A stretch of 64,000 bases of DNA from Candidatus Woesearchaeota archaeon (GCA_016192995.1 JACPTB010000007.1:62001-126000), one strand, 5' to 3'. Positions 1-64,000 are shown, numbered from the stretch's first letter. The notes: generated by a model from the sequence alone, not told the origin. Translations and numbers: made by a program.

Positions 1-1182
1 TGCATCAGAATGATATGTTTTTGCACCCATCAACGATAATAACATTGTTGCTGTTGAAGTAGTATTAAGATTCGCTGTTTCTCTGGGCTCTGGTGAAAAT
101 GTAGTTTTAGCGCCTATTTTGTGAAGCTCTTCCATGCTTACATTGGGGATTTTTCGGAGTGCCAGAGAGAAAAATCCAATCGAACTACTCTTCAAGAGCT
201 GAACTGGCGCTAAAACCTGAAAAATTTTCACCAGAGCCGTTTCTCTGTGAGCTACTGTTACAGGAGATACTCCTCTCTGTTCGATCTGGACCTGGTATTC
301 AATTCCCTGTATTAAAGAAGCTCCTTTTAGATTTTCTTTTGTTTCTTCAACAGCAACAAAACTTTCGTTTTTATAAATCAGCGGTGATGGAACTTCTACT
401 TCTTTACCTTGGGCAAGAATAGGAATATCAACTGTGTAAGCTACTGCTGAAGCTACTTGAGGTTTTCTGTAATTTAATGAAACAGTACTGTCTAAAACAA
501 CTGATGAAATAACTGGACTATGAGATGGTAATAAGGTAGGACCAACATAAGCTGGAAAAATTGTTGATACTGTGCTTGTTTGTTTTGATTGATATCTTCG
601 AATATCAGTTATTTGAATTGTTCCTTCTTTTTCAATAGGTTGCACATATTGTATCTGAGGAGTCTTAACTGATACAGAAGCAGAAACATCTTCACTTAAA
701 ACAGGCGCAATATGGTACGTCTGTTTATTATCATCTCGTTGGCAGCTTGGACTAACATTAGAATAATCATAACTAATCGTGTGATCAGGAGGAATACTAT
801 AAAAAATACCTTGAACATGTTCATAAGCAAATAACTCTTGAGTACGAGATAACGAAGAATTAAAGTTACCTTCTGAACTTCCAATTATTACTTCATATCC
901 TTGGTTGTTTTCATAAACAACAAAATTAGGAACTTGAAAATCATCGTTATCATTAAAAATAACTCTTTGTGCAATTCCTTTTACTGCTTCTGGTTTAGGT
1001 AAAAACAAATGATCAATAGTACGAAAATCTCCGCTATAATTAATGCCTACAATAATATCTTCTTTTCTTTGTGTTTCATCTAAAGAAAACCTAAGAATTT
1101 CAGGAACACCTTGGGTAAGGAATCTATCAAATAGTTCTAAAAAATGACTTTTTTCAACGGTTAAACTTCTAATTGCTATTAT
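1..1182 (-). CDS. Unknown protein, 3' end beyond window; palindromic element inserted in frame
   Basis: An uninterrupted minus-strand frame of about 394 codons runs from near 1182 off the left edge of the window. I do not recognise the family; the product is Ser/Thr/Val-rich with no clear membrane segment. The start is unresolved. A strong Shine-Dalgarno-like AAGGTGGT (1188-1195) stands 5-6 bases before two in-frame ATA codons (1177-1182), there is no in-frame ATG, GTG or TTG nearby, and a TAG closes the frame just upstream. The start is therefore either a non-canonical ATA, a base error or a frameshift. A TATA-like TTATTTAAA lies near 1217-1225. Codons corresponding to 86-238 come from a mobile palindromic element flanked by a 9-bp duplication, adding 54 codons with no stop. 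Coding continues on both sides, so the gene looks intact. Confidence 0.6.
   Translation of the reverse strand, partial: MIAIRSLTVEKSHFLELFDRFLTQGVPEILRFSLDETQRKEDIIVGINYSGDFRTIDHLFLPKPEAVKGIAQRVIFNDNDDFQVPNFVVYENNQGYEVIIGSSEGNFNSSLSRTQELFAYEHVQGIFYSIPPDHTISYDYSNVSPSCQRDDNKQTYHIAPVLSEDVSASVSVKTPQIQYVQPIEKEGTIQITDIRRYQSKQTSTVSTIFPAYVGPTLLPSHSPVISSVVLDSTVSLNYRKPQVASAVAYTVDIPILAQGKEVEVPSPLIYKNESFVAVEETKENLKGASLIQGIEYQVQIEQRGVSPVTVAHRETALVKIFQVLAPVQLLKSSSIGFFSLALRKIPNVSMEELHKIGAKTTFSPEPRETANLNTTSTATMLLSLMGAKTYHSDA
86..238 (-). mobile_element. Palindromic MITE-like element, GGCTCTGG-end type, in frame inside a gene
   Basis: It has perfect 15-bp terminal inverted repeats (GGCTCTGGTGAAAAT and its complement). 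Nested inside are a TTTTAGCGCC/GGCGCTAAAA pair and the core hairpin GGATTTTTC...GAAAAATCC, which reads on the minus strand. The 9-bp target duplication GTTTCTCTG is at 77-85 and 239-247. Element plus duplication is 162 bp, a multiple of three, and the minus-strand frame of the host gene stays open through it. Confidence 0.9.
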
Positions 1183-1316
1183 AGTAGACCACCTTAGTTG
1201 CTATAACTATCATTCTTTTAAATAACTTTCTGTCCACTGGCTTAAAACTTCCTAATCCCTTAATTTCTTTGTTTTAAGCCTTTTTTAGCGTTCTCACTGG
1301 ACATGGTATTGTGAAG

Positions 1317-1325
1317 TATATAAAG
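1317..1325 (+). promoter_or_regulatory. TATA box for the small-ORF pair
   Basis: TATATAAAG lies about 80 bases before the first small ORF. An inverted repeat (GGCTTAAAAC at 1239-1248, complement at 1271-1280) lies upstream of it. The rest of 1183-1402 shows no gene. Confidence 0.45.
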
Positions 1326-1402
1326 CTGTGGATGCAAATAGTATACAGGTGGTGCAAGTAAATCAACATCGAAAACAGCATTGCCTAAAAGAGGTGAATA
1401 TC

Positions 1403-1501
1403 ATGTCAACATTTACGAGTATAGACTTAACCAATAAAACTATTCAACGGCTTTTTTTTAGCCAAATCAAACAAATTACTTTGAAAAATGGAGGTGTCTA
1501 A
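1403..1501 (+). CDS. 32-residue peptide, unknown
   Basis: A short ORF begins with ATG 5 bases after GAGGTGA (1391-1397), a good Shine-Dalgarno match. Its last codons, GGA GGT GTC TAA, contain the ribosome binding site of the next gene, which starts 1 base after the stop. The two are thus arranged for coupled translation. The peptide is Thr/Ile/Lys-rich with no recognised motif. It could be a leader peptide or a small protein in its own right. The evidence is the ribosome binding site and the coupling only. Confidence 0.45.
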   Translation: MSTFTSIDLTNKTIQRLFFSQIKQITLKNGGV

Positions 1502-1502
1502 T

Positions 1503-1706
1503 ATGACCAACATAACCAGCATACCAACTATAAAACCAACTATATCTGATGAGGAAAAACTTTCAGCCTTATGGCATCATATGGTGTTTGAAGAAGAAGA
1601 GGAGCATGATTTTGTCCAAGATGTCTATGATGATGAATGGCTGGAAGAAACTGACGATCTTAATCTCCATGAACAAGGTTTTATGAGAGGCTATCTTGCA
1701 GTTTAA
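1503..1706 (+). CDS. Small acidic protein, unknown
   Basis: This encodes a 67-residue, strongly acidic protein with a run of Glu near residues 31-36 and many Asp/Glu afterwards, ending in a hydrophobic tail. I chose the ATG at 1503 because GGAGGTG (1490-1496) is spaced correctly for it, while the ATG at 1488 overlaps that Shine-Dalgarno sequence. It follows the 32-residue ORF in a two-gene unit. No family is recognised. Small acidic proteins of this kind can be nucleic-acid mimics or adaptors, but nothing in the sequence settles that. Confidence 0.6.
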   Translation: MTNITSIPTIKPTISDEEKLSALWHHMVFEEEEEHDFVQDVYDDEWLEETDDLNLHEQGFMRGYLAV

Positions 1707-1752
1707 TTGTTTAAATTTTGGATTTGGCTGTGCCAAATCCATTTATTATCTT

Positions 1753-2763
1753 TTAAGAAAGTTCTGTTTCTTTGTAAGTATCGAGCTGTATTTTTACTTT
1801 ATTTATATATTGATATATTGTTTTGATCATCGTGCCAATAACCTCTTTACCCTCTTTTTCAGAAAGATTTTCTGTCATTATACAATAGAATATTCTTGAT
1901 TCTTTTACATACATTATGCCACAACTATGAAAATAACGTTTGTTGTTGAGGTATAACATTCCAAATTTTTGGGAAATAACAACCTCTTTTGGCAGGTCTG
2001 CAAATTCTCTGATATCAAATACGGTTGTTGTCAACAATGAAAGTATATACTCCGAATTATCAGCATCAAGCAATGTTGAAAGATATAAACTACTAAACAG
2101 ATTATACATTGACCTTGTATTTATCAGCTCAATCTTTCTATCTCCTTGATCTAAAACATCTTTGTTGTAATAACCTGAATATTGGAGAAAAAAATCTAAA
2201 TCTTCTTTGTCAATTTTTTTTCGAAGCATGTTGAATGCAGTGTTATCAGACTCTTTCAGCATTTTTTCTAAAACAATCTTTAACGGCAGTTCTTTTTTAT
2301 CTGTTTTGTATAAATCCCCAAATACATTACTCCTATCTTCGTCATCTACCCTTATCATTGTATCAACGCTTAACTCACCTTTTTCAATCTTATGCAGAAT
2401 CATCATCGCCGTAGGAAGCTTGTTTAAACTTGCCGGATCATATCCTTTTCTTTCATTTATGCCTAATGAACCACCATCACGGAGATTTTCGATATATACT
2501 GAGATTGATCCGTTATTCTGTGTTTTTTCTTTTATATACTTTGTAAAAACTTCTTTTAAAGGCTCAAAATTAATAATTAATAAGCTTCTCGGCTTAATTA
2601 ATTGACTATAAACCCTTTGTGATAAAAGTCCTTGATTGTTATCTTCAATACGACTATTCTTCTCTTTTTGTTTCTCAGCAGTTTGAGAATTAATGATTAT
2701 AAATGCTAATGCTATTATAATTATCAATTCTCCAATTGCTATCCACTTATACTTTGTGTTCAT
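1753..2763 (-). CDS. Membrane-anchored serine beta-lactamase-fold hydrolase
   Basis: This is a 336-residue protein with an N-terminal hydrophobic anchor (about residues 6-26) followed by an extracytoplasmic domain of the class A beta-lactamase / penicillin-binding type. Visible motifs are SLNK (the S-x-x-K nucleophile, in PASLNKLPTA), SDN (in ESDNTAFN) and KFG in the place of KTG. The family includes beta-lactamases and D-Ala-D-Ala peptidases. In an archaeon without murein the substrate is unknown, perhaps a pseudo-peptide or an ester. I chose the ATG at 2763 over an upstream ATG at 2811, which lies inside a perfect hairpin. The gene follows the FlaJ-like gene in the same direction and may be co-transcribed with it. 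Confidence 0.75.
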   Translation of the reverse strand: MNTKYKWIAIGELIIIIALAFIIINSQTAEKQKEKNSRIEDNNQGLLSQRVYSQLIKPRSLLIINFEPLKEVFTKYIKEKTQNNGSISVYIENLRDGGSLGINERKGYDPASLNKLPTAMMILHKIEKGELSVDTMIRVDDEDRSNVFGDLYKTDKKELPLKIVLEKMLKESDNTAFNMLRKKIDKEDLDFFLQYSGYYNKDVLDQGDRKIELINTRSMYNLFSSLYLSTLLDADNSEYILSLLTTTVFDIREFADLPKEVVISQKFGMLYLNNKRYFHSCGIMYVKESRIFYCIMTENLSEKEGKEVIGTMIKTIYQYINKVKIQLDTYKETELS

Positions 2764-2788
2764 AGTATCTTCACGTATTAATCTCCTG

Positions 2789-2817
2789 AGAACTTTGCAA
2801 AATACTTGCAAAGTTCT
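2789..2817 (-). terminator. Intercistronic hairpin after the FlaJ-like gene
   Basis: AGAACTTTGCAA and its perfect complement form a 12-bp stem with a 5-base loop directly after the stop codon (2818-2820) of the upstream gene. There is no clear T-run, so it may be a processing or mRNA-stability hairpin rather than a terminator. Confidence 0.5.
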
Positions 2818-5058
2818 CTACTGCTCGAACATCTTAGCAATAACACTATTTCCAATGTAATTGAACGTAAGTATTATTACTCCTGCTATCAACACATATA
2901 CTATCGTGCTCCTTATTAAATTTTTTCCAATCAAATAATCTTCATTGAGTTTATCGCTGCCATTTTCAATGCCATTGGTTAAAATCGTCAACAAATACGT
3001 GATTTGAACAACATATATGCCAACAATTGTTTGAAAATAATATGTTGGAATTCCTAACCCAAAAAAATCTTCTTGCAATCCACCAAGCTCATTGGTGACG
3101 CCTTTTTGAGCAATTAAAGGGCCAAGTTTTCCGAGGATGTTTGTAATCATTGAAGTAATCCCAATAACTATGCCTGCAATAGCAGGTGTCATCACTGAAA
3201 TCTGCGATTTCATCGATGATATAACATCTGCCAGCAAATCTTTTAATCGTTCATCGACACGATGCATTTCTTTAATATACCTTGCCATATTTAGCAGCGC
3301 CTGCGCAGCTGTTTTTGGACCTTTTTTAATCGCTTGAATCAAAACCTTCATAGAACTTTGTATCATTTTAGAAGGATACGAGGCAATTGCCCCTATTTTT
3401 GGATTAAACAAGGCTTCATTGACACTTGCGCCAAGTTTTGTTATGTTCATACTTACCGTGCTGAAAAAATCTCCTGTTGCAGTTCCTTCCATTACTTTTG
3501 CCACTTTTCCAAAAGCTGTTTCTGCAGGAATTTCATCTCCTAATCTATTTCCCAGTTGAAATAATCCTGACGCAAATTCCTGTTCTAATTGTGTTGTTTG
3601 TTCTCTAATCTTTATCAGTTTTTCAGTTCTATATTTATAATACAACCCTATGCTTAAGGCAAATGCCAAGGGAAAAAATAAGCTTAATAATCCGGCTATT
3701 AATCCAAATGGGCCGAGGAATTTTGTTGTTCCCTGAATTTCCCGGTAATCAAGCAGGCAAAAAGGTTTTTTGCAGCTTGTTGTTGGATCATCGCCATATT
3801 CTCCACCAAAACCAATATCTTGAAATCCTGTTGTATGGAGAATTATAGGCAACAACGCTAACAATAAACAAAATCCACCGACTATAATAGAAATAATTAA
3901 TGGCTGAATTTTTAGTTCTATGCTTCCTAGCTTAATCAGAATATATTTGTATTTTTTAAGTTCAGGCATATAATCTGCGAGATCAAGCTCGCCATAACCA
4001 GTAGGCCGTTTCGAGAGGATGCTTTTTCCAAGGTAGTATACAAGGACAGGAATAATGATATTATACAATGCTGCAATATAATACCATTTTACTCCTTTCA
4101 TAAAACTTACGACGAGAGGAAGAATTACCAAACCAAGAATTGGCAAAATAATTCCCATCATGTGAAGCATCGTAATAGGACCTTTCAAATTATGGGCGTA
4201 ATGCATCATCTTTTCATAGGTTTCTTCGAGCATTACGTCAAGCCCTTTTTCCAAAATCTGAATTCTTCTTGTGTCTGAAGGTTCGTATAACGACGATTCA
4301 ACTAAATGAAATGCTTCAATAAATTCCATATTCCATTTTCGCCATGTTTCAAGGTAATTATCAATGGAATCTTTTATATTCGAAAATTTCTGGGTTTCAA
4401 TATCCCATAATACTTTTCTCAAATCAAGCGCCAATGGCCCTGTTAAATGGTCAGCAGCGAATTTAATTGCTAATTCTAAATTGGATGTATGGCGCATGTA
4501 GGTAACCATGTAAAATATACAGAGTACCATCTCATTGCTTGCCTTTAAACGGTAACTATCTGCAAGAAACTCAGGCATTTTTTTTAAAATAAAAATTAAT
4601 ATGATTCCAACTATTAAAATAAACAACATCAAAAACATAGAATATTGTTTTCCAAATATTGTTGGGATTGCAATCGCAAGCATGACTCCAAGGAAAATAA
4701 ATATCAAAGGACCTAACAATGCAAAACTTGTTGCTCCTTCTGGAGAGAAATTTAAATGCGCGATCTTTATAGACTCTTCAAGCAATTCTCTATCTTTGTT
4801 GTCAGGTTTTACTTTAAGTATTTTTTCAGAGAGAAGGCAAGCTTTTTCATATAATGAAACTGCTTTTGAGATTCTTTCTTTTCTAAATGTCTGGTACTCA
4901 ATGGAACTAACAGCATTACTGGAACTTCGCCTGTTTTCACTAGAAAAACCTTCAGGATTATTTGAAGGAAGCTCCTGCTCTAATTTCTCTCGATATTTTT
5001 CTAATATAGTTCGCACATCTTTTTCAGCCATATTATCCCTATCATCCGTACTCTTCAT
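2818..5058 (-). CDS. FlaJ/TadC-type pilus platform membrane protein
   Basis: This 746-residue polytopic membrane protein has two T2SS-F-like modules. Hydrophobic clusters occur near residues 115-165, 300-350, 380-410 and 450-475, and again in the last quarter, separated by cytoplasmic helical regions, as in archaeal FlaJ/ArlJ-like platform proteins. Its partner is the FlaI-type ATPase encoded just upstream; the reading frames overlap by 17 bases. The protein would anchor the ATPase and drive assembly of a type IV pilus-like filament. An alternative start is the ATG at 5031. No prepilin or archaellin gene is visible nearby. The large surface protein at 9173 is transcribed divergently. Confidence 0.85.
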   Translation of the reverse strand: MKSTDDRDNMAEKDVRTILEKYREKLEQELPSNNPEGFSSENRRSSSNAVSSIEYQTFRKERISKAVSLYEKACLLSEKILKVKPDNKDRELLEESIKIAHLNFSPEGATSFALLGPLIFIFLGVMLAIAIPTIFGKQYSMFLMLFILIVGIILIFILKKMPEFLADSYRLKASNEMVLCIFYMVTYMRHTSNLELAIKFAADHLTGPLALDLRKVLWDIETQKFSNIKDSIDNYLETWRKWNMEFIEAFHLVESSLYEPSDTRRIQILEKGLDVMLEETYEKMMHYAHNLKGPITMLHMMGIILPILGLVILPLVVSFMKGVKWYYIAALYNIIIPVLVYYLGKSILSKRPTGYGELDLADYMPELKKYKYILIKLGSIELKIQPLIISIIVGGFCLLLALLPIILHTTGFQDIGFGGEYGDDPTTSCKKPFCLLDYREIQGTTKFLGPFGLIAGLLSLFFPLAFALSIGLYYKYRTEKLIKIREQTTQLEQEFASGLFQLGNRLGDEIPAETAFGKVAKVMEGTATGDFFSTVSMNITKLGASVNEALFNPKIGAIASYPSKMIQSSMKVLIQAIKKGPKTAAQALLNMARYIKEMHRVDERLKDLLADVISSMKSQISVMTPAIAGIVIGITSMITNILGKLGPLIAQKGVTNELGGLQEDFFGLGIPTYYFQTIVGIYVVQITYLLTILTNGIENGSDKLNEDYLIGKNLIRSTIVYVLIAGVIILTFNYIGNSVIAKMFEQ

Positions 5059-8000
5059 TTAGCTCTGCATATTTTTTCTTTTTAACTTCCCGCTTTAGCC
5101 ATTCAGTCCATTCGAACAAAATTCTTTTGCTGTCTAAACTTCCCGCTTCTTCCTGTATCTTTTGACAGATCAAATGAAATTGATCATTTGCTTTTATGTA
5201 AAATCCAGCTTCTAATATATTTGGATCGTTGATCTGGTCTGCAATAGCGACTAAGGCTTCTTTTGTTTTTGCTCTGAGAACAATATTGTCCCAAACTGCA
5301 TCCCAATTACCAGCAAACTCTTTGATGTTTCCTGCAATTGCTTTGATTGATTCAGAATCGCCATTCTTTAGTTCGTCTGAAATCAACAACTCATCTTTTT
5401 CTGCATTATACTTCATCAAATCAACAAAACCATTTTCTGTTAACGGATCATTCTGCCAATGCTTTCTTACTTCAGTGATTTGCGTGACTCTTCTTTTTTT
5501 GCTTAAACCATCTGCAGATTTGACAGGGTTTGTCGTTATAATTATATCAGTTGCTTTGAAAGAGGTTTTTGGAATTCCAATATCATTAACCACACGATCA
5601 AATACTCCATACGGCGAATCACCATGAATAGTGCCTGCTACTACATTAGCAGCAGCTCCTACGCGCATAGCTTCATACAATGCAATAGCTTCTTTACTTC
5701 TTACTTCACCTATAATTAATGCAGAATCACCTAATCTCAATGTTGCCCGAATTCCTTTATCAGCACTTACTTCTGTTGATTCAGCTGCCAATGCAGATGC
5801 AACTTTCATTGATTGAATATTAAATCCAAGATCACGCAGATTTTTGGTTGGAAGTTCGAGTGTGTTATGGGCTACAATATTATTACAAATAAAACTTTCA
5901 TTATCAGGAACTGAAAAATCATACACCTGTGTTTCATTATTTGTGACTAGTTCAATATAGATGATTCTATCAAAAAAGATATCAGCTTGTACTAATGCGT
6001 GTAGTTTTTCTATTATTTGCACTTGTTGTCCTTGTTTTGTCTCAAGCAATGATGATAATTTTTTTCTGCCTAACGTATTATTTCGTTTAATATAATCGTT
6101 GGTATTAAAGTTGCTTCCAAAGAGTTCTGAAAGTTGCTTTTTTGTTTCTGACAAAAAATCGAAGGTATCAGTAACATCGTGTGTTGAAACTTTTTGACAT
6201 AGATCAAATAAGATATTACTCTTATATTCTTGAAGGAATCCAATATACTTCGCAAAATTTTGCAATGAAACTAAATCAGATATATTTGCTCTTAATGTTT
6301 TATCGCCTTTTCTTTTTGTTCCTACTCTTAATATAATCTTGAAAAGTAATAATAATGTTTGTAGATCTTTAAGGAGTTGTTCACTTGCAAGTGGAATAAC
6401 AATCTCCTTATCAGTTGCACAACCGTCGCCGCTAAAAATGCCTTTTAAAAATGCTGCGATTTGATCTGGTCCCAGATTGAATATCCATTCAGGAATTCTT
6501 TTTGTATAGGCATTTCCAGTAAAGCCAAGCATATCTTGCAACACGATTTTTAATGTTTTAGAATTAATCATATATGAAATACTATCTGAATGTATTTTTC
6601 TTTCAAATCCGAACTGTTTTGCTATTTTATCAAATATTTCTCGATCTTCTTGATCATTGCACGAAATGATAACTGATGATTTATCATAACAACCATCTGC
6701 TATCCATAATCCAAGGAAGGTAAGAAAATCATTTGTTAATAGTAGATTACTTGGCATCTTTTTGATTGAATTTTCTCCGCATTTAAATGAACAGTTACTA
6801 AACTCAAGTTCAGGAGCTATTGCCATCAAGTCTTTAATGATTTCTCCTGGGAGTATTTTTCGTCGTTTCCAACCCTTGATTGTCCAATATGAATATCCTC
6901 TTGCTTGTCCACTATTTACTATCTGATTATAATATTTTTCTAAGAGATTGTTTACTTCTGCACCTGTTATAAACGAGTATTCTCTTTCTATAATTTTATT
7001 AAAAAGATTTAAGGTATCTATTCTATGGTTAATAAGCGGTAACATTCTTGGAACAGCTATTTTTGAGCCAATCTTTAAATCAGTTATTTTTGCCTCTTCA
7101 ATAGCAGCTTCTTTTCCTAAAATAAATAACCCATGATCTTCAGTAACTTTAATTGTTCTTCCTGTTTTAGTGGTGACCCTATATATTGGTTTCTTCACCT
7201 TATGGCGAATAAAGGTTGCAGGTTGTGCTATCTTTATTTTTCCTTTTTTATCCATAGTCATAATTTCAATGCCATCAAAATTAGAAGTAATCTCGTGGCC
7301 TGCGTGCGTTGTAAGGTAACCATACTTCTCTATTTCTTCATTTATTAACTTACCAACTGTTGTGCGTTTCCATTGTCCTTTTATTCTTACCACTATTTCT
7401 GTATCTCCAGTTACACTATCTTCAATAGTTATAACACGATATTTTCTCATAATCTCTACCATCAAACTTGAAAGCAATGATGATTTACCTGCACTTCTTG
7501 TTCCTGCGACTAATGTAGCTCGTGTTCCATCAACAAAAAAACTCAACAATCCTGCAGCAAGAGGATTGATCATTTTGTATTTGATAAATAATGGCAAAGT
7601 CCAAGGTTTGTCTCGATGGCGCCTAAATGCAAATGCTAAGCCTGTTGGATCGAGAGGAGGGGCAATAACTGAAACTCTCGTAAATGCGCCAGGCAATTCT
7701 AATTCAGTATCAATAATTGGGTTAGCTTCATCTAAAGGCCTTCCTGAAATTAACCTTAATTTTGAAGCCCAACTTTCAGCTTCGTTTTTTGTGGGAATAA
7801 TATTAGTATAACATTCACCATATTTTGCGTGCACGACAAACATAGGTGTTTTACCCATAGGGCTGTTAATCACAATGTCTTGAATGTTCTCATCTTTAAG
7901 CAATACCTCAATCAGTCCAAAACCAACTGTATAGCGAACAAGAATCTCAGTTATTTTGTCTATGTCTTTTGGCCTTAAAGTAACGCCTTTGTTATTTGCA

Positions 8001-8908
8001 AGCTCTTGAATTAAATCATGACCGATATTTGCAAATACTTGCCTCATTCGCTCAGGGTTTGTGAACTCTTCCTGCTTTGGCTTATGTTCTACCATCATTT
8101 TTCTTGCGGTGTCAAGCAGTTCATATTTGTCTTCACTTAGTTTGAACTCTGGAGGCATAACATGGTATAATATTTTAATAGAATTATGAAATTTGAATAT
8201 AGTTACTTCTGTATCTTCGTCTAAGCTATAACTATCAATCTCCTCGCCATCGTTTGGATAGTTTGCCATTAATTTTGTGAACATAAAATCTGGCTTAATT
8301 GTTGGCGCAAAAATATACCGGTATACTGTTCTGTCGCCCACTTTATATCCTGGTAAATAAGGCTTTGCTAATTCTATTACGCGGGTTTTATCGAGAAGCG
8401 ATAAGATGTAATGAATCACCGCTATATATTTTTTAATTACTTCGCGGATATTTTCGTCAACAAACTTATCAACTTCTATTCGCTCCCTTCTTCCTATTCT
8501 TGTCAGTTCCACATAGGCACCGATAGGGTCAGCTTTCAGATTTTTGTAAAGAATATTCTGCAATTCTGTGTATTTTCCCCCAACAAATCTCCTATTATTT
8601 ATATTTAGCGTGCTAAAACTGATATACCCTATTGTTGTTTTATCTTGGAGTATTTTCTTATGCAAATCTGCTATCTCCTTAATCATGCTTGTTTGACTAA
8701 GGTCATATTCATAATCCCTGTTCTGGGTGAAAACTATTTTGGTAACATCGCTTATCTGCTCTAAAATATCAACTGTTTTTCCCATCACTAATTCAGAGTC
8801 TTCCAGCGATGGCGCCATAGGAAAACTTTCAACATAAATGAAAAGAATATTTTCTTCACCTTCTCGTATTACTTCAAAATCCCAATCATTTTTTGGCGCT
8901 AAGGGCAT
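5042..8908 (-). CDS. FlaI/GspE-type secretion ATPase precursor containing an intein
   Basis: The 1288-residue precursor splices to a mature ATPase of about 770 residues. The N-terminal extein (residues 1-497) holds the N-domain and Walker A (GTRSAGKSS, about 468-476) and runs to ITIED. The C-terminal extein (1016-1288) resumes with TLELP, then carries GEVRSKEAIALYEAMR (Walker B region) and the His box GTIHGDSPYG (about 1090). It would hydrolyse ATP at the cytoplasmic face to power a type IV pilus, archaellum-like or secretion system with the adjacent FlaJ-like protein. The start codon overlaps the stop of the ribbon-helix-helix gene by one base (TAATG), so translation is probably coupled. The intein falls in the Asp-box of the active site, so the unspliced protein should be inactive. 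Confidence 0.92.
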   Translation of the reverse strand: MPLAPKNDWDFEVIREGEENILFIYVESFPMAPSLEDSELVMGKTVDILEQISDVTKIVFTQNRDYEYDLSQTSMIKEIADLHKKILQDKTTIGYISFSTLNINNRRFVGGKYTELQNILYKNLKADPIGAYVELTRIGRRERIEVDKFVDENIREVIKKYIAVIHYILSLLDKTRVIELAKPYLPGYKVGDRTVYRYIFAPTIKPDFMFTKLMANYPNDGEEIDSYSLDEDTEVTIFKFHNSIKILYHVMPPEFKLSEDKYELLDTARKMMVEHKPKQEEFTNPERMRQVFANIGHDLIQELANNKGVTLRPKDIDKITEILVRYTVGFGLIEVLLKDENIQDIVINSPMGKTPMFVVHAKYGECYTNIIPTKNEAESWASKLRLISGRPLDEANPIIDTELELPGAFTRVSVIAPPLDPTGLAFAFRRHRDKPWTLPLFIKYKMINPLAAGLLSFFVDGTRATLVAGTRSAGKSSLLSSLMVEIMRKYRVITIEDSVTGDTEIVVRIKGQWKRTTVGKLINEEIEKYGYLTTHAGHEITSNFDGIEIMTMDKKGKIKIAQPATFIRHKVKKPIYRVTTKTGRTIKVTEDHGLFILGKEAAIEEAKITDLKIGSKIAVPRMLPLINHRIDTLNLFNKIIEREYSFITGAEVNNLLEKYYNQIVNSGQARGYSYWTIKGWKRRKILPGEIIKDLMAIAPELEFSNCSFKCGENSIKKMPSNLLLTNDFLTFLGLWIADGCYDKSSVIISCNDQEDREIFDKIAKQFGFERKIHSDSISYMINSKTLKIVLQDMLGFTGNAYTKRIPEWIFNLGPDQIAAFLKGIFSGDGCATDKEIVIPLASEQLLKDLQTLLLLFKIILRVGTKRKGDKTLRANISDLVSLQNFAKYIGFLQEYKSNILFDLCQKVSTHDVTDTFDFLSETKKQLSELFGSNFNTNDYIKRNNTLGRKKLSSLLETKQGQQVQIIEKLHALVQADIFFDRIIYIELVTNNETQVYDFSVPDNESFICNNIVAHNTLELPTKNLRDLGFNIQSMKVASALAAESTEVSADKGIRATLRLGDSALIIGEVRSKEAIALYEAMRVGAAANVVAGTIHGDSPYGVFDRVVNDIGIPKTSFKATDIIITTNPVKSADGLSKKRRVTQITEVRKHWQNDPLTENGFVDLMKYNAEKDELLISDELKNGDSESIKAIAGNIKEFAGNWDAVWDNIVLRAKTKEALVAIADQINDPNILEAGFYIKANDQFHLICQKIQEEAGSLDSKRILFEWTEWLKREVKKKKYAELNEEYG
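5864..7417 (-). other. Intein with LAGLIDADG homing endonuclease domain
   Basis: This is an in-frame insertion of 518 residues between ITIED and TLELP of the ATPase. Splice features are Ser at position 1 (SVTGDTEIVV), a TxxH block (VTEDHGLFIL), the C-terminal VAHN with the terminal Asn, and Thr as the +1 residue. The two endonuclease repeats are FLGLWIADG (precursor residues about 731-739) and LKGIFSGDG (about 820-828), both keeping the acidic residue. The endonuclease therefore looks intact and the element potentially mobile. Confidence 0.93.
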
Positions 8909-9048
8909 TATTTCATCTCCTTTTTTAATTTCTCGAGCGCTGTTTCTATCAGGTGCGATTTATTTCTAAAATTGCTTGATTTTTTGATGGTTTTATCCAG
9001 CCAATCAATAAGTTCGCTGTCTATGGTAGCTGAAATTGGTTTTTTCAT
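8908..9048 (-). CDS. Ribbon-helix-helix (CopG/Arc-type) regulator
   Basis: This encodes a 46-residue protein with the pattern of an RHH DNA-binding domain: a beta strand (KPISATIDSELIDWLD), then two helices around KSHLIETALEKLKK. I chose the ATG at 9048 because the longer upstream frame lacks a plausible start and crosses the promoter. It is the first gene of the unit with the secretion ATPase and FlaJ-like genes. A 7-bp dyad (ATACTCA...TGAGTAT, 9058-9080) lies between its TATA box and its start, so autoregulation of the pilus operon is likely (inference). Confidence 0.75.
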   Translation of the reverse strand: MKKPISATIDSELIDWLDKTIKKSSNFRNKSHLIETALEKLKKEMK

Positions 9049-9057
9049 GGATTTATC

Positions 9058-9080
9058 ATACTCACATGCAATTTGAGTAT
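9058..9080 (-). promoter_or_regulatory. Putative operator for the RHH/pilus operon
   Basis: The perfect dyad ATACTCA-9-TGAGTAT lies between a minus-strand TATA-like AAATATATAAAC (about 9086-9097) and the RHH start at 9048. This position suits steric repression of transcription initiation. Confidence 0.5.
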
Positions 9081-9172
9081 AACAGTTTATATATTTTATG
9101 TTATTTAATATTATTTTATAATATAAAATAATATACGCAACATTTAAAAACAATGACTGTTTAAATAAGGTT

Positions 9173-12100
9173 ATGCCGCGTCAAAGAACGTATCATAAGC
9201 AGTTTATTCTATTTGTTATAATCTTGGTTGTTGGCGTTATAGTGTTTGCTTATTCGAATTCTATTTCAGATATCGCTGGTGAAGCAAGAAAAGCAGTAGC
9301 AGAGAAGCGCGATTCAGATGGACGAGAAAAGATGCTTCCAGCGTATGATCCTGAACAATGGAAAAAATATCAAGCTGAAAGTCAGTCACAACGTGATTCA
9401 GGTTCTCAAGGAACTCGAGAAACATCGGCTGAAAAAACTGAGCTTGAAACTCGTGAATCTTCTTCACAACCTGCATCAAAACCAGGTTCTCGCGGCGCAT
9501 CAAAGCCTGGTGCAGGCAGAGAATCACCTTCTGATGAAGTTCCTGATGATGACATTTTCTTGGCAGATGGTTTAGAATTTCCTGATGGTGCATCGTGCAA
9601 ACATGATGATCAATGTGAAAGTCATTTATGCGTTGGTGTAAATACTCCTGAAGGTGTTAATGGTTATTGTTTGCCTTGTGAAACAACGTCTTATTCTTGC
9701 GATGATAATGTTTGTCAGCTTCTTAATGAACAGCAAGCATTGTTTTATTGCGATGATGGCGAAGATGGAAATGATGGATATATATGTAATCAAGAACATA
9801 ACTGTGTTACAGATGAAACATATACGGGCGAGATTTTACCAGCGTATGATGAATCTAAGAAAAATCAACGTCAAAGCAAACCTATTATTGAGCTTACTGA
9901 AGATCTTAAGAAATTCTACAAAGCATGTGTACAGGAGATGTGCGTAGATACTGAAGGCGCTCCTGATCCTTCTATTTCTGGTTCAGTTTTTGTAAGGAAA
10001 AAAGCTACCAAGCAAGATTTTGATAATTCAAATACTATTATTCTTACTAATAATGGTGAAGTTTATCAAAAAGAGACTTCTTTTGATCCTAATAAGGAAT
10101 TTTATGTTTGCAATCAATATCAAGATTATTGTAAAACTATTTCTGGTGGATCTCAATTAATTGAGCAAACCTGCGGTTTTCAGCCAACTGAGCAATTTGG
10201 CGTTCTTAAAGTTTTAAAAACAATGCCACCTATTAATTGTGCTTGCGGCTGTCTTGATGGAATGTGTCTGCCAGAGCCCTGTCCTGAAAAATTGCCTGAT
10301 CTTGTTGTGAAAGATATTCATGATTCACCTTATCAAAATATGTGTATAAGTTCTTTGACGTATGAAATTTGTAATCATGGTACTGCACCTTTAATTCAAG
10401 AATTTTCTATGCTTGTTTCGGCAAATAATAAAGAATCATTATTTCCTTTTAGCTTTGCTCAATACCCTGAATTGAATGGAAAATTAGATCCAAATCAATG
10501 TGTTGTTGTTCAGAATCAGAACAAGCTTTCTTTTGAAACTTTTAAGATTGAATATGACAAAATGTATGATGTTGCAGTTACTTTAGATCTTCAAAATGTT
10601 GTTAACGAATTAGATGAAACAAATAATGGTCAACAAAAATCAATCTTTGCAGGACCTGCTTATTTTGATGGCAATCAATATTGCTATTGCGGTTGTGATG
10701 CTGTTACTGGCAGCTGTTCTGAGTGCGCTAAATATCCTGATTTAGTTATTGAGCAGATTTATGGCAAAGCTCATGGTGAATATTGCGTTAATTCCTATTC
10801 GTTCAGGCTTTGCAATTATGGGGAAAAGCCTGTTACTGAATCGTTTACCATAACTGGTTCTGCAAATGGTGTTACTTCAGTATTTGAATTTAATTATGCA
10901 GATTATCCTCAATTGCAGGGAAGCATTAATCCCGGGCAATGTGTTGATGTGCTTAAGCCAAACAAACTTAATATTATTAAGTTCAAGGCAGCATTAGGAG
11001 AATCTGCTGAAGTTACTATTTCAGTTGATACTGATGGCCAGCTTGAAGAGATTGATGAGACTAATAATATCAAAACAGGTTCTGTTTATTCAGGCGATTA
11101 CTATTATTATGATGGCGTAGAAGCGTGCAATGTGTGGTGTTATGACAGTGATGATGGTAAGGATATCTGGCATTATGGAGAAATGATTTACAAGTATAAT
11201 GATGTTGTATTTGATGAAAATTATAATGATCCTGATCAAATTCCTTCTTTAGTCAATAAGGATTTGTGCATTGGTGAAAATAAGGTTGAATTAGCTGAAC
11301 GATCTTGCGTTGAGAAGATTAACAAATATAAAAATACTGACAATTTCATTAATCCTTATCAAAGCGAAGTCATTAATTGCAGGGATTTAGCCAAACAAAC
11401 CTGCGCAGCTGAAGGTAAAGAATGCGGCGGCAAATGCGATAATGGCATATGCGTATTTTTACCTAAGGATTTTCTTTCCTGCATTGATTATGAAGAAGGT
11501 CAAGATCCAACATTTAAAGGAGATATTGATTATACTGATGTTGATGGCAATAATGAAATTATTTATGATTCTTGCTTTAACACTGAATTTGTAATTGATA
11601 TTACCTGTGGTAAAAATGACATGAAACAAAGTGACTGGATTAATTGTTATCGTCTTAAAACACCACAAGGCAAAGGACATGTTTGCGAAGATGGAAAATG
11701 CGTTGTAACTGATATTGATAATGAAGATTGTATTGCGCAGTATACTTCACAAACTCAGCCACCAGAAGATCCTTATGCAGATCTTCCAGCTATTTTAGAA
11801 ATAAAATTACTCGGAGAAAAAAATTGGCATAGTAATTATTGTTCTTCTTGGAATGATAAAATTCAGCTTGTTTATTGCAATGGAAAATATCCTGACTGGA
11901 AAGAATATGACTGCAAAGCAGATGGCGCATTATGCGTACCAACTGAAAATGGCGCTAAATGTAGTTATGGTGATGAAAAACTTAAATCTTGCAATGAAGA
12001 AGGAGATTATGGTTTGGATTATGAACAAAAAGGCGAAATTCATTACACTAATGAATATGGTTTAAAAGATGATAAAAAAGATACTTGTAAAAATGATGAT

Positions 12101-14167
12101 ATCTTAATTGAATATTATTGTGAAGGTAATCAGAATTATATGAGTGAATATTCCTGCAAAGATCAAGGTATGGTTTGCGATAAAATAAGCGGAACTTGCA
12201 AGCAACCTAATGATGAGTTGCAGCAATGCAGTGATGGTGATCAATTAGAAGCAAAGCCACTTGAAGTTTTTAGCATTGTTACAAGTACAGATAAATTTGG
12301 CAATAATCTTAAAGGTAAAGATTGCTGTGTTAATCCTAATGATCCTAATGGTTGTGACCAAGAAGGAGATCTTATTAAAGAATATTCTTGCAAGGAAAAT
12401 ATTATGGAACAACAAAATATTCCTTGCGAAGCTGGCATGGGATGTTGGGAAGGAGCATGTGTTCCAAAGAAAAAAGAATGGGAGAAATGCGAGTCAATCG
12501 CAGGAACAAATAATGTATGGTATACTGATCAATATGGTCAATCAGATTATGAAGGACCTAACTGTGATGGTTTTAGCATAGAAATTCCTGTATGCAATGG
12601 CAATAAATTGAAATCGGATAATAAACCATGCCCTGCAAATACTGCTTGCAATGGGCAGACTGTAACTTGCCAGTCTTATAGTTATGATAATGAAAAATGT
12701 GAAGTTAAGCAGGATGGTGTTATGTATTTCACTGATAAGTTTGGTCAAACACAGGATTTTTCTCCTGCTTGTGACAGTGAACTTACGATTAGAAATCCAA
12801 TCTGTAAAGGAAACACAAATTGGGATTGGGATTATGTAGATTGCGGAGAAAACCAGCATTGTGTTTATGTTGATGATAAACCACAATGTGTAAATGCCGA
12901 TCCTTCGAAAATGCAGTGTGATGATCAAGAACAAGGGAAAAATATTTATCAAAATGCGCTTATTAAATCTACTGATACTTATGGAAGCAAATCATGGAAT
13001 GATGATTATTGCGAGGATCCTGAACATCCAGGTCAATACTTGAATTATGAAAAAGCAGTGTTAGGAATAAGTAATTCTGTTATTGAATATTATTGCGATG
13101 GTAATGCTCTAAAAAAAGAAACAATTCCATGCAATAAAAATGAAGCTTGTTTAAATGGAATTTGCCAATTATTGCAACCTGAATTGCAAATGTGTTCTCC
13201 AGATTCAAGTTATGGAAAAGATGCAATTAAGTTTGTAAATATATTTGGTGTTGAAGATCATAATCTGCCTTATTGCGTAGATGATGAAATCTTGAAAGTT
13301 CCTTATTGTGATGGGAAAAATCAAAATTTCAAAAAAATTACTTGTGAAAAAGGCACTGGTTGCAATTGGAAAACAGATGCATGCGAACCTTATGATCTTA
13401 GCAAAGAAAAATGTGAGTCTTATGGTGATTATGGTTATAAAATCACTAATAAGTTTGGCAATGTTTATAGTAATCCTGGTTTTTGTTTGGATGATACTCA
13501 TGTTAATAAACTTACTTGCACTAATGTATTTGGTGATATATTTAATAGCCAAGTTTCTTGTCCAGAAGGATCATTTTGCAAAGAAGAAAATATCGCTACT
13601 GAAGCAACTCAAGCTTGTCCTGCAGGTCAAGTATGCGAACAACCTGAACTAAAAGAACCATGGGTTGCTTGTTTGTATCCTGATGAAAGCAAAAAAACCT
13701 GCAAAGTTATTACTGAAAAAAAAATAGAATATACTGATGAATTTGGCATGAAACATCCTGATTCAAGTTATTGTGATGGCAATTCTATTCAACAGGCAAC
13801 TTGCAATGGTAATCTGCCAGATAAGGAACAGATTTATTGTAATAAAGGATATTCATGTACTTATGATGATAAATCTAATCCAGTCTGCAAGAAAAAAATG
13901 TATGATCAACCTATTTGCAAAGGTCCTCAGAAAGAGCAGTTAGATCAATATACCAAATCCGGAATAACTTTTATTAATGAATTTGGCGAACTTGAGTTGT
14001 TTGAAGATGATTTGCCTACTGAAGATTTCTGCGCTGAAGTTTATTATAGTGATGAACCTGATGCTAAGAATCTTCTCTTTGAATTTTATTGCGTTGGAGA
14101 ACATGATGCAAAGGTTAATGATGTCTATTGCGAGAAAGGCTGCAAAGATGGCGCATGTATAAAATAA
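9173..14167 (+). CDS. Giant Cys-rich repeat surface protein
   Basis: This 1664-residue protein has one N-terminal membrane segment (about residues 10-27) and no other, so most of it should be outside the cell. Residues 30-130 form a Ser/Glu/Arg-rich stalk. Two CARDB-like beta-sandwich domains follow (starting near LPDLVVKDI and YPDLVIEQI, about residues 376 and 520). From about residue 765 to the end there are about ten Cys-rich repeats of 60-80 residues. Each carries an aromatic-T-D-x-(F/Y)-G motif and about six Cys, suggesting a disulfide-stabilised rod. The start is supported by a TATA-like CATTTAAAAAC about 30 bases upstream, giving a nearly leaderless mRNA. Divergence from the pilus operon suggests an adhesin, S-layer or filament-associated role (inference). 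Confidence 0.8.
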   Translation: MPRQRTYHKQFILFVIILVVGVIVFAYSNSISDIAGEARKAVAEKRDSDGREKMLPAYDPEQWKKYQAESQSQRDSGSQGTRETSAEKTELETRESSSQPASKPGSRGASKPGAGRESPSDEVPDDDIFLADGLEFPDGASCKHDDQCESHLCVGVNTPEGVNGYCLPCETTSYSCDDNVCQLLNEQQALFYCDDGEDGNDGYICNQEHNCVTDETYTGEILPAYDESKKNQRQSKPIIELTEDLKKFYKACVQEMCVDTEGAPDPSISGSVFVRKKATKQDFDNSNTIILTNNGEVYQKETSFDPNKEFYVCNQYQDYCKTISGGSQLIEQTCGFQPTEQFGVLKVLKTMPPINCACGCLDGMCLPEPCPEKLPDLVVKDIHDSPYQNMCISSLTYEICNHGTAPLIQEFSMLVSANNKESLFPFSFAQYPELNGKLDPNQCVVVQNQNKLSFETFKIEYDKMYDVAVTLDLQNVVNELDETNNGQQKSIFAGPAYFDGNQYCYCGCDAVTGSCSECAKYPDLVIEQIYGKAHGEYCVNSYSFRLCNYGEKPVTESFTITGSANGVTSVFEFNYADYPQLQGSINPGQCVDVLKPNKLNIIKFKAALGESAEVTISVDTDGQLEEIDETNNIKTGSVYSGDYYYYDGVEACNVWCYDSDDGKDIWHYGEMIYKYNDVVFDENYNDPDQIPSLVNKDLCIGENKVELAERSCVEKINKYKNTDNFINPYQSEVINCRDLAKQTCAAEGKECGGKCDNGICVFLPKDFLSCIDYEEGQDPTFKGDIDYTDVDGNNEIIYDSCFNTEFVIDITCGKNDMKQSDWINCYRLKTPQGKGHVCEDGKCVVTDIDNEDCIAQYTSQTQPPEDPYADLPAILEIKLLGEKNWHSNYCSSWNDKIQLVYCNGKYPDWKEYDCKADGALCVPTENGAKCSYGDEKLKSCNEEGDYGLDYEQKGEIHYTNEYGLKDDKKDTCKNDDILIEYYCEGNQNYMSEYSCKDQGMVCDKISGTCKQPNDELQQCSDGDQLEAKPLEVFSIVTSTDKFGNNLKGKDCCVNPNDPNGCDQEGDLIKEYSCKENIMEQQNIPCEAGMGCWEGACVPKKKEWEKCESIAGTNNVWYTDQYGQSDYEGPNCDGFSIEIPVCNGNKLKSDNKPCPANTACNGQTVTCQSYSYDNEKCEVKQDGVMYFTDKFGQTQDFSPACDSELTIRNPICKGNTNWDWDYVDCGENQHCVYVDDKPQCVNADPSKMQCDDQEQGKNIYQNALIKSTDTYGSKSWNDDYCEDPEHPGQYLNYEKAVLGISNSVIEYYCDGNALKKETIPCNKNEACLNGICQLLQPELQMCSPDSSYGKDAIKFVNIFGVEDHNLPYCVDDEILKVPYCDGKNQNFKKITCEKGTGCNWKTDACEPYDLSKEKCESYGDYGYKITNKFGNVYSNPGFCLDDTHVNKLTCTNVFGDIFNSQVSCPEGSFCKEENIATEATQACPAGQVCEQPELKEPWVACLYPDESKKTCKVITEKKIEYTDEFGMKHPDSSYCDGNSIQQATCNGNLPDKEQIYCNKGYSCTYDDKSNPVCKKKMYDQPICKGPQKEQLDQYTKSGITFINEFGELELFEDDLPTEDFCAEVYYSDEPDAKNLLFEFYCVGEHDAKVNDVYCEKGCKDGACIK
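11470..14160 (+). repeat. Tandem array of diverged Cys-rich protein repeats
   Basis: About ten degenerate repeats encode motifs such as YTDEFG, FTDKFG, YTNEYG, YTDQYG, STDKFG, STDTYG, VNIFG, INKFG or INEFG. Each is followed about 8-12 residues later by Cys, then by a C-x-G-N turn and a pair of Cys. DNA identity between units is low, so the array is old. Confidence 0.7.
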
Positions 14168-14234
14168 TAATAAAACTATTACTAAAAACAAAAGAAGACT
14201 TATTACCATGCTTGTACTGTGCAAGTATGTTACA

Positions 14235-14594
14235 TTAATCTCTTTTCTTAACTCTAAGGTTTTTCTTTGCCACAGTATGTTTCTTTTCTTCATATCTCTT
14301 GAGCTTATGCTCAATTTCATGTTCAATTTTGAGTCCTGCTTTATGGAGGCAGTCGTTTAATTTCCAGCCTGTTCCTGCTGCTCTGAAGATTTGAGAAGGC
14401 GCCATTATTTTGCAAGTAACAGAGTATTTCTTCGTTGGACTGTTTTTTTTTAATGACTTAATATGCACGGTCATGCCAGCTTCATCGTTTATCAGCCTTT
14501 CAGCCCTTTCATGGTATTTCTTAGCAAGTCTGTTAAGAACCATCATTTCTTCAACGTCTAGTTCATCAGTTCCTATAAATTGTATGTTCTCCAT
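14235..14594 (-). CDS. Small basic protein, possibly HPF/RaiA-like
   Basis: This is a 119-residue basic protein with an apparent beta-alpha-beta-beta-beta-alpha order: IQFIGTDELD, a long helix (MMVLNRLAKKYHERAERL), strands MTVHIKSL and YSVTCKIM, then a C-terminal amphipathic helix and a Lys/Arg-rich tail. That order resembles ribosome hibernation factors (HPF/RaiA). The protein at 22777 has the same layout, which supports a shared fold. The assignment is by pattern only and no catalytic motif is expected. It is divergent from alaS, with a 29-bp perfect hairpin in between. Confidence 0.5.
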   Translation of the reverse strand: MENIQFIGTDELDVEEMMVLNRLAKKYHERAERLINDEAGMTVHIKSLKKNSPTKKYSVTCKIMAPSQIFRAAGTGWKLNDCLHKAGLKIEHEIEHKLKRYEEKKHTVAKKNLRVKKRD

Positions 14595-14639
14595 CGCTTT
14601 TTTAATGTCTTTCTGATATTTAAGTTTTTTGTTTTCTTG

Positions 14640-14700
14640 CAGTTTGTCGAAGAATTCCAGATAAGGCTAAAAGCCTTATCTGGAATTCTTCGACAAACTG
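14640..14700. repeat. Perfect 29-bp palindrome (3-base loop)
   Basis: The two 29-base arms (14640-14668 and 14672-14700, starting CAGTTTGTCGAAGAATTC) are perfectly complementary around AAA. It sits between two divergent genes, upstream of both promoters, so a transcription terminator role is unlikely. No target duplication was seen. Confidence 0.9.
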
Positions 14701-14716
14701 CTAATTGACTAAATCT

Positions 14717-14724
14717 TTATATAT
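14717..14724 (+). promoter_or_regulatory. TATA box of alaS
   Basis: TTATATAT lies about 25 bases upstream of the alaS ATG with no Shine-Dalgarno sequence in between, consistent with a leaderless mRNA. Confidence 0.5.
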
Positions 14725-14745
14725 CACTATACAATCATTTATTTC

Positions 14746-17259
14746 ATGAAATCAGATAAAGAAGTGAAGAAAGAGTTTAAGCTTGCTGCAAGCAAAGAAC
14801 CTGACAAGTTTTATGCAACTTCTGTGTTGAAAAATCATGGTTTTACTAGGAAAAAATGCAGTTGCGGCACCAATTTTTGGAGTGTTGTTGAAAGTCAGCA
14901 AACCTGCGGTGATCCAGCGTGTTCTGGTGGATTTCGATTTTTTCAGTCTAATCCAACCAAAAAAAGGTTGGATTATATTCAAACATGGCTTGAATTTAGC
15001 AAACTTTTTCGGAAATTAGGATACACTCCTATTCAACGTTATCCTGTTGTTGCTCGCTGGAGGGATGACACTGATTTTGTTCAGGCAAGCATTTATGATT
15101 TTCAGCCGTTTGTTGTTTCCGGAGAAGTAAAACCTCCAGCAAATCCCCTTGTTGTGCCACAATTCTGCCTTCGGTTTAATGACACTGATAATGTAGGAAT
15201 TACTGGTTCACATTACACTGGTTTTGTTATGATCGGACAGCATGCATTTATGCCGCCGCAAGAATTTGATCAAGCAAAATATTTTTCTGATATTCATACA
15301 TGGCTGACCAAAGGACTTGGTTTGCCGCTTCATGAAATTACCTATCATGAAGATGCTTGGGCAGGCGGTGGAAATTTTGGGCCAAGCATGGAATTTTTCT
15401 CTCGTGGATTAGAGTTAGGTAATCAAGTGTATATGCAATATGAAAATACTCCTACAGGCACTAAAAAATTGAATATTAATGTGCTTGATATGGGTATGGG
15501 GCATGAAAGGAATGCTTGGTTTACACAAGGCACTTCCACCAGTTATGAAACTACCTTTCCTACTGTTTGTAAACTATTGTATAAAAAAACAGGGATTGTA
15601 GTTGATCCTGAAATTGTGCAAAGATTTTTGCCCTATGCTTCTTATTTGAATGCTGATGAAGTTGAAGACTTACATAAAACATGGCAATTTGTGGCGCATA
15701 AGATGAATATTGATATGTATGAACTTAAAGAGAAAATCCTGCCTTTAGCTGCATTGTACTCAGTAGGTGAACATTCAAGGTCATTACTTTTTGCCTTGGC
15801 GGATGGCGGCTTGCCGAGCAATGTTGGGGGGGGTTATAATTTGCGTGTTATTCTCCGCCGTGCTTTAGAGTTTATTGATAAATATGGGTGGGAAATTTCT
15901 TTGTCTGAATTAGCGGGAAAACATGCACAGTATTTACGCCAGTTATTTCCTGAATTGGAAGAACATTTACCTGAGGTAACGAAGATACTGGAATATGAGA
16001 AAATCAAATATGAAAATACCAAGCAAAAATCACGGCAAATTGTTGAGAAATTGTTTGAACAGAATGTTGTTGTTGATACTAAAAAATTACTTGAATTATA
16101 TGATACTCAAGGCATCTCTCCTGAACTTGTAAAACAAGAAGGGCTTCATCTTGGCAAAGAGATAAAAGTTCCTGATGATTTTTATGCGCATGTAGCTTTA
16201 CTCCATGAAAAGGATGAAAAAAAGCAACATGATGCACAAACTAAAAAAGATATTCATCTTGATCTTCAAGGAATCCCAGAAACAAAATGCCTGTATTTTC
16301 AAGAATTTTTATTGACAAAATCAACGGGAAAAGTGCTTAAGATCATTGATACCTATGTTATTCTTGATGAAAGTGTTGCTTATCCAACGTCTGGCGGCCA
16401 ATTACATGATATTGGGATTATTAATGGAGAAGAAATGGTTGATGTATTTAAGCAGGGCAATGTTATGATCCATGTGATGAAAGAAAAACCACACGGCTTT
16501 AAAGCAGGTGACGTTGTTACTATAAGTGTAGATTTTAATCGAAGAAAACAACTTGCCCAACACCATACTTCCACTCATATTATCAACTATGCAAGCAGAA
16601 AAGTGCTTGGCAAGCATATTAACCAAGCTGGCGCGCGAAAAACTCCTGAGAAAGCCACTATTGATATTACTCATTATCAAGCATTAACTGATGAAGAAAT
16701 GAAGAAAATCGAGCAGGAAGCTAACCACATCATCAAAGCTGGCATTCCCATTGTGAAAAAATTTTATCCTCGTGATGAAGCAGAGAAGTTATTTGGTATG
16801 GAGATTTACCAAGGCGGCGTTGTTCCTGGAAAAATGCTTCGTATTGTGGATATTAAAGGCATTGATGTTGAATGCTGCGGTGGAACGCATCTTGATAATA
16901 CTGCCCAGGCAGAAGAGATTAAATTGTTGAAATCAACTAAAATTAGTGATGGCGTTGTCAGAATTACCTTTACTGCAGGAAAAGCTGCGCAAAGCCAGGT
17001 ACAAGGTGAGGCTGCTATTTTAGAAACATTGACTGATTTGCTTCATTGCGAGATTGCTCAAATCCCTGGCCGCGCTTCTGAACTCTTTAATTTATGGAAG
17101 GATGTTGTTAAAAAGAAAAAACAGGTTGAAAGCAAAACATTGAATTCAGCTGAAGTTTATTCTGGCAATGTTCTTGAGAAAACCTGCGAACTTTTGAAAA
17201 CACAGCCAGAACACTTAGTTAAAACAGTTGAGAGGTTTAAGAAAGAAGTGGGAATGTGA
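14746..17259 (+). CDS. alaS: Alanyl-tRNA synthetase, archaeal type
   Basis: This 837-residue enzyme charges tRNA-Ala. The N-terminal class II catalytic core is preceded by an archaeal-type region with a Cys pair (KKCSCGTNFW...CGDPAC, about residues 37-60). The editing domain has HHTSTH (about 606-611) and CCGGTH (about 710-715), the zinc/editing motifs. The C-terminal region is slightly shorter than in larger archaeal AlaRS. It is transcribed from its own TATA box and ends at a mobile element whose target duplication includes the TGA stop codon without altering it. Confidence 0.95.
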   Translation: MKSDKEVKKEFKLAASKEPDKFYATSVLKNHGFTRKKCSCGTNFWSVVESQQTCGDPACSGGFRFFQSNPTKKRLDYIQTWLEFSKLFRKLGYTPIQRYPVVARWRDDTDFVQASIYDFQPFVVSGEVKPPANPLVVPQFCLRFNDTDNVGITGSHYTGFVMIGQHAFMPPQEFDQAKYFSDIHTWLTKGLGLPLHEITYHEDAWAGGGNFGPSMEFFSRGLELGNQVYMQYENTPTGTKKLNINVLDMGMGHERNAWFTQGTSTSYETTFPTVCKLLYKKTGIVVDPEIVQRFLPYASYLNADEVEDLHKTWQFVAHKMNIDMYELKEKILPLAALYSVGEHSRSLLFALADGGLPSNVGGGYNLRVILRRALEFIDKYGWEISLSELAGKHAQYLRQLFPELEEHLPEVTKILEYEKIKYENTKQKSRQIVEKLFEQNVVVDTKKLLELYDTQGISPELVKQEGLHLGKEIKVPDDFYAHVALLHEKDEKKQHDAQTKKDIHLDLQGIPETKCLYFQEFLLTKSTGKVLKIIDTYVILDESVAYPTSGGQLHDIGIINGEEMVDVFKQGNVMIHVMKEKPHGFKAGDVVTISVDFNRRKQLAQHHTSTHIINYASRKVLGKHINQAGARKTPEKATIDITHYQALTDEEMKKIEQEANHIIKAGIPIVKKFYPRDEAEKLFGMEIYQGGVVPGKMLRIVDIKGIDVECCGGTHLDNTAQAEEIKLLKSTKISDGVVRITFTAGKAAQSQVQGEAAILETLTDLLHCEIAQIPGRASELFNLWKDVVKKKKQVESKTLNSAEVYSGNVLEKTCELLKTQPEHLVKTVERFKKEVGM

Positions 17260-17263
17260 AATA

Positions 17264-17417
17264 GTACGTAATAAGTCTTCTATGGTTTTAGCGCCGGTTC
17301 AGCTTTTTAAGTGAATTTAGATTGGATTTTTCTCTCTGGCACTCCGAAAAATCCTCAAAATGAATTTAACAAGAGCTTCACAAAAGTAGGCGCTAAAACC
17401 CCAGACTTATTACGTAC
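17264..17417 (+). mobile_element. Palindromic MITE-like element, GTACGTA-end type
   Basis: This is a 154-bp element with ends GTACGTAATAAGTC and (GAC)TTATTACGTAC. Inside are GGTTTTAGCGCC/GGCGCTAAAACC and the core hairpin GGATTTTTC-13-GAAAAATCC. The perfect 8-bp target duplication GTGAAATA lies at 17256-17263 and 17418-17425, overlapping the alaS stop codon. Confidence 0.93.
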
Positions 17418-17456
17418 GTGAAATAATAAGAATAATAAACATAATTAATCAAAAAA

Positions 17457-19250
17457 TTATTCCATTTTTTCATAACTACGAATTAATCGTGCCATGGTTT
17501 CTATTCCGTTACTAGCTTGTTCAAGTCTGAATTCTTCATTTGGTTTATGGTAACCGTCAGATAATAAACTTAACCCTGCTAAAACTACTGGAAGTCCTGG
17601 AAATGCTTCTTGTAAAACTACCATTGTTCCAATAGTACCGCCACATCTATTTAACACTGCTTTGGTTCCAAAAGCAGATTTGTAAGCTTCTCTTGCTAAA
17701 GTAACATAGGGATTATTTGGGTCAGTTTTAAACGCTTTTGTTCCTTCAAGTTGTATTTCTACTGTATTGTCAACAGATTTTGCAAGTTTTGCGTAACTTT
17801 CAGCTATTGCAGCAGGGTCCTGCTGATCAACTAATCTAAAACTTACCTTCATTCTTCGCTGTGTTTTTCCATCTTCTGTTTTTGATGAAAAACCATGCAC
17901 TTCAAATGTTGGTTTCGTCCATGAATATACTCTTTGGTCAACGCCATCATTTGTATAAACAACTTTTATACCATTTGCGTCTAGATCTTTTGTTAAATCA
18001 ACTTCTGCTGCAAGTTGTCTTATTGAATCCATTTCAACAGCGCTTACTTCTTCTACACCATCATAAAAACCAGGAACAGCAATTCTTTGAGGTTTATCAG
18101 CAACTGCATTTTCTAATGTTCTTGTAACTAAGACTGAAAATTTAGTTAATGCATTCATTTCATCAGTATCTGCTTTTTTAGATTCAAGATAAGAACCAAC
18201 GATGTATGCTAATTTTGTTAATGGATTAACTGCAATGCCGCCAAAAATACCTGAATGCACATTTGAAGAACCCATTTCAAGTTTTAATTCAAGTGAATCT
18301 CCTTCTTCTCTGATTTCAATCGGAAGATTTTGCGCTCTTACATAGGTTAAAAAATCATCTTTAACTGATGATTCAACTCTTAATTTAACTAAACCATTTG
18401 CTGGAATAATAGTACTAAATTTATTGAAATCTTCAACACCACCTTTGTAATCAAGAACTTCAACAAGATTTCTTTTATTACTTTTATTAGTATCGACTAA
18501 TGTTATATCACCGTCAACTAAACCTCTTAAACCGTAACTTACTGCAGGTAAATGACCTTCAAAGGTTGTATCAGAAACTAAAAGAACGTCAGGTTTTCCT
18601 ACTAAATCTCCATGTTCTGCCATGAATCTTGGAAATGTCTTACTGCCGTCTTCTTCCTGTGTTTCAAGCACCCATGTTACATCAGGTATAGTGTATTCGT
18701 GAGTTCTTAAAAAGTTAAGCGCATGTGCTATGCAAAGCGCTGGTCCTTTGTCATCTGTTGCTCCTCTTCCTTTTGTAATACCCTCTTTTGTTTTTGCGTC
18801 AAATGGATCTTTCATTCCGTATTTGTCAAGATCAGTCCATGCAGTTAAATCACCAGGAGGTTGAACATCCATGTGATTGTAAATAAGAAGTTTTTTTGCA
18901 TTAGGATTACCAGATGCGTGTTTAGCAACAAGCACAGGAAAACCATGATTAGGAACTGTTGTTACAGAAAATCCATAACTTGTTAATATGCCGTTCATAT
19001 AATCAAGAATTCTTTGTAAATTTTGTCTATGTTCTGAATCTGCGCTTTCTGATCGTATCTTAATTGCTCCTTCTAATTGTGCTTGATAAACAGGCAATTG
19101 TTTTTTGACGTATTCACCAAGCTTCCTATCAAGAGCAACACCATCTCGGTCTAATACTTCTTCTAAAGCTTGTCTTTCATAATCTTCAATTGGTGTATCT
19201 TCAGGTACCCAATTAGGACCTGCTGCCCGAGGAATAGGCCTATCACCCAT
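17457..19250 (-). CDS. M20-family zinc dipeptidase/deacylase
   Basis: This is a 597-residue M20 metallohydrolase. Zinc-site motifs are YNHMDVQPPG (about residues 124-133), GRGATDDKGP with the bridging Asp, and ETQEEDGSK with the catalytic Glu pair. A dimerisation (lid) domain follows around NVHSGIFGG. M20 enzymes cleave dipeptides or N-acyl amino acids in the cytoplasm. It is longer than the usual 400-470 residues, with about 50 extra N-terminal residues. The start is supported by AGGTGAT four bases before the ATG and a TATA-like ATTTATAAAG upstream. Substrate cannot be read from the sequence. Confidence 0.88.
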   Translation of the reverse strand: MGDRPIPRAAGPNWVPEDTPIEDYERQALEEVLDRDGVALDRKLGEYVKKQLPVYQAQLEGAIKIRSESADSEHRQNLQRILDYMNGILTSYGFSVTTVPNHGFPVLVAKHASGNPNAKKLLIYNHMDVQPPGDLTAWTDLDKYGMKDPFDAKTKEGITKGRGATDDKGPALCIAHALNFLRTHEYTIPDVTWVLETQEEDGSKTFPRFMAEHGDLVGKPDVLLVSDTTFEGHLPAVSYGLRGLVDGDITLVDTNKSNKRNLVEVLDYKGGVEDFNKFSTIIPANGLVKLRVESSVKDDFLTYVRAQNLPIEIREEGDSLELKLEMGSSNVHSGIFGGIAVNPLTKLAYIVGSYLESKKADTDEMNALTKFSVLVTRTLENAVADKPQRIAVPGFYDGVEEVSAVEMDSIRQLAAEVDLTKDLDANGIKVVYTNDGVDQRVYSWTKPTFEVHGFSSKTEDGKTQRRMKVSFRLVDQQDPAAIAESYAKLAKSVDNTVEIQLEGTKAFKTDPNNPYVTLAREAYKSAFGTKAVLNRCGGTIGTMVVLQEAFPGLPVVLAGLSLLSDGYHKPNEEFRLEQASNGIETMARLIRSYEKME

Positions 19251-19296
19251 ATTATCACCTTTGTTTTTATTGGAAAGAATGTTAACTTTATAAATT

Positions 19297-21633
19297 TTAA
19301 TAATTAAACAATGTCTTTTGTTTCTTTTTAGTTGTTAATTCATCGAAATTGGTATCAAAAAATACTAATACTGAATCTGCTATTGGCTTTAATTGTTTTT
19401 CAATATAATGATCGTAATCAATTTTGTTTTTTTGTTTTTGTATTGGTTCAGGGCCTTCAGTGGTGATAACATATTCTATAATTGTTGATTCTAATTCAGT
19501 ACCTAATAATCGCGCTGCTTTAACATGAGGGGGTGTTGTCTTGGTGTATTCTTTGACGTCTTTTCTGATTGCTTTTCTGTAGATTAATAACTTATCATGC
19601 TTTCCTTCTTTAACTTCTTTAACAAATTGTTTTACATATTCTTGAATTTCTTCATTCTTGAAAATTCGCTTTAAGATTTCCATTTGAAATTCTTTAGCTA
19701 AATCTGTCCAATCTCTTCTTACAAATTCCAATCCAGTAAATGTCATTTCTTCTTTTCCATCTTCTTCAAGAACAAGACCAGCGTATCTTTTTTTTGCCCC
19801 TAACTCTGAACCGCGTATTTTTGGAAGAATAAATTTCTTGAATACTTTGTCAAATTCTAGTTCTAAAAACGAAGGTCTATCGTATAAATCTTTAACTTTA
19901 CCTTCAAAATATTCATTAATAAAATCCTGTATCTTTAACGCAATTGTTTCTGCCTCTTGATAGTTGTCTGCTTTTGAGAGGACAAAAATGGAATCGGTAT
20001 CCCCATATACTACTTTATATCCCATTTCTTCTACGCGATCAGCTGTTTCTTTGACAATCTGCTGGCCAAAATGAGTAATTGCATTGCCTAATTCAATACT
20101 GTAAAATCTGCAATGAGGGTTGGCTAAGCATCCAAAAAAAGAATTCATCGTGATTTTAATAGCATAACTTGCAACATCATCTTTTCTCTTTTTTGCTTCA
20201 TCCCTCATCCGCCATAATCTCTCGATAATCATCGGTAAAATACCATTTTCATTTCTAAATCTCGCACCATTAGGTGCAAGAATGGTGCCGTTTTTATCAA
20301 ATGAATAAGGGTCAATATTAAATGTTCTAATAATACTTGGATACAGACTTTTGAAGTCAAGGACGATAATAAATTCATAAATTCCAGGATCAGGATCACG
20401 GACAAAACCACCTTTAATCCGTTCTTCTCTATCAGAGAACGATGCGGTTGGGCAAACGAGCAGTCTCTTCATAGTTTCCCGCAGGTAGAGATTATCCAAT
20501 GATGCAATTGAAGAGCTCACGCGATCAGGCTGCATCCCTGTTAATAGTGAACGCTGAATGGTCAAATTAAGGAGATTCTTTTTCTCAAGGATTTCTATTA
20601 CTAATCGAGTATCTTCTTGATTATAAACAGCAAGCCGTTCTTTGTCATGCTGATACATGGTTTCTATTTCCAGTCTTTTGTTAATGAATTGCTCTGTTTT
20701 TTTTCTTCCAAGAATTTCTCCTGCTGCAGTATCGAGTTTATAATCATTTAATTTAATAAATGCTCCTTTTAACAATTCAATTCCATCTAATACTTGTCTT
20801 CCTGCAACATCTGCATCCGAGCTTTTGAAAAAATCATCATATATCTTAATTGTTGAAGCCCATTCTGCTCTTCCTAATATAAATGGAATTTTATATTTAT
20901 CAGCTTGCTTTTTAATTACTGCGAGATCAAAATCAATAATATTCCAGCCAGTGATGAAATCAGGGTCAATAGTTTTTATTCTTTCAAAAAATGTTTCAAG
21001 CAAGGTCTTCTCATCTTTGCATACGGTTACTTTTGTTGTTGATGTTACTTCTTTAGCGCTTACCATTAATACTTCGGATAGCTCAGCTAGTTCATTTTTT
21101 ACATACCATGCAATCGAATAAATTTCAGAAGCATCGCCTTTTGTTTCAATGTCAATAGATAATGTTTTGAGTTTCACTTCATAATGTTCTGTCTGAGTTA
21201 ATGCAGGTTCTTCATAAATTCTGCTGACAAAATGGCCTTGTTTGAAGTTGCCTTCAATGTTCATAATTCCTTTAATGCCTTTATCGATCATAAATCTATA
21301 CGGAAATCTGATATCAGCTTCGTAGCAAACAATTGTATTTTCGTTGAAGAGTTTTCTTAATTCTGGAACTTCTTTGGGAATATTAAGAATAATCTTTACT
21401 ACCTCTTCTCCCTGGAAATTTTTGAAACAAGGCAATGGTTCTTCAACTTCAAATTTACTTGCACCCTTGCCTAATTCCTGCGCTTTGTTGAGATCGGTTT
21501 TTTTAATCCAAAAATAAGGCTTGAAAAGATTAATCGTTAAGAAAGACTCTCCATTTTCTAATCTTCCAAATAAATAAACATATGCTTTATTTTCTATTAT
21601 TCTATACGTTGGGTATACGACAAATCCATGCAT
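19297..21633 (-). CDS. polB: Family-B DNA polymerase (replicative, with 3'-5' exonuclease)
   Basis: This is a 778-residue archaeal PolB. The exonuclease domain contains SIDIETKG (about residues 158-165) and WNIIDFDL. The polymerase domain contains DFKSLYPSII (motif A, about 425-434), the fingers region around ASYAIKITMNSFFGC (motif B), and YGDTDSIFV (motif C, about 542-550), with all catalytic Asp present. The C-terminus QKTLFNY resembles a PIP box for binding the PCNA clamp. No intein is present, unlike many archaeal polB genes. A mobile element lies just upstream of the start. Confidence 0.95.
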   Translation of the reverse strand: MHGFVVYPTYRIIENKAYVYLFGRLENGESFLTINLFKPYFWIKKTDLNKAQELGKGASKFEVEEPLPCFKNFQGEEVVKIILNIPKEVPELRKLFNENTIVCYEADIRFPYRFMIDKGIKGIMNIEGNFKQGHFVSRIYEEPALTQTEHYEVKLKTLSIDIETKGDASEIYSIAWYVKNELAELSEVLMVSAKEVTSTTKVTVCKDEKTLLETFFERIKTIDPDFITGWNIIDFDLAVIKKQADKYKIPFILGRAEWASTIKIYDDFFKSSDADVAGRQVLDGIELLKGAFIKLNDYKLDTAAGEILGRKKTEQFINKRLEIETMYQHDKERLAVYNQEDTRLVIEILEKKNLLNLTIQRSLLTGMQPDRVSSSIASLDNLYLRETMKRLLVCPTASFSDREERIKGGFVRDPDPGIYEFIIVLDFKSLYPSIIRTFNIDPYSFDKNGTILAPNGARFRNENGILPMIIERLWRMRDEAKKRKDDVASYAIKITMNSFFGCLANPHCRFYSIELGNAITHFGQQIVKETADRVEEMGYKVVYGDTDSIFVLSKADNYQEAETIALKIQDFINEYFEGKVKDLYDRPSFLELEFDKVFKKFILPKIRGSELGAKKRYAGLVLEEDGKEEMTFTGLEFVRRDWTDLAKEFQMEILKRIFKNEEIQEYVKQFVKEVKEGKHDKLLIYRKAIRKDVKEYTKTTPPHVKAARLLGTELESTIIEYVITTEGPEPIQKQKNKIDYDHYIEKQLKPIADSVLVFFDTNFDELTTKKKQKTLFNY

Positions 21634-21677
21634 ATTAAAAGAAAATGATTGGTTATTAATAACTGTTTTGGGTTATT

Positions 21678-21877
21678 GTACGTAATAAGTCTTCTATGGT
21701 TTTATTAAAAATCACTATTTTTAATCCCTGAGATCCTTCGGATTCAGGTAGCGCCGGTTCAGCTTTTCAAGCAAATTTCAATTGGATTTTTCTCTCTGGC
21801 ACTCCGAAAAATCCTCATAGTAAATATAAGAAAAGCTTCACAAAAGTAGGCGCTAAAACCCCAGACTTATTACGTAC
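21678..21877 (+). mobile_element. Palindromic MITE-like element, GTACGTA-end type with extra hairpin module
   Basis: This 200-bp copy has the standard ends, core hairpin and an 8-bp target duplication (GGGTTATT / AGGTTATT, 7 of 8). Compared with the 154-bp form, the left GGTTTT|AGCGCC arm carries about 46 extra bases that fold into two hairpins: ATTAAAAAT...ATTTTTAAT, and CCTGAGATCC-TTCG-GATTCAGG. The same extra module is in the copy at 41348. The end of the element supplies the stop codon of the exonuclease gene. Confidence 0.92.
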
Positions 21878-22625
21878 AGGTTATTAATATCTTTTTTTTC
21901 AATTCTTTATAACAGTATTCTGCAAGTGGCTTGAGATTAATAGTATCCTCATTGTTGTATTCAACTAGTCTGTTAAGATACTCTTCTCTTCCTGAAGCTA
22001 TGTATGCGCGCCAAAGGTCAATTGCATGATCTCCTCCATAACCTTTCAGGTGCAATGGCCGGTGAATATTGAGTTTTTCTTCTATATGTTTTAAACCACC
22101 GGTTAAATCTAATTTTGCACAACAATGACGAAGATCTATATGAGGAATATTTGGGATCATATTTGGAGCAAATTTCTCCAGCATTGGAAGATCAAATGTT
22201 GAGCCATTAAATGTAATGATTAGCTTGTATGGCTGAAGCACTTTTTTAATCAATTCAGGATAAAGGCTCTTTCCTTTGATGAGGGTTTTTGTTTCATAAC
22301 CATCATAAACACCTACCACTGTGATGTAGCCGTTTTGACCTGAAGTTTCAATATCCAAAAAACAAGCATCCTCTTTAAAATGCTCGTACAAGCGCCAGGT
22401 TTCTGTTGTTGGCAATAGTGGACGGAAGAATTCTGCATTATACTCATGCAACTGGTTAATAGCCTGCTTTAAAAATCTGTCAAAAAATTGTTTTTTTTCA
22501 CTGCTGATTAAAGGAATTTTCTGCGCTCGCATAAAATCCTGCCATGTGTTAATATGAGCTTTCCATAGTTCTTGCTCTTTTTTAGCTCCTACTTTGGGCA
22601 ATATTATGAATGATTTTTCTATCAT
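21870..22625 (-). CDS. YprB-like RNase H-fold 3'-5' exonuclease
   Basis: This is a 251-residue DEDD-type nuclease. FLDIETSG (about residue 88) supplies the Asp-Glu pair, ITFNGSTFDLPML the second Asp, and YNNEDTINL the C-terminal Asp, as in RNase_H_2/YprB domains. The N-terminal 80 residues look helical. It likely acts in DNA or RNA processing. The last codons (TGT ACG TAA) come from the end of a mobile element. Without the insertion the frame would read ILITQNSY and stop, so the insertion changed only the final few residues. Confidence 0.8.
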   Translation of the reverse strand: MIEKSFIILPKVGAKKEQELWKAHINTWQDFMRAQKIPLISSEKKQFFDRFLKQAINQLHEYNAEFFRPLLPTTETWRLYEHFKEDACFLDIETSGQNGYITVVGVYDGYETKTLIKGKSLYPELIKKVLQPYKLIITFNGSTFDLPMLEKFAPNMIPNIPHIDLRHCCAKLDLTGGLKHIEEKLNIHRPLHLKGYGGDHAIDLWRAYIASGREEYLNRLVEYNNEDTINLKPLAEYCYKELKKKILITCT

Positions 22626-22698
22626 TATAGCTTTTAAGCTATAATATATAGATTATATGTTTTCTCTTTCATATTTTATAATATTTATAAGAACAAAG

Positions 22699-22750
22699 TA
22701 TATAAAGTATTTTTATAAAGTGGATTACAGAGCAGTTATTGCTCTGTAAT
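22699..22750 (+). promoter_or_regulatory. TATA box followed by 5'-terminal mRNA hairpin
   Basis: GTATATAAAG (22699-22708) should place the transcription start near 22724. Exactly there begins a perfect 11-bp stem (ATTACAGAGCA, loop GTTAT, complement ending at 22750). The mRNA would therefore start with a stable hairpin, followed by AAGGTGT and the start codon. Confidence 0.5.
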
Positions 22751-22776
22751 CATATTGAAGTAGAAGGTGTATAGTG

Positions 22777-23061
22777 ATGATGGAACTTGGTGGAAACATT
22801 AAATTAGACGGATTTTCTGACTTAAAACCAGCTGATCTTGTTATTGCAAAGAAGCTTATAGGCAATCATGTTAAAGAGATTTGCGATGCTCATCAGGATT
22901 TTAAAGATATTACGGTTAGCTTAAAACCACTTGATAATAAAAGCTATGAATTGCAAACATTGCTTCTTCTTGATAAAGAATATAAATCCAATGCTGTAGA
23001 ACCAAATCTATATTTTGCTTTAGATAAAGCATTTAAAGCATTGCATCAACAAATACGATAA
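22777..23061 (+). CDS. Small HPF/RaiA-like protein (putative)
   Basis: This 94-residue protein has a strand-helix-strands-helix pattern: NIKLDGFSDL, helix LVIAKKLIGNHVKEI, strands ITVSLK and YELQTLLLL, then helix LYFALDKAFKALHQQI. It resembles the protein at 14235 in layout and in the opening I-x-(L/F)-x-G-x-x-(D/E)-L pattern, and both resemble ribosome-associated hibernation proteins. The start is one of two consecutive ATGs after AAGGTGT. The mRNA probably begins with an 11-bp hairpin. Function is inferred from fold pattern only. Confidence 0.55.
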   Translation: MMELGGNIKLDGFSDLKPADLVIAKKLIGNHVKEICDAHQDFKDITVSLKPLDNKSYELQTLLLLDKEYKSNAVEPNLYFALDKAFKALHQQIR

Positions 23062-23064
23062 CTT

Positions 23065-23613
23065 CTAAACAAAAAGTTGTAAAAATCTGTTAACTTCATC
23101 ACGCAAATCAAACAGTGTTTTTGTATTTATAATCATATGATCTGCCATAACAATTGGTCCGGCTTGATTAAGCTTTTCAATTTGACTTATATCGCGGCTT
23201 ATAGCTTCTTCCTGAGTTAATGGTCGTATTGATCTTGTGTTTAATCTCACATGCCGCACTGCTGGTGGAGCATACAGTCCAAGCACGATAAGATGTTCAT
23301 TAAATCTTTCTTTTAAAAAAAGATATTCTTCCCAACTGTACATGCCATCAATAACTACATGGCTTGTTTGAATAGATTTTTCAATACGCTCAAGATTTAA
23401 TTTTGCATAACCTGCATTGCCTTCTTTTTTTCTCAAGAATTCTCGTATTCGTCTTTCATTTTCTTCATTATGTTCAAGATTGTTTTTTTTGATATGTTCA
23501 TCAGTGATATCGCCAAATCTGATTCGGTAAAATCCTGCTAATTCAATAAATCGAGAAGCTTCAGTTTTTCCTGAACCTGGCATCCCAACAATAGCAACAA
23601 TTTTGTACTGCAT
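23065..23613 (-). CDS. P-loop nucleotide kinase (AAA_18/dephospho-CoA kinase-like)
   Basis: This is a 182-residue P-loop kinase. Walker A is IVGMPGSGKTEAS near the N-terminus, a helical lid contains several Arg, and VVIDGMYSWEEY looks like the Walker B/substrate region. This resembles archaeal adenylate-kinase-like and dephospho-CoA kinase-like proteins of unknown substrate. I chose the ATG at 23613 because a TATTTAAAG TATA-like box lies about 25-30 bases upstream. The longer frame would start inside a mobile element. The 3' end abuts the convergent HPF-like gene. Confidence 0.7.
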   Translation of the reverse strand: MQYKIVAIVGMPGSGKTEASRFIELAGFYRIRFGDITDEHIKKNNLEHNEENERRIREFLRKKEGNAGYAKLNLERIEKSIQTSHVVIDGMYSWEEYLFLKERFNEHLIVLGLYAPPAVRHVRLNTRSIRPLTQEEAISRDISQIEKLNQAGPIVMADHMIINTKTLFDLRDEVNRFLQLFV

Positions 23614-23653
23614 ATCTCTGAAAAACAATCCAGCTTTAAATAGCTTATCCATC

Positions 23654-23815
23654 GGTTCTGTCCCGAATCTCGGCATAGCCTCGGTTTTGGTGCTGTGATT
23701 ATCTCACTTGTTTATAAGAAGGAAAAAATTCCCATTGGAATTTCCTTTTTTCTCGATTATTTATTCTTAAGATAATCACCAGTATGGCACCAAAAACTTC
23801 ATTCGGGACAGAACC
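23654..23815 (+). mobile_element. Palindromic MITE-like element, GGTTCTGTCCC-end type
   Basis: This is a 162-bp element with perfect 15-bp ends GGTTCTGTCCCGAAT and complement. The left arm carries CTCGGCATAGCCTCGGTTTT, also present in the elements at 34398 and 50400. The central hairpin differs (GGAAAAAATTCC-CATT-GGAATTTCC). The 8-bp target duplication is TATCCATC / TATTCATC (7 of 8). It lies between two divergent genes. Confidence 0.85.
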
Positions 23816-23859
23816 TATTCATCACAATCCATATATAGTACCATTACTTATCTATTCTT

Positions 23860-24576
23860 ATGAAAGGCGTATTCATTATGGTTGATGGATTGGATGGCAG
23901 TGGTAAAGGCACTATTGTTACTGCGTTAAAAGAGCATCTTGAACAGCAGGGAAAATCAGTCTTTGACTTGCGCGAGTTCTGGCAACTTAAAAATGAAATT
24001 CCTACAGAACAAATGCTCGCTGATTATCAAGTCATTATTAGCTCAGAGCCAACGCATTCGATGATTGGCAAGGTTATACGTGAAGAAATTATTCAAGAAA
24101 ATGGACGAGAGTACTCTGGCTTAAGCACAGCTCATGCTTTTTCCTTAGACCGGGAAATTCTCTATAAAAAATTGATCATACCTAGCTTGCAATCAGGAAA
24201 AATAATTATTCAAGAGCGAGGTGTTATTACTTCTCTTGTTTATCAACCTGTCCAGCATGAAAAATTATCTTTGATGGAAATTATCAACTTGCCTGGCAAC
24301 AAATTAGCTTTAAAACATGCACCTCATCTGTTAATCGTTACTGTTGTGGATCCTGATACTAGCATGAAGCGATTAGATAATCGATCTAAGAAAGATAATG
24401 CTATATTTGAAAAAATTGTTTTTCAGCGAAAAATTGCTGAACGCTATCAAAGTGACTGGCTTAAGAAGTTGTTCGAAAGCCATGGAAGCAAAGTCGTTTA
24501 TCTTGACACGAATACTGATGATATCTCAGGAACCTGCAACAAAGCTATACAATTGGTTGCTGAAGTTCTTGCATAA
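23860..24576 (+). CDS. tmk: Thymidylate kinase
   Basis: This 238-residue enzyme phosphorylates dTMP to dTDP. Walker A is DGLDGSGKGT (about residues 9-18). EPTHSMIGKVIRE and the DR(E) region (SLDREILYKKLI) match the substrate-binding parts of the family, and a lid follows around RLDNRSKKDN. It sits near dUTPase, so dTTP supply genes cluster here. The 3' end overlaps the convergent radical-SAM-like gene by 32 bases. Confidence 0.88.
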   Translation: MKGVFIMVDGLDGSGKGTIVTALKEHLEQQGKSVFDLREFWQLKNEIPTEQMLADYQVIISSEPTHSMIGKVIREEIIQENGREYSGLSTAHAFSLDREILYKKLIIPSLQSGKIIIQERGVITSLVYQPVQHEKLSLMEIINLPGNKLALKHAPHLLIVTVVDPDTSMKRLDNRSKKDNAIFEKIVFQRKIAERYQSDWLKKLFESHGSKVVYLDTNTDDISGTCNKAIQLVAEVLA

Positions 24577-25306
24577 TCTCAATTCTCAATTGCGGATAAT
24601 TCCGTAAACATACTTCACGCAAATCTTCGAGAAATTGATCTGAAGGAGGATTTAGCGCTTGAAACCGCTTATCCATGAGTTTTTCAGCGTTTGTAAATTT
24701 CTTTAACTTCCAAATGCAGTCAATATCCTTTAATTCTTTTGCTATCTCCAGCACATCTTCTTTTTTATAAAGCAATGTTGGAATAATTGTTGTTCTTATT
24801 TCAAGAGGAATATTTGCACTCTTTGTTATCTCTAATGTTTTTTTAATATCATGTATGATTGTTTCAGAAGTGATAAAAAAACTTCTTGACTTTGTTATTT
24901 TTTCAAAGAGTTCAGGTACAAAAGTACTATTTAGATTAATTATCAAAAAATCAATTAATTTTTCTTCAAAAAGAGCTTTGATGATATCGGGCTTTGTTCC
25001 ATTTGTTTCTAAACCACATTTTAAATTTTTCTCTTTAATTATTTTAGCAATACTCAACAGCGCTAGTCTCTGCAAACATGGTTCTCCACCAGTTAGTATT
25101 ACGGTATCCATGCCAACTGCTTGTGTTTCAATTTCTCTTTTAATTTCTTTAATATCTTTTGCAAATATCTCATTATTAATAGTGTTCAAATTCTTGTCAG
25201 CTAGCCATCCAGCGTTAAAATTAGATCCAGAAAAATATACTGCTAAGCACATATGTTCTGACCACTCCACATTAATAGGAATGATCTCTTTGATATATGC
25301 CAGCAT
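24545..25306 (-). CDS. NrdG/QueE-like radical SAM protein lacking its iron-sulfur cysteines
   Basis: This 253-residue protein has the overall pattern of the anaerobic ribonucleotide reductase activase / QueE-type radical SAM family, including VILTGGEPCLQ (the GGEP SAM-binding motif, about residue 88) and LETNGTKPD. Where the family has C-x3-C-x2-C (as in SGCNxxCxxC), this protein reads SGSNFNAGWLAD: all three cluster cysteines are replaced by Ser, Ala and Leu or neighbours. It therefore should not bind the 4Fe-4S cluster. It may be a pseudoenzyme with a binding role or a decaying gene. The frame is fully open. It follows a 30-residue ORF and dUTPase in the same direction. Confidence 0.7.
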   Translation of the reverse strand: MLAYIKEIIPINVEWSEHMCLAVYFSGSNFNAGWLADKNLNTINNEIFAKDIKEIKREIETQAVGMDTVILTGGEPCLQRLALLSIAKIIKEKNLKCGLETNGTKPDIIKALFEEKLIDFLIINLNSTFVPELFEKITKSRSFFITSETIIHDIKKTLEITKSANIPLEIRTTIIPTLLYKKEDVLEIAKELKDIDCIWKLKKFTNAEKLMDKRFQALNPPSDQFLEDLREVCLRNYPQLRIEIMQELQQPIV

Positions 25307-25315
25307 AAGAAACCC

Positions 25316-25408
25316 TCATTCTTCCTCTTTTTTTTCTTCTTCAACATTTTCCTCATCAAATGTCTCAAGTTTTTTTGTATTCTTGCTTGCGTTGTAGCTT
25401 ATTGCCAT
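25316..25408 (-). CDS. 30-residue acidic peptide
   Basis: A short ORF begins with ATG 25408, with AGAGG about 8 bases upstream. The product has a basic first half and a Glu/Lys-rich acidic tail. Its TGA overlaps the GAGGG ribosome binding site of the radical-SAM-like gene, suggesting coupling. No family is known to me; support is position and ribosome binding site only. Confidence 0.4.
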   Translation of the reverse strand: MAISYNASKNTKKLETFDEENVEEEKKEEE

Positions 25409-25441
25409 GCTGTTGCCTCTTTTTTTGTTATTGTTTTCTTT

Positions 25442-25873
25442 TTATTTTCTTCCTGTACTGCCGAATCCTCCTTCTCCTCGTGTTGAATCGGGCAAGATTT
25501 CAGATTCTTCTACTTCAACAATTTCTACTTTGTTAATAACTATTTGAGCAATTCTTTCAGCTCTTTTAACGTGAAATGCTTCTTTTCCATGGTTAATGAG
25601 AATTGCTGCGATTTCTCCCCGATAACCACAATCAACGGTTCCTGGCGTGTTGACGATAGAAATGCCGTGCTTTGCAGCCAATCCACTCCGCGGGCGAACT
25701 TGGACTTCATAGCCAAAAGGCACTGCAATTTTTAATCCCGTAGGCACCATTTTAAATTGACCAGGTTCGAGAACAACGTCTTCTCTGCTGTAAATATCCA
25801 TGCCTGCGTCTCCGTCATGCTTATAATGAGGAATAGGCAGCTCTTTGTCAAGTCTTGTGATAAGCACTTTCAT
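25442..25873 (-). CDS. dut: dUTP diphosphatase
   Basis: This 143-residue trimeric dUTPase converts dUTP to dUMP. All five motifs are visible: GDAGMDI, RPRSGLA, NTPGTVDCGYRGE, ERIAQIV, and the flexible C-terminal TRGEGGFGSTG. I chose the ATG at 25873 because GGGGTGA stands 5 bases upstream. It is placed with a 30-residue ORF and the radical-SAM-like gene, near tmk on the other strand. Confidence 0.95.
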   Translation of the reverse strand: MKVLITRLDKELPIPHYKHDGDAGMDIYSREDVVLEPGQFKMVPTGLKIAVPFGYEVQVRPRSGLAAKHGISIVNTPGTVDCGYRGEIAAILINHGKEAFHVKRAERIAQIVINKVEIVEVEESEILPDSTRGEGGFGSTGRK

Positions 25874-25973
25874 ATCTTTCACCCCATTAATTGCTGCAGT
25901 AAGTTGTTTTATAAAGAATGTTGCATTTCAATGTATAGGTTGTATTGGTATATTATTATTATTATTTATATTG

Positions 25974-26450
25974 TTAAAACCCAATCAATGGAGCAATATT
26001 TTCACTGACAATATTTTTTGTTTGCGCATCAATCTTTATGTTTAAAGTTTTGAATGATTCTGTAATGAAGGTGATGTTGTATATTATTCCACAACCTTCC
26101 AATTCTTGGAGAATAACAATTTCTTTGTTAACCAGTTCATTCTTGTACTTTTCTTTTTGACATTGAATTGCGATATCAAATGCGTCATCCATACTAAGCT
26201 TTACTTTTTTTAAGTCTAATAAATGTATTGTGGTGCTCTGCTTAAATGGTTTTTCTTCAACTACCTTTTTAACTTCGTTTTTTGTGTTAAATGCTGCTAA
26301 TAAATCAGTTTCAGCATTGTAATAACCTACATCAATACCATTGCCTGTCATAAAAAAAATATGGACTAAATAGGCTTTTGGGTTGTTTTTTTGATAGAGC
26401 TTAAATTCTTTAGAATCATGTACTTTTTTTAATGTTTCAGCAATATCCAT
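25974..26450 (-). CDS. Hypothetical protein, 158 residues
   Basis: I do not recognise this protein. It is a soluble alpha/beta protein with an N-terminal helix and alternating strands (KAYLVHIFFMT, TIHLLDL, IIYNITFIT, TLNIKIDAQT). The strand pattern and the ending resemble PepSY-like domains, but no diagnostic motif is present. It lies after the citryl-CoA lyase gene in the same direction with a 22-base gap, so it is probably co-transcribed. Confidence 0.65.
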   Translation of the reverse strand: MDIAETLKKVHDSKEFKLYQKNNPKAYLVHIFFMTGNGIDVGYYNAETDLLAAFNTKNEVKKVVEEKPFKQSTTIHLLDLKKVKLSMDDAFDIAIQCQKEKYKNELVNKEIVILQELEGCGIIYNITFITESFKTLNIKIDAQTKNIVSENIAPLIGF

Positions 26451-26472
26451 GCTCTTTTGAAAGTAGGGATAT

Positions 26473-27234
26473 TTATAACTTTTTTCTTATCATTCCTGTA
26501 TATTCGTATTCTTCAGGTGACAATCTTCTCAATGTTTTTTGTTTCCCTTCTTCAATACAATGAGCTGCTAATCCTGCCACTCGTGGTATGATGAATAATG
26601 CTTTCCCCATTTCAGGCTGAAAGCCAAGGTCTAAAGCGACAGCAGCATTAATACCATCAATATTCAAGGGAATTTTAATGCCTTTTTGTTTTTCTATCTC
26701 TTTTTCCATTTCTACAGCAAATGAAACATATTTGCTGATTGCTTTTTGTTTTTTAAGGACTTCAAGAATAGCTGTTGTTCTTGGATCTGAACCTTTGCAT
26801 ATTTTATGTCCAAAACCATAGAGTAGTTTTTTATTTTTTAAAGCATCTGCGACTATTTCTTTTGCTGTTTTGTTTTGTTCTATAGCACTTTTTATCATTT
26901 CCATTGCTTGTTCTAATGCTCCTCCATGAAGATCACCTTGCGCTAGTATTCCTGCAGCGATGCTCGTGTTTAAAGGATTGCCGCATGAACGAACTGTTCT
27001 TGCAACTGTTGTTGAAGGAGTGCCTATGCCATGATCAATGGTGGCAACAAGGATTGTGTTGAAAATTAATTCTTCTTTTTTTGAAGGAAGTTTTCCCTGT
27101 AACATGAGAAATATGGCTTGGGTGAAATTCAGTTTTTGAATCATATCAGTTAATTTGTACCCATGAATGATGAGTTCATTGTCTACTTGTCCTGATATAT
27201 TGGTTTTCCATACTTTTTCTTTTTGTTCTGGCAT
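26473..27234 (-). CDS. Citryl-CoA lyase / short citrate synthase-like protein
   Basis: This 253-residue protein has only the part of the citrate synthase fold found in citryl-CoA lyase and in the C-terminal domain of ATP-citrate lyase. Full citrate synthases are about 370-430 residues. Conserved catalytic-region motifs are GDLHGGALEQ, GFGHKICKGSDPR and NIDGINAAVALDLG. It should cleave citryl-CoA to acetyl-CoA and oxaloacetate, or the reverse. The nearby acyl-CoA ligase subunits (28216-30329) could form the citryl-CoA synthetase half of a two-step citrate cleavage. The substrate direction is inference. Confidence 0.75.
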   Translation of the reverse strand: MPEQKEKVWKTNISGQVDNELIIHGYKLTDMIQKLNFTQAIFLMLQGKLPSKKEELIFNTILVATIDHGIGTPSTTVARTVRSCGNPLNTSIAAGILAQGDLHGGALEQAMEMIKSAIEQNKTAKEIVADALKNKKLLYGFGHKICKGSDPRTTAILEVLKKQKAISKYVSFAVEMEKEIEKQKGIKIPLNIDGINAAVALDLGFQPEMGKALFIIPRVAGLAAHCIEEGKQKTLRRLSPEEYEYTGMIRKKL

Positions 27235-27308
27235 TTTCTTTTATAGATTAATCTTATTTATAAAGTTAATCAGATACATTTAAATAATCTTCTTCATTTG
27301 AGAAGAAC

Positions 27309-27488
27309 ATGGCAAAATCATCGGATAAAGTTGCATTGGTTGTCTTTGTTATTGGTGTCATTATTTATTTTTTTGGGATATATATCCCTATTTTTAATAC
27401 TCTTTTTAACTCAGCATATTTTGGTATAATGCTTATGATTTTTGGAATGGTTTATTTTATTTTACCGAGGGTAGCCAAATGGCTTTAG
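27309..27488 (+). CDS. Small two-helix membrane protein, 59 residues
   Basis: This ORF encodes two hydrophobic segments (about residues 8-26 and 34-52) with short charged ends. It starts about 30 bases after CATTTAAATAA, a TATA-like box, and overlaps the start of the next membrane protein gene by 10 bases, indicating a coupled pair. No family is recognised. Confidence 0.6.
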   Translation: MAKSSDKVALVVFVIGVIIYFFGIYIPIFNTLFNSAYFGIMLMIFGMVYFILPRVAKWL

Positions 27489-27856
27489 AAGATATTTTTA
27501 CTTCTTCTATTCTTGAGTGGAAATCTTTAATTTTACTGCTTCATATTCTTGGTGTAGGTTACGTTGGATTATCCTTTATAGAATGGCGACGTGAAAGTGG
27601 GCGTATTTATGATGTACCTTTATTTGATAAATTCATAAGATCTATGTTATTAGGCTTTCTTACTTTCTATCTTTTATTATCTATTCTTAACATCCAAATT
27701 ATCAATGATAAGGATGTTTTAGCTTTGATCGGTGGCAAATATGGTCTACTTGTTTTTGTAATAGATGTTTTAATATGCATTGGAATTAGTTATGGAATAC
27801 ATCTTCTCTTTTATTATTTGCCAAAGATTGACATAACTATTCATAAAAAACTATAA
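27479..27856 (+). CDS. Membrane protein, 125 residues
   Basis: This encodes four hydrophobic segments (about residues 14-32, 46-68, 77-97 and 100-118) with few charged loops. The start is preceded by GAGGGT, and it overlaps the preceding 59-residue membrane ORF, so the two likely act together. The family is unknown to me. Confidence 0.65.
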   Translation: MALEDIFTSSILEWKSLILLLHILGVGYVGLSFIEWRRESGRIYDVPLFDKFIRSMLLGFLTFYLLLSILNIQIINDKDVLALIGGKYGLLVFVIDVLICIGISYGIHLLFYYLPKIDITIHKKL

Positions 27857-27885
27857 TTAAAATCATTATTATAAATCCTACTGTT

Positions 27886-28191
27886 TTATTTTATTTGTAT
27901 ATTCCTTGCAATAAAAAATAATAGTAACAGAGAACTGTTTAATAAAATACCAATAATCCCTAAATACCATCCAACTTTAGCTGAGATTAATTGTTTTTCT
28001 TCTTTAGTTTTAGAAAGCTTCATTGCTAATAATCCTAATATTATCCCAGCGATAAATGTGATAATGAACAAATAGGTTTTCCATTTCCAGATGTATTTAA
28101 TTGAAATATCATCTAAAAACAATATTAACTCAACAATTACAATACTGATTACACTTAGAATTCCATAAACAATAGGTGAGTTTTTAATCAT
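27886..28191 (-). CDS. Membrane protein, 101 residues
   Basis: This encodes three hydrophobic segments: residues 8-24, 38-58 and 74-96. A basic loop (KLSKTKEEKQ) between the second and third suggests the N-terminus is outside. It sits downstream of the sucD-like gene in the same direction with a 24-base gap. No recognised family. Confidence 0.6.
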   Translation of the reverse strand: MIKNSPIVYGILSVISIVIVELILFLDDISIKYIWKWKTYLFIITFIAGIILGLLAMKLSKTKEEKQLISAKVGWYLGIIGILLNSSLLLLFFIARNIQIK

Positions 28192-28215
28192 TAATCTCTT
28201 TTTATCTAAGTTGAT

Positions 28216-29109
28216 TTATATTTTTAACGCTTTCTTTACTAAATCAACCAATTCATGATGGACTTCGGCAATCATGACACCAGCATCCTGCAATGCTTTG
28301 ATTTTAGCTTCTCTTGTGCCTTTGCCTTGTTCAATGATTGCTCCTGCATGACCTAATGTGACGTCTGGTAAGGTTGCTGCGAATTTTCCTGAGATAAATG
28401 CTGCGCATGGTTTTGTAAAACCGCCTGCGTTGATAAATTCGGCAGCTTCTTCTTCGTATGTTCCACCAATTTCACCGAACATAACGACTGCTTTTGTTTC
28501 TGGATCTTTTTCAAATAGTGCAAGGGCATCTTTGAAACTGAAGCCATTAAGAACATCTCCGCCAATGCTTATGACGGTTGATTGTCCCATGCCAGCTAGT
28601 TTGAAAATATATGCTGTTTCTGATGACATACCGCCTGATTTAGAAATAACACCAATAGTTCCAGGCGTGTATGCTTTGTTTGTTTCTCCGCCAATTGAAC
28701 CAATCTTGCATTTTCCTGGCGATATGATGCCTACATTGGCTGGACCAATAATGGTTACTTTGTTTTCTTTTGCTTTTGCCAGGCAATAAGCAACGTCATG
28801 CAACGGAATAAATTCAGTAATCACATCTATCAATGGTATTTTGTTTTCTATTGCTTCAAGCATGGCTGCTTTTGCAAATTTTGGCGGCACAAAAATAACG
28901 CTTGCATTTACTTGAGGATGTTTTGTTAAAGCTTCTTTAATAGAATTATATACTGGAACTCCCTGCACTTGCTGTCCGCCTTTGCCTGGTGTTACTCCGC
29001 AGACTACTTTAGTGTTGTATTTTAACATTACATCGGCAGCCCGGCTTCCTTCATTGCCGGTAATGCCTTGTATCAAAACTTGTGTGTTTTCATCAATTAA
29101 GATTGCCAT
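28216..29109 (-). CDS. sucD: Succinyl/citryl-CoA ligase alpha subunit
   Basis: This 297-residue NDP-forming acyl-CoA ligase alpha subunit has a CoA-binding Rossmann domain (QGITGNEGSRAA, TPGKGGQQVQGVPVY) and a ligase domain whose phosphorylated His lies in GHAGAIIEQGKGT. The complex makes or cleaves an acyl-CoA with ATP. The beta subunit gene is immediately upstream. With a short citrate-synthase-like lyase nearby, the substrate may be citrate rather than succinate (inference). I chose the ATG at 29109 over a GTG three codons earlier. Confidence 0.88.
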   Translation of the reverse strand: MAILIDENTQVLIQGITGNEGSRAADVMLKYNTKVVCGVTPGKGGQQVQGVPVYNSIKEALTKHPQVNASVIFVPPKFAKAAMLEAIENKIPLIDVITEFIPLHDVAYCLAKAKENKVTIIGPANVGIISPGKCKIGSIGGETNKAYTPGTIGVISKSGGMSSETAYIFKLAGMGQSTVISIGGDVLNGFSFKDALALFEKDPETKAVVMFGEIGGTYEEEAAEFINAGGFTKPCAAFISGKFAATLPDVTLGHAGAIIEQGKGTREAKIKALQDAGVMIAEVHHELVDLVKKALKI

Positions 29110-29132
29110 TGGTTTCACAATTATTTTTTCTT

Positions 29133-30329
29133 TTACTTTTTCAACTTTTTAATTTTGTTTTTATATTCATTAACTTTATCAACTATTATTTTACCTGAGA
29201 GAGTCATTGGTGTTGTATCGTCGTAAATGCTGAGGTCTAAATTGCACTCTTTTGCCGTCTGTCTCAAAATGGCGAATCCTTCTTTTTCATAAGGACCTCC
29301 TCTTCTGACAACAATGGGGAATTTTGGTTTTATGTCTTTCAATGCATTGGCAATTCCTTGAAAGGTAATATCTATTCTGGTGAAGTTTGCCGTTACTCCT
29401 ACAATCCATAAGCCGTTTAAATGTGGCTTTGCAAGAACTACTCGGGTTAATTTTTCCACTTTTTCTGCTGAAGGATTGCCTGAAAACTCAGTAAAATTAG
29501 CTGGCTTGCCGCCATAACTAATTAAAGCATCAATACATGCCATTGATGCTCCGCCACCAATCGACAGCATTCCTATGTCGCCATCCAACTCAATAAATGT
29601 TTTGCCGGCAACTCCTCGATAATCATCTTTGTCAATGGCATTTGCTGCTTTTTCCAGTTCTGTTTTTTCTCTCCCAATGCCTACTCGTTCTGGAAATTGA
29701 TGCTTCCATCTGAATTGGCTAGAATCATCCAATACAACGACAGCATCAGCTGCTACTAATTTATTATCTTTTGTTAGAATTAAAGGATTAATCTCGCACA
29801 TTTTCATATCATTGCTCGTAAATGCGTGATATAATTTAGTCATTATTGCTGGAAGTTCAGGAAGTTTTATTCCTGCTTTTTTTAGCATTTGTTTTGCCTC
29901 ATCTTCGGTGAAGCCTTTTAGCATGTTAATCGTGTGTTTGATAATATCTTTTTGAGCAACATCTTCGATATCAATGCCGCCAAATTTACTCAGCAAGAAA
30001 ACAGGGGAGCGTTCTTCCTGGCTGAAAATAATACCGAGATAATATTCTTCAGCTATTTCTAATTTTTCTTCAATAAGCACTTTTTTTACTGTTTCATTTA
30101 AGATTACTTTATTGAGCATTTGCTCAGCATACTTTTTTGCTTCTTGTTTTGTTGCAGCAAATTTTATTGCGCCTGCTTTGCCCCTTTTTCCTGCCAATGT
30201 CTGGGCTTTTATTGCAACAGGTTTGTCGATGTTAGAAATCTGATTGAGATTTTCAATTACTTCTCCTTTTGGAATAGGAATTCCAGCTTCATGGTACAAT
30301 AATTTTCCTTCAAATTCATATAACTTCAT
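29133..30329 (-). CDS. sucC: Succinyl/citryl-CoA ligase beta subunit (ATP-grasp)
   Basis: This 398-residue beta subunit has an ATP-grasp domain (KLYEFEGKLLYHEAGIPIPK at the N-terminus, AIKAQTLAGKRGKAG, CEINPLILT with metal ligands) followed by the CoA-ligase domain (GDIGMLSIGGGASMACID). It pairs with the alpha subunit, whose gene starts 23 bases downstream. The length is typical of SucC. Confidence 0.9.
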   Translation of the reverse strand: MKLYEFEGKLLYHEAGIPIPKGEVIENLNQISNIDKPVAIKAQTLAGKRGKAGAIKFAATKQEAKKYAEQMLNKVILNETVKKVLIEEKLEIAEEYYLGIIFSQEERSPVFLLSKFGGIDIEDVAQKDIIKHTINMLKGFTEDEAKQMLKKAGIKLPELPAIMTKLYHAFTSNDMKMCEINPLILTKDNKLVAADAVVVLDDSSQFRWKHQFPERVGIGREKTELEKAANAIDKDDYRGVAGKTFIELDGDIGMLSIGGGASMACIDALISYGGKPANFTEFSGNPSAEKVEKLTRVVLAKPHLNGLWIVGVTANFTRIDITFQGIANALKDIKPKFPIVVRRGGPYEKEGFAILRQTAKECNLDLSIYDDTTPMTLSGKIIVDKVNEYKNKIKKLKK

Positions 30330-30391
30330 ACCTATGGTATTTTTCTAGAGATATTTAAAGGTTATTTATTTCTCGCACCGCTCATTCATTC

Positions 30392-30562
30392 GTACGTATT
30401 AAGTCTTCTTCGGGTTTAGCGCCGGTTCAGCTTCAAAAGTAATTTAACATTGGATTTTTCTCTCTGGAACTCCGAAAAATCCCCAATGCACTGAATCTTA
30501 GAGCTTCACAAAAGTAGGCGCTAAACCACCAGACTTAATAAACCACCAGACTTAATACGTAC
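30392..30562 (+). mobile_element. Palindromic MITE-like element, GTACGTA-end type
   Basis: This 171-bp copy has ends GTACGTATTAAGTC / CTTAATACGTAC, the GGTTTAGCGCC stem, the core hairpin, and a perfect 8-bp target duplication ATTCATTC (30384-30391 and 30563-30570). The right arm contains a tandem duplication of about 18 bases (TAAACCACCAGACTTA). It lies between divergent genes. Confidence 0.92.
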
Positions 30563-30606
30563 ATTCATTCGATACTTTTATATATCTCTTTCATTATGTC
30601 ATATCT

Positions 30607-31584
30607 ATGTTTACTGTCAAGTTATTTCGATCATTGTTCTTAATTTTCCTATTACTTTTCCTAGCAACAGCAGTTTCAGCTGTCGTAGATCTTGCTCTTG
30701 TTGATCTGCAAGCTACTCAGAGCGCTGAAGCATATACTCCCGTTGTATTTCAGTTTAAGATTAAAAATACAGGTGATAAATCAGTTGTTACACGATTGAG
30801 AATCCAGCCTTATACTCCTGAAAACTATCAAGGTGTAAGTATAACTGATCTTTTAGATCAACAGTTAGTTGAAAATGTACCTTCTCAATTTGTTGTACAT
30901 CTCTCAGATGGTAGTACTAGAATTGAACAAGTAACAATACAAGCGTTATCAGGTGTTGAAATAAAAAAGGGTCAAGAATTTCCCTTTACTCAGCGAGTTC
31001 CTGCAATTGCGCTTAATCCTGGCGAATATGTTGAACTTGAAAGTGAATTTCTGTTTAGAGGGCAAAATATAGGGCAGATCGGAGAACGTCAAGTTGGTTT
31101 GCGTTTTGTTGGTTATCAAGTAAAAATGGAAGATGGTTGGTTTGTCCTTGGCAATAAACAAGAGTTAAATTTTAACAATAATGAACAAATGGCAACTATT
31201 GTTGTGAAAAAAAGAACACCTCTTGTTGAACAAGGTCCGCAACCAGAAACAGAACAAAGTCCTGGCTTAGAAACAGGGCAATATTTTATCCATAATTATG
31301 AAGAATACTGGGAACAAGGAACGCTTTGCGCAGATGTTGCAGGAAATGAAGTTTGCGCATTATCAATGAATCAATTTGATGGAGCTTTCTTTCCTTTTAC
31401 TATTAATGCAAAACAAGCAGAACTTGACTGGAAAGCAAAATTATTCTACAAATATATTTATACTGATGAAGAACCAGGATGGTTATACAACACTTTAGCT
31501 GACTTTATTCATTTTGAAATTGATGGAGTAACGTTGTATTTAACAGGCGCGCCAGGATGGTTAGTTGAAGTTCAAGAAAAATAA
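30607..31584 (+). CDS. Secreted/surface protein with CARDB-like domain
   Basis: This 325-residue protein has a signal peptide (basic start, hydrophobic stretch at about residues 9-24, cleavage likely after AVSA). A beta-rich domain follows (VDLALVDLQATQSAEAYTPV...FKIKNTGDK), resembling CARDB/NEW3-type extracellular beta sandwiches, with a C-terminal domain holding one Cys pair (TLCADVAGNEVCAL). It is monocistronic, upstream of a convergent acetyltransferase gene. The role is not determinable. Confidence 0.75.
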   Translation: MFTVKLFRSLFLIFLLLFLATAVSAVVDLALVDLQATQSAEAYTPVVFQFKIKNTGDKSVVTRLRIQPYTPENYQGVSITDLLDQQLVENVPSQFVVHLSDGSTRIEQVTIQALSGVEIKKGQEFPFTQRVPAIALNPGEYVELESEFLFRGQNIGQIGERQVGLRFVGYQVKMEDGWFVLGNKQELNFNNNEQMATIVVKKRTPLVEQGPQPETEQSPGLETGQYFIHNYEEYWEQGTLCADVAGNEVCALSMNQFDGAFFPFTINAKQAELDWKAKLFYKYIYTDEEPGWLYNTLADFIHFEIDGVTLYLTGAPGWLVEVQEK

Positions 31585-31609
31585 TACGCCTCTTAATAAT
31601 TCTTTCTCA

Positions 31610-32059
31610 TTAATCTATTTTCTTTTCCCAAATGCTTTTATTGCGATTGATTTTAGGCTGCACTGCAAAATCAACAATATTATAATTATATTTCACCAAA
31701 TATGCCAACATATTTCTCCGGATGTTCCTTGTCGTTAATTTAATACTTGTATAACCTTGTCTTTTCGCTTCTTTTTCCAAGAATGCCATCATCTTTTTAA
31801 GTACTCCTTTGTTTCGATATTGAGGAATAACACCTGTCATCCAGCAATAGAATGAACTATCATTATATTTATCATAATTTATCATGTAGCCTACTGGTTT
31901 TTTCCCTGCATACGCTGCGAATAGAAACGGTTTTTTTCCTTTACAACGTCTTGCGAAGTATTCATAAGAATATTTTTCTTTGTTAAACTCAGGAATTAAT
32001 TTGTTAATATTCAAACATTCTTCAAGCTGCACTTTTCTTAGGATTATTTTTATTGCCAT
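31610..32059 (-). CDS. GNAT-family acetyltransferase
   Basis: This 149-residue GNAT protein has strand beta4 WMTGVIPQYRNKGVLKKMM containing the acetyl-CoA-binding Q/RxxGxG/A-like loop (QYRNKGV), and a C-terminal NIRRNMLAYLVKYNY matching the usual N-x-x-M/A-x-x-(F/Y) region. It transfers acetyl from acetyl-CoA to an unknown amine. I chose the ATG at 32059; this overlaps the end of pyrD by 38 bases. Confidence 0.75.
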   Translation of the reverse strand: MAIKIILRKVQLEECLNINKLIPEFNKEKYSYEYFARRCKGKKPFLFAAYAGKKPVGYMINYDKYNDSSFYCWMTGVIPQYRNKGVLKKMMAFLEKEAKRQGYTSIKLTTRNIRRNMLAYLVKYNYNIVDFAVQPKINRNKSIWEKKID

Positions 32060-33173
32060 AATCTGCGCCAACTGCTTCATGTATATTTTGATAACCATCT
32101 TTTTCCAGGAGTTTTACTAATTCTTGATTAATAGCCCCAATCGTTTGCGGGCCTTCAAAAATCATCCCGGTAATCAATTGAATCAATGAAGCGCCTGCTT
32201 TTATTTTTTTGTAAGCGTCTTCACCGGTGAATACTCCGCCACAGCCAATAATTATATAATCTCCTTTTGTTTTTTGGTAAACATATCTGATAAGATTATT
32301 AGCTAATTCTTCTGCTACTTTGCCACTTATACCGCCTTTTTCTGGGACATTCATGTCGCATATTTTGCTATTTTTTCTGTTTTTTGTTAAGTTTGAACAA
32401 ATAAATCCTTGAATGCTGTGTTTATTACACACTTCAACAAGAGCGTTAATTTGTTTTTCTGTTAGATCAGGGGATATTTTTAAAAAAATTGGTTTTTTAT
32501 GAGGAAGCTTGTCAATCTCAGTGAGAAGTTGGTCGAGCTTTTTTGCATCAGTAAATGGTTCTCCTCCAAAAGTATTTGGGCAGCTGATATTGATGGTGAT
32601 ATAGGCTCCGATGTTAAGAAATTCTTTATACGCTTCAACATAATCTTTAATTCCTGCTTCAACACTAATGGTTTCTTTATTATTGGTTTTTGCAATGCTT
32701 ATTCCTACTGGGATTTCAAATTTTTTCTCTCTTAAACGTTGGCTGATTGCTTTGCAGCCATCATTTTTTAATCCATAATAAACAACCAATGCTTTGGAAT
32801 TCTTTAACCGCCATAATCTTGGCTTCGGATTACCTTCGCACGGTTTACCGGTAATTGAGCCCACTTCAATAAAACCAAAACCTATTGCAGGAAGAATATC
32901 AGTTAATTCAGCGTTTTTATCGAAGCCAGCTGCCAATCCAATAGGATTTTTGAAGGCAATCCCTTGAATTTGCTGTTCAAGCATTGGATGTTTGTAATAA
33001 AAAAGACTCTTGGTGAGTCTTTTTGTTATATAGTTTCTGCCAAGAAATTTTCCTGTTTTCATAATATGATCATGGACATTTTCAGGATCGATTCTGAAAA
33101 ATATTCTTTTAACTATATTCTTATAGAAAAATTGTTCAGTATTGTTTCTTATTTTGACCAATGCTTCGTTCAT
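32022..33173 (-). CDS. pyrD: Dihydroorotate dehydrogenase (class 2-like)
   Basis: This 383-residue FMN enzyme of pyrimidine synthesis oxidises dihydroorotate to orotate. FKNPIGLAAGFDKNAEL and GFIEVGSITGKPCEGNPKPRLWR are typical of class 2 (quinone-linked) enzymes, as is the N-terminal helical segment of about 60 residues that contacts membrane. NISCPNTFGG, GGISGKVAEELA and IIGCGGVFTGEDAYKKI complete the FMN site. Catalytic-position NxSCPN is present. A quinone pool in this organism is an open question. Confidence 0.9.
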   Translation of the reverse strand: MNEALVKIRNNTEQFFYKNIVKRIFFRIDPENVHDHIMKTGKFLGRNYITKRLTKSLFYYKHPMLEQQIQGIAFKNPIGLAAGFDKNAELTDILPAIGFGFIEVGSITGKPCEGNPKPRLWRLKNSKALVVYYGLKNDGCKAISQRLREKKFEIPVGISIAKTNNKETISVEAGIKDYVEAYKEFLNIGAYITINISCPNTFGGEPFTDAKKLDQLLTEIDKLPHKKPIFLKISPDLTEKQINALVEVCNKHSIQGFICSNLTKNRKNSKICDMNVPEKGGISGKVAEELANNLIRYVYQKTKGDYIIIGCGGVFTGEDAYKKIKAGASLIQLITGMIFEGPQTIGAINQELVKLLEKDGYQNIHEAVGADYGNKNNPKKSAA

Positions 33174-33286
33174 ATACTCTCTTGTTTTCTCTTTTTATAA
33201 ATATCTTTCGTTATTCTTTCATAAACTTTTATAAATAATGCTTGTTTACATAGATACAATTCATAAGATTTTATGGAGGTAAGACT

Positions 33287-34390
33287 ATGAATATTAAACA
33301 ATTTTTAGTGGTGGGTTTACTCGTTTTAATCGTTCTCTTAATAGGTTGTTCACAGCAAGGTGAAGATAAAAAAACAGATGCTTTACCAACTACTAACGTA
33401 AAGGTTGGTGTTATGGTGCCATTAAGCGGCGATGTTGCATCTTATGGTGAAGGAGTAAAAGGTGGAATAGAACTTGCAAAAAAAGAGCTTAGTTTAGATA
33501 ATGTCGAACTTATTTATGAAGATACTAAATGTGATGGCAAAGAAGCAGCAACTGCTTTAAGCAAACTTACTTCCGTTGACAAAGTCTATGCAGTTATTGG
33601 AGAGCTTTGCTCTAGTGCAAGCTTGGCTGCTGCTCCTATTGCAGAACAGCAGAAAGTAGTTATGATCAGTCCGGCATCAACAGCGCCAAAATACAGCGAC
33701 GCTGGCGATTATGTGTTTAGGACTATTCCCAGCGATGCATTGCAAGGGGATTTTGGTGCAAAATTAGTTTATGATAAAGGTTATCGAAACTTAGCTGTCT
33801 TATATGGTAATGAGGATTATGGTTTAGGATTTAGCAGCGTTTTAGGAGAGAAATTTCCAGCATTGGGCGGGAAAATTGTTGCCAATGAAGCATTTGCTCC
33901 AAAATCAACAGATCTACGTGCTCAACTTGTTAAAATTAAAGAAGCAAAGCCAGATGCTGTTTATCTTATCAGTAATTCAGTTGATTCAAGTGTTGCAGCA
34001 TTAAAGCAGATGAAAGAGCTTGGCTTAGAAATATTTGTTGTAGCATCAGAAGGATTGAAATCAGATGATGTTTTAAAAGGCGCAGGCAGTGCAGCAGAAG
34101 GCATGTATTTGACCTCTGTCAGCACCGGAAGCAATGACTTTAAAACAAGGCATCAACAAGCATATACTACTGAACCTGGTCCTTTTGCTCCACAGGCTTA
34201 TGATGCAATGATGGCAATAGGTTTAGCATTAAAGCAAGGCGCAGCAACAAGTGAAGCATTACAGCAAGCACTTTATACCATGGAGTTTGATGGGGCTTCC
34301 GGTCATATCAAATTTGACAGTAAAGGTGAAGTTTCAGGTAATTACGAAGTATATGTTGTCAAAGACGGAAAGTTTGTTGTTCAAGAATAA
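33287..34390 (+). CDS. livJ: Branched-chain amino-acid-type ABC solute-binding lipoprotein
   Basis: This 367-residue periplasmic-binding protein type I has a lipoprotein signal (hydrophobic stretch to LLIGC, lipid attachment at the Cys near residue 21). VGVMVPLSGDVASYGEG and the following domain match LivJ/K-type receptors, but the true ligand is not fixed by sequence. SD GGAGGT stands 7 bases before the ATG and a TATA box (AACTTTTATAAATAAT) lies upstream. It is followed by the permease and ATPase genes, with a mobile element in between. Confidence 0.9.
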   Translation: MNIKQFLVVGLLVLIVLLIGCSQQGEDKKTDALPTTNVKVGVMVPLSGDVASYGEGVKGGIELAKKELSLDNVELIYEDTKCDGKEAATALSKLTSVDKVYAVIGELCSSASLAAAPIAEQQKVVMISPASTAPKYSDAGDYVFRTIPSDALQGDFGAKLVYDKGYRNLAVLYGNEDYGLGFSSVLGEKFPALGGKIVANEAFAPKSTDLRAQLVKIKEAKPDAVYLISNSVDSSVAALKQMKELGLEIFVVASEGLKSDDVLKGAGSAAEGMYLTSVSTGSNDFKTRHQQAYTTEPGPFAPQAYDAMMAIGLALKQGAATSEALQQALYTMEFDGASGHIKFDSKGEVSGNYEVYVVKDGKFVVQE

Positions 34391-34397
34391 CCTATTC

Positions 34398-34570
34398 TGC
34401 TCTGGTGAAAATCTCGGCATAGCCTCGGTTTTGGCATCAGTTCGGCTTTTGATGTATTTATTTTATTGGATTTTTCTCTCTGGCACTCCGAAAAATCCTC
34501 ACTTATGAAATTAAAGAGCCTCACAAAAAGATGCCAAAATATTGCTGTGCAATACATTTTCACCAGAGCC
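34398..34570 (+). mobile_element. Palindromic MITE-like element, GGCTCTGG-end type
   Basis: This 173-bp copy has ends (T)GCTCTGGTGAAAAT / ATTTTCACCAGAGCC. Left and right arms (GGTTTTGGCATC / GATGCCAAAA) contain their own mini-hairpins (GGCATAGCC; TTGCTGTGCAA). The core hairpin is standard. The target duplication is degraded (AACCTATTC / TAGCGATTC, 6 of 9). It lies between livJ and livH. Confidence 0.85.
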
Positions 34571-34615
34571 TAGCGATTCAAAACTAATATAAATAATGCT
34601 CTTTTACAGTTATGT

Positions 34616-35497
34616 ATGGTTTTGTTCCAGCTTTTAATCAATGGGTTTATAGCAGGGGCGTTATACGCATTAGTTGCCTGTGGTTTTACCTTAATTTATT
34701 CTACGAATAAATTCATGCATTTTGCTCACGGAAGCAGTGTTGTTGTCGGTGGTTACTTACTTTACAGTTTTTTTACTCTCCTTGGATTGCCTTTTTATCT
34801 TGCTTGTGCAAGCACTATCCTTTTAACAGCAGTCTTTGGCTGGGGATTATATTATGCGATTTATCAACCCTTGCAAGAACGCCATAGCTCAAATATTATT
34901 TTATTAATTGCAAGCATAGGGTTATTAATTCTTTTCCAAAATATTATTCAAGTTATTTTTGGGCCAAGTGTTAAAAGCATAGGGTATATTCCGATTAGCA
35001 AAGGAATTACTTTGTTTGGAGCAATTATTACTAAATTGCAAATAGCATTAATCGCATTAGCCCTTCTTTTATCTCTTGTTTTATATTTGTTTATGCAAAG
35101 AACAATGCTTGGAAGAACTATGCGCGCAGTTTCAGATAATCAGCAGCTTGCAAATATTATTGGGATTAATGCTCAACGAGTAAAAGCATATTCTTTTTTA
35201 CTCGGCTCAGGTTTAGCAGGTTTAGCAGGAATTTTAATTGGTTTAGAGCAGAATTTAGTTCCTACTATGGGCACAGAACTAATGATTAAAGGGTTTACTG
35301 GCGCAGTTGTTGGAGGTATAACTTCAGTGCCTGGAGCAATTGCAGGATCGTTTATTGTTGGTATTGTGGAAAATCTCGGCATATGGTTTTTGCCTTCAGG
35401 ATATAAAAATGGCATTACGTTTTTATTGCTATTTATTTTCCTGCTTTGGAAACCAACAGGATTATTTGGATTAAATAAAGGTATTAAAAATGTATGA
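34616..35497 (+). CDS. livH: ABC transporter permease, LivH type
   Basis: This 293-residue integral membrane permease has about eight hydrophobic segments and the LivH signature GLAGLAGILIGLEQ followed by the EAA-like loop TGAVVGGITSVPGAIAG. It imports branched-chain or other amino acids together with LivM, LivG and LivF. A TATA-like TAATATAAATAAT about 29 bases before the ATG, just past the mobile element, suggests that livHMG have their own promoter. Confidence 0.92.
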   Translation: MVLFQLLINGFIAGALYALVACGFTLIYSTNKFMHFAHGSSVVVGGYLLYSFFTLLGLPFYLACASTILLTAVFGWGLYYAIYQPLQERHSSNIILLIASIGLLILFQNIIQVIFGPSVKSIGYIPISKGITLFGAIITKLQIALIALALLLSLVLYLFMQRTMLGRTMRAVSDNQQLANIIGINAQRVKAYSFLLGSGLAGLAGILIGLEQNLVPTMGTELMIKGFTGAVVGGITSVPGAIAGSFIVGIVENLGIWFLPSGYKNGITFLLLFIFLLWKPTGLFGLNKGIKNV

Positions 35498-35524
35498 TCT
35501 TATCAACAAAAACAGGTGCTTTGT

Positions 35525-36406
35525 ATGATTGGTGGATATTATCTCATTCATATGTTGATTTTAGTTTGCATCTATATTATCCTTACCGTTAGTTTAAATC
35601 TAGCTCTTGGTTTTACTGGATTATTAAATTTAGGGCATGTTGCTTTTTTTGGTCTAGGCGCATATACGTCAGCGTTGCTGACTATATCAGGAGTTCCTTT
35701 TTTTATAGCAATGCTTTCTGGCGCATTATTAGCAAGCGGTTGCGGTTATCTTCTTGTCCTTGCAACACGAAAATTAAAAGGGGATTATCTAGCGTTGGCA
35801 ACCTTAGGATTTGCTTTTGTTGCGCATTCACTTTTCCTCAATTGGGTAGCATTAACTCGAGGGCCGTTAGGAATTCCTGGAATACCAAAACCGACTATTT
35901 TAGGATTTCATCTTGTTAAACCAGAATTATATCTTATCCTTGCTTTTGTTATTATGACAATTTCCATTTTTATCATACACCGAATACTCCAATCACCTTT
36001 TGGAAGGCTCTTGCAAGCAACGAGGGATGATGCTCTTGGTTTACAAGTGCTTGGTAAAAATACTTTTAAGCTCAAAGCAAAAGCAATGATGTTATCAGCT
36101 TTTTTTGCTGGTATTGCAGGAAGCTTATTTGCCCATTATATCACTTACATTGATCCCTCATCATTTACCTTAACTGAAATTGTGCTTATGTTAACCATTC
36201 TCATTGTAGGGGGAATTGCGTCCATTAAAGGTTCAATTGTAGCAACGTTTATTATTCTTTTAATTCCTGAAACATTACGGTTTCTATCACTGCCAAGTTC
36301 TGTTATAGGTCCTGGAAGACAAATTTTGTATGCTTTAGTTTTGCTTGCTATTTTATTATATAATCCACGTGGATTATTTGGGAGGATTGATTTAGAAGAT
36401 GCTTGA
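35525..36406 (+). CDS. livM: ABC transporter permease, LivM type
   Basis: This 293-residue permease has repeated hydrophobic segments and the LivM features LALGFTGLLNLGHVAFFGLGAYTSALL and GGIASIKGSIVATFIILLIPETLRF. AGGTG is spaced 8 bases from the ATG at 35525. It is 27 bases after livH and its stop overlaps livG by 8 bases. Confidence 0.92.
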   Translation: MIGGYYLIHMLILVCIYIILTVSLNLALGFTGLLNLGHVAFFGLGAYTSALLTISGVPFFIAMLSGALLASGCGYLLVLATRKLKGDYLALATLGFAFVAHSLFLNWVALTRGPLGIPGIPKPTILGFHLVKPELYLILAFVIMTISIFIIHRILQSPFGRLLQATRDDALGLQVLGKNTFKLKAKAMMLSAFFAGIAGSLFAHYITYIDPSSFTLTEIVLMLTILIVGGIASIKGSIVATFIILLIPETLRFLSLPSSVIGPGRQILYALVLLAILLYNPRGLFGRIDLEDA

Positions 36407-37127
36407 TATAAACAATATTAGTCTTAATTTTGGCGGATTACGAGCTTTAGATCACTGTAGTGTAACGGTTAAAGAAGGAAGCATCACTGCTCTTATTGGA
36501 CCAAATGGCTCAGGAAAAAGCACGTTGTTTAATGTCATTAGCGGACTTTTAGTTCCAGATCATGGGCATGTCTATCTTAAGAAAATTGAGATTACTGAAA
36601 AGGAGCCTCATGTTATTAGCGCTTTAGGATTATCGAGAACTTTTCAAGAAGTTCGACTATTCAAAAATTTAACTATTGAAGAACATCTCAAAATTGCTCT
36701 GGCAACAACTGACCAGCAACTTCTTACTAATTTTTTGAACTATCAAGAAAACTTTTCTCAACAAATACATGAAACCTTGCAACTTGTTGGTTTGCACAAA
36801 CCATTAACTACTTATGGTCATAGCTTAAGCTATGGCCAGAGAAAATTATTGGATTTAGCATTGGCATTTGCAAAACCACATTCCATCCTCTTATTAGATG
36901 AGCCAGTTGCTGGAGTTAATCCTGCATTACGAAAGCAAATTAAGCATCTTCTCAAAAAATTTCAACAACAAGGTGAAACAGTTTTGCTTATAGAACATGA
37001 CATGAATTTTGTTATGGACTTAGCTGATTATATTTTTGTTATGGACTACGGTAAAGTTATTGCAGAAGGATTGCCTTCTCAGATTAGAAATAATAAGAAA
37101 GTATTGGATGCTTATTTGGGTGTTTAA
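36399..37127 (+). CDS. livG: ABC transporter ATPase, LivG type
   Basis: This 242-residue ABC ATPase has Walker A GPNGSGKSTL, the LSYGQRKLLDLALAFA signature region (signature degenerate to LSYGQ), Walker B ILLLDEPVAGVNP and the switch His in LLIEHDMNFV. LivG-type features include LSRTFQEVRLFKNLT. It hydrolyses ATP for the Liv transporter. Its 3' end overlaps the convergent toxin gene by 4 bases. In the usual operon livF follows directly; here it is 1.6 kb away. Confidence 0.93.
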   Translation: MLDINNISLNFGGLRALDHCSVTVKEGSITALIGPNGSGKSTLFNVISGLLVPDHGHVYLKKIEITEKEPHVISALGLSRTFQEVRLFKNLTIEEHLKIALATTDQQLLTNFLNYQENFSQQIHETLQLVGLHKPLTTYGHSLSYGQRKLLDLALAFAKPHSILLLDEPVAGVNPALRKQIKHLLKKFQQQGETVLLIEHDMNFVMDLADYIFVMDYGKVIAEGLPSQIRNNKKVLDAYLGV

Positions 37128-37579
37128 GTTTTATTTTGTTTTTTAAACTCTTTTTCAAAAGGATTTACTGCACTAATCTGCGGGATTTTTTTGAAATCTT
37201 TAGTGTTTTCAGTATAAATTTGGTATATTCCATTTTCCAACATTGTTGCAACTATTAATGCATCCCAGAAATGAAGGTTGTAGTTCTCACTTAGGTCTAA
37301 TGCACTTATTATGGTCGTTTTATCATAATGTATTTTTCTAAAATGTTGTAATGAACACAAATCTTTGATAATTTCTTTAACTTCTTTGCATGAAATATGG
37401 TATTTTGAAATCATTACTTTGGAAAATTCGCCTAAACATTGAAAAGAAGTGCAGCCTTTAATATCTCTTCCTATACAATCTTCTATGATTTCTTCTGCAA
37501 TTTTACCTTTATACTCTTCAGATCTATTATAAGCATAGATTAGAATATTGGAATCAAGTAGGAAAAATTCTTCGGTCAT
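37124..37579 (-). CDS. vapC: PIN-domain toxin (VapC-like)
   Basis: This 151-residue PIN nuclease has acidic residues in FLLDSNILIYAY (Asp in the first strand), a middle Glu (QCLGEFSKV) and NLHFWDALIVATMLE (the DA motif of the second acidic pair). The ATG at 37579 overlaps the end of the antitoxin gene by 26 bases. VapC toxins cleave RNA and are held inactive by the VapB partner. The gene lies inside the split liv operon. Confidence 0.85.
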   Translation of the reverse strand: MTEEFFLLDSNILIYAYNRSEEYKGKIAEEIIEDCIGRDIKGCTSFQCLGEFSKVMISKYHISCKEVKEIIKDLCSLQHFRKIHYDKTTIISALDLSENYNLHFWDALIVATMLENGIYQIYTENTKDFKKIPQISAVNPFEKEFKKQNKT

Positions 37580-37811
37580 AAATTTCATCTCTTGATCCAT
37601 ATGGTTTTCCTATGCCTAACTTAAATCCTTTTCTCATTCTTGCGAGCATTCTTTCTGCAATTTCTTTTTGTTCTTTTTCTTCCTGCCATTTAGTCATAGC
37701 TTCAGCTATTGCTTTGCCTAAAATACCTTTTCCCTTGCCGTATTCTTTTTCAACGGTTTTTCTAAATCCTGCTTCTATTTCATCAGGAATATTTATGGTC
37801 ATTGTTCCCAT
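37554..37811 (-). CDS. vapB: Antitoxin, VapB-like
   Basis: This 85-residue protein starts with a beta strand (MTINIPDEIEAGFRK) followed by helices (GKGILGKAIAEAMTKWQEEKE), typical of RHH antitoxins that bind DNA and neutralise a PIN toxin through their C-terminal half. The start is preceded by AT-rich DNA with overlapping TATA-like stretches (about 37812-37845). Gene order antitoxin-toxin with overlap is standard. Confidence 0.75.
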   Translation of the reverse strand: MGTMTINIPDEIEAGFRKTVEKEYGKGKGILGKAIAEAMTKWQEEKEQKEIAERMLARMRKGFKLGIGKPYGSRDEIYDRRIFPT

Positions 37812-37919
37812 ATATACATTTACATTATATATCTATTTAAATGTTTTGTTTTTATAAATTAGTTACTGCATAGTGTTAAAAATGATACATTTTATAAGCA
37901 GAAGGTTTTTCCCGGTTAA

Positions 37920-38324
37920 ATGCCAATAATTGATCTTAATGATTATGAGTACCTTGATCCTGATAGGGATTTAGAAGCTTCTTTAATTGAAATAAAATTA
38001 AACGCTTTAGTCCAAGAAATACCAGATTGGACTAAAAAAGAGTTATACCCTTGTTTTTATCAAGCTTACAGTCTTCTTGTAAATGCTTTTGCAGGAGGGA
38101 ATACTAGACAAAAAGTGCAATATTATACTCAAACTGAACAAGCAGATCAATTCAATAAACTTGCTTTAATAACGTTTAATGTATTAATTTTATATGCAGG
38201 TTGCTTAGGTAATTTAATAAGAACAGCAAATAAAAATGAACTATTGCCAGAGATTCTTGCCGTTGGTAAAAAGGTGTTTTCTTATTCTGAGGGTAATAGC
38301 TCTGGTGAACAATATAGGCAGTGA
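37920..38324 (+). CDS. Hypothetical protein, 134 residues
   Basis: I do not recognise this protein. It is soluble and largely helical, with an acidic N-terminal part and a helix-rich middle (YPCFYQAYSLLVNAFAG, FNKLALITFNVLILYAGCLGNLIRTAN). It lies between the toxin-antitoxin pair and livF, 10 bases before another small gene in the same direction, and the two probably form one unit. Confidence 0.6.
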   Translation: MPIIDLNDYEYLDPDRDLEASLIEIKLNALVQEIPDWTKKELYPCFYQAYSLLVNAFAGGNTRQKVQYYTQTEQADQFNKLALITFNVLILYAGCLGNLIRTANKNELLPEILAVGKKVFSYSEGNSSGEQYRQ

Positions 38325-38334
38325 TGGGGTTTAT

Positions 38335-38538
38335 ATGAAACAAACATTAGAACAATTCCTTGCATCTGAACATGCAGAAGAGAAAGCGCGAGAAGTATTA
38401 AGGAAATTTTTTGAAGGATTAGATATTAATTCATTACTTCATGATTCGAAGACATTAATTATGTTTTGGCAATTACATCAATTCATGCAGCGTGGTTATG
38501 AATTACCATCTGCACCAAAATTATTAAAAGGTACGTAA
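38335..38538 (+). CDS. Hypothetical protein, 67 residues, stop codon supplied by mobile element
   Basis: This is a short helical protein rich in Glu/Lys/Leu. The ATG at 38335 is 10 bases after the previous stop. The final codons (GGT ACG TAA) lie in the end of the mobile element at 38531. Without the insertion the frame would read AAA GGA TAA, so only one residue was added. No family recognised. Confidence 0.6.
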   Translation: MKQTLEQFLASEHAEEKAREVLRKFFEGLDINSLLHDSKTLIMFWQLHQFMQRGYELPSAPKLLKGT

Positions 38539-38684
38539 TAAGTCTTCTATAGTTTTAGCGCCGGTTCAGCTTGAGCGTATCACATTGATTGGATTTTTCT
38601 CTCTGGAACCTCGAAAAATCCCCACACTGAAATTAAGAAGAGCTTCACAAAAGCAGGCGCTAAAACCCCAGACTTATTACGTAC
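38531..38684 (+). mobile_element. Palindromic MITE-like element, GTACGTA-end type
   Basis: This is a 154-bp copy with intact ends, the GGTTTTAGCGCC stem, a core hairpin with loop change (GGAACCTC), and a target duplication ATTAAAAG / ATTAAATG (7 of 8). It forms the boundary between the unknown gene and livF. Confidence 0.92.
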
Positions 38685-38727
38685 ATTAAATGGATAATTT
38701 TATATTCTTAGTCATAATTATTCTATC

Positions 38728-39432
38728 ATGCTTCAACTACACAATCTTCATGCTGGTTATGGCGAATTGCAGGTTTTGAAAGGGATTAATCTTCATGTTC
38801 ATCCTGGAGAAATCGTTGCTTTAATCGGACCGAATGGCGCTGGGAAAAGCACTATTATTAATGCTATTTTTAATCTTGCAGAAGTCACTCATGGCAGTAT
38901 ATTTTTCCGCAACAAGGAAATTACTCATCTTGCAACTCATGAACTTGTTACTTTAGGCATTATTTATGTTAACCAAGGAAAAACAGTTTTCGGCAACTTA
39001 ACTGTTTATGAAAATCTTATCATTGGAGTGCCAGAACAGGAACAAGACAACATTACTAAAAATCTGGCTAGAGTTTATGAAAAATTCCCTTTTTTGCAAC
39101 ATCAATCTCATCAATTAGCCTATGAGTTAAGTGGCGGACAACGACAGCAACTAGCTTTGGGAAGAGCTCTTATGCAGAATCCTTCTTTATTATTAATTGA
39201 TGAACCTTCATTAGGATTAAGCCCTCTCCTCCAGAAAGAATTGTTTAAAACTATTGCAGGGTTTAAAAAAATGGGGATTTCTGCATTATTAGTTGAACAA
39301 AATGCTAAAAAAGCAATTGAAATTGCTGATAAGACCTATTTGCTTGAAGACGGACAGATTGTTTTGGAAGGTAGGAAAGAAATATTATCTCATCAAAAAA
39401 TTAAAGAAGTTTATTTAGGCGGGAGATATTAA
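38728..39432 (+). CDS. livF: ABC transporter ATPase, LivF type
   Basis: This 234-residue ABC ATPase has Walker A GPNGAGKST, signature LSGGQRQQLALGRAL, Walker B LLLIDEPSLGLSP and the LivF-typical VNQGKTVFGNLTVYENL. It is the second ATPase of the Liv importer. A TATA-like TTTTATATTCTT near 38698 is followed about 28 bases on by the ATG, so it probably has its own promoter now that it is separated from livHMG. The 3' end overlaps the convergent peptidase gene by 18 bases. Confidence 0.93.
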   Translation: MLQLHNLHAGYGELQVLKGINLHVHPGEIVALIGPNGAGKSTIINAIFNLAEVTHGSIFFRNKEITHLATHELVTLGIIYVNQGKTVFGNLTVYENLIIGVPEQEQDNITKNLARVYEKFPFLQHQSHQLAYELSGGQRQQLALGRALMQNPSLLLIDEPSLGLSPLLQKELFKTIAGFKKMGISALLVEQNAKKAIEIADKTYLLEDGQIVLEGRKEILSHQKIKEVYLGGRY

Positions 39433-40341
39433 ATCAACAAATCCTTTAATCCACATCAGATTTATTCCATAACATTTTCTTAAATCAATATTTGTTGTTG
39501 TTTCAAGGGCAGCAGCATAAGGGACTCCCAACCGATGTGCAGCATCAGTTACTGAACCATCATATCTTGTAACAATTCCATAGTCATCAGTCACTGGAAT
39601 GTTTCCGTCCGTATCTCTTTCATGGCTTTCATCAATAGTTCTATTTCTCAAAATAGGAATATCTGGCGGTAATTTCTTCATAATATCATGATATGGGTTT
39701 AGGGGAGGAAAACAATATGCATATGTACAGCTTGTTCCATAGACTGCAGAAAATTTATCTTGATGAATATCGAGGAAGCCTTTTACTCTTGACCACGGCA
39801 GTTTTTTTAGTTTTGCTAGAAGAGCAACTGTTTCTTCTGGCAGAACAATGCCATGTTCTTCAGTATATTCATCACTCCATACCCATCGCTTAAAGACATT
39901 ACTTCTCTTTAAATCATCTTTCCACGTACCATCTTCTAATTGATATCTTATTGCGTCGTTGTTTGCTCCTTGGTTTAGGTGATTGTAGCGTGTTCTCCTG
40001 TCAAAACCACTAGGGTTTATGCAAGGGAAAAGCATGATGTTAACTCCCTGCTTATGCGCATAATTGATGATGTCGTCAAGATGGTGCATCATGGTTAAAG
40101 GGCCACATGTTTCATCACCATGAAAACCAGTTGTAACTACCAGTATTGGTTGATCTGAACCATTGATTGAAGAAGAAGCTATATCTAATAGTGGAAAGCT
40201 ATTTTGTTCTGTTGCAACTATCCCATATTCAGTAACTGTAACGTCTGTTCTTGCACGTGCTATTGTTACGATATGTTCAAGAAGTTGTTTTGCTCCTATT
40301 GTTTCATCATCATTATCTGTTAGGTCGCTATCATTTGGCAT
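39415..40341 (-). CDS. M14-type zinc carboxypeptidase / AstE-like hydrolase
   Basis: This 308-residue protein has zinc ligands in GFHGDETCG (HxxE), a downstream NPSGFDRRTRYN containing the substrate Arg motif, and FLDIHQD with the third His. This matches the M14 carboxypeptidase / succinylglutamate desuccinylase superfamily. No signal peptide is visible, so it acts in the cytoplasm. Substrate unknown. Confidence 0.8.
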   Translation of the reverse strand: MPNDSDLTDNDDETIGAKQLLEHIVTIARARTDVTVTEYGIVATEQNSFPLLDIASSSINGSDQPILVVTTGFHGDETCGPLTMMHHLDDIINYAHKQGVNIMLFPCINPSGFDRRTRYNHLNQGANNDAIRYQLEDGTWKDDLKRSNVFKRWVWSDEYTEEHGIVLPEETVALLAKLKKLPWSRVKGFLDIHQDKFSAVYGTSCTYAYCFPPLNPYHDIMKKLPPDIPILRNRTIDESHERDTDGNIPVTDDYGIVTRYDGSVTDAAHRLGVPYAAALETTTNIDLRKCYGINLMWIKGFVDLISPA

Positions 40342-40499
40342 ACTTATGAATAGGACAATCTAACTTCTTTTAAATTTAATCCTTATTTGTGGCTATTAAA
40401 TAACTTTACTATTCTTTTTATTATCGTCGGAAATCTTTCGGGTTTGTTGAAAATAATAGTGTTTTTTCGTCGATAGGTTTATTAAGGAGTTAATACACT

Positions 40500-40844
40500 A
40501 TGAGTGCTATGAAGAAATTTAAGTTGACACTCCAACAAAAAATATTGCTAGCGGACATTGGATTTTGGTTTTTTATGAGTATTTTCTTTCTATGGATTAT
40601 TTTGAAATTCGCTGGTGTTATTAAAACTCCTCTCTGGCTTCAACTTTTACCTCAAATAAGTATTGCTGCCTCTATTGTTCTTTTTGCATTCAAAGTAGGA
40701 AGTTTTGTTGGTGGCTTGAACCATGATCTTAAATACATTAAGAAAACATTGCATACTCATACCCAGAAATTAGATAATTTACATTATGACTTTCATAAAC
40801 ATCTAACTGATTATAATTATCATATAAATAAATATCATCACTAA
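40500..40844 (+). CDS. Two-helix membrane protein with His-rich tail
   Basis: This is a 114-residue protein with two membrane segments (about residues 17-37 and 48-66). The tail is rich in His (HTHTQKLDNLHYDFHKHL...HINKYHH). AAGGAG (40483-40488) supports the start. The His-rich tail could bind metal (inference). Unknown family. Confidence 0.6.
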   Translation: MSAMKKFKLTLQQKILLADIGFWFFMSIFFLWIILKFAGVIKTPLWLQLLPQISIAASIVLFAFKVGSFVGGLNHDLKYIKKTLHTHTQKLDNLHYDFHKHLTDYNYHINKYHH

Positions 40845-40872
40845 TATAAATCCAATTATTTCTCTTAGCTGA

Positions 40873-41322
40873 ATGATTAAGGCTATAATCTTTGATTGGG
40901 GAAGAACGTTATATGATAATGATAATAATTGTTTATTTAATGAGGCTAAACCTGTTCTAGATTATTTATTCAAAAAATATATTCTTTGCATTGTTTCACT
41001 AGGAAAAAACGGTCATGATATTCAACAGAGACAAGATATTATTGATCACGAAAATTTACGTAATCATTTTGTTTTTATAATGTTCGATCATGTTGGTAAA
41101 GATCATTTGTATGAAGCTACTTTGAGAAAATTAAAGCTTAAGCCAGAAGAGATGGTTATTGTAGATGATAGAACTGTTCGGGGAATTGCTTGGGGAAATA
41201 AACATCAGTGTAAAACAGTATGGTTAAAAAAAGGCAAATTTAGTCATGAAGAACCAAATGAGGAAACTGGAAAGCCAGGTTATATTATTCACTCTTTATC
41301 TCAATTGCTGGAAATATTATGA
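40873..41322 (+). CDS. HAD-superfamily hydrolase
   Basis: This 149-residue HAD protein has motif I FDWGRTLYD, with the nucleophile Asp but Gly-Arg instead of the usual second Asp. Motif II is around IVSLGKNG, and IVDDRTVRGIAWG is motif IV with its Asp pair. Loss of the second Asp of motif I suggests altered or non-phosphatase chemistry, as in haloacid dehalogenases or phosphonatases. It has no cap domain of any size. Followed by two mobile elements. Confidence 0.75.
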   Translation: MIKAIIFDWGRTLYDNDNNCLFNEAKPVLDYLFKKYILCIVSLGKNGHDIQQRQDIIDHENLRNHFVFIMFDHVGKDHLYEATLRKLKLKPEEMVIVDDRTVRGIAWGNKHQCKTVWLKKGKFSHEEPNEETGKPGYIIHSLSQLLEIL

Positions 41323-41347
41323 TTTACTTTCACCGAAGCAACGGGTT

Positions 41348-41546
41348 GTACGTAATAAGTCTTCCTTTGGTTTTATTAAAAATTACTATTTTTAATCCCT
41401 GAGATCCTTCGGATTCAGGTAGCGCCGGTTCAGCTTTTCAAGTTAGTTCAATTGGATTTTTCTCTCTGGCACTCCGAAAAATCCTCACTAACAACACTGA
41501 AGAGCTTCACAAAAGCAGGCGCTAAAACCTCTGACTTATTACGTAC
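41348..41546 (+). mobile_element. Palindromic MITE-like element, GTACGTA-end type with extra hairpin module
   Basis: This 199-bp copy has the same 46-base two-hairpin module (with TTCG tetraloop) as the copy at 21678. Flanks are AACGGGTT (41340-41347) and AATGGGTA (41547-41554), 6 of 8 matching. The right flank is shared with the next element. Confidence 0.9.
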
Positions 41547-41554
41547 AATGGGTA

Positions 41555-41738
41555 GGCACAATCCAAAAAATGAGTGATATTGCGAAAATGCCTTCGGCAG
41601 CCACGGAAAATCACTATTTTCCTAGTTGCGTTCGTTTCACTCAGCAACCACCATCGGCTCGGCTGTAGATGTTTGTTATGGAAGATGCTATCCTATGGTG
41701 GCACTTTTCGCAATATCACTTACAAATTGGATTGTGCC
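41555..41738 (+). mobile_element. Palindromic MITE-like element, GGCACAATCCAA-end type
   Basis: This is a 184-bp element with ends GGCACAATCCAA / TTGGATTGTGCC and inner arms GTGATATTGCGAAAA / TTTTCGCAATATCAC. A central hairpin is GGAAAA-TCACTA-TTTTCC. The 8-bp flanks are AATGGGTA and AACGGGTA (7 of 8). It is directly adjacent to the element at 41348, with one shared duplicated octamer in between. No ORF inside. Confidence 0.85.
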
Positions 41739-41782
41739 AACGGGTAGTAATCTTTATAAATAGGTAGTTTGTTCTTAAGTAT

Positions 41783-42043
41783 ATGTCTGGCGTTATTATA
41801 GATAAATCTCAGTATACTAAATATGAGAAAACACGAGTTATAGGCGCACGCGCTTTACAGCTTTCTATGGGAGCACCTTTAGTATTGACATTAACTGAAG
41901 AGGAACTAGAGTCTTTAGGGTATGATGTTCTTAAAATTGCAGAAAAAGAGTTTGAAGCTGGTGTGATACCATTTGCTGTTGAGCGTATTATGCCTAAAAA
42001 ACAAGAAGTCGTTTCTCAAGAAAAAGCTGCAAATCCAGCTTAA
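41783..42043 (+). CDS. rpoK: DNA-directed RNA polymerase subunit K
   Basis: This 86-residue homologue of eukaryotic Rpb6 and bacterial omega stabilises RNA polymerase. It contains YTKYEKTRVIGARALQLSMG and AEKEFEAGVIPFAVER, the family signature. A TATA-like CTTTATAAATAGG is about 28 bases before the ATG. It overlaps the convergent PfkB-type gene by 4 bases at its 3' end. Confidence 0.93.
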   Translation: MSGVIIDKSQYTKYEKTRVIGARALQLSMGAPLVLTLTEEELESLGYDVLKIAEKEFEAGVIPFAVERIMPKKQEVVSQEKAANPA

Positions 42044-42939
42044 AAACTTCGTAATTGTTCAAATTCTTTATATCGTTGTTCAATGTCATATTTTGTAATT
42101 GCTTTTACTGTTTCAACAGAGAAATCTTCAGCGGTAAATGAAGCTACTACTGATCCATAGATTACTGCTTTTCTCATAGTTTCTTCATTAACATTTTCAT
42201 TTTTTGCAAGATAGCCGATTAATGCTCCTGCAAATGAATCACCACAACCAGTAGGGTCCTTAATTACTTCCAAGGGATAACTTGGCGCATTGAAAATGCT
42301 TTTTCTTGTAAACAGCAAAGCACCATGTTCACCTTTCTTGATAATAACATAGTCAGGACCAAGCTCTAATGCTTTTTTTCCTGCTGCAATAAGATTAACT
42401 GTTTCAAATAATTGCCGAGCTTCACCTTCATTTAACAAGACTGCATCCACTTTTTTCATAACTTGTTTAACCTGCTCTTTCTTGCTTGTAATCCAAAAAT
42501 TCATCGTATCCATCATGGTAAAAACCGGGTTTTTACTTTGATCTAGGACTTTTAGTTGCAATTCTGGATCGATGTTTGCGAGAAATAGATATTTTTCTTT
42601 CTTGTAACTTTCTGGAAGATCAGCTTTGAACTCAAGCAAGGCATTAAGATCTGTTTTCAAGGTTTTTGCTTCATTCATGTCAAAGGTGTATTCTCCACTC
42701 CATCTAAAATTCTTTTCAGCATAGCTTACCCCTTCAGTGTTAATATTCTTATTTTTGAGTAGCATTAGATACTGCTCTGGCAGGTCTTTTCCTGCGATGC
42801 TAACAATCCCTGTTTCAACAAATAGCGATGCTGCTAGACAAGCGTAGGTGGCTGATCCGCCAATGGCATCTTTAACTTCGCCAAACGGAGTCTTAATAGT
42901 GTCTAAGCCAATAGTTCCACAAATAATTACCTTTACCAT
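42040..42939 (-). CDS. PfkB-family carbohydrate/nucleoside kinase
   Basis: This 299-residue ribokinase-like kinase has an N-terminal GG motif in DAIGGSATYACLAA and the C-terminal signature DPTGCGDSFAGALIG with catalytic Asp. YVIIKKGEHGALLF precedes it. It phosphorylates a sugar or nucleoside. Archaeal members of this type often act on inosine/guanosine/cytidine or adenosine, but the substrate is not fixed here. Confidence 0.85.
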   Translation of the reverse strand: MVKVIICGTIGLDTIKTPFGEVKDAIGGSATYACLAASLFVETGIVSIAGKDLPEQYLMLLKNKNINTEGVSYAEKNFRWSGEYTFDMNEAKTLKTDLNALLEFKADLPESYKKEKYLFLANIDPELQLKVLDQSKNPVFTMMDTMNFWITSKKEQVKQVMKKVDAVLLNEGEARQLFETVNLIAAGKKALELGPDYVIIKKGEHGALLFTRKSIFNAPSYPLEVIKDPTGCGDSFAGALIGYLAKNENVNEETMRKAVIYGSVVASFTAEDFSVETVKAITKYDIEQRYKEFEQLRSF

Positions 42940-42997
42940 ATATCTTTTACCCTATTTGTATGGGGTAAAGGTATTATTTAAAAAAGTATTTATAGTA

Positions 42998-43594
42998 TCA
43001 ATATTTTAGAGTTAAGCTCACATCACTTGTTACATAAATATCTATAACTCTGCCAGGGCTATTGCCAGGGTTATTTCTAGAAATATGGCGTCTAGTATCA
43101 GTTGCTGAATCAATTATTTTTATTCTATCATCACTAACTCTTGCGTTTACAGCGTTACAAAGACGAGTCATCTCCTGATGAACAGCATCCCCATATTTCT
43201 TTTGTTTTAATGTCAGGAGTTTGGTATAGACATTTTTGAAATCACAATCTTTGTAATATACAATACCTAATTCAGTTCCATTTTTAAAGAATTTTAAGCC
43301 GTTACTATCATCAGTTAATCTTATTACATATTCACCACTTAATCCATGATTCTCTTTTAAATCGAATGCATCTCCAAGTTGAAGATCCTGTGGAATAATC
43401 CCTTTTTGCTGGGCTGTTTGCACAGCGACATGTTGTTTTTGATAGGTCAATTGATAGCCTTCATCATCAGGATAACCATCCATCTCACCAGTGCCCCTTA
43501 AATCAATTGTTTTATACTCTATTCCTGTTGGTGTTCTAAATTCTTCTTCACCAATACTTATTGTATCTTTTGTAACTATGATCTCTAATGGCAT
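42998..43594 (-). CDS. Hypothetical protein, 198 residues
   Basis: I do not recognise this soluble alpha/beta protein. The first half is beta-rich (IIVTKDTISIGEEEF, YKTIDLRG, YQLTYQKQHVAVQTA, GEYVIRLTDD). The second half is helical (FKNVYTKLLTLKQKKYGDAVHQEM) with a beta ending. No catalytic motif or membrane segment is visible. It is upstream of the PfkB-type gene in the same direction. Confidence 0.55.
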   Translation of the reverse strand: MPLEIIVTKDTISIGEEEFRTPTGIEYKTIDLRGTGEMDGYPDDEGYQLTYQKQHVAVQTAQQKGIIPQDLQLGDAFDLKENHGLSGEYVIRLTDDSNGLKFFKNGTELGIVYYKDCDFKNVYTKLLTLKQKKYGDAVHQEMTRLCNAVNARVSDDRIKIIDSATDTRRHISRNNPGNSPGRVIDIYVTSDVSLTLKY

Positions 43595-43686
43595 CTCTGT
43601 AGGGAATTGTTTTGAATTTAAATATTTAACTGGGATAAAAAGGCAAAAAGATTAAATATACTAGAATGTTTTTATAGCTCAAACCT

Positions 43687-44925
43687 ATGAAACTCTTTAA
43701 TCAAGTACTTAAACAATATACTTTTTCATCAGCTGAGTTAGAGAGGCTTCAATCTGTTATTAGGGAAGTTCTTACTAAACTCAGAAGCGAATTGCGAAGA
43801 AAAAACATTGATGCTGAAATCATGCTCGGCGGCAGCGCAGCAAAAGGCACTTTTATTAAAGGTGATTTTGATTGTGATATCTTTGTTCGGTTTCATTATA
43901 GTTATTTAGATCAATCAATATCTGACTTGCTGGAGAAAGCTCTTCAACCATTTAAACCAACACGTGTTCATGGGTCAAGGGATTATTTTCAATTTAGCTT
44001 TAAAAAAATACCTTTTGAAATAATTCCAGTGTTGAAAGTCTATGATCCGAAAAAAGCAATGAACGTCACTGATATGTCACCTTTGCATGTTGCTTGGGTT
44101 AAAAAACACTTGACTCCAAAACTTTGCAAAGAGATTGTTCTAGCTAAATTATTGTGTAAAGCGCAAGGTTTGTATGGTGCTGAATCATATATTAATGGGT
44201 TTTCAGGCCATGTTCTTGATATTCTTATAGTTTACTATGGTTCTTTTCTTAAGCTTTTGAAAGCAAGTAAAGGATGGAAGCCAAATCATATTATTGATGT
44301 TGAAAAACATAATACTGCATCACAATTAAATGCTTCTAAAAGAGCGCCTCTTATCATCATTGATCCTGTCCAGCCAGAGCGAAATGCAGCGGCAGCTTTG
44401 TCAGAAGAAAAATTTAATCTTTTTAAAAAAACTTCAGAGGGTTTTCTTAAGAAACCGTCTGAAGTTTTTTTTGAGAAACAACCATTTTCTTTTTCTTCAG
44501 TTAAAAAAAAAGCAAAGAAAAACCATCTGTTTATTTTTGATATTTTTGGTTTTGAAGGAAAAGAAGATGTTGTCGGAACAAAAATGTTAAAAGTGTTTGA
44601 GCATTATACTACACATCTTAATTTGTTTGGTTTTAAGATTTTTGCTCAAGGTTGGGAGTTTGATAAACATAACAAAGCACTCTTTTGGTTTATTATTAAA
44701 CGAGAAAAATTAACTTCTCTGGTCGAACATATTGGGCCTCCAGTTACTGTAAAACGCGGTTGTGATGAGTTCAGTAAAAAATATAAGAAAGTGTTTGAGA
44801 AACATAAGCGGCTCTATACAATGATTCCTCGAAAGTATCTTACTCCTCAAGCATTATTCAATGATCTTATCCAAGATAATTATACTGTTGAACGGGTTAA
44901 ACGAATTAAGCAGATTAAAACCTAA
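43687..44925 (+). CDS. cca: CCA-adding enzyme, archaeal class I
   Basis: This 412-residue tRNA nucleotidyltransferase adds CCA to tRNA 3' ends. The nucleotidyltransferase motif is GGSAAKGTFIKGDFDCDIFV (about residues 47-66) with the catalytic Asp pair. A helical neck and tail domain follow (LFIFDIFGFEGKEDVVGTKM). Length is usual for archaeal enzymes. The short intergenic stretch before the next gene contains an imperfect hairpin near 44976-45001. Confidence 0.92.
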   Translation: MKLFNQVLKQYTFSSAELERLQSVIREVLTKLRSELRRKNIDAEIMLGGSAAKGTFIKGDFDCDIFVRFHYSYLDQSISDLLEKALQPFKPTRVHGSRDYFQFSFKKIPFEIIPVLKVYDPKKAMNVTDMSPLHVAWVKKHLTPKLCKEIVLAKLLCKAQGLYGAESYINGFSGHVLDILIVYYGSFLKLLKASKGWKPNHIIDVEKHNTASQLNASKRAPLIIIDPVQPERNAAAALSEEKFNLFKKTSEGFLKKPSEVFFEKQPFSFSSVKKKAKKNHLFIFDIFGFEGKEDVVGTKMLKVFEHYTTHLNLFGFKIFAQGWEFDKHNKALFWFIIKREKLTSLVEHIGPPVTVKRGCDEFSKKYKKVFEKHKRLYTMIPRKYLTPQALFNDLIQDNYTVERVKRIKQIKT

Positions 44926-45030
44926 TGTACTTGATGAACTATGTTATTACACGAAACAAGAAAAAGGTTATTGTTGATTATTACGTAGCGCAGTAGTAAT
45001 CTATATAAAACACCGTTATTTTAGAACAGC

Positions 45031-45609
45031 ATGGTAAATGAATTTGAATTAAGAAGAAGCATCTTTCATATCTTTTACGGTATAGTCATTATTATGATTA
45101 TGTACTATGAATTACTTACTTTATTTTGGTTAACCATCATCCTGATTTTTGGGTTTATTCTTTCTGTGTTTGCTTCTCTTTATCGTATTCCTATTATTAA
45201 TTGGTTTCTTGAAAGATTTGAGCGAGAACGTGTATTACCGGGATGGGGAGCATTAACATTTCTTGCAGGAAGCATATTAAGCTTATTGCTTTTTGATAAA
45301 CAAATTGCACTTGCAGGCATTATGATTTTAACTCTTGGTGATCCTGTTTCTCATTTTGTTGGAGAAAGTTTTGGCAAAATAAAAAACCCTTTGAATGATA
45401 AGAAACTTCTCGAAGGAAGTGTTGTAGGTATTATTTTTGGTTTTTTAGGAGCAGTATTATTTGTCAAGCCTGTGGCAGCTTTTTTTGGAGCGTTTTTTGG
45501 CCTATGTTTTGAAGCATTAGAAATAAAATTCCGTCATATCATCCTTGATGACAATCTTTTGATACCTGTCGTAAGCGGGTTTGTTATTATGCTTTTCTAC
45601 ATAATTTAA
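45031..45609 (+). CDS. Polyprenol/dolichol kinase-like membrane protein
   Basis: This 192-residue protein has about six hydrophobic segments and the CTP-dependent kinase motif ILTLGDPVSHFVGESFGK...KLLEGSVVG, as in SEC59/VTE5-type dolichol and phytol kinases. It probably phosphorylates a polyprenol for lipid-linked sugar or archaeal lipid metabolism. Its stop codon TAA lies inside the target duplication of the element at 45610. Confidence 0.8.
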   Translation: MVNEFELRRSIFHIFYGIVIIMIMYYELLTLFWLTIILIFGFILSVFASLYRIPIINWFLERFERERVLPGWGALTFLAGSILSLLLFDKQIALAGIMILTLGDPVSHFVGESFGKIKNPLNDKKLLEGSVVGIIFGFLGAVLFVKPVAAFFGAFFGLCFEALEIKFRHIILDDNLLIPVVSGFVIMLFYII

Positions 45610-45763
45610 GTACGTATTAAGTCTGGGGGTTTAGCGCCTACTTTTGTGAAGCTCTTCTTAATCTTACCTTGTGGATTTTTCGGAGTTCCAGAGAGAAAAA
45701 TCCAATCAAAGCAATAAGTTTAAGCTGAACTGGCGCTAAACCCGAAGAAGACTTAATACGTAC
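45610..45763 (-). mobile_element. Palindromic MITE-like element, GTACGTA-end type
   Basis: This is a 154-bp copy in reverse orientation. The perfect 8-bp target duplication TAATTTAA lies at 45602-45609 and 45764-45771. It overlaps the stop codons of both convergent neighbours: TAA of the kinase-like gene, and TTA (read as TAA) of the HIT gene. The duplication preserved both. Confidence 0.93.
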
Positions 45764-45767
45764 TAAT

Positions 45768-46307
45768 TTAAGGTATTCTTATCAATTTTCTTGTCAAATA
45801 GTTTTCTTCATCTACTTTCTTTAATCCTTCAAGGTGCTTTTTTTTAATAGAATCTTCTTTTTTCTGTTCAGGTTGCGGTTTTTGCTTTCCAATAAACGCA
45901 GTATGATCTTTAATTTGCTCTTTTACTTTATCCATATCTTCAGGTGAAAGCTGTTTTGGCTCCCATTGAAAGTTTAAACCATCTTCTGACTTTCTTGGGA
46001 GAACGTCTATACAAATATGGCTATCTTTTTGGTCTGCTACTTCACCATTTTTGATAATAATGTTTGTTCCTTCTGCTCCTAACCCTTCAAAAACAGCTGT
46101 TGCTCCATAATTTGCGCAAAAAAGCATCTGTGTTATGAGTTCGTAGTCAAGCTCCTCAATAGTTTCTTTGTGAGCTTTTGGAAAAACCCTGATATGACCG
46201 CTCATGGCAGCATCTTCTGGTATCAGAGCAAAGATTATATTATCCTCATAAATTTTCTTCACTTTTATTTCATTCTTTGCAATTTTGCAGATCTGGCAAT
46301 CACTCAT
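45768..46307 (-). CDS. HIT-like protein with degenerate catalytic motif
   Basis: This 179-residue HIT-fold protein has a zinc-type N-terminus (SDCQICKIAKNEIKVKKIYED). The catalytic HxHxHxx motif is replaced by SHICIDVLPR, keeping only the first His. The nucleophilic middle His is Cys and the third is Asp. It is downstream of and overlaps (4 bases) another degenerate HIT gene, so the two probably form a heteromeric unit. Nucleotide binding may persist without hydrolysis (inference). A charged C-terminal tail follows. Confidence 0.8.
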   Translation of the reverse strand: MSDCQICKIAKNEIKVKKIYEDNIIFALIPEDAAMSGHIRVFPKAHKETIEELDYELITQMLFCANYGATAVFEGLGAEGTNIIIKNGEVADQKDSHICIDVLPRKSEDGLNFQWEPKQLSPEDMDKVKEQIKDHTAFIGKQKPQPEQKKEDSIKKKHLEGLKKVDEENYLTRKLIRIP

Positions 46308-47290
46308 TTCATCAGCCTCGCAATTAAATCAAGGTCGTCTGCTGGTTCTTCTTTTTGTTTTTCTTTGGTTTTTCCTTCTTCCTTTGCTTCAAGTTTTTTC
46401 TTAATCTCATCTAGATTAAATCCTTCGAACATTTCTTTTAACTGAGGGATATCTGCAACTTTCTGCTTGAACAAGGGGAAATCATGCAACATCATTTCCT
46501 TTATTTTTGGATTTTCTTCTATCAGCTTCAAAAGCTCTTCTTCTTTAGACCGAGAAGGTTTTTCTTCTTCTTCGGGAATAGGCTTATTCACCTGCTCTTT
46601 TTGTTTTATTTCAGCAATAATCTCATCAATATTGCATTTTCCAAAGATTGCATTAAACTGAGGGTTTTTTGGAATCATTGCTTTGAACCTGTCAGCATCT
46701 GCAATGATCATGTTCTTTATTGGCGGGTTTTGCTCAATGATCCCTATGATTTGTTCTTTGGTGTACGTGCCAGGTGCGATCGTTGGCTGGTTTGGTAAAG
46801 GATATTTAGCATATCTTTTTCTCATTAATCTTGCCATGTTAGTAGTGAGAACACCAGCAACTTCTGCTTCTTTTTCTTGATCGATTTTGCCAGGCTTTAA
46901 ACTGAAAATATTGATCATGTCTCCTTTTTCTCGCGGAATAATATGAATAACCATGTGCTGGCTTTGCTGACCAGCTACTGCGCCATTAGCAATGAATACA
47001 TTATCTCCAAAAACCAAAGCGCCTTTTTTAATGCAGCCTGATAGTTCTTTGATTGTTTTAGCAAGATGTTCAAATGCTTCTTCTGGAACAAGAGGTAAAA
47101 TAGGGTAATGTTCTTTCGGCACTAACAATGTGTGACCTTTATATGCAGGATTTATGTCAAGAATAGCTATACATTTGTCATCTTCATAAACCTTTTGACT
47201 GGGAATATCGCCTTTGATAATCTTGCAGAAAGGGCAATTAGCTTTTTGCTGTTCAATTGCTTTTTGCTGCTCAGCACTGAGTTGGACCAT
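46304..47290 (-). CDS. HIT-like protein fused to helical tail, degenerate motif
   Basis: This is a 328-residue protein. The HIT domain (about residues 1-150) has NCPFCKIIKGDIPSQKVYED and a catalytic region SQHMVIHIIPREKGD, where the nucleophilic middle His is Val. The C-terminal half holds two similar helical repeats (GIIEQNPPIKNMII...FKAMIPKNPQFNAIF and KLIEENPKIKEMML...FKQKVADIPQLKEMF), each with an NP-x-IK-x-M pattern. Known active HIT enzymes need the middle His, so this is likely non-hydrolytic. Paired with the gene at 45768. Confidence 0.8.
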   Translation of the reverse strand: MVQLSAEQQKAIEQQKANCPFCKIIKGDIPSQKVYEDDKCIAILDINPAYKGHTLLVPKEHYPILPLVPEEAFEHLAKTIKELSGCIKKGALVFGDNVFIANGAVAGQQSQHMVIHIIPREKGDMINIFSLKPGKIDQEKEAEVAGVLTTNMARLMRKRYAKYPLPNQPTIAPGTYTKEQIIGIIEQNPPIKNMIIADADRFKAMIPKNPQFNAIFGKCNIDEIIAEIKQKEQVNKPIPEEEEKPSRSKEEELLKLIEENPKIKEMMLHDFPLFKQKVADIPQLKEMFEGFNLDEIKKKLEAKEEGKTKEKQKEEPADDLDLIARLMK

Positions 47291-47318
47291 ATTTCACCTT
47301 AAAGTGTTTCTGTTTATA

Positions 47319-47831
47319 TTATTTGTTAAGTATTGATTTTATTTTAGATACAAATAGGGCGCTTTTTATACGCAATTGCTCAACTTCTTTTTTATCAAAT
47401 TTTGATTTTGTTGAATACGCAGCATCTTCACGTTTATTTTTAGATTCTACATAAAATAAAACATCTTGATAATCCAGAAACTGCGATAATATTTTAATAT
47501 CTTCTTCCTGTAATCCCTTCTTATAAAATTCTTTTATTAATATACATAAGGTAGCAAGATGATTTTTTGAGAAATATCCTTTTGTTAATATCAATGATAA
47601 TGCTGCATGATAAGATGCATAATAACAGCCAACTATTGCCCAATCTAAAAATCCTATTTTAATATTTTCAGCTATGAACCGCAAATTATGATCTGCTTTC
47701 AAAAGATGCCCTTTTATTTCTTCTTGATCTGTGAGCTGTATTTTCAAGATATTTTGTTCTAAAAACTCTTTTATCTTCTTTTCAAGAATTTCTTTATTAT
47801 TCAATAATTGATTGATATCATACTCTTTCAT
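47319..47831 (-). CDS. HEPN-domain protein (toxin partner, pair 1)
   Basis: This is a 170-residue helical HEPN-type protein with GFLDWAIVGCYYASYHAALSL and a helix with His/Tyr. The start ATG at 47831 overlaps the nucleotidyltransferase gene by 14 bases. Upstream partner: MNT. Such pairs act as toxin-antitoxin modules in which the HEPN protein is usually an RNase and MNT its neutralising AMP-transferase. No clear R-x4-6-H motif is visible here, so RNase activity is uncertain. Confidence 0.7.
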   Translation of the reverse strand: MKEYDINQLLNNKEILEKKIKEFLEQNILKIQLTDQEEIKGHLLKADHNLRFIAENIKIGFLDWAIVGCYYASYHAALSLILTKGYFSKNHLATLCILIKEFYKKGLQEEDIKILSQFLDYQDVLFYVESKNKREDAAYSTKSKFDKKEVEQLRIKSALFVSKIKSILNK

Positions 47832-48420
47832 TGTATAATACCTCATAATAAGCTATATGATTTATTAAAGGATATCCAGTGTTTATTGCAGATTGTATTA
47901 CTTTATCCTCTTTTAAGATGATCTCTTTTAAAAAATGTTTGTAACCTATTTGAAATGAACTTATTTTTATTCCTGTTAATGCATCAGCTTCTTTTTCAGC
48001 TTCTGTTGTTTCTATTTTTTTATTTCCAATTATGAGAATATCTATATCTGATTTTTCTCCGAATGTTTCTTTTGCAGTTGAACCAAAAAGAATAGCAAAA
48101 ACCGGTTTTTCAGGTAATGTATCTAAATAGTACTTAATCGCTTTTTTTCTTATAACTGGGAGTTTATCTTCTTTTTCCATATCAAATGCTTCAAAGACTA
48201 AGTATGTTTTCTTATTTTTTACCACTCCATATTTTTTCAGATTAGCTTCTTTTTCAGATTTGAGAATAGCATTCTCTTCTAATTCCTTGAGAAATCTTGT
48301 GGCACTTGGTTCATATAGTTTTGTTTGACGTGCAATTTCTCTTAAATGGAGCTTTTGAGTTTTATTTATGTAAAACAATCTCATTATTTTCATTAATCCT
48401 GGCTTTAGTAATGTTATCAT
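47818..48420 (-). CDS. Winged-helix plus MNT nucleotidyltransferase (pair 1)
   Basis: This 200-residue protein has an N-terminal winged helix (KLHLREIARQTKLYEPSATRFL) and a minimal nucleotidyltransferase domain with GSTAKETFGEKSDIDILI, i.e. G-S-x10-D-x-D. The winged helix suggests it also represses its own promoter. I chose the ATG at 48420 because the TATA box (48451-48460) puts transcription start near 48429, past the earlier ATG at 48444. It overlaps the HEPN gene. Confidence 0.75.
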   Translation of the reverse strand: MITLLKPGLMKIMRLFYINKTQKLHLREIARQTKLYEPSATRFLKELEENAILKSEKEANLKKYGVVKNKKTYLVFEAFDMEKEDKLPVIRKKAIKYYLDTLPEKPVFAILFGSTAKETFGEKSDIDILIIGNKKIETTEAEKEADALTGIKISSFQIGYKHFLKEIILKEDKVIQSAINTGYPLINHIAYYEVLYNERV

Positions 48421-48423
48421 TTT

Positions 48424-48460
48424 AGTAACATTTGTTACTATCATTATAACGTTTATAAAT
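48424..48460 (-). promoter_or_regulatory. TATA box and palindromic operator of MNT/HEPN pair 1
   Basis: A perfect dyad AGTAACA-TT-TGTTACT (48424-48439) overlaps the expected transcription start. ATTTATAAAC (48451-48460) is the TATA box. Additional GTTAT/ATAAC half-sites flank it. The layout suits autorepression by the N-terminal winged helix of the MNT protein. Confidence 0.5.
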
Positions 48461-48481
48461 GTTATGTTTTTATTGATAAAA

Positions 48482-49573
48482 CTATACTCTTCTTACTGTG
48501 CCGTTATCAACATCAACTTCAATAAGATCATTATCTTTGAATATTTTAGTTGCGTATTTTGTTCCTACAATACATGGTTTGTTTAATTCCCTGCTTACAA
48601 TTGAAGCATGGCACGTTAATCCTCCTTCATCAGTTACTATTGCTTTGCATTTTTTAAGCACTGGCATTAAATCCGGTGTTGTATTGATTGAAATGATGAT
48701 GTCCCCTTCTTTGAATTTATCCATGTCATAAGGTTTGTTTATGATTCTTGCAGTTCCTTGTATCTTTCCCCCTTTTCCTTTACATGCAATAGTTCCATTA
48801 AGTTCATTAATATTTGGGATTATCTCTTTTTTTAATCCTATACTCTCTCCAAACTTCTTATCATAATTGAATATAATTTTCCCTGTTTTTTCATCTTCAT
48901 AAAAAATGCATCCTTGTTTTCTTTGGGTAATTTCTTCCTTTGTTGGAAATTCTTTATGATTGAAAATATTGCTTATTTCATCGATGGTAAGATATTGCAA
49001 TTCTTCGTAGTTTAATGATGATATTTGTCCTGCAATATTCCATACCTTTTCAAGAACTTGTTCATGCAACGGATTTCTGCTTTTTTGTCTGAATGATTGG
49101 AATGATAAGATTAATTGCTTATTATGTTCATTATCATTGTTATCTTCATTTTGAATTGCTTCTAACATCATAAAAGGTATGACCGTAAGATAGAGAAATA
49201 TATGTTGTAATTTATCAAAGAGATTATTATGCTTATTTATGATTTCATTATTTGAAATATCTGCAAATTGTTTAATTAATTCTTCCTCTGCTTTTTCATA
49301 TTCAATTGCTTTATTCAGCCATTCAGAAATTCTATGATCATTTTTTTGTATTAATCTTGAGAAAAATGTTTTTGCTTGTCTTAATTCTGATGATGGTCGG
49401 TAAAATGTTACGATATTATTGTCCAATCTGTAAAGTTGTTTTCTAAATCTAAATCCTGTTGCTTCTTCGAGTAATTTTCCGTAAGCAACATTAAAAATAG
49501 AGATATAGGTGATGGCGTTTTTTCGTTCTAAATATTTTGTCCATGGTATTTTTTCTAGTGAATTTTTTCCCAT
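48482..49573 (-). CDS. PEP-utilising swivel (phosphohistidine) domain protein
   Basis: This is a 363-residue protein. The C-terminal 110 residues form the mobile phosphohistidine domain of PEP synthase/PPDK enzymes, with the phosphorylated His in TDEGGLTCHASIVSRELNKP. The N-terminal 250 residues are helical and not the usual ATP-binding or PEP-binding domains, so it is an incomplete, stand-alone swivel protein. A partner supplying ATP-grasp chemistry is not visible nearby. Similar stand-alone proteins occur with unknown function. Confidence 0.75.
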   Translation of the reverse strand: MGKNSLEKIPWTKYLERKNAITYISIFNVAYGKLLEEATGFRFRKQLYRLDNNIVTFYRPSSELRQAKTFFSRLIQKNDHRISEWLNKAIEYEKAEEELIKQFADISNNEIINKHNNLFDKLQHIFLYLTVIPFMMLEAIQNEDNNDNEHNKQLILSFQSFRQKSRNPLHEQVLEKVWNIAGQISSLNYEELQYLTIDEISNIFNHKEFPTKEEITQRKQGCIFYEDEKTGKIIFNYDKKFGESIGLKKEIIPNINELNGTIACKGKGGKIQGTARIINKPYDMDKFKEGDIIISINTTPDLMPVLKKCKAIVTDEGGLTCHASIVSRELNKPCIVGTKYATKIFKDNDLIEVDVDNGTVRRV

Positions 49574-49581
49574 AATACTAG

Positions 49582-50241
49582 TTATCTTCTTACTCTTTCT
49601 TGTAATTCAAGAAGATCATATTGCTGTGTTGTGTTATCTAAAGTGATTGTTACCCCATATACTCGTCCAACGCGTTCAACTTTCACATCAAAACCCTCTC
49701 CTGGTTTCATTTTAGTTTCAAGATCATGTTCTCTTGCTGTTTCAAGCGTAAATGGTTTACCAATTAACTGTAAGTAAGCAGCTAACATTGGTGGGAGATG
49801 AGTTTTTGCGATAATAAGGTTATTGACAGGAGCTATTCTTTCAGTATAACCTACTATTTGATCTACGACATACCTTGCAAGATTATTTCCTGAATCCATA
49901 GTTGTATCCCTGCATTCTTCAAATAATCCTACAAATCGTCTTGCAGGATTATTTCTTAATTCTGCTGGAATATTTCCTTCGTTTAAATCAGAGGAACGTT
50001 CGGCATAATCATCAACATTAGTTACACCAGCGCCCAAGAGCATTGCGACTAAGCCAATATAAGTTCTCTCTCTTTCAGAAGCTACACCATATATTCGATG
50101 AGATGGGTATTGTTCCCTTATTTGAGTTCCTCTCCTATAATCTCTTCCTCTTCCTTCATGTGTGGGCATGTCTAACTTTTTACCTTCATTGTCAACTGCT
50201 GTTTCTTCATGCCTTCTGATTAATTGTACTAATTCTGCCAT
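49582..50241 (-). CDS. Histidine phosphatase (PGAM superfamily)-like protein
   Basis: This is a 219-residue protein. LIRRHEET at residues 7-14 matches the RHG-x-(E/S/T) catalytic motif with Glu in the place of Gly. ASERERTYIGLVAML is the second Arg region and LIIAKTHLPPML the second His. This suggests a phosphatase or mutase. The E substitution next to the catalytic His is unusual. It lies just upstream of the swivel-domain gene (9 bases). Confidence 0.65.
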   Translation of the reverse strand: MAELVQLIRRHEETAVDNEGKKLDMPTHEGRGRDYRRGTQIREQYPSHRIYGVASERERTYIGLVAMLLGAGVTNVDDYAERSSDLNEGNIPAELRNNPARRFVGLFEECRDTTMDSGNNLARYVVDQIVGYTERIAPVNNLIIAKTHLPPMLAAYLQLIGKPFTLETAREHDLETKMKPGEGFDVKVERVGRVYGVTITLDNTTQQYDLLELQERVRR

Positions 50242-50399
50242 TTTTCACCTAATGATTCTCTATTGTTGCCAGTATGCTTATATTTAAAACTTTCTTGTTG
50301 TGACTACTATTAAGTGCTAGTTATGTCATTATTTACTATATTGAAAATAATGTTTACCACTATAATATATATGTTATATATGTAAATAGGTATGCAAAC

Positions 50400-50561
50400 G
50401 GCTCTGGTGAAAATCTCGGCATAGCCTCGGTTTTGGCATCAGTTCGGCTTTTGATGGATTTATTTTATTGGATTTTTCTCTATGGAACTCCGAAAAATCC
50501 CCACATACAAACATGAAGAGCCTCACAAAAAGATGCCAAAAACTACATTTTCACCAGAGCC
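50400..50561 (+). mobile_element. Palindromic MITE-like element, GGCTCTGG-end type
   Basis: This is a 162-bp copy with perfect 15-bp ends (GGCTCTGGTGAAAAT) and arms like those of the element at 34398 (GGTTTTGGCATC). The core hairpin has one loop change. The perfect 9-bp target duplication TATGCAAAC lies at 50391-50399 and 50562-50570. The rest of 50242-50606 shows no gene. Confidence 0.93.
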
Positions 50562-50606
50562 TATGCAAACCATAATTATTTAAAGATTAGTTTCTTTAAA
50601 CATTCT

Positions 50607-50903
50607 ATGATCTCATCACAAACAAAAACAAAACTGTCTAAGCAGATGATACCTATCTTTAAAAAAAATCATGTTAAAAAAGCAGGTTTGTTTGGCAGTT
50701 ATGCTAGAGGAGAGCAAAAAAAAAAAAGCGACTTAGATTTAGTTGTTGACATGAAAGGAAGTTTATTGGATTTAGCTGGATTAAAAATAGAGTTAGAAGA
50801 AATTCTTAATAAAAAAGTTGATATTCTCACCTATAAATCAATACATCCTTTATTAAAAAAAAAAATCCTTAATGAAGAGGTGCGCATCTATGGAAAAGGA
50901 TGA
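50607..50903 (+). CDS. mntA: MNT nucleotidyltransferase antitoxin (pair 2)
   Basis: This 98-residue minimal nucleotidyltransferase has [22 protein letters not shown], i.e. G-S-x10-D-x-D, and a later Asp in KKVDILTYK. MntA-type proteins AMPylate and silence the HepT toxin. It overlaps the HEPN gene by 14 bases. The mobile element at 50400 lies just upstream. Confidence 0.85.
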
Positions 50904-51219
50904 TAGTATTTTTCTCACCCATATCTTACAAAGTATCATACAAATTGAAGATTATTGTAGTTCTTTCAATAAAAAAGAATTTGAACAGGATCCCAAAACA
51001 CAGGATGCTGTTATTAGAAGGATAGAAATAATTGGCGAAGCTGTTAAAAATATATCTCTTGAACTGAAACAGAAACATCCAGAAATTCCTTGGAAAAAAA
51101 TTGCAGGGATGAGAGATATTTTGATTCATGCATATTTTGGTGTAGATCTTGGGAAAACATGGGATGTTATAACTACTGAGATTCCTTTATTAAAAAAACA
51201 GATTAAAGCAATTGTTTAA
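50890..51219 (+). CDS. hepT: HEPN-family toxin (HepT-like, pair 2)
   Basis: This 109-residue HEPN protein has the [12 protein letters not shown] motif (R-x4-H-x-Y), the RNase and AMPylation site of HepT toxins. Helices [14 protein letters not shown] precede it. The ATG at 50890 is inside the end of mntA. Forms a canonical MntA/HepT toxin-antitoxin module. Confidence 0.85.
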
Positions 51220-51235
51220 ATTATATATTTTTATT

Positions 51236-51562
51236 CTATTTCCCATTAATTGTTTTTGGTTTATTGCATCCATATCTTATGCAATCGTTAAGATCTGCTT
51301 GTTGAATGCCACGATGATAAATATTCCATTCTCCTTCTGCAATTGGTTCTCCCATTGATCGTATATACCAACTATTTGCTCGGCGATCTCTTCGTGTTCT
51401 TAAAAATAAACTTGATGAGCGCGCACCAAGCATCTGCCATAATTCTCTGCCAACACCATTTCCTTGAAATCCTGGTAGAACACCAATTTTATCTAAATAG
51501 TCTATACCTTGGCTATCACCTTCGTCTCTTGCTGGAGGTTTAAACTCTTCGACAACAGCAAT
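51236..51562 (-). pseudogene. C-terminal fragment of a NAGS-type acetyltransferase (NAT domain)
   Basis: The minus-strand frame reads YLDKIGVLPGFQGNGVGREL, the acetyl-CoA loop of a GNAT domain. It is followed by LFLRTRRDRRANSWY and EGEWNIYHRGIQ, matching the NAT domain of N-acetylglutamate synthase-type proteins. The gene has lost its 5' part: no start codon or N-terminal domain exists before about 51562, where the sequence switches to an oppositely oriented ACT gene fragment. A short version could start at ATG 51433 but would miss the acetyl-CoA loop. Confidence 0.65.
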
Positions 51563-51955
51563 ATCGAACTCAAAAATAATGTTGTTCGCTATACTCTTGA
51601 TAAAAACATTTATCCTGACTCTTTATTGGGGATAGAAAAGTCTATTAAGAAAGAACGGGAATTGTTTTTTTCCATTGAAGGAATAAAAACCATTACTCTT
51701 ATTATTCAACAAAAAAATAAAAAGCTTATTGAACAAAAGTTTAAACATAATATCCTTAACCAGCAAGAAGAGCTTTCTTTAATAACAATTTCAAGTCCAG
51801 GTATCGAGAATATCCCTGGTGCTGTCTATCATATTTCTGGCTTATTTTTTGAGCATGATGTTAATATTAAAGAGTTTATGAGCTGCCATGATGACACCCT
51901 TATTGTGATTGAATCCTGTGATATCCCTAAATTGATGAAGTTCCTGAAGTTTTAG
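51557..51955 (+). pseudogene. C-terminal fragment of an ACT-domain protein
   Basis: The plus-strand frame starts abruptly in SNIELKNNVVRYTL and ends with an ACT domain (LITISSPGIENIPGAVYHIS, then DVNIKEFMSCHDDTLIVIE). Archaeal proteins of this kind usually have about 80 more N-terminal residues including a helix-turn-helix. No native start is seen; the nearest ATG (51509) lies in the antisense of the acetyltransferase fragment. It meets that fragment head to head at about 51557-51562. Confidence 0.65.
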
Positions 51956-51968
51956 GTTGTAAGCAACC

Positions 51969-52122
51969 GGCTCTGGTGAAAATCTTTCAGGTTTTAGCGT
52001 CGGTTCAGCTTTTGAAGTGTTCTTCAATTGGATTTTTCTCTCTGGAACCTCGAAAAATCCCCACAGTGATATAGGGAGAGCTTCACAAAAGTAGGCGCTA
52101 AAACTACATTTTCACCAGAGCT
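51969..52122 (+). mobile_element. Palindromic MITE-like element, GGCTCTGG-end type, inserted in a terminator-like hairpin
   Basis: This is a 154-bp copy with ends GGCTCTGGTGAAAAT / ATTTTCACCAGAGCT. The 10-bp target duplication GTAAGCAACC lies at 51959-51968 and 52123-52132. Without it the locus would read AAGTTTTAGGTTG-TAAG-CAACCTAAAACTT, a 13-bp hairpin after the ACT fragment, so the element split a putative terminator. Confidence 0.93.
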
Positions 52123-52178
52123 GTAAGCAACCTAAAACTTTAAAAATATCACTTGTTTTTCTCTTATGTGGTTAAGTT

Positions 52179-53174
52179 ATGATTCATCAAGAGCTACGGA
52201 CAATTTTATTGGCACAGGAAGATACTTTTACTGATATTCTTGGGCAGCATAAGACTAAATATCAATTGAAATCAGCATTATTAGCTGGAAGACATATCAT
52301 TATTCTTGGGCCACCAGGGATTGGAAAAACAACCTTAGCAAAAAATGTTGCTCGATTGTTGCCCTCTCTTGAGCTTGAAGAAGATGGCAAGAAGTTCAAG
52401 AAAAAAGGTATTGAACGTTTTATTAGAATTCAAGGAAGTCCTGATTTAACTGCAGAAGATCTCTTAGGTGATATAGATCCTATCAAAGCATTGAAATTTG
52501 GGCCCTTAAGTCAGGAAGCGTTTGTGCCGGGGAAAATATTCAAAGCAAATCACGGTATTTTGTTTTTTGATGAATTAAATCGCTGCCCTGAAAAACTCCA
52601 GAACGCTTTATTGCAGGTTTTAGAAGAAGGCAAAGTGACTATAGGCAGCTATACGGTTGATTTTGAAACAAATTTTGTTTTAATTGCAACTATGAATCCA
52701 AAAGATACTAATACTGAAAAACTTTCTCAAGTACTGCTTGACCGATTTGATATGGTGTATATGGGATATCCTGAGAATGTTTCTGTTGAACAAAAGATTG
52801 TCCGATTAAAAGGGGAAGATTTAGGCATAGAATTTCCTGAACATCTTCTTCATTATGCTTTAGGGTTTGTTCATGAATTACGGCAAAATAAAAACTTGGA
52901 AGTTATTCCTAGTGTCAGAGCTTCTCTTGGATTATATGAGCGCAGCCAAAGCAATGCCCTGCTTCATAAGCGAAATACCGTTCATTTTGATGATGTTAAA
53001 GATGCTATGGAATCAGTGATAGCACATAGAATTAAGCTAAAGCCGTCAGTAAGATTTTTATCTGATCCTGTGCAATTTGTCAAAGAAAATTTTACCCAAT
53101 ATCAGGATAAAAAGCCTTACAAACAAGGCACGTCAGAAGAACATTTTGAAAAAGAAGAAGGCGAAAAACCCTGA
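52179..53174 (+). CDS. MoxR-type AAA+ ATPase
   Basis: This 331-residue AAA+ protein has Walker A LGPPGIGKTTLAKN (about residues 47-60), Walker B GILFFDELNRCPE, sensor 1 FVLIATMNPKD and an Arg finger region (LLDRFDMVY). MoxR ATPases act as chaperones that insert metals or assemble complexes together with a VWA-domain partner, encoded by the overlapping next gene. Confidence 0.9.
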   Translation: MIHQELRTILLAQEDTFTDILGQHKTKYQLKSALLAGRHIIILGPPGIGKTTLAKNVARLLPSLELEEDGKKFKKKGIERFIRIQGSPDLTAEDLLGDIDPIKALKFGPLSQEAFVPGKIFKANHGILFFDELNRCPEKLQNALLQVLEEGKVTIGSYTVDFETNFVLIATMNPKDTNTEKLSQVLLDRFDMVYMGYPENVSVEQKIVRLKGEDLGIEFPEHLLHYALGFVHELRQNKNLEVIPSVRASLGLYERSQSNALLHKRNTVHFDDVKDAMESVIAHRIKLKPSVRFLSDPVQFVKENFTQYQDKKPYKQGTSEEHFEKEEGEKP

Positions 53175-54351
53175 AGCCAGTGAAACAACATTTAAAGACC
53201 TGAGTTCTATTGAAGAATTAGAAGGAAGTTTATCCTCTGACTTTTCTGATGATAATAAACTTATGCATTCAGTTTTAGAAAATGACCAGCAAACCATTGA
53301 AGAAGGTAAAGTACTTAGTGAATCGCTTAATGCAGGCATGGGTGGATTTACTCCTGATCTTCTTTTCGAAAAGATGGTTAAGGAATATCGCTCAGTAAAA
53401 CGGATCTATGGTGAAACTATCTTAACAGCATTAACTGGTTATGATCAAAACTATCTTGAGAAAAATATTTCTATCCCTGAATTTCAACGCCATATAAAAA
53501 AAAGAATTAATGAAAAAATTCGTGAAATGAAGCAAAAAAATCTTCTTGATGAGAATTATGTGATTACTGATAAAGGTCTTGAACTTGCTTCACTTGTAAC
53601 GTATGTTGAAGAAATTGATAATCTTGTTAGCCATGGATTATTAGGTGAAAAATTACATGACAAACCTTCTCATTATGGCAATAAGCTTGATATTAAAGAT
53701 TATCGCAAGCACGATCGATATAGAGATCTTGCATTAAAACGATCCATCACTACTGCTATTAAACGAGGACATAAACACCTTGTACCTGAAGATCTTAAAA
53801 CCTTTCAACGCCAGTCAAAAGGCGCAAATTATCTCATTTATGCTTTAGATGCTTCTGGATCAATGCGCGGCAGCAAATTATCCATGTCGAAGAAAGCTGG
53901 CGTTGCCCTTGCCTTTAAAGCACTTGATGAAAAAGATCATGTTGGCTTAATTGTTTTTGGCAAAGAAGTTACTACTGAAATTGCGCCGACACAAGACTTT
54001 GGTCTGCTTCTCCGCTCAATCGTTCAAATTAAAGCATCTTCTGAAACGAATTTTAAAACAATGATCGAAAGAGCAGTTGCCTTGTTTCCTCCTGTTGATG
54101 CAACCAAACACCTTCTTATTTTAACTGATGCAGTGCCAACAGCTGGGCAGTTTCCTGAAGAAGAAACATTATCTGCTATTGGACTAGCGCGCCAGGCAGG
54201 GATAACTGTTTCTTTAATAGGCATTACCCTTGATGATAAAGGAAAACAGCTTGCTGAGAAAATGGTTGAAATTGGTGAAGGAAGATTGTATATTGTTAAT
54301 CAACCACATGAATTGGATAAAATTGTGCTGATGGATTATTATTCGCTTTAA
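53077..54351 (+). CDS. VWA-domain (CoxE/ChlD-like) partner of MoxR
   Basis: This is a protein of up to 424 residues. The C-terminal VWA domain has MIDAS motif DASGSMRGS, a conserved Thr in SSETNFKTM and the Asp in LILTDAVPT. The N-terminal half is charged and helical, with a basic stretch. The start is uncertain: the only in-frame candidates are TTG codons at 53077 and near 53148, both inside the MoxR gene end, and an ATG in MHSVLEN further in. The overlap suggests coupled translation. It would act with MoxR in protein maturation. Confidence 0.8.
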   Translation: MSKKILPNIRIKSLTNKARQKNILKKKKAKNPEASETTFKDLSSIEELEGSLSSDFSDDNKLMHSVLENDQQTIEEGKVLSESLNAGMGGFTPDLLFEKMVKEYRSVKRIYGETILTALTGYDQNYLEKNISIPEFQRHIKKRINEKIREMKQKNLLDENYVITDKGLELASLVTYVEEIDNLVSHGLLGEKLHDKPSHYGNKLDIKDYRKHDRYRDLALKRSITTAIKRGHKHLVPEDLKTFQRQSKGANYLIYALDASGSMRGSKLSMSKKAGVALAFKALDEKDHVGLIVFGKEVTTEIAPTQDFGLLLRSIVQIKASSETNFKTMIERAVALFPPVDATKHLLILTDAVPTAGQFPEEETLSAIGLARQAGITVSLIGITLDDKGKQLAEKMVEIGEGRLYIVNQPHELDKIVLMDYYSL

Positions 54352-54385
54352 TAATTTTTATAAATCTAACATTCTTACCTCTGTT

Positions 54386-55030
54386 ATGGTTGATTTGGGA
54401 GCAGTTGTTAATGAGTGTTGCGTTCTTGGTAAAACACCCTCCTCAGAAATAGTTCATGAGACCAACAACTTCTTTGTAACACCTGCGCTTGGGCAGATGG
54501 GAATTGAAGGGTATCTTTTGATTGTTTCAAAGTTTCATTATCAAGGTATTGGTGAAATTCCTGTTTCAGAACATCCTGAACTTGAAATAGTTCTTGGAAA
54601 AACCATTGATGTTGTTAAACAGCATTATGGAGATGATGTTGTTGTGTTTGAACATGGACCAAGAATAGGTTGTGTTAGCGGAGGAGGATGTTTGGAGCAT
54701 AGCCATCTTCATCTTGTTCCTACAGATGTTGATGTTATACGTGGATTAGATGATAAATTAGTTCCACAATCCATCGCTGGTTTTGGGGAGATTCATGATT
54801 TTCATAAAAAATGTTTTGATAACTATTCTTCTTATCTTTTTATTCAAGCTCAAGATGGGCAACGTTATCTTGTTCCAGTTCCACGATCTTTACCACCATT
54901 GCCTTCTCAATATCTTCGTCAAGTGATTGCTCGAAATAAAGGAATAGCGCAATGGGATTGGCGAAGGTATCCTGATCATGAAACATTTCAAAGGACATTA
55001 TCAACTCTTCGATATAATTTCAAAGGTTAA
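54386..55030 (+). CDS. HIT-family protein with intact catalytic triad
   Basis: This 214-residue HIT protein has HSHLHLVPTD, a full H-x-H-x-H motif, preceded by a Cys-containing loop (GCVSGGGCLE). It should hydrolyse or transfer nucleoside monophosphates. It differs from the two degenerate HIT proteins at 45768 and 46304 in having this motif and a C-terminal extension of about 70 residues. A TATA-like TAATTTTTATAAATC about 30 bases upstream suggests a leaderless mRNA. Confidence 0.85.
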   Translation: MVDLGAVVNECCVLGKTPSSEIVHETNNFFVTPALGQMGIEGYLLIVSKFHYQGIGEIPVSEHPELEIVLGKTIDVVKQHYGDDVVVFEHGPRIGCVSGGGCLEHSHLHLVPTDVDVIRGLDDKLVPQSIAGFGEIHDFHKKCFDNYSSYLFIQAQDGQRYLVPVPRSLPPLPSQYLRQVIARNKGIAQWDWRRYPDHETFQRTLSTLRYNFKG

Positions 55031-55039
55031 TTTAATTGT

Positions 55040-55318
55040 TTATAGGTTTTTAATTTCATCAAGTATATTATTCATGTGATCTTTAAATTTAAGCATGAGA
55101 AGAATAGTAGGTGTTATAATCCCAAGTGATATTACTGCGACAATTAATAACTGAGGTGGATTATTATAACCCACTTGTTTAGTTACAAATGCTATTCCAA
55201 TTCCAATAAAATAGGTAAATAAGATAATTATTGCTGTATTAAAATATTGCATGTATTTATTGTATTGAAGATCTAATATATTCTTTTTAAGATCACTTGA
55301 AATTTCTTTTTCTTTCAT
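55040..55318 (-). CDS. Two-helix membrane protein, 92 residues
   Basis: This encodes a charged helical N-terminus (KEKEISSDLKKNIL), two membrane segments (about residues 24-43 and 55-75), and a basic/acidic tail. The start is supported by GGGGATT four bases before the ATG at 55318. It follows the 56-residue membrane ORF with one base between stop and start, so the two are coupled. Unknown family. Confidence 0.65.
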   Translation of the reverse strand: MKEKEISSDLKKNILDLQYNKYMQYFNTAIIILFTYFIGIGIAFVTKQVGYNNPPQLLIVAVISLGIITPTILLMLKFKDHMNNILDEIKNL

Positions 55319-55319
55319 G

Positions 55320-55490
55320 CTAATCCCCAAAAGCAATAGCTAACAAAACTAATCCTAATACTATTAGAAAAGTTGCTCCTGTTGCAGCGCCATATTTTGC
55401 TTCGATAAATGCAGGAATAACACCCACAATCCCTAAAACAGTGCTTATTACTCCAGCCACCGCTAAAATGTTTTTTGTAGTTTTTTTCAT
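55320..55490 (-). CDS. Two-helix membrane protein, 56 residues
   Basis: This short ORF encodes a basic start (MKKTTKN) and two hydrophobic segments (ILAVAGVISTVLGIVGVIPAF and ATFLIVLGLVLLAIAF) separated by a short polar loop. Its stop is one base before the start of the 92-residue membrane gene. It is upstream in the same unit. Likely a small membrane partner; unrecognised. Confidence 0.65.
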   Translation of the reverse strand: MKKTTKNILAVAGVISTVLGIVGVIPAFIEAKYGAATGATFLIVLGLVLLAIAFGD

Positions 55491-55616
55491 CACTAATCAC
55501 CTTTGTTCTTTAATAATATGTTCGCTTATTTATATGCATTACTTGAAAAGAATATGTACTTGAAAAAATTCAAATGACAGCACATTTATATATTACTTTT
55601 CTTAGTCGTATTACTT

Positions 55617-56216
55617 ATGAAAGTGCTTGTATGTTCGGATATACATGAAAGTAAAAAAGCGTTACTCAGTATTAAAACATTAGCTGAAAAGGCTGATCTT
55701 ATTGTCAATTGCGGTGATTTTACTATATTTGGTCATGATACTCATGGGATGCTCCATTTCTTTAACAGCTTTAAAAAGCCGGTGCTTATTCTTCAAGGCA
55801 ATCATGAAGAATTTTTGCCTCTTAGCTCAATTCTTGAGAAATACAAGCATTTGTTTTATATCCATAAAAAACATATAGTTATAGGAGGTTACCTATTTAT
55901 GGGGTATAACACTGATGGGTTTTCATATCGTGACAAAGGTTTTGAGCAATTTTCTCCAAAATTTATTCAATGGTCTAAAAAATATAAAGATAAAAAACGT
56001 GTTTTAATTACTCATCCGCCACCTTTTGGAACAAAAGCAGACCTTGTCATTGACCAACATGTAGGGAGTAAATCTATTAGAATGTTTCTTTCCAAAGTAA
56101 GGTTTCATTACCATTTTTGCGGGCATATTCATGAAGGCGCTCGGACTATTAGTAAGATTAAGGATTGTATTGTAATTAATTCAGGACCCTATGGCATGCT
56201 TGTTGATTTAGTATAA
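55617..56216 (+). CDS. Metallophosphoesterase (calcineurin-like)
   Basis: This 199-residue metallophosphoesterase has motifs SDIHES, NCGDFTIFG, GNHE, THPPPFGTK and CGHIHEG, giving the full dinuclear metal site. It hydrolyses phosphodiesters or phosphomonoesters. Substrate unknown. A TATA-like TTTATATATTACT is about 30 bases before the ATG. Confidence 0.9.
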   Translation: MKVLVCSDIHESKKALLSIKTLAEKADLIVNCGDFTIFGHDTHGMLHFFNSFKKPVLILQGNHEEFLPLSSILEKYKHLFYIHKKHIVIGGYLFMGYNTDGFSYRDKGFEQFSPKFIQWSKKYKDKKRVLITHPPPFGTKADLVIDQHVGSKSIRMFLSKVRFHYHFCGHIHEGARTISKIKDCIVINSGPYGMLVDLV

Positions 56217-56263
56217 AACATACTAACTCATTTGTAGGCTTCATCCAAAAAATGGCTGCCGCC

Positions 56264-56380
56264 AGGTTAGCGCCTTCGAAACTTTGCATATTTCAATCGC
56301 ATAAACGGTCACGCTCCGAAGGAGCCGTCCCTCTGACCTCTTTAAACCGGTACTGTAAAGAGTTTCGACCTGAGGGCATT
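56264..56380 (+). repeat. Imperfect nested palindrome, possible RNA or mobile remnant
   Basis: CGAAACTTTGCA (56277-56288) pairs imperfectly with TGTAAAGAGTTTCG (56354-56367), around a central GCTCC-GAA-GGAGC hairpin (56313-56325) flanked by ACGG/CCGT. It is clearly more GC-rich than its surroundings. The layout is like the other palindromic elements but the ends are not recognisable and no target duplication was found. It fills the gap before the metallopeptidase gene. Confidence 0.4.
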
Positions 56381-56420
56381 TGCAATAAATTATTTAAAGA
56401 GTAAGATTACTGAGTTATAT

Positions 56421-58463
56421 ATGGCATTTGCAAAGAAGATATTGATGTTATTATTTATCCTTATGCTACTGATGACTTTTGGTTGTAAAAAGGATCAACA
56501 ACCTTCATCTGAACCTGAAATAAATCAACAACAAGAAGTACAACCTTCTTCAATATCTGAACCTTCAGTTGAGCAACAAGAAAATGAAACAGTTTCTTCT
56601 GAAGCACAACAACCAGATCCTCTTCCTCAAGAGCCAGATAAACCTGATGTTCTTGTTAAAAATGTTCCTGCTGAATCAACAAAGTTAGCTGTTTATGTCC
56701 ATGATCAATCTGCTCGTGCTGTTCCAGGCGCGAAAGTTTCTATCGCAAAAGGCATTAGTTATAGTAGTACTGCGAAATCATTTGCTTCTGCAACAACTGA
56801 TACAACCGGCAATGCATTGGTTGAAATTCCAGCAGATATATTTGGCGATCAATCAAGTCTTTACTTTGTGGTAAAAGCTGAGGAAAGCAAACATATTCCT
56901 ATGTATGCTGATAATTATGCTGTATCTCGAGAAAAACCTTCAAAATTAGACCTGGTTTTATATACTGCACCTTCTCCCGAGACAGAATTTGAGCTTAAAA
57001 GCCGTGAGAAAATAATTCTTCTTACTAAGGAAGCAATTACTACCAAAGTTGCTGAAGAACAGTTCACTTTTGTTTATGCATTAGATATTGATCCTGATGT
57101 TGAAAAAAATTTAGATTCAATTGATGCACATTTTGTTGTTACTACCTCTGATAAAAAGCCATCAACCGATAAAATTCTTACCCTGGATGATAAAGATATT
57201 GAACTACATAAACCAAATGGATTTACTCTATCCTTGCCTGTTGGGGATGATAACGGTAATTATGGGTATTATCTTTATTTTGATCTTCATTATGAAGACG
57301 GAACTACTGAGCAATATCCAGAATCTGAGAAAGACATTCTTTATTATATGAATGAAAAAATGGGTTATGTATTTAAGATTGTTCCAGCTTCAGATTATGC
57401 TGAATGCCAACCATTATTTGATAGTCAAAACAGTAAAATGAAAAATAAAGTTAATCTTCTTTTTATTAATATAGGTGAAGATGAGGAATTCTTTAAACAG
57501 CTTGCCAAAGAACTAGTAACTGGCAAATATAGTTTTATGAAGCAAGAACCTTTTGCATCCAACAAAGATATCTTTCAATTTTGGTATGCTGATAAAGGTT
57601 TTGAAGATCTAAATCAGCTTGTTGCTGGAGAAACAGTAGCTTATGAACTATTACAAGGGTCAATGAAGCCAGATACTATGCCTATTCCTAACAAAATTAA
57701 AACAAGCTGCTCCTTAGCTAATAGGCAAATTGTTTATATCATGAGCTCAGAACAACCATGGGGCGTAAAATCCGTTGATGGTTTTACCCGTATTGAAACG
57801 GGCAGGGATATTTACGATGCATGTGTTGCAGAGAAAAGCCAGCAAGAGTGCTTTGACTTTATAAGATATGATGCAATATTTGCTCATGAATTTGGGCATC
57901 AATTTGCAGCATTAGTTGAGCAATACACTTCAGGAAAACTACTTGATGTCAAAGAATACAGCAAGAAATATGATCGTGATTACAATAGGGATCCCTTTGT
58001 CAATTACGGAAGTTATTATTCATTTGAAACAAGACCTCGCGATGATTGTATATTCTCTAATGTTGGCAGCCAATTTTATTGCACTTCCAATCAGCAAATA
58101 CAAAAAGATTGCAGCAAATGGACAACGTGGAAATCTTTAATTGGTGATGGCTGCGGCACTGATGGCGTTATTGATTGTGAAGGCAAACCAGAAGGTGATT
58201 TGGAAGTAAATTGTAATAACATGGGTGGGGGATTACCTCCTTATGGTGATGTTGTTGTTCCAACAAAGAAGAGTTTAATGGGTGATTTAACTAATTATCC
58301 TGGAATTTCCTTGTTTGATATTCAATGCGATGTTGCAGGCAAAAAACGATATTGTGATACTTTATTACCAGAGAAAAATAGGTTGTATGGCGCAGTGCAT
58401 GAACAGCAAATCTGTCGTTTTATTGAATTATACAGCGGCTATGGAAAAGGTGTTTGTACATAA
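56421..58463 (+). CDS. Secreted M64-like metallopeptidase lipoprotein
   Basis: This 680-residue protein has a lipoprotein signal (hydrophobic stretch to MTFGC, Cys near residue 22), a Gln/Glu/Pro/Ser-rich linker (about 25-85), and a beta-sandwich domain of the carboxypeptidase-regulatory type (VYVHDQSARAVPGAKVSI). The peptidase domain contains LLFINIGEDEEFF and FAHEFGHQFAALVEQYT (HExxH plus downstream Glu), similar to M64 IgA peptidases. Many Cys in the last 130 residues suggest disulfides. It is an exported protease anchored to the membrane. Confidence 0.85.
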   Translation: MAFAKKILMLLFILMLLMTFGCKKDQQPSSEPEINQQQEVQPSSISEPSVEQQENETVSSEAQQPDPLPQEPDKPDVLVKNVPAESTKLAVYVHDQSARAVPGAKVSIAKGISYSSTAKSFASATTDTTGNALVEIPADIFGDQSSLYFVVKAEESKHIPMYADNYAVSREKPSKLDLVLYTAPSPETEFELKSREKIILLTKEAITTKVAEEQFTFVYALDIDPDVEKNLDSIDAHFVVTTSDKKPSTDKILTLDDKDIELHKPNGFTLSLPVGDDNGNYGYYLYFDLHYEDGTTEQYPESEKDILYYMNEKMGYVFKIVPASDYAECQPLFDSQNSKMKNKVNLLFINIGEDEEFFKQLAKELVTGKYSFMKQEPFASNKDIFQFWYADKGFEDLNQLVAGETVAYELLQGSMKPDTMPIPNKIKTSCSLANRQIVYIMSSEQPWGVKSVDGFTRIETGRDIYDACVAEKSQQECFDFIRYDAIFAHEFGHQFAALVEQYTSGKLLDVKEYSKKYDRDYNRDPFVNYGSYYSFETRPRDDCIFSNVGSQFYCTSNQQIQKDCSKWTTWKSLIGDGCGTDGVIDCEGKPEGDLEVNCNNMGGGLPPYGDVVVPTKKSLMGDLTNYPGISLFDIQCDVAGKKRYCDTLLPEKNRLYGAVHEQQICRFIELYSGYGKGVCT

Positions 58464-58595
58464 CACCGAAAAGACGAACAAAACTTGCTTTCTAAAGCGT
58501 CGTAATCCGTAGCACTTTCGTGTTTTTTGTTAATGGCATTTTTAGGTTAGAACAACCAACAAAAATGCATGAAACAAAGGAGTGTAAACGGAAAA

Positions 58596-58691
58596 ATGAA
58601 CATTTTTGACAAATTGAAAGAACTTCAAGAGTCAGTAAGAAACGTTAATTATACCAATGCTTTATTTTATTTAACCCATCAAAGAACATGA
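58596..58691 (+). CDS. 31-residue peptide
   Basis: This short ORF has AAGGAGTG about 12 bases before the ATG. The product has a charged amphipathic start (MNIFDKLKELQESVRN) and an aromatic end. It overlaps the 3' end of the minus-strand PrgI gene. Support is weak and it may be a remnant. A GCATTTTT...AAAAATGC hairpin (58536-58568) precedes it. Confidence 0.3.
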   Translation: MNIFDKLKELQESVRNVNYTNALFYLTHQRT

Positions 58692-58874
58692 AAAAAGCAG
58701 CATAAAGAGAATAAAAATAGAAAGTGAGCCAGAGACTGAGATTGGCAAAGATGTTTTAAGAATAAACAAGAATACCAGAAAAAAAGCGGGGAAAGCATAC
58801 GCTAACTGCGGGAATGTCAAGCCAAAGATGATCTTTTCTTTGTGCTGTAATGGTGGAGGAATATCGTATGCCAT
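58671..58874 (-). CDS. PrgI-like type IV secretion membrane protein (short)
   Basis: This 67-residue protein starts with the family pattern MAYDIPPPLQHKEKIIFGLT and has two membrane segments (about residues 20-38 and 43-62). PrgI/VirB3-type proteins sit at the inner membrane of conjugation-like type IV secretion systems, usually next to the VirB4 ATPase. Here it is short, ends right after the second helix, and no VirB4 follows. A VirB6-like gene in the same orientation is 3.4 kb upstream, beyond the DGR. Confidence 0.65.
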   Translation of the reverse strand: MAYDIPPPLQHKEKIIFGLTFPQLAYAFPAFFLVFLFILKTSLPISVSGSLSIFILFMLLFSCSLMG

Positions 58875-59012
58875 TGAATATGAATGAAAATGCTCTATTT
58901 TATAGCGAGTTGACAAGATTAGTATTGCAGAACAGGGTTAAAAAAGGGATTAACAAGAATTACGGAAAAACGATACATGATTAAATCATGTACTACTTAA
59001 AAGTAACTAAAA

Positions 59013-59030
59013 GCGAAAGCTTTATAAATA
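59013..59030 (+). promoter_or_regulatory. BRE/TATA promoter of the DGR target gene
   Basis: GCGAAAGCTTTATAAATA is a good archaeal BRE plus TATA box, predicting transcription start near 59055. The ATPase at 63592 has nearly the same promoter (CCGAAAGCTTAATAAATA). Confidence 0.6.
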
Positions 59031-59064
59031 ACGACGTAATCTCATACAAAAAACATTCAATTTT

Positions 59065-59120
59065 ACTTGCCGAACTAATATGAAGGCAAGTCTGATAATG
59101 TCGATGAAGTCGGCATTATC
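59065..59120 (+). promoter_or_regulatory. Two tandem hairpins in the DGR target mRNA leader
   Basis: Stem 1 is ACTTGCC (59065-59071) with GGCAAGT (59085-59091). Stem 2 is an 11-bp stem, GATAATGTCGA (59094-59104) with TCGGCATTATC (59110-59120) and a 5-base loop, with one G-U pair. GGAGATGTGAT follows at 59126, then the ATG at 59142. This looks like a leader controlling translation or mRNA stability. Confidence 0.5.
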
Positions 59121-59141
59121 TTTATGGAGATGTGATTAAAA

Positions 59142-60233
59142 ATGGCAGAAAACTCACAAGCAGTATTATTAGGTAAAGGTGTTGATAAAGATGGCAATGT
59201 TCTTGAAGTAAAAGGAGAACGCTTTTACAGGGGAGCTCAAACAGGTGTTGCTGATTCTATTCGAGCAGTTTTAGGAGCAGGATTATTTCGTGTTCCAACA
59301 TACATGCAAGGTGAAGGAAGAATTGCTGCTGTTCAAGATGCGCAAGCTCGAGGTAATGTGCAATTAGCTCTTCAAGATCCAATTTGGGGTCATTTTGGAG
59401 ATAGCTATGCAGAACGGTTAACTATTTTAGATGAAAAAGGAATATTAGGACAAAAAAGACAATTATATGTAGTTTCACTGCAGAATGCTGCGTTATTTAG
59501 TAATGATCATCAGCGAATAAGAAATGCTGTTGTTAACAGAGAGTTAGTTGATTATGCACTACAATTAACACAACCAGAAGTAGATACATTCTTAGAAGCA
59601 CTGAGAGATGCTAATCCAACAGCAACATTTAAACAACATGACTGGGTGAAGAATGAAGGAAGTCCAGTATATGTTTTCAAAGGACAAAATGGTTTTAATG
59701 AATTTAATGACGCTTCCAGTAAGGACGGATTCTTAGCTGATATGCCTGCATACGTTGTTGTAGAAAAGGCAGAAGAAGCAAGAACAGTTCCTTCTGGACG
59801 TTACGCAGTTAGCCAACAAAGAGGTAATAAAAATTTAGTAGTTGATTTTGGCGGTAAAAAACAATTAGGAAAATTGATGGATGCAGCAGAAGCATTAGGC
59901 TACACACAATTTGGTTCATACCATGACGGTTTTACTATAGAAAATGGCGGCCGCTTGGTTGTGTTGGACGATCATGACGGTGGTCTTAATGGCAGCGATT
60001 ACCTCGGCAGTAATGGCGGCTCTCTCGGGGTAGCGCCGGAGGCGCTCGTCGCGCGGCAAAAAATTGTAGGTTCAGTGCCACAAATCAATTTAGAAAAAAC
60101 TGTTGCACAAGAAGCACAACAAAGAATGGTTCCTGAAAATAATGTTCGTAGATTATTAACTGAAGACATTGGTTATAATGCATCAAAAGTTGATGAACTT
60201 ATGCGAAGACTTTCAGCGTACGCTTCAAAATAG
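59142..60233 (+). CDS. DGR target protein with variable region
   Basis: This 363-residue protein has no signal peptide or membrane segment, so it is predicted to be cytoplasmic. Residues about 269-297 are encoded by the variable repeat (59946-60033). The variable residues are at codons 276, 277, 280, 285, 286, 287, 289 and 290, where template Asn codons became Asp, Asp, Gly, Ser, Asp, Tyr, Gly and Ser. Two further changes in codons 296-297 give GGG GTA. The region around GGRLVVL and GLNG, then VAPEALVARQ, may be a ligand-binding fold, but the VR is about 66 residues from the C-terminus rather than at the end. It has its own promoter and an SD, GGAGATG. Confidence 0.88.
   Translation: MAENSQAVLLGKGVDKDGNVLEVKGERFYRGAQTGVADSIRAVLGAGLFRVPTYMQGEGRIAAVQDAQARGNVQLALQDPIWGHFGDSYAERLTILDEKGILGQKRQLYVVSLQNAALFSNDHQRIRNAVVNRELVDYALQLTQPEVDTFLEALRDANPTATFKQHDWVKNEGSPVYVFKGQNGFNEFNDASSKDGFLADMPAYVVVEKAEEARTVPSGRYAVSQQRGNKNLVVDFGGKKQLGKLMDAAEALGYTQFGSYHDGFTIENGGRLVVLDDHDGGLNGSDYLGSNGGSLGVAPEALVARQKIVGSVPQINLEKTVAQEAQQRMVPENNVRRLLTEDIGYNASKVDELMRRLSAYASK
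59946..60033 (+). other. DGR variable repeat (VR)
   Basis: The 88-bp segment aligns without gaps to the template at 60399-60486 (offset 453). There are 12 mismatches, at 59967, 59970, 59979, 59980, 59995, 59997, 60000, 60006, 60007, 60010, 60029 and 60030. All are A in the template; 11 are G here and one (60000) is T. No non-A position differs. The first 21 bases are identical. Confidence 0.95.
60032..60046 (+). other. GC hairpin at the 3' end of VR
   Basis: AGCGCC-GGA-GGCGCT forms a 6-bp stem with a 3-base loop, starting at the last bases of the VR. In known DGRs (e.g. the Bordetella phage BPP-1 system) a DNA hairpin/cruciform just after VR promotes target recognition. The template copy lacks this hairpin, as expected for a one-way donor. 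Confidence 0.7.
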
Positions 60234-60398
60234 AAACATTTTAATATTTTATTATTCTTTTTCTTTTGTCCCAGCTGCGAAAGTGGCTTGGAACTACACG
60301 CTCTTTCACGTTGGCAACTTTGTTGCTATAAAATACAGCTCCGACTTGATGCTCTGCACTGAAGGGGCAGTGAATTCGTAAGTGGAAGGGCTACTCCG

Positions 60399-60486
60399 GG
60401 CGGCCGCTTGGTTGTGTTGAACAATCATGACAATGGTCTTAATGGCAACAATAACCTCAACAATAATGGCGGCTCTCTCGGAATAG
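60399..60486 (+). other. DGR template repeat (TR)
   Basis: This 88-bp segment is rich in AAC/AAT codons in the same frame as VR (it would encode LNNHDNGLNGNNNLNNNGG). It has 25 adenines after its identical 5' part, 12 of them altered in VR. It is non-coding as it stands: the frame opens after a TGA at 60360. The upstream 60234-60398 contains no supported gene or Avd. Confidence 0.93.
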
Positions 60487-60525
60487 GCAAGCTAACAAAT
60501 TGCTGGGACTTTACTTTTGATGATA

Positions 60526-60614
60526 TAGTAAACGTACCAAATAATCTATATTTTTTACGTACGTTTACTATTTAACTGACACTAAGTATTTATAATGATG
60601 TTTGGTGTCAGTTA
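60526..60614 (+). repeat. Two tandem inverted repeats between TR and RT
   Basis: IR1 is TAGTAAACGTAC (60526-60537) with its perfect complement (60559-60570), loop 21. IR2 is TAACTGACAC (60573-60582) with GTGTCAGTTA (60605-60614), loop 22. The loop of IR2 contains the TATA-like TATTTATAAT and the first two RT start codons. They may be structures of the template RNA or a control on RT translation. Confidence 0.7.
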
Positions 60615-62289
60615 CACAATGGATTTTCAACCTTCTTTTGATATTCTTTGCTCTTATGAGAACCTTGAGCTTGCTTTTTCCAAAGCAAGAAGAGGAAAAA
60701 CGCTTAAGCCTTATATTATTGAATTTGAGCAAAGTCTCAAAGCAAATTTAATGCTACTTCGAAATGAACTTCTGTTTCATACCTATAAACCAAAACCATT
60801 AGAGACTTTTATTATTAGAGATCCAAAAACACGAAAGATTAGCAAATCTGATTTTAGAGACCGTGTTGTCCATCATGCATTCTGCAATATTATTGAACCA
60901 TTATTTGATAAGCAATTTATCTTTGATAATTATGCAAACAGAATAGGCAAAGGAGCATTTAAAGCAATTGAACGGTTTGACGAATTCAAAAGAAAAGTAT
61001 CAAAGAATAACAACAGAATTGCATATATTCTCAAAGCAGACATTAAACATTATTTTGATACAGTCGATCATTCTATTCTTATGTTAATTATTAAGAGGAG
61101 TATAAAAGATGAAAGGATTTTGCAATTAATTAAAATAATTCTTTCAAATCACAACACAACAGAACAAGGTAAAGGAATGCCTTTAGGAAATCTTACTTCT
61201 CAATTCTTAGCAAATGTATACCTTAATGAACTTGACCAATTTATTAAGCATACATTAAAAGCGAAATATTACATAAGATATGTTGATGATTTCGTAATTT
61301 TAGATAGCTCAAAAGAAGTATTGGAGAAGTACAGAGAAAAGATTGATTATTTTCTTAGCAAGAATCTTTTGCTGCAATTGCATCCAGACAAATCAAAGAT
61401 TCTCAAATTGCATTCTGGCATTCTTTTTCTTGGTTTTCGTATTTTTTATTATCATAAATTGATACGAAAGAAAAACATCAGAAAATTTCATGGCAAGTTA
61501 AAAGAAATGAAGCGATTACATGAAAAGAATCTAATCGAACGAGAAAAAGTAATAGAACGTTTTGAAGGATGGCTTGCATATATCTCCCATGCAGACACAT
61601 ACAAATATAAGCGTAGCATTACAAAAATAATAAATCGTGATTTTCCAATTGACAAAAAAGTTCAGATCATTAATCTTAAAAAGCATGAATCTTTTGCGAA
61701 GAAAGTTGAACAAAGTAACTTTCAATTTTCACAGCAAAAAACATTACAATTACTGAAAAAGAATGTTTCTATCAAAGATATTGCGCTTGGAAGAAATATC
61801 AAAGAAGCAACAGTATGGGAGCATATTGCGCAGCTTATTGAGTTCAATCAATTGTTTGTTTATGATGTTATTCAGAAAGAAAAAGCAGAAAAGATAAAAC
61901 GCTGCATAAGAACTGAAAAGGATAAGCTTAAAGAAATAATGCAGAAAGTAAACGATAAATCAGTTACTTTCAATGAAATTAACTGTGTTCTTGCCAGTGT
62001 TAAAGCAAGACATAGAAAGAAAAGCATTTTTCAAATCATTAAATGGTATAAAATAACAAACTGTTATAGAAAGTGTTACATAAATCAAAAACAAAGAGAA
62101 ATTTGCAGTCAGAAATTTACTTATTTTGCTTCTCAGAATCCAACATTAGCAATGAAACAGAAAGAGTTCTTGGATTTATTCAATAACCATATGAAAATAT
62201 GCGTTCTTCCAGAATATGAAAAAAGAAAATACGTATCGTGGAAAGAGTTTGAGAGAGATAAAACAATCATTGTAACAGTAAAAAACTAA
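60595..62289 (+). CDS. DGR reverse transcriptase with C-terminal helix-turn-helix extension
   Basis: This 564-residue reverse transcriptase has a palm with LKADIKHYFDTVDH (motif A), LGNLTSQ (about residues 197-203, the DGR form of the usual QGxxxSP) and YVDD (about 229-232). A thumb region runs to about 350. The rest (about 378-460) contains QKTLQLLKKNVSIKDIALGR followed by NIKEATVWEHIAQLIEFNQL and a later VTFNEINCVLASVKAR, which resembles the HTH_40/RQC-C domain of YpbB and helicases. Typical DGR RTs are 300-420 residues and lack this. An alternative start is ATG 60619 (MDFQPSFDIL), about 26 bases after a TATA-like TTTATAAT. It copies TR RNA into A-mutated cDNA. Confidence 0.93.
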   Translation: MMFGVSYTMDFQPSFDILCSYENLELAFSKARRGKTLKPYIIEFEQSLKANLMLLRNELLFHTYKPKPLETFIIRDPKTRKISKSDFRDRVVHHAFCNIIEPLFDKQFIFDNYANRIGKGAFKAIERFDEFKRKVSKNNNRIAYILKADIKHYFDTVDHSILMLIIKRSIKDERILQLIKIILSNHNTTEQGKGMPLGNLTSQFLANVYLNELDQFIKHTLKAKYYIRYVDDFVILDSSKEVLEKYREKIDYFLSKNLLLQLHPDKSKILKLHSGILFLGFRIFYYHKLIRKKNIRKFHGKLKEMKRLHEKNLIEREKVIERFEGWLAYISHADTYKYKRSITKIINRDFPIDKKVQIINLKKHESFAKKVEQSNFQFSQQKTLQLLKKNVSIKDIALGRNIKEATVWEHIAQLIEFNQLFVYDVIQKEKAEKIKRCIRTEKDKLKEIMQKVNDKSVTFNEINCVLASVKARHRKKSIFQIIKWYKITNCYRKCYINQKQREICSQKFTYFASQNPTLAMKQKEFLDLFNNHMKICVLPEYEKRKYVSWKEFERDKTIIVTVKN

Positions 62290-62292
62290 TAT

Positions 62293-63198
62293 TCATCCTG
62301 CCAGCAACGCAATATATTTCGTTGCCTGTTGAATGTCATCTTTGATGGAAACATTGCTTGACTTTTTCATGGCAAATTTAATCGCAAGCCATAATGTGTA
62401 ATTGACAATAGCAAAACAAGTAATCATCACAAGAATTTTTATATTTTCAGATAATGGGACTTCAATCAGTTTTGAACATGCTAAAATAATCAGCAAGTCA
62501 ATAAAAGTTGTGAAAATGAATATTCCAAGTAAATTGAGAATAAACTTTCCATAGCCTTTTAGAGGCGGAATAAAATAGAGAAATATTCCTAACGGAAACA
62601 ACACCACTCCAAAACTAACGACAAAATAACGTAGTACAAGCATCAGCATAGTAAAAAATAATGTCAGCGCATAAACAAATGACATGATAAATTCTAAACC
62701 AATATTAACAAGATTATCTGCTGTCAATAAAAAGAATTGTGGATCAACCATAGAGAGAATTGTGCTGTTCATAACATTGCTCAAGTTCAGAATCAAATCA
62801 TAAATGTAATACGAGCCTTGAATAAGCACAATCATAATGAAAGTATTCGTAAGCATGTCTTTTGCATACGATCGTTTAATTGGGTTGGCGTTTGAGGTAA
62901 GAAAAATAAAACCCACATAGAGAAAAAAGAAAATGTAAAAGAAACTCAGAATATATCTAATAACTGACCATACATGCTGAAAAATTGCAATGGAAACATC
63001 AGCAGTAAGCAACTTCTGAACTGAAATCAACATCGGCAATAAAGGAGCATTAATTATCGTGAGAATATAGTTATACATTTTTTCTGGAATGCAGGACGCT
63101 AGATTTGTTAAGCTGCATTCGTCTTGCTCAGGTTCAGCAGCAACAAGAGGAGCAGTAATCAATAAGAGAAAAATAAAAACAAAGGTGGTTTTTTCCAT
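62293..63198 (-). CDS. VirB6/TrbL-like polytopic membrane protein
   Basis: This 301-residue protein has a signal peptide (cleavage near VAAEP), a short Cys-containing extracytoplasmic segment (ECSLTNLASCIPE), then about six membrane segments (e.g. VWSVIRYILSFFYIFFFLYVGF, MLMLVLRYFVVSFGVVLFPLG), the pattern of VirB6/TrbL channel proteins. It is in the same orientation as the PrgI-like gene at 58671. It ends 4 bases from the RT stop. Confidence 0.7.
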   Translation of the reverse strand: MEKTTFVFIFLLLITAPLVAAEPEQDECSLTNLASCIPEKMYNYILTIINAPLLPMLISVQKLLTADVSIAIFQHVWSVIRYILSFFYIFFFLYVGFIFLTSNANPIKRSYAKDMLTNTFIMIVLIQGSYYIYDLILNLSNVMNSTILSMVDPQFFLLTADNLVNIGLEFIMSFVYALTLFFTMLMLVLRYFVVSFGVVLFPLGIFLYFIPPLKGYGKFILNLLGIFIFTTFIDLLIILACSKLIEVPLSENIKILVMITCFAIVNYTLWLAIKFAMKKSSNVSIKDDIQQATKYIALLAG

Positions 63199-63422
63199 TG
63201 TAATTTTAATATTTTGTAGATAATATAAATCAACAAAAGAAAAATGAGAATATACAACAGAAGACTTAAATCATCTGAGTAAATGTTATGTAATCTTGGA
63301 AAAATTCCTCTTTTCTTCAAAGTTACAGATTGATAAGTATCTTCATCAATTTGAAGACCATGATTCTTTTCAGGAGAGCTATATTTATAATTACTATTTA
63401 TTAGGGCATTGGCTAATGCCAT
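63159..63422 (-). CDS. Small membrane protein upstream of VirB6-like gene
   Basis: This is an 87-residue protein with a polar N-terminal part (about 1-50) and a single strong membrane segment (SLLLYILIFLLLIYIIYKI). It overlaps the VirB6-like start by 40 bases and should be co-translated with it. The minus-strand TATA-like TATATTTAAATA near 63466-63478 fits as its promoter. Probably a secretion-system component; unrecognised. Confidence 0.6.
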   Translation of the reverse strand: MALANALINSNYKYSSPEKNHGLQIDEDTYQSVTLKKRGIFPRLHNIYSDDLSLLLYILIFLLLIYIIYKILKLQWKKPPLFLFFSY

Positions 63423-63538
63423 ACAATAATAATATAAAACTTATTACTAATTATCTTTCTAAAAACGCAATATTTAAATATATATTAAGTTTTTATACTA
63501 AAAAAAGCTTGTTAAACATAAACTAATAACTAAACAAA

Positions 63539-63585
63539 CCGAAAGCTTAATAAATATTCACTAACTGAATATTCAATAGGTGAAT
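63539..63585 (+). promoter_or_regulatory. Promoter with overlapping palindromic operator
   Basis: CCGAAAGCTTAATAAATA (about 63539-63556) is the BRE/TATA. The dyad ATTCACTAACTGAAT / ATTCAATAGGTGAAT (63556-63585) covers the expected transcription start and ends 6 bases before the ATG, suggesting repression by a bound protein. Confidence 0.5.
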
Positions 63586-63591
63586 ACAACC

Positions 63592-64000
63592 ATGAAATTC
63601 ATAAACCGCCATAAAGAACTGCAAAAACTGGAAGAATATTACAGACTATCAAATAAGCAACTAATGACTGTTGCTATTTCCGGACTGAGAAGAGTAGGTA
63701 AAACTACCTTAGTAAAAGAATTTATCAAAAATAAGAAAGCACTCTATCTTTTTGTTTACGATTCCAAGACTTCTACCGAATTGCTTAGGGAATTTACTGA
63801 AGAACTACGTCATCACAAAATCATTACTGAACTTGAGATGGTTGCGTCTTGGAAAGTTTTTTTTGATCTTCTTTTTGAACGCTGTAGAGATTATGTTCTC
63901 ATTTTTGACGAATTCCAAAATTTCTACACTATTGACAAAAGCGTGTTTTCCATTCTCCAGAAAAACTGCGATGAGCATAAATCAATACCATTAAACATCG
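63592..64000 (+). CDS. Archaeal P-loop ATPase, 5' part
   Basis: The frame is open from ATG 63592 past the right edge, 136 codons visible. Walker A ISGLRRVGKTTLVKEF (about residues 28-43) and Walker B YVLIFDEFQNF (about 102-112) match the archaeal ATPase family (PF01637-like), which usually has a C-terminal winged helix that may bind its own promoter. The start is well supported by the promoter and dyad just upstream. Confidence 0.85.
   Translation, partial: MKFINRHKELQKLEEYYRLSNKQLMTVAISGLRRVGKTTLVKEFIKNKKALYLFVYDSKTSTELLREFTEELRHHKIITELEMVASWKVFFDLLFERCRDYVLIFDEFQNFYTIDKSVFSILQKNCDEHKSIPLNI

Follow-up and report, generated by a model that had tools for sequence, protein, structure and literature searches.

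The window, i.e., the 64,000-nucleotide stretch of DNA analyzed here, comes from a DPANN (Woesearchaeota-like) archaeon and carries, all on the plus strand, a gene for a variable target protein (59142..60233, 363 amino acids), a variable repeat (VR, 59946..60033) located in frame within this gene and corresponding to residues 269-297 of the protein, a template repeat (TR, 60399..60486) and a gene for a reverse transcriptase (RT, 60595..62289, 564 amino acids) of the type characteristic of diversity-generating retroelements (DGRs). The initial annotation of this region as a complete DGR in an archaeal genome is thus borne out. The two 88-bp repeats align without gaps and, as had been claimed, differ at 12 positions, every one of which is an adenine in TR. 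Given that TR contains 25 adenines and that none of its 63 other bases is mismatched, the probability that all 12 mismatches fall at adenines by chance is 2.5e-8. The whole genome (1.6 Mb, 99.6 % complete) contains a single TR/VR pair and a single RT of this kind.

The number of mutagenic sites is smaller than the number of mismatches. TR ends with the IMH* sequence GGAATAG (60480-60486) and VR with the IMH sequence GGGGTAG (60027..60033, plus strand); the AA/GG difference between the two is fixed across loci, with TR ending in GGAATA and VR in GGGGTA at nearly all related loci. Among the last ten bases of TR in these loci, 98 of the 100 changes are A to G, compared to 345 of 557 elsewhere (Fisher P=3e-16). 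Because the mismatches at repeat positions 84-85 represent this fixed difference, the claim of twelve adenine-site mismatches stands with respect to adenine specificity, but only 10 of the 12 can be counted as mutagenic, that is, 10 of the 22 adenines that are left once the IMH*/IMH sites are set aside. The mutable codons (ten AAY, one CAT and one GAC) cannot be converted to stop codons, and the sequence allows for approximately 15^10 x 16 = 9e12 variants of the target protein. Directly downstream of VR, there is a DNA hairpin, AGCGCC-GGA-GGCGCT (60032..60046, plus strand). Its stability is no better than that of shuffles of its own GC-rich sequence, and its support is comparative: such hairpins follow VR in 41 of 49 related targets (9 % in the shuffled control) and comprise 19 different stems with mostly three-base GNA loops.

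A search of viral contigs with the TR pattern in which adenines were masked produced no match. The contigs of two bins (L102 and L103 from G236 and G099) that were considered as a source of same-strain variation turned out to be one contig present in both bins, with 1 difference in 7401 bp. The RT of another genome, G073, is 88 % identical to the one in the window, but the respective contig ends inside the RT gene so that the TR and VR of the two genomes cannot be compared.

The initial annotation flagged the family of the target protein as worth describing. Although searches of family databases produced no match, the AlphaFold2 model of the protein (pLDDT 86.4, pTM 0.80) retrieved AvpA in a Foldseek search (5ioo; E=1e-8, TM 0.84 by target length, 14 % identity), which identifies the target, as modeled, as an AvpA-like protein with a C-type lectin fold, the fold described for AvpA itself (Handa 2016; PMC5006420). 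No signal peptide or membrane segment was evident by eye in the target. Homologs of the target are present in 21 genomes of the order, where the position of VR is bimodal: in most cases, it is located either approximately 10 residues or less from the C-terminus or upstream of a tail of 40-68 residues. The protein in the window belongs to the latter form, with a tail of 65-66 residues, compared to 46 residues in AvpA.

DGRs have been described previously in DPANN archaea (PMC4372165, PMC5006420, PMC8144416, PMC10907252), in agreement with the remark in the initial annotation that they are known from nanoarchaeal genomes, and hence the mere finding of a DGR is not new. They are common in this Woesearchaeota-like order: RT homologs were detected in 110 of the 353 genomes. 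The named relatives of the RT come from Woesearchaeota, Nanoarchaeota and Pacearchaeota bins, which makes the assignment of the sequence to archaea a sound one. A scan for adenine-biased repeats revealed TR/VR pairs beside most of the RT-homolog loci fetched. The IMH marks, the VR hairpin and the tail after VR are likewise already known from nanoarchaeal DGRs. In the portions of the original reports that cover these elements, the IMH*/IMH pair of the DUSEL4 nanoarchaea is given as TGGAAT and TGGGGT (Paul 2015; PMC4372165), and a hairpin with a three-base GRA loop is placed inside the target gene (PMC4372165, PMC5006420); the same portions describe neither a structured template RNA nor an RT extension.

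The initial annotation overlooked the structured template RNA as well, did not recognize two of the mismatches as fixed, and mentioned neither the VR hairpin nor the genomic context, which is that of a type IV secretion system (T4SS). On the left, the DGR is flanked by a truncated PrgI-VirB4 gene (58615..58916, minus strand; 94 % and 68 % identity to an intact copy) and on the right by a truncated VirB6-like gene (62293..63198, minus strand; 94 % identical to its intact counterpart over residues 387-686 of the latter). Another contig of the same genome (C1) has a more complete version of the T4SS cluster, with pilin, VirB6-like and PrgI-VirB4 genes, including the intact PrgI-VirB4 copy; there, the same slot holds a DUF6602 gene and the breakpoints nearly coincide with those of the DGR-bearing copy. 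In relatives, the slot is either empty or occupied by a 206-aa orphan, a 308-aa protein or a UvrD-like gene (identified by eye). In view of the differing contents and nearly coincident breakpoints, the slot seems to hold interchangeable cargo, and the DGR seems to occupy this cargo slot of the T4SS cluster.

The truncation of both flanking genes suggests that the locus may be decaying and, together with the broken DGR RTs found in relatives (e.g., L058 and L063), raises the question of whether the DGR is a recently inactivated remnant within a degenerating T4SS cluster. We consider this unlikely because the RT and target ORFs, the IMH, the hairpin, TR and all helices of the template RNA described below are intact, the complete lack of TR/VR mismatches outside adenines leaves little time since the last homing event, and the truncation lies outside the DGR; moreover, in G073, the DGR RT adjoins an intact VirB6-like gene. 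The DGR is therefore probably functional, judging from the preservation of its sequence.

In line with the lack of Avd noted in the initial annotation, no Avd-like ORF was found between the target and RT genes. A search of the genome with PF05635 gave no match, but this model did not match any of the control genomes. A 70-aa ORF (60169-60381) considered as an Avd candidate overlaps the 3' end of the target gene and the RNA discussed next and is likely to be spurious. In the accessible parts of the DUSEL4 and AvpA reports, small Avd-like ORFs are situated between RT and target, the place occupied in this locus by an RNA.

This RNA is a full-length match to the Rfam family RT-16 (RF03019; 60269..60399, plus strand; 64.8 bits against a gathering threshold of 50) that ends on the first base of TR. 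Among the related DGRs scanned, RT-16 is found directly 5' of TR in almost all cases, mostly within a few bases, and it stays on the TR strand even when the RT gene is on the other strand and up to 6 kb away. The association was also apparent in a test independent of the RT, for which we took the ten best RT-16 hits from a search that used just the RNA model; nine of these come from genomes outside the order. All ten precede an adenine-rich, TR-like stretch that ends with GAATA, GAATG or a close variant; a VR was found in eight of the ten within the short stretch examined, and the closing helix described below outscores permuted partners (z=3.3, 56/50000). Of the 371 genomes sampled from the phylum, 102 contain RT-16 above threshold, compared to none of the 14 controls. 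The RNA was further detected in bins of Micrarchaeota and Aenigmatarchaeota and in a single viral contig (L206); BPP-1, ANMV-1, two CPR loci and Anabaena produced no match to it. The element in the window is, accordingly, a complete and apparently intact DGR of the RT-16 type, which occurs among the DGRs of DPANN archaea.

The RT-n RNAs presumably stem from a 2017 paper. In the literature searched, RF03019 was mentioned solely as a family the structure of which had been revised; an earlier link between RT-16 and DGRs is possible, which makes priority uncertain. The family was named solely because of its nearness to RT genes, and both in the window and in the loci with short RTs, RT-16, TR and RT follow each other in this order on one strand, so RT-16 could be envisaged as acting on the RT mRNA, as its leader or a regulator, with the position next to TR being incidental. 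Such a role is very improbable given that RT-16 remains with TR where the strands of TR and RT differ and that RT-16 takes part in two helices, P1a and P1b, with sequence located beyond TR. We therefore regard RT-16 as the front part of the DGR template RNA, an assignment that appears to be new for an RNA without a previously assigned function; in principle, RT-16 could have another role as well.

The 5' strand of RT-16, GUCCCAGC (60268-60275), is an exact complement of GCUGGGAC (60502-60509), which lies beyond TR. In the resulting helix P1a, the 5' strand GTCCCAGC pairs with the 3' strand GCTGGGAC, which is followed by a T-rich stretch. Across 39 DGRs from the order, P1a has an own-pair score of 23.6, compared to 17.75+/-0.51 for permuted partners (z=11.5, 0/20000). 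The second helix, P1b, brings together TGGCTTG (60284..60290) and CAAGCTA (60488..60494, directly after TR); here, the pairing is between the bases immediately preceding the conserved CUACA(C/U)G and those immediately following TR (z=7.7, 0/20000). A third helix, P3, is formed within RT-16 by GCTCTTTCAC (60300..60309) and GTGGAAGGGC (60382..60391), the latter located just 5' of TR; like those of P1a and P1b, its strands are on the plus strand. In an alignment of 24 sequences, 98 % of the cells of P1a are paired and six of the eight pairs are changed on both sides; for P3, 97 % of the cells are paired and eight of the nine pairs are changed on both sides, and for P1b, which is imperfect in the window, 71 % are paired, compared to 35-50 % when the helices are slid by 1-3 columns. 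Because the aligned loci were picked for having P1a, the permutation test on 39 DGRs, which is free of this selection, gives a less biased measure of this helix. A few loci have no clear P1a, and five of the 39 were omitted from alignment A3 on these grounds. Energy-based folding of the RNA from the window yielded P1a, P1b and P3 unasked (-83.6 kcal/mol, z=-4.06). A scan for closing helices around the TRs of bacterial and viral DGRs detected no consistent helix.

Since P1a and P1b join the 5' end of RT-16 with bases 3' of TR, the predicted template RNA is a single molecule of approximately 240 nt (60268..60509, plus strand, with inferred ends) that consists of RT-16, TR and the 3' closing strand and is closed around TR. 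A TATA-like box, TTTAATA (60240..60246, plus strand; -28 to -22), together with the T-rich stretch after P1a, makes a separate transcript of this size likely; positions -28 to -25 are A/T-only in 34 of 34 loci. The Rfam model differs from this structure in that it extends no further than TR base 1 and has the 5' strand paired locally, not across TR, and the T-rich stretch would also be compatible with P1a being just a transcription terminator or a chance complement, with the local hairpin as the true fold. This explanation is very unlikely: the covariation pertains to the long-range pairing, and the local hairpin shows none among the 24 sequences (a single cell changed on both sides, with 435 of 500 shuffles scoring as high), and the strands of P1a are approximately 230 nt apart, with TR between them. 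The local fold of the 5' strand may nevertheless form as an alternative at another stage.

The RT contains the signature motifs noted in the initial annotation, LGNLTSQ (residues 197-203; 61183-61203) and YVDD (residues 229-232; 61279-61290), and matches RVT_1 of Pfam (E=1.3e-21) and PHROG_1423 (E=1.5e-113); the best PDB match is the BPP-1 DGR RT (8ub7, 5e-43). In the phylogenetic tree, it falls together with the RTs of BPP-1, ANMV-1 and other DGRs and separately from the group II intron RTs, with a support of 0.83 and an outgroup of few (three) group II intron sequences. The possibility that the enzyme is a group II intron, retron or defense (DRT) RT next to a coincidental repeat, to which only weak NCBIfam (far under the cut-offs) and PADLOC matches point, is practically refuted by the database and PDB matches, the tree, the LGNLTSQ motif and, above all, the statistics of the adenine-specific TR/VR pairs that recur beside most relatives (approximately 40). 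The group II maturase model (169 bits against a cut-off of 300) and the Drt3a model (64 against 200) both scored below their cut-offs.

The RT extension, also singled out initially as worth describing, consists of an HTH_40 domain (residues 379-466; 61729..61992, plus strand; PF14493, E=1.2e-15) and a C-terminal tail with four invariant cysteines (C490, C494, C504 and C536). HTH_40 is present in all 14 aligned long RTs, and the HTH-bearing RTs comprise one clade (support 0.998), in which the sole RT without the domain (L063) is followed by a decayed remnant. In the HTH clade, TR and RT occupy different strands at 12 of 18 loci, versus 0 of 18 short-RT loci (P=3e-5, uncorrected for phylogeny). 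Template and RT are thus frequently decoupled in this clade; in the window, the two are on the same strand, with RT after TR. We hypothesize that the HTH domain might bind the RNA or the hairpin, or enable action in trans. Our literature search found no paper linking HTH_40 to DGRs.

Comparison among loci brings out the adenine-restricted divergence, the IMH marks, the hairpin, the RNA helices and the tie between RT-16 and TR, and a mechanism can be proposed that combines these features with the findings on the BPP-1 phage. The template RNA would be produced as a discrete molecule of about 240 nt from its own TATA-like promoter, with RT-16 as its 5' scaffold, and P1a and P1b, the pairing of which is indicated by covariation, would close it around TR, keeping the 3' end of TR beside the scaffold. 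By analogy with BPP-1, where an adenine of the spacer primes at IMH* and an upstream RNA motif stops the RT (PMC12875486), cDNA synthesis would start near IMH*/P1b, with misincorporation at adenines, and be halted by the stable P3 helix close to the 5' end of TR, such that the cDNA corresponds to TR. This cDNA would then replace VR, positioned by the fixed GGGGTA of the IMH and by the hairpin, which in BPP-1 is required for homing (PMC3240598), and homing would diversify ten Asn, one His and one Asp codon of the AvpA-like target. In the weakest step of this scheme, the scaffold and the RT extension may substitute for Avd and the spacer RNA of the phage.

The similarities to BPP-1 include a homologous RT, adenine mutagenesis, IMH/IMH*, a hairpin after VR and RNA on both sides of TR. 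In BPP-1, however, Avd is present and the long structured spacer, detected as RF03022 (Phage_DGR; L296:2750-2882), lies 3' of TR, where it folds and recruits the RT-Avd complex (PMC12875486). In the locus analyzed here, no Avd was found, the RT carries HTH_40, the long structured part lies on the 5' side of TR and no more than about 25 nt are needed on the 3' side, so that the proportions are reversed. The DGR of the virus ANMV-1 (KP703175) is also archaeal, with an RT that is 37 % identical and placed near the DPANN RTs in the tree, but it lacks an RT-16 match, has a different target and contains a small ORF that the authors annotated as Avd (PMC4372165).

Taken as a whole, the observations are very likely best explained by a probably functional DGR with an RT-16-scaffolded, helix-closed template RNA. 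A broader reading, to whose parts taken jointly we give an even chance, holds that the DPANN template RNA is inverted relative to that of the phage, being a free-standing, separately transcribed RNA with a 5' RT-16 scaffold that is clamped around TR, takes the place of both Avd and the 3' spacer RNA and is able to work in trans, and that, in one RT clade, the HTH_40 domain and the cysteine-bearing tail have assumed the recruitment of the RT, either to this RNA or to the DNA of the target. Apparently new are the role of RT-16 as a template RNA scaffold, the HTH_40 RT clade and the location of a DGR in a T4SS cargo slot. An orphan Rfam RNA thereby receives a proposed function, as the 5' scaffold of a DGR template RNA that covarying helices can close around TR. 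Searches based on this RNA find TRs the RT of which is encoded elsewhere in the genome and which RT-centered searches can miss, and a compact system of RT and RNA without Avd would be useful for targeted protein diversification. For the tiny archaea themselves, the proposed scheme offers a testable account of how a DGR may function without Avd.

The interval of the T4SS cluster between the VirB6-like and PrgI-VirB4 genes (58615-63198 in the window) appears to be a cargo slot. Comparison of this interval with loci L311, L312, L313, L315, L316 and L096, all from genomes of one family, showed that the slot holds the DGR in the window and in contig C5 of G073, the relative with the closely similar DGR RT, and a DUF6602 gene in contig C1 of the window's own genome. 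Elsewhere in the same family, it contains a 206-aa orphan, a UvrD-like gene or a 308-aa protein, or is empty.

Elsewhere in the window, a secretion-type ATPase ORF of 1288 aa (5042-8908, minus strand) appears, as judged by eye, to contain an intein-like insert spanning TIEDSVTGDTEI... to ...SFICNNIVAHNTLELPTK.

Locus L061 (G312:C106:30000-41779) carries RT-16, TR and VR. Because no RT was found within the 11.8 kb stretch examined and RTs are encoded on other contigs of this genome, we suggest that the L061 template RNA is served in trans. Among the target homologs, L057, L059 and L060 have neither TR nor RT in the stretch examined; VR-like and GVA(P/Q)EAL sequences are retained in L059 and L060, and therefore these two targets may be orphaned or remotely served. 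The 7.4-kb DGR contig shared by L102 (G236:C125) and L103 (G099:C46) is identical save for 1 difference in 7401 bp, and the respective bins represent genomes from two different families; thus, either G236 or G099 is probably contaminated.

Finally, the viral contig L206 (IMGVR_UViG_3300036859_000782) contains RT-16 at 5733-5860, just upstream of a DGR RT with 50% identity to the window RT. L206 is likely a virus of DPANN archaea with a template RNA of the same type as that of the window DGR.
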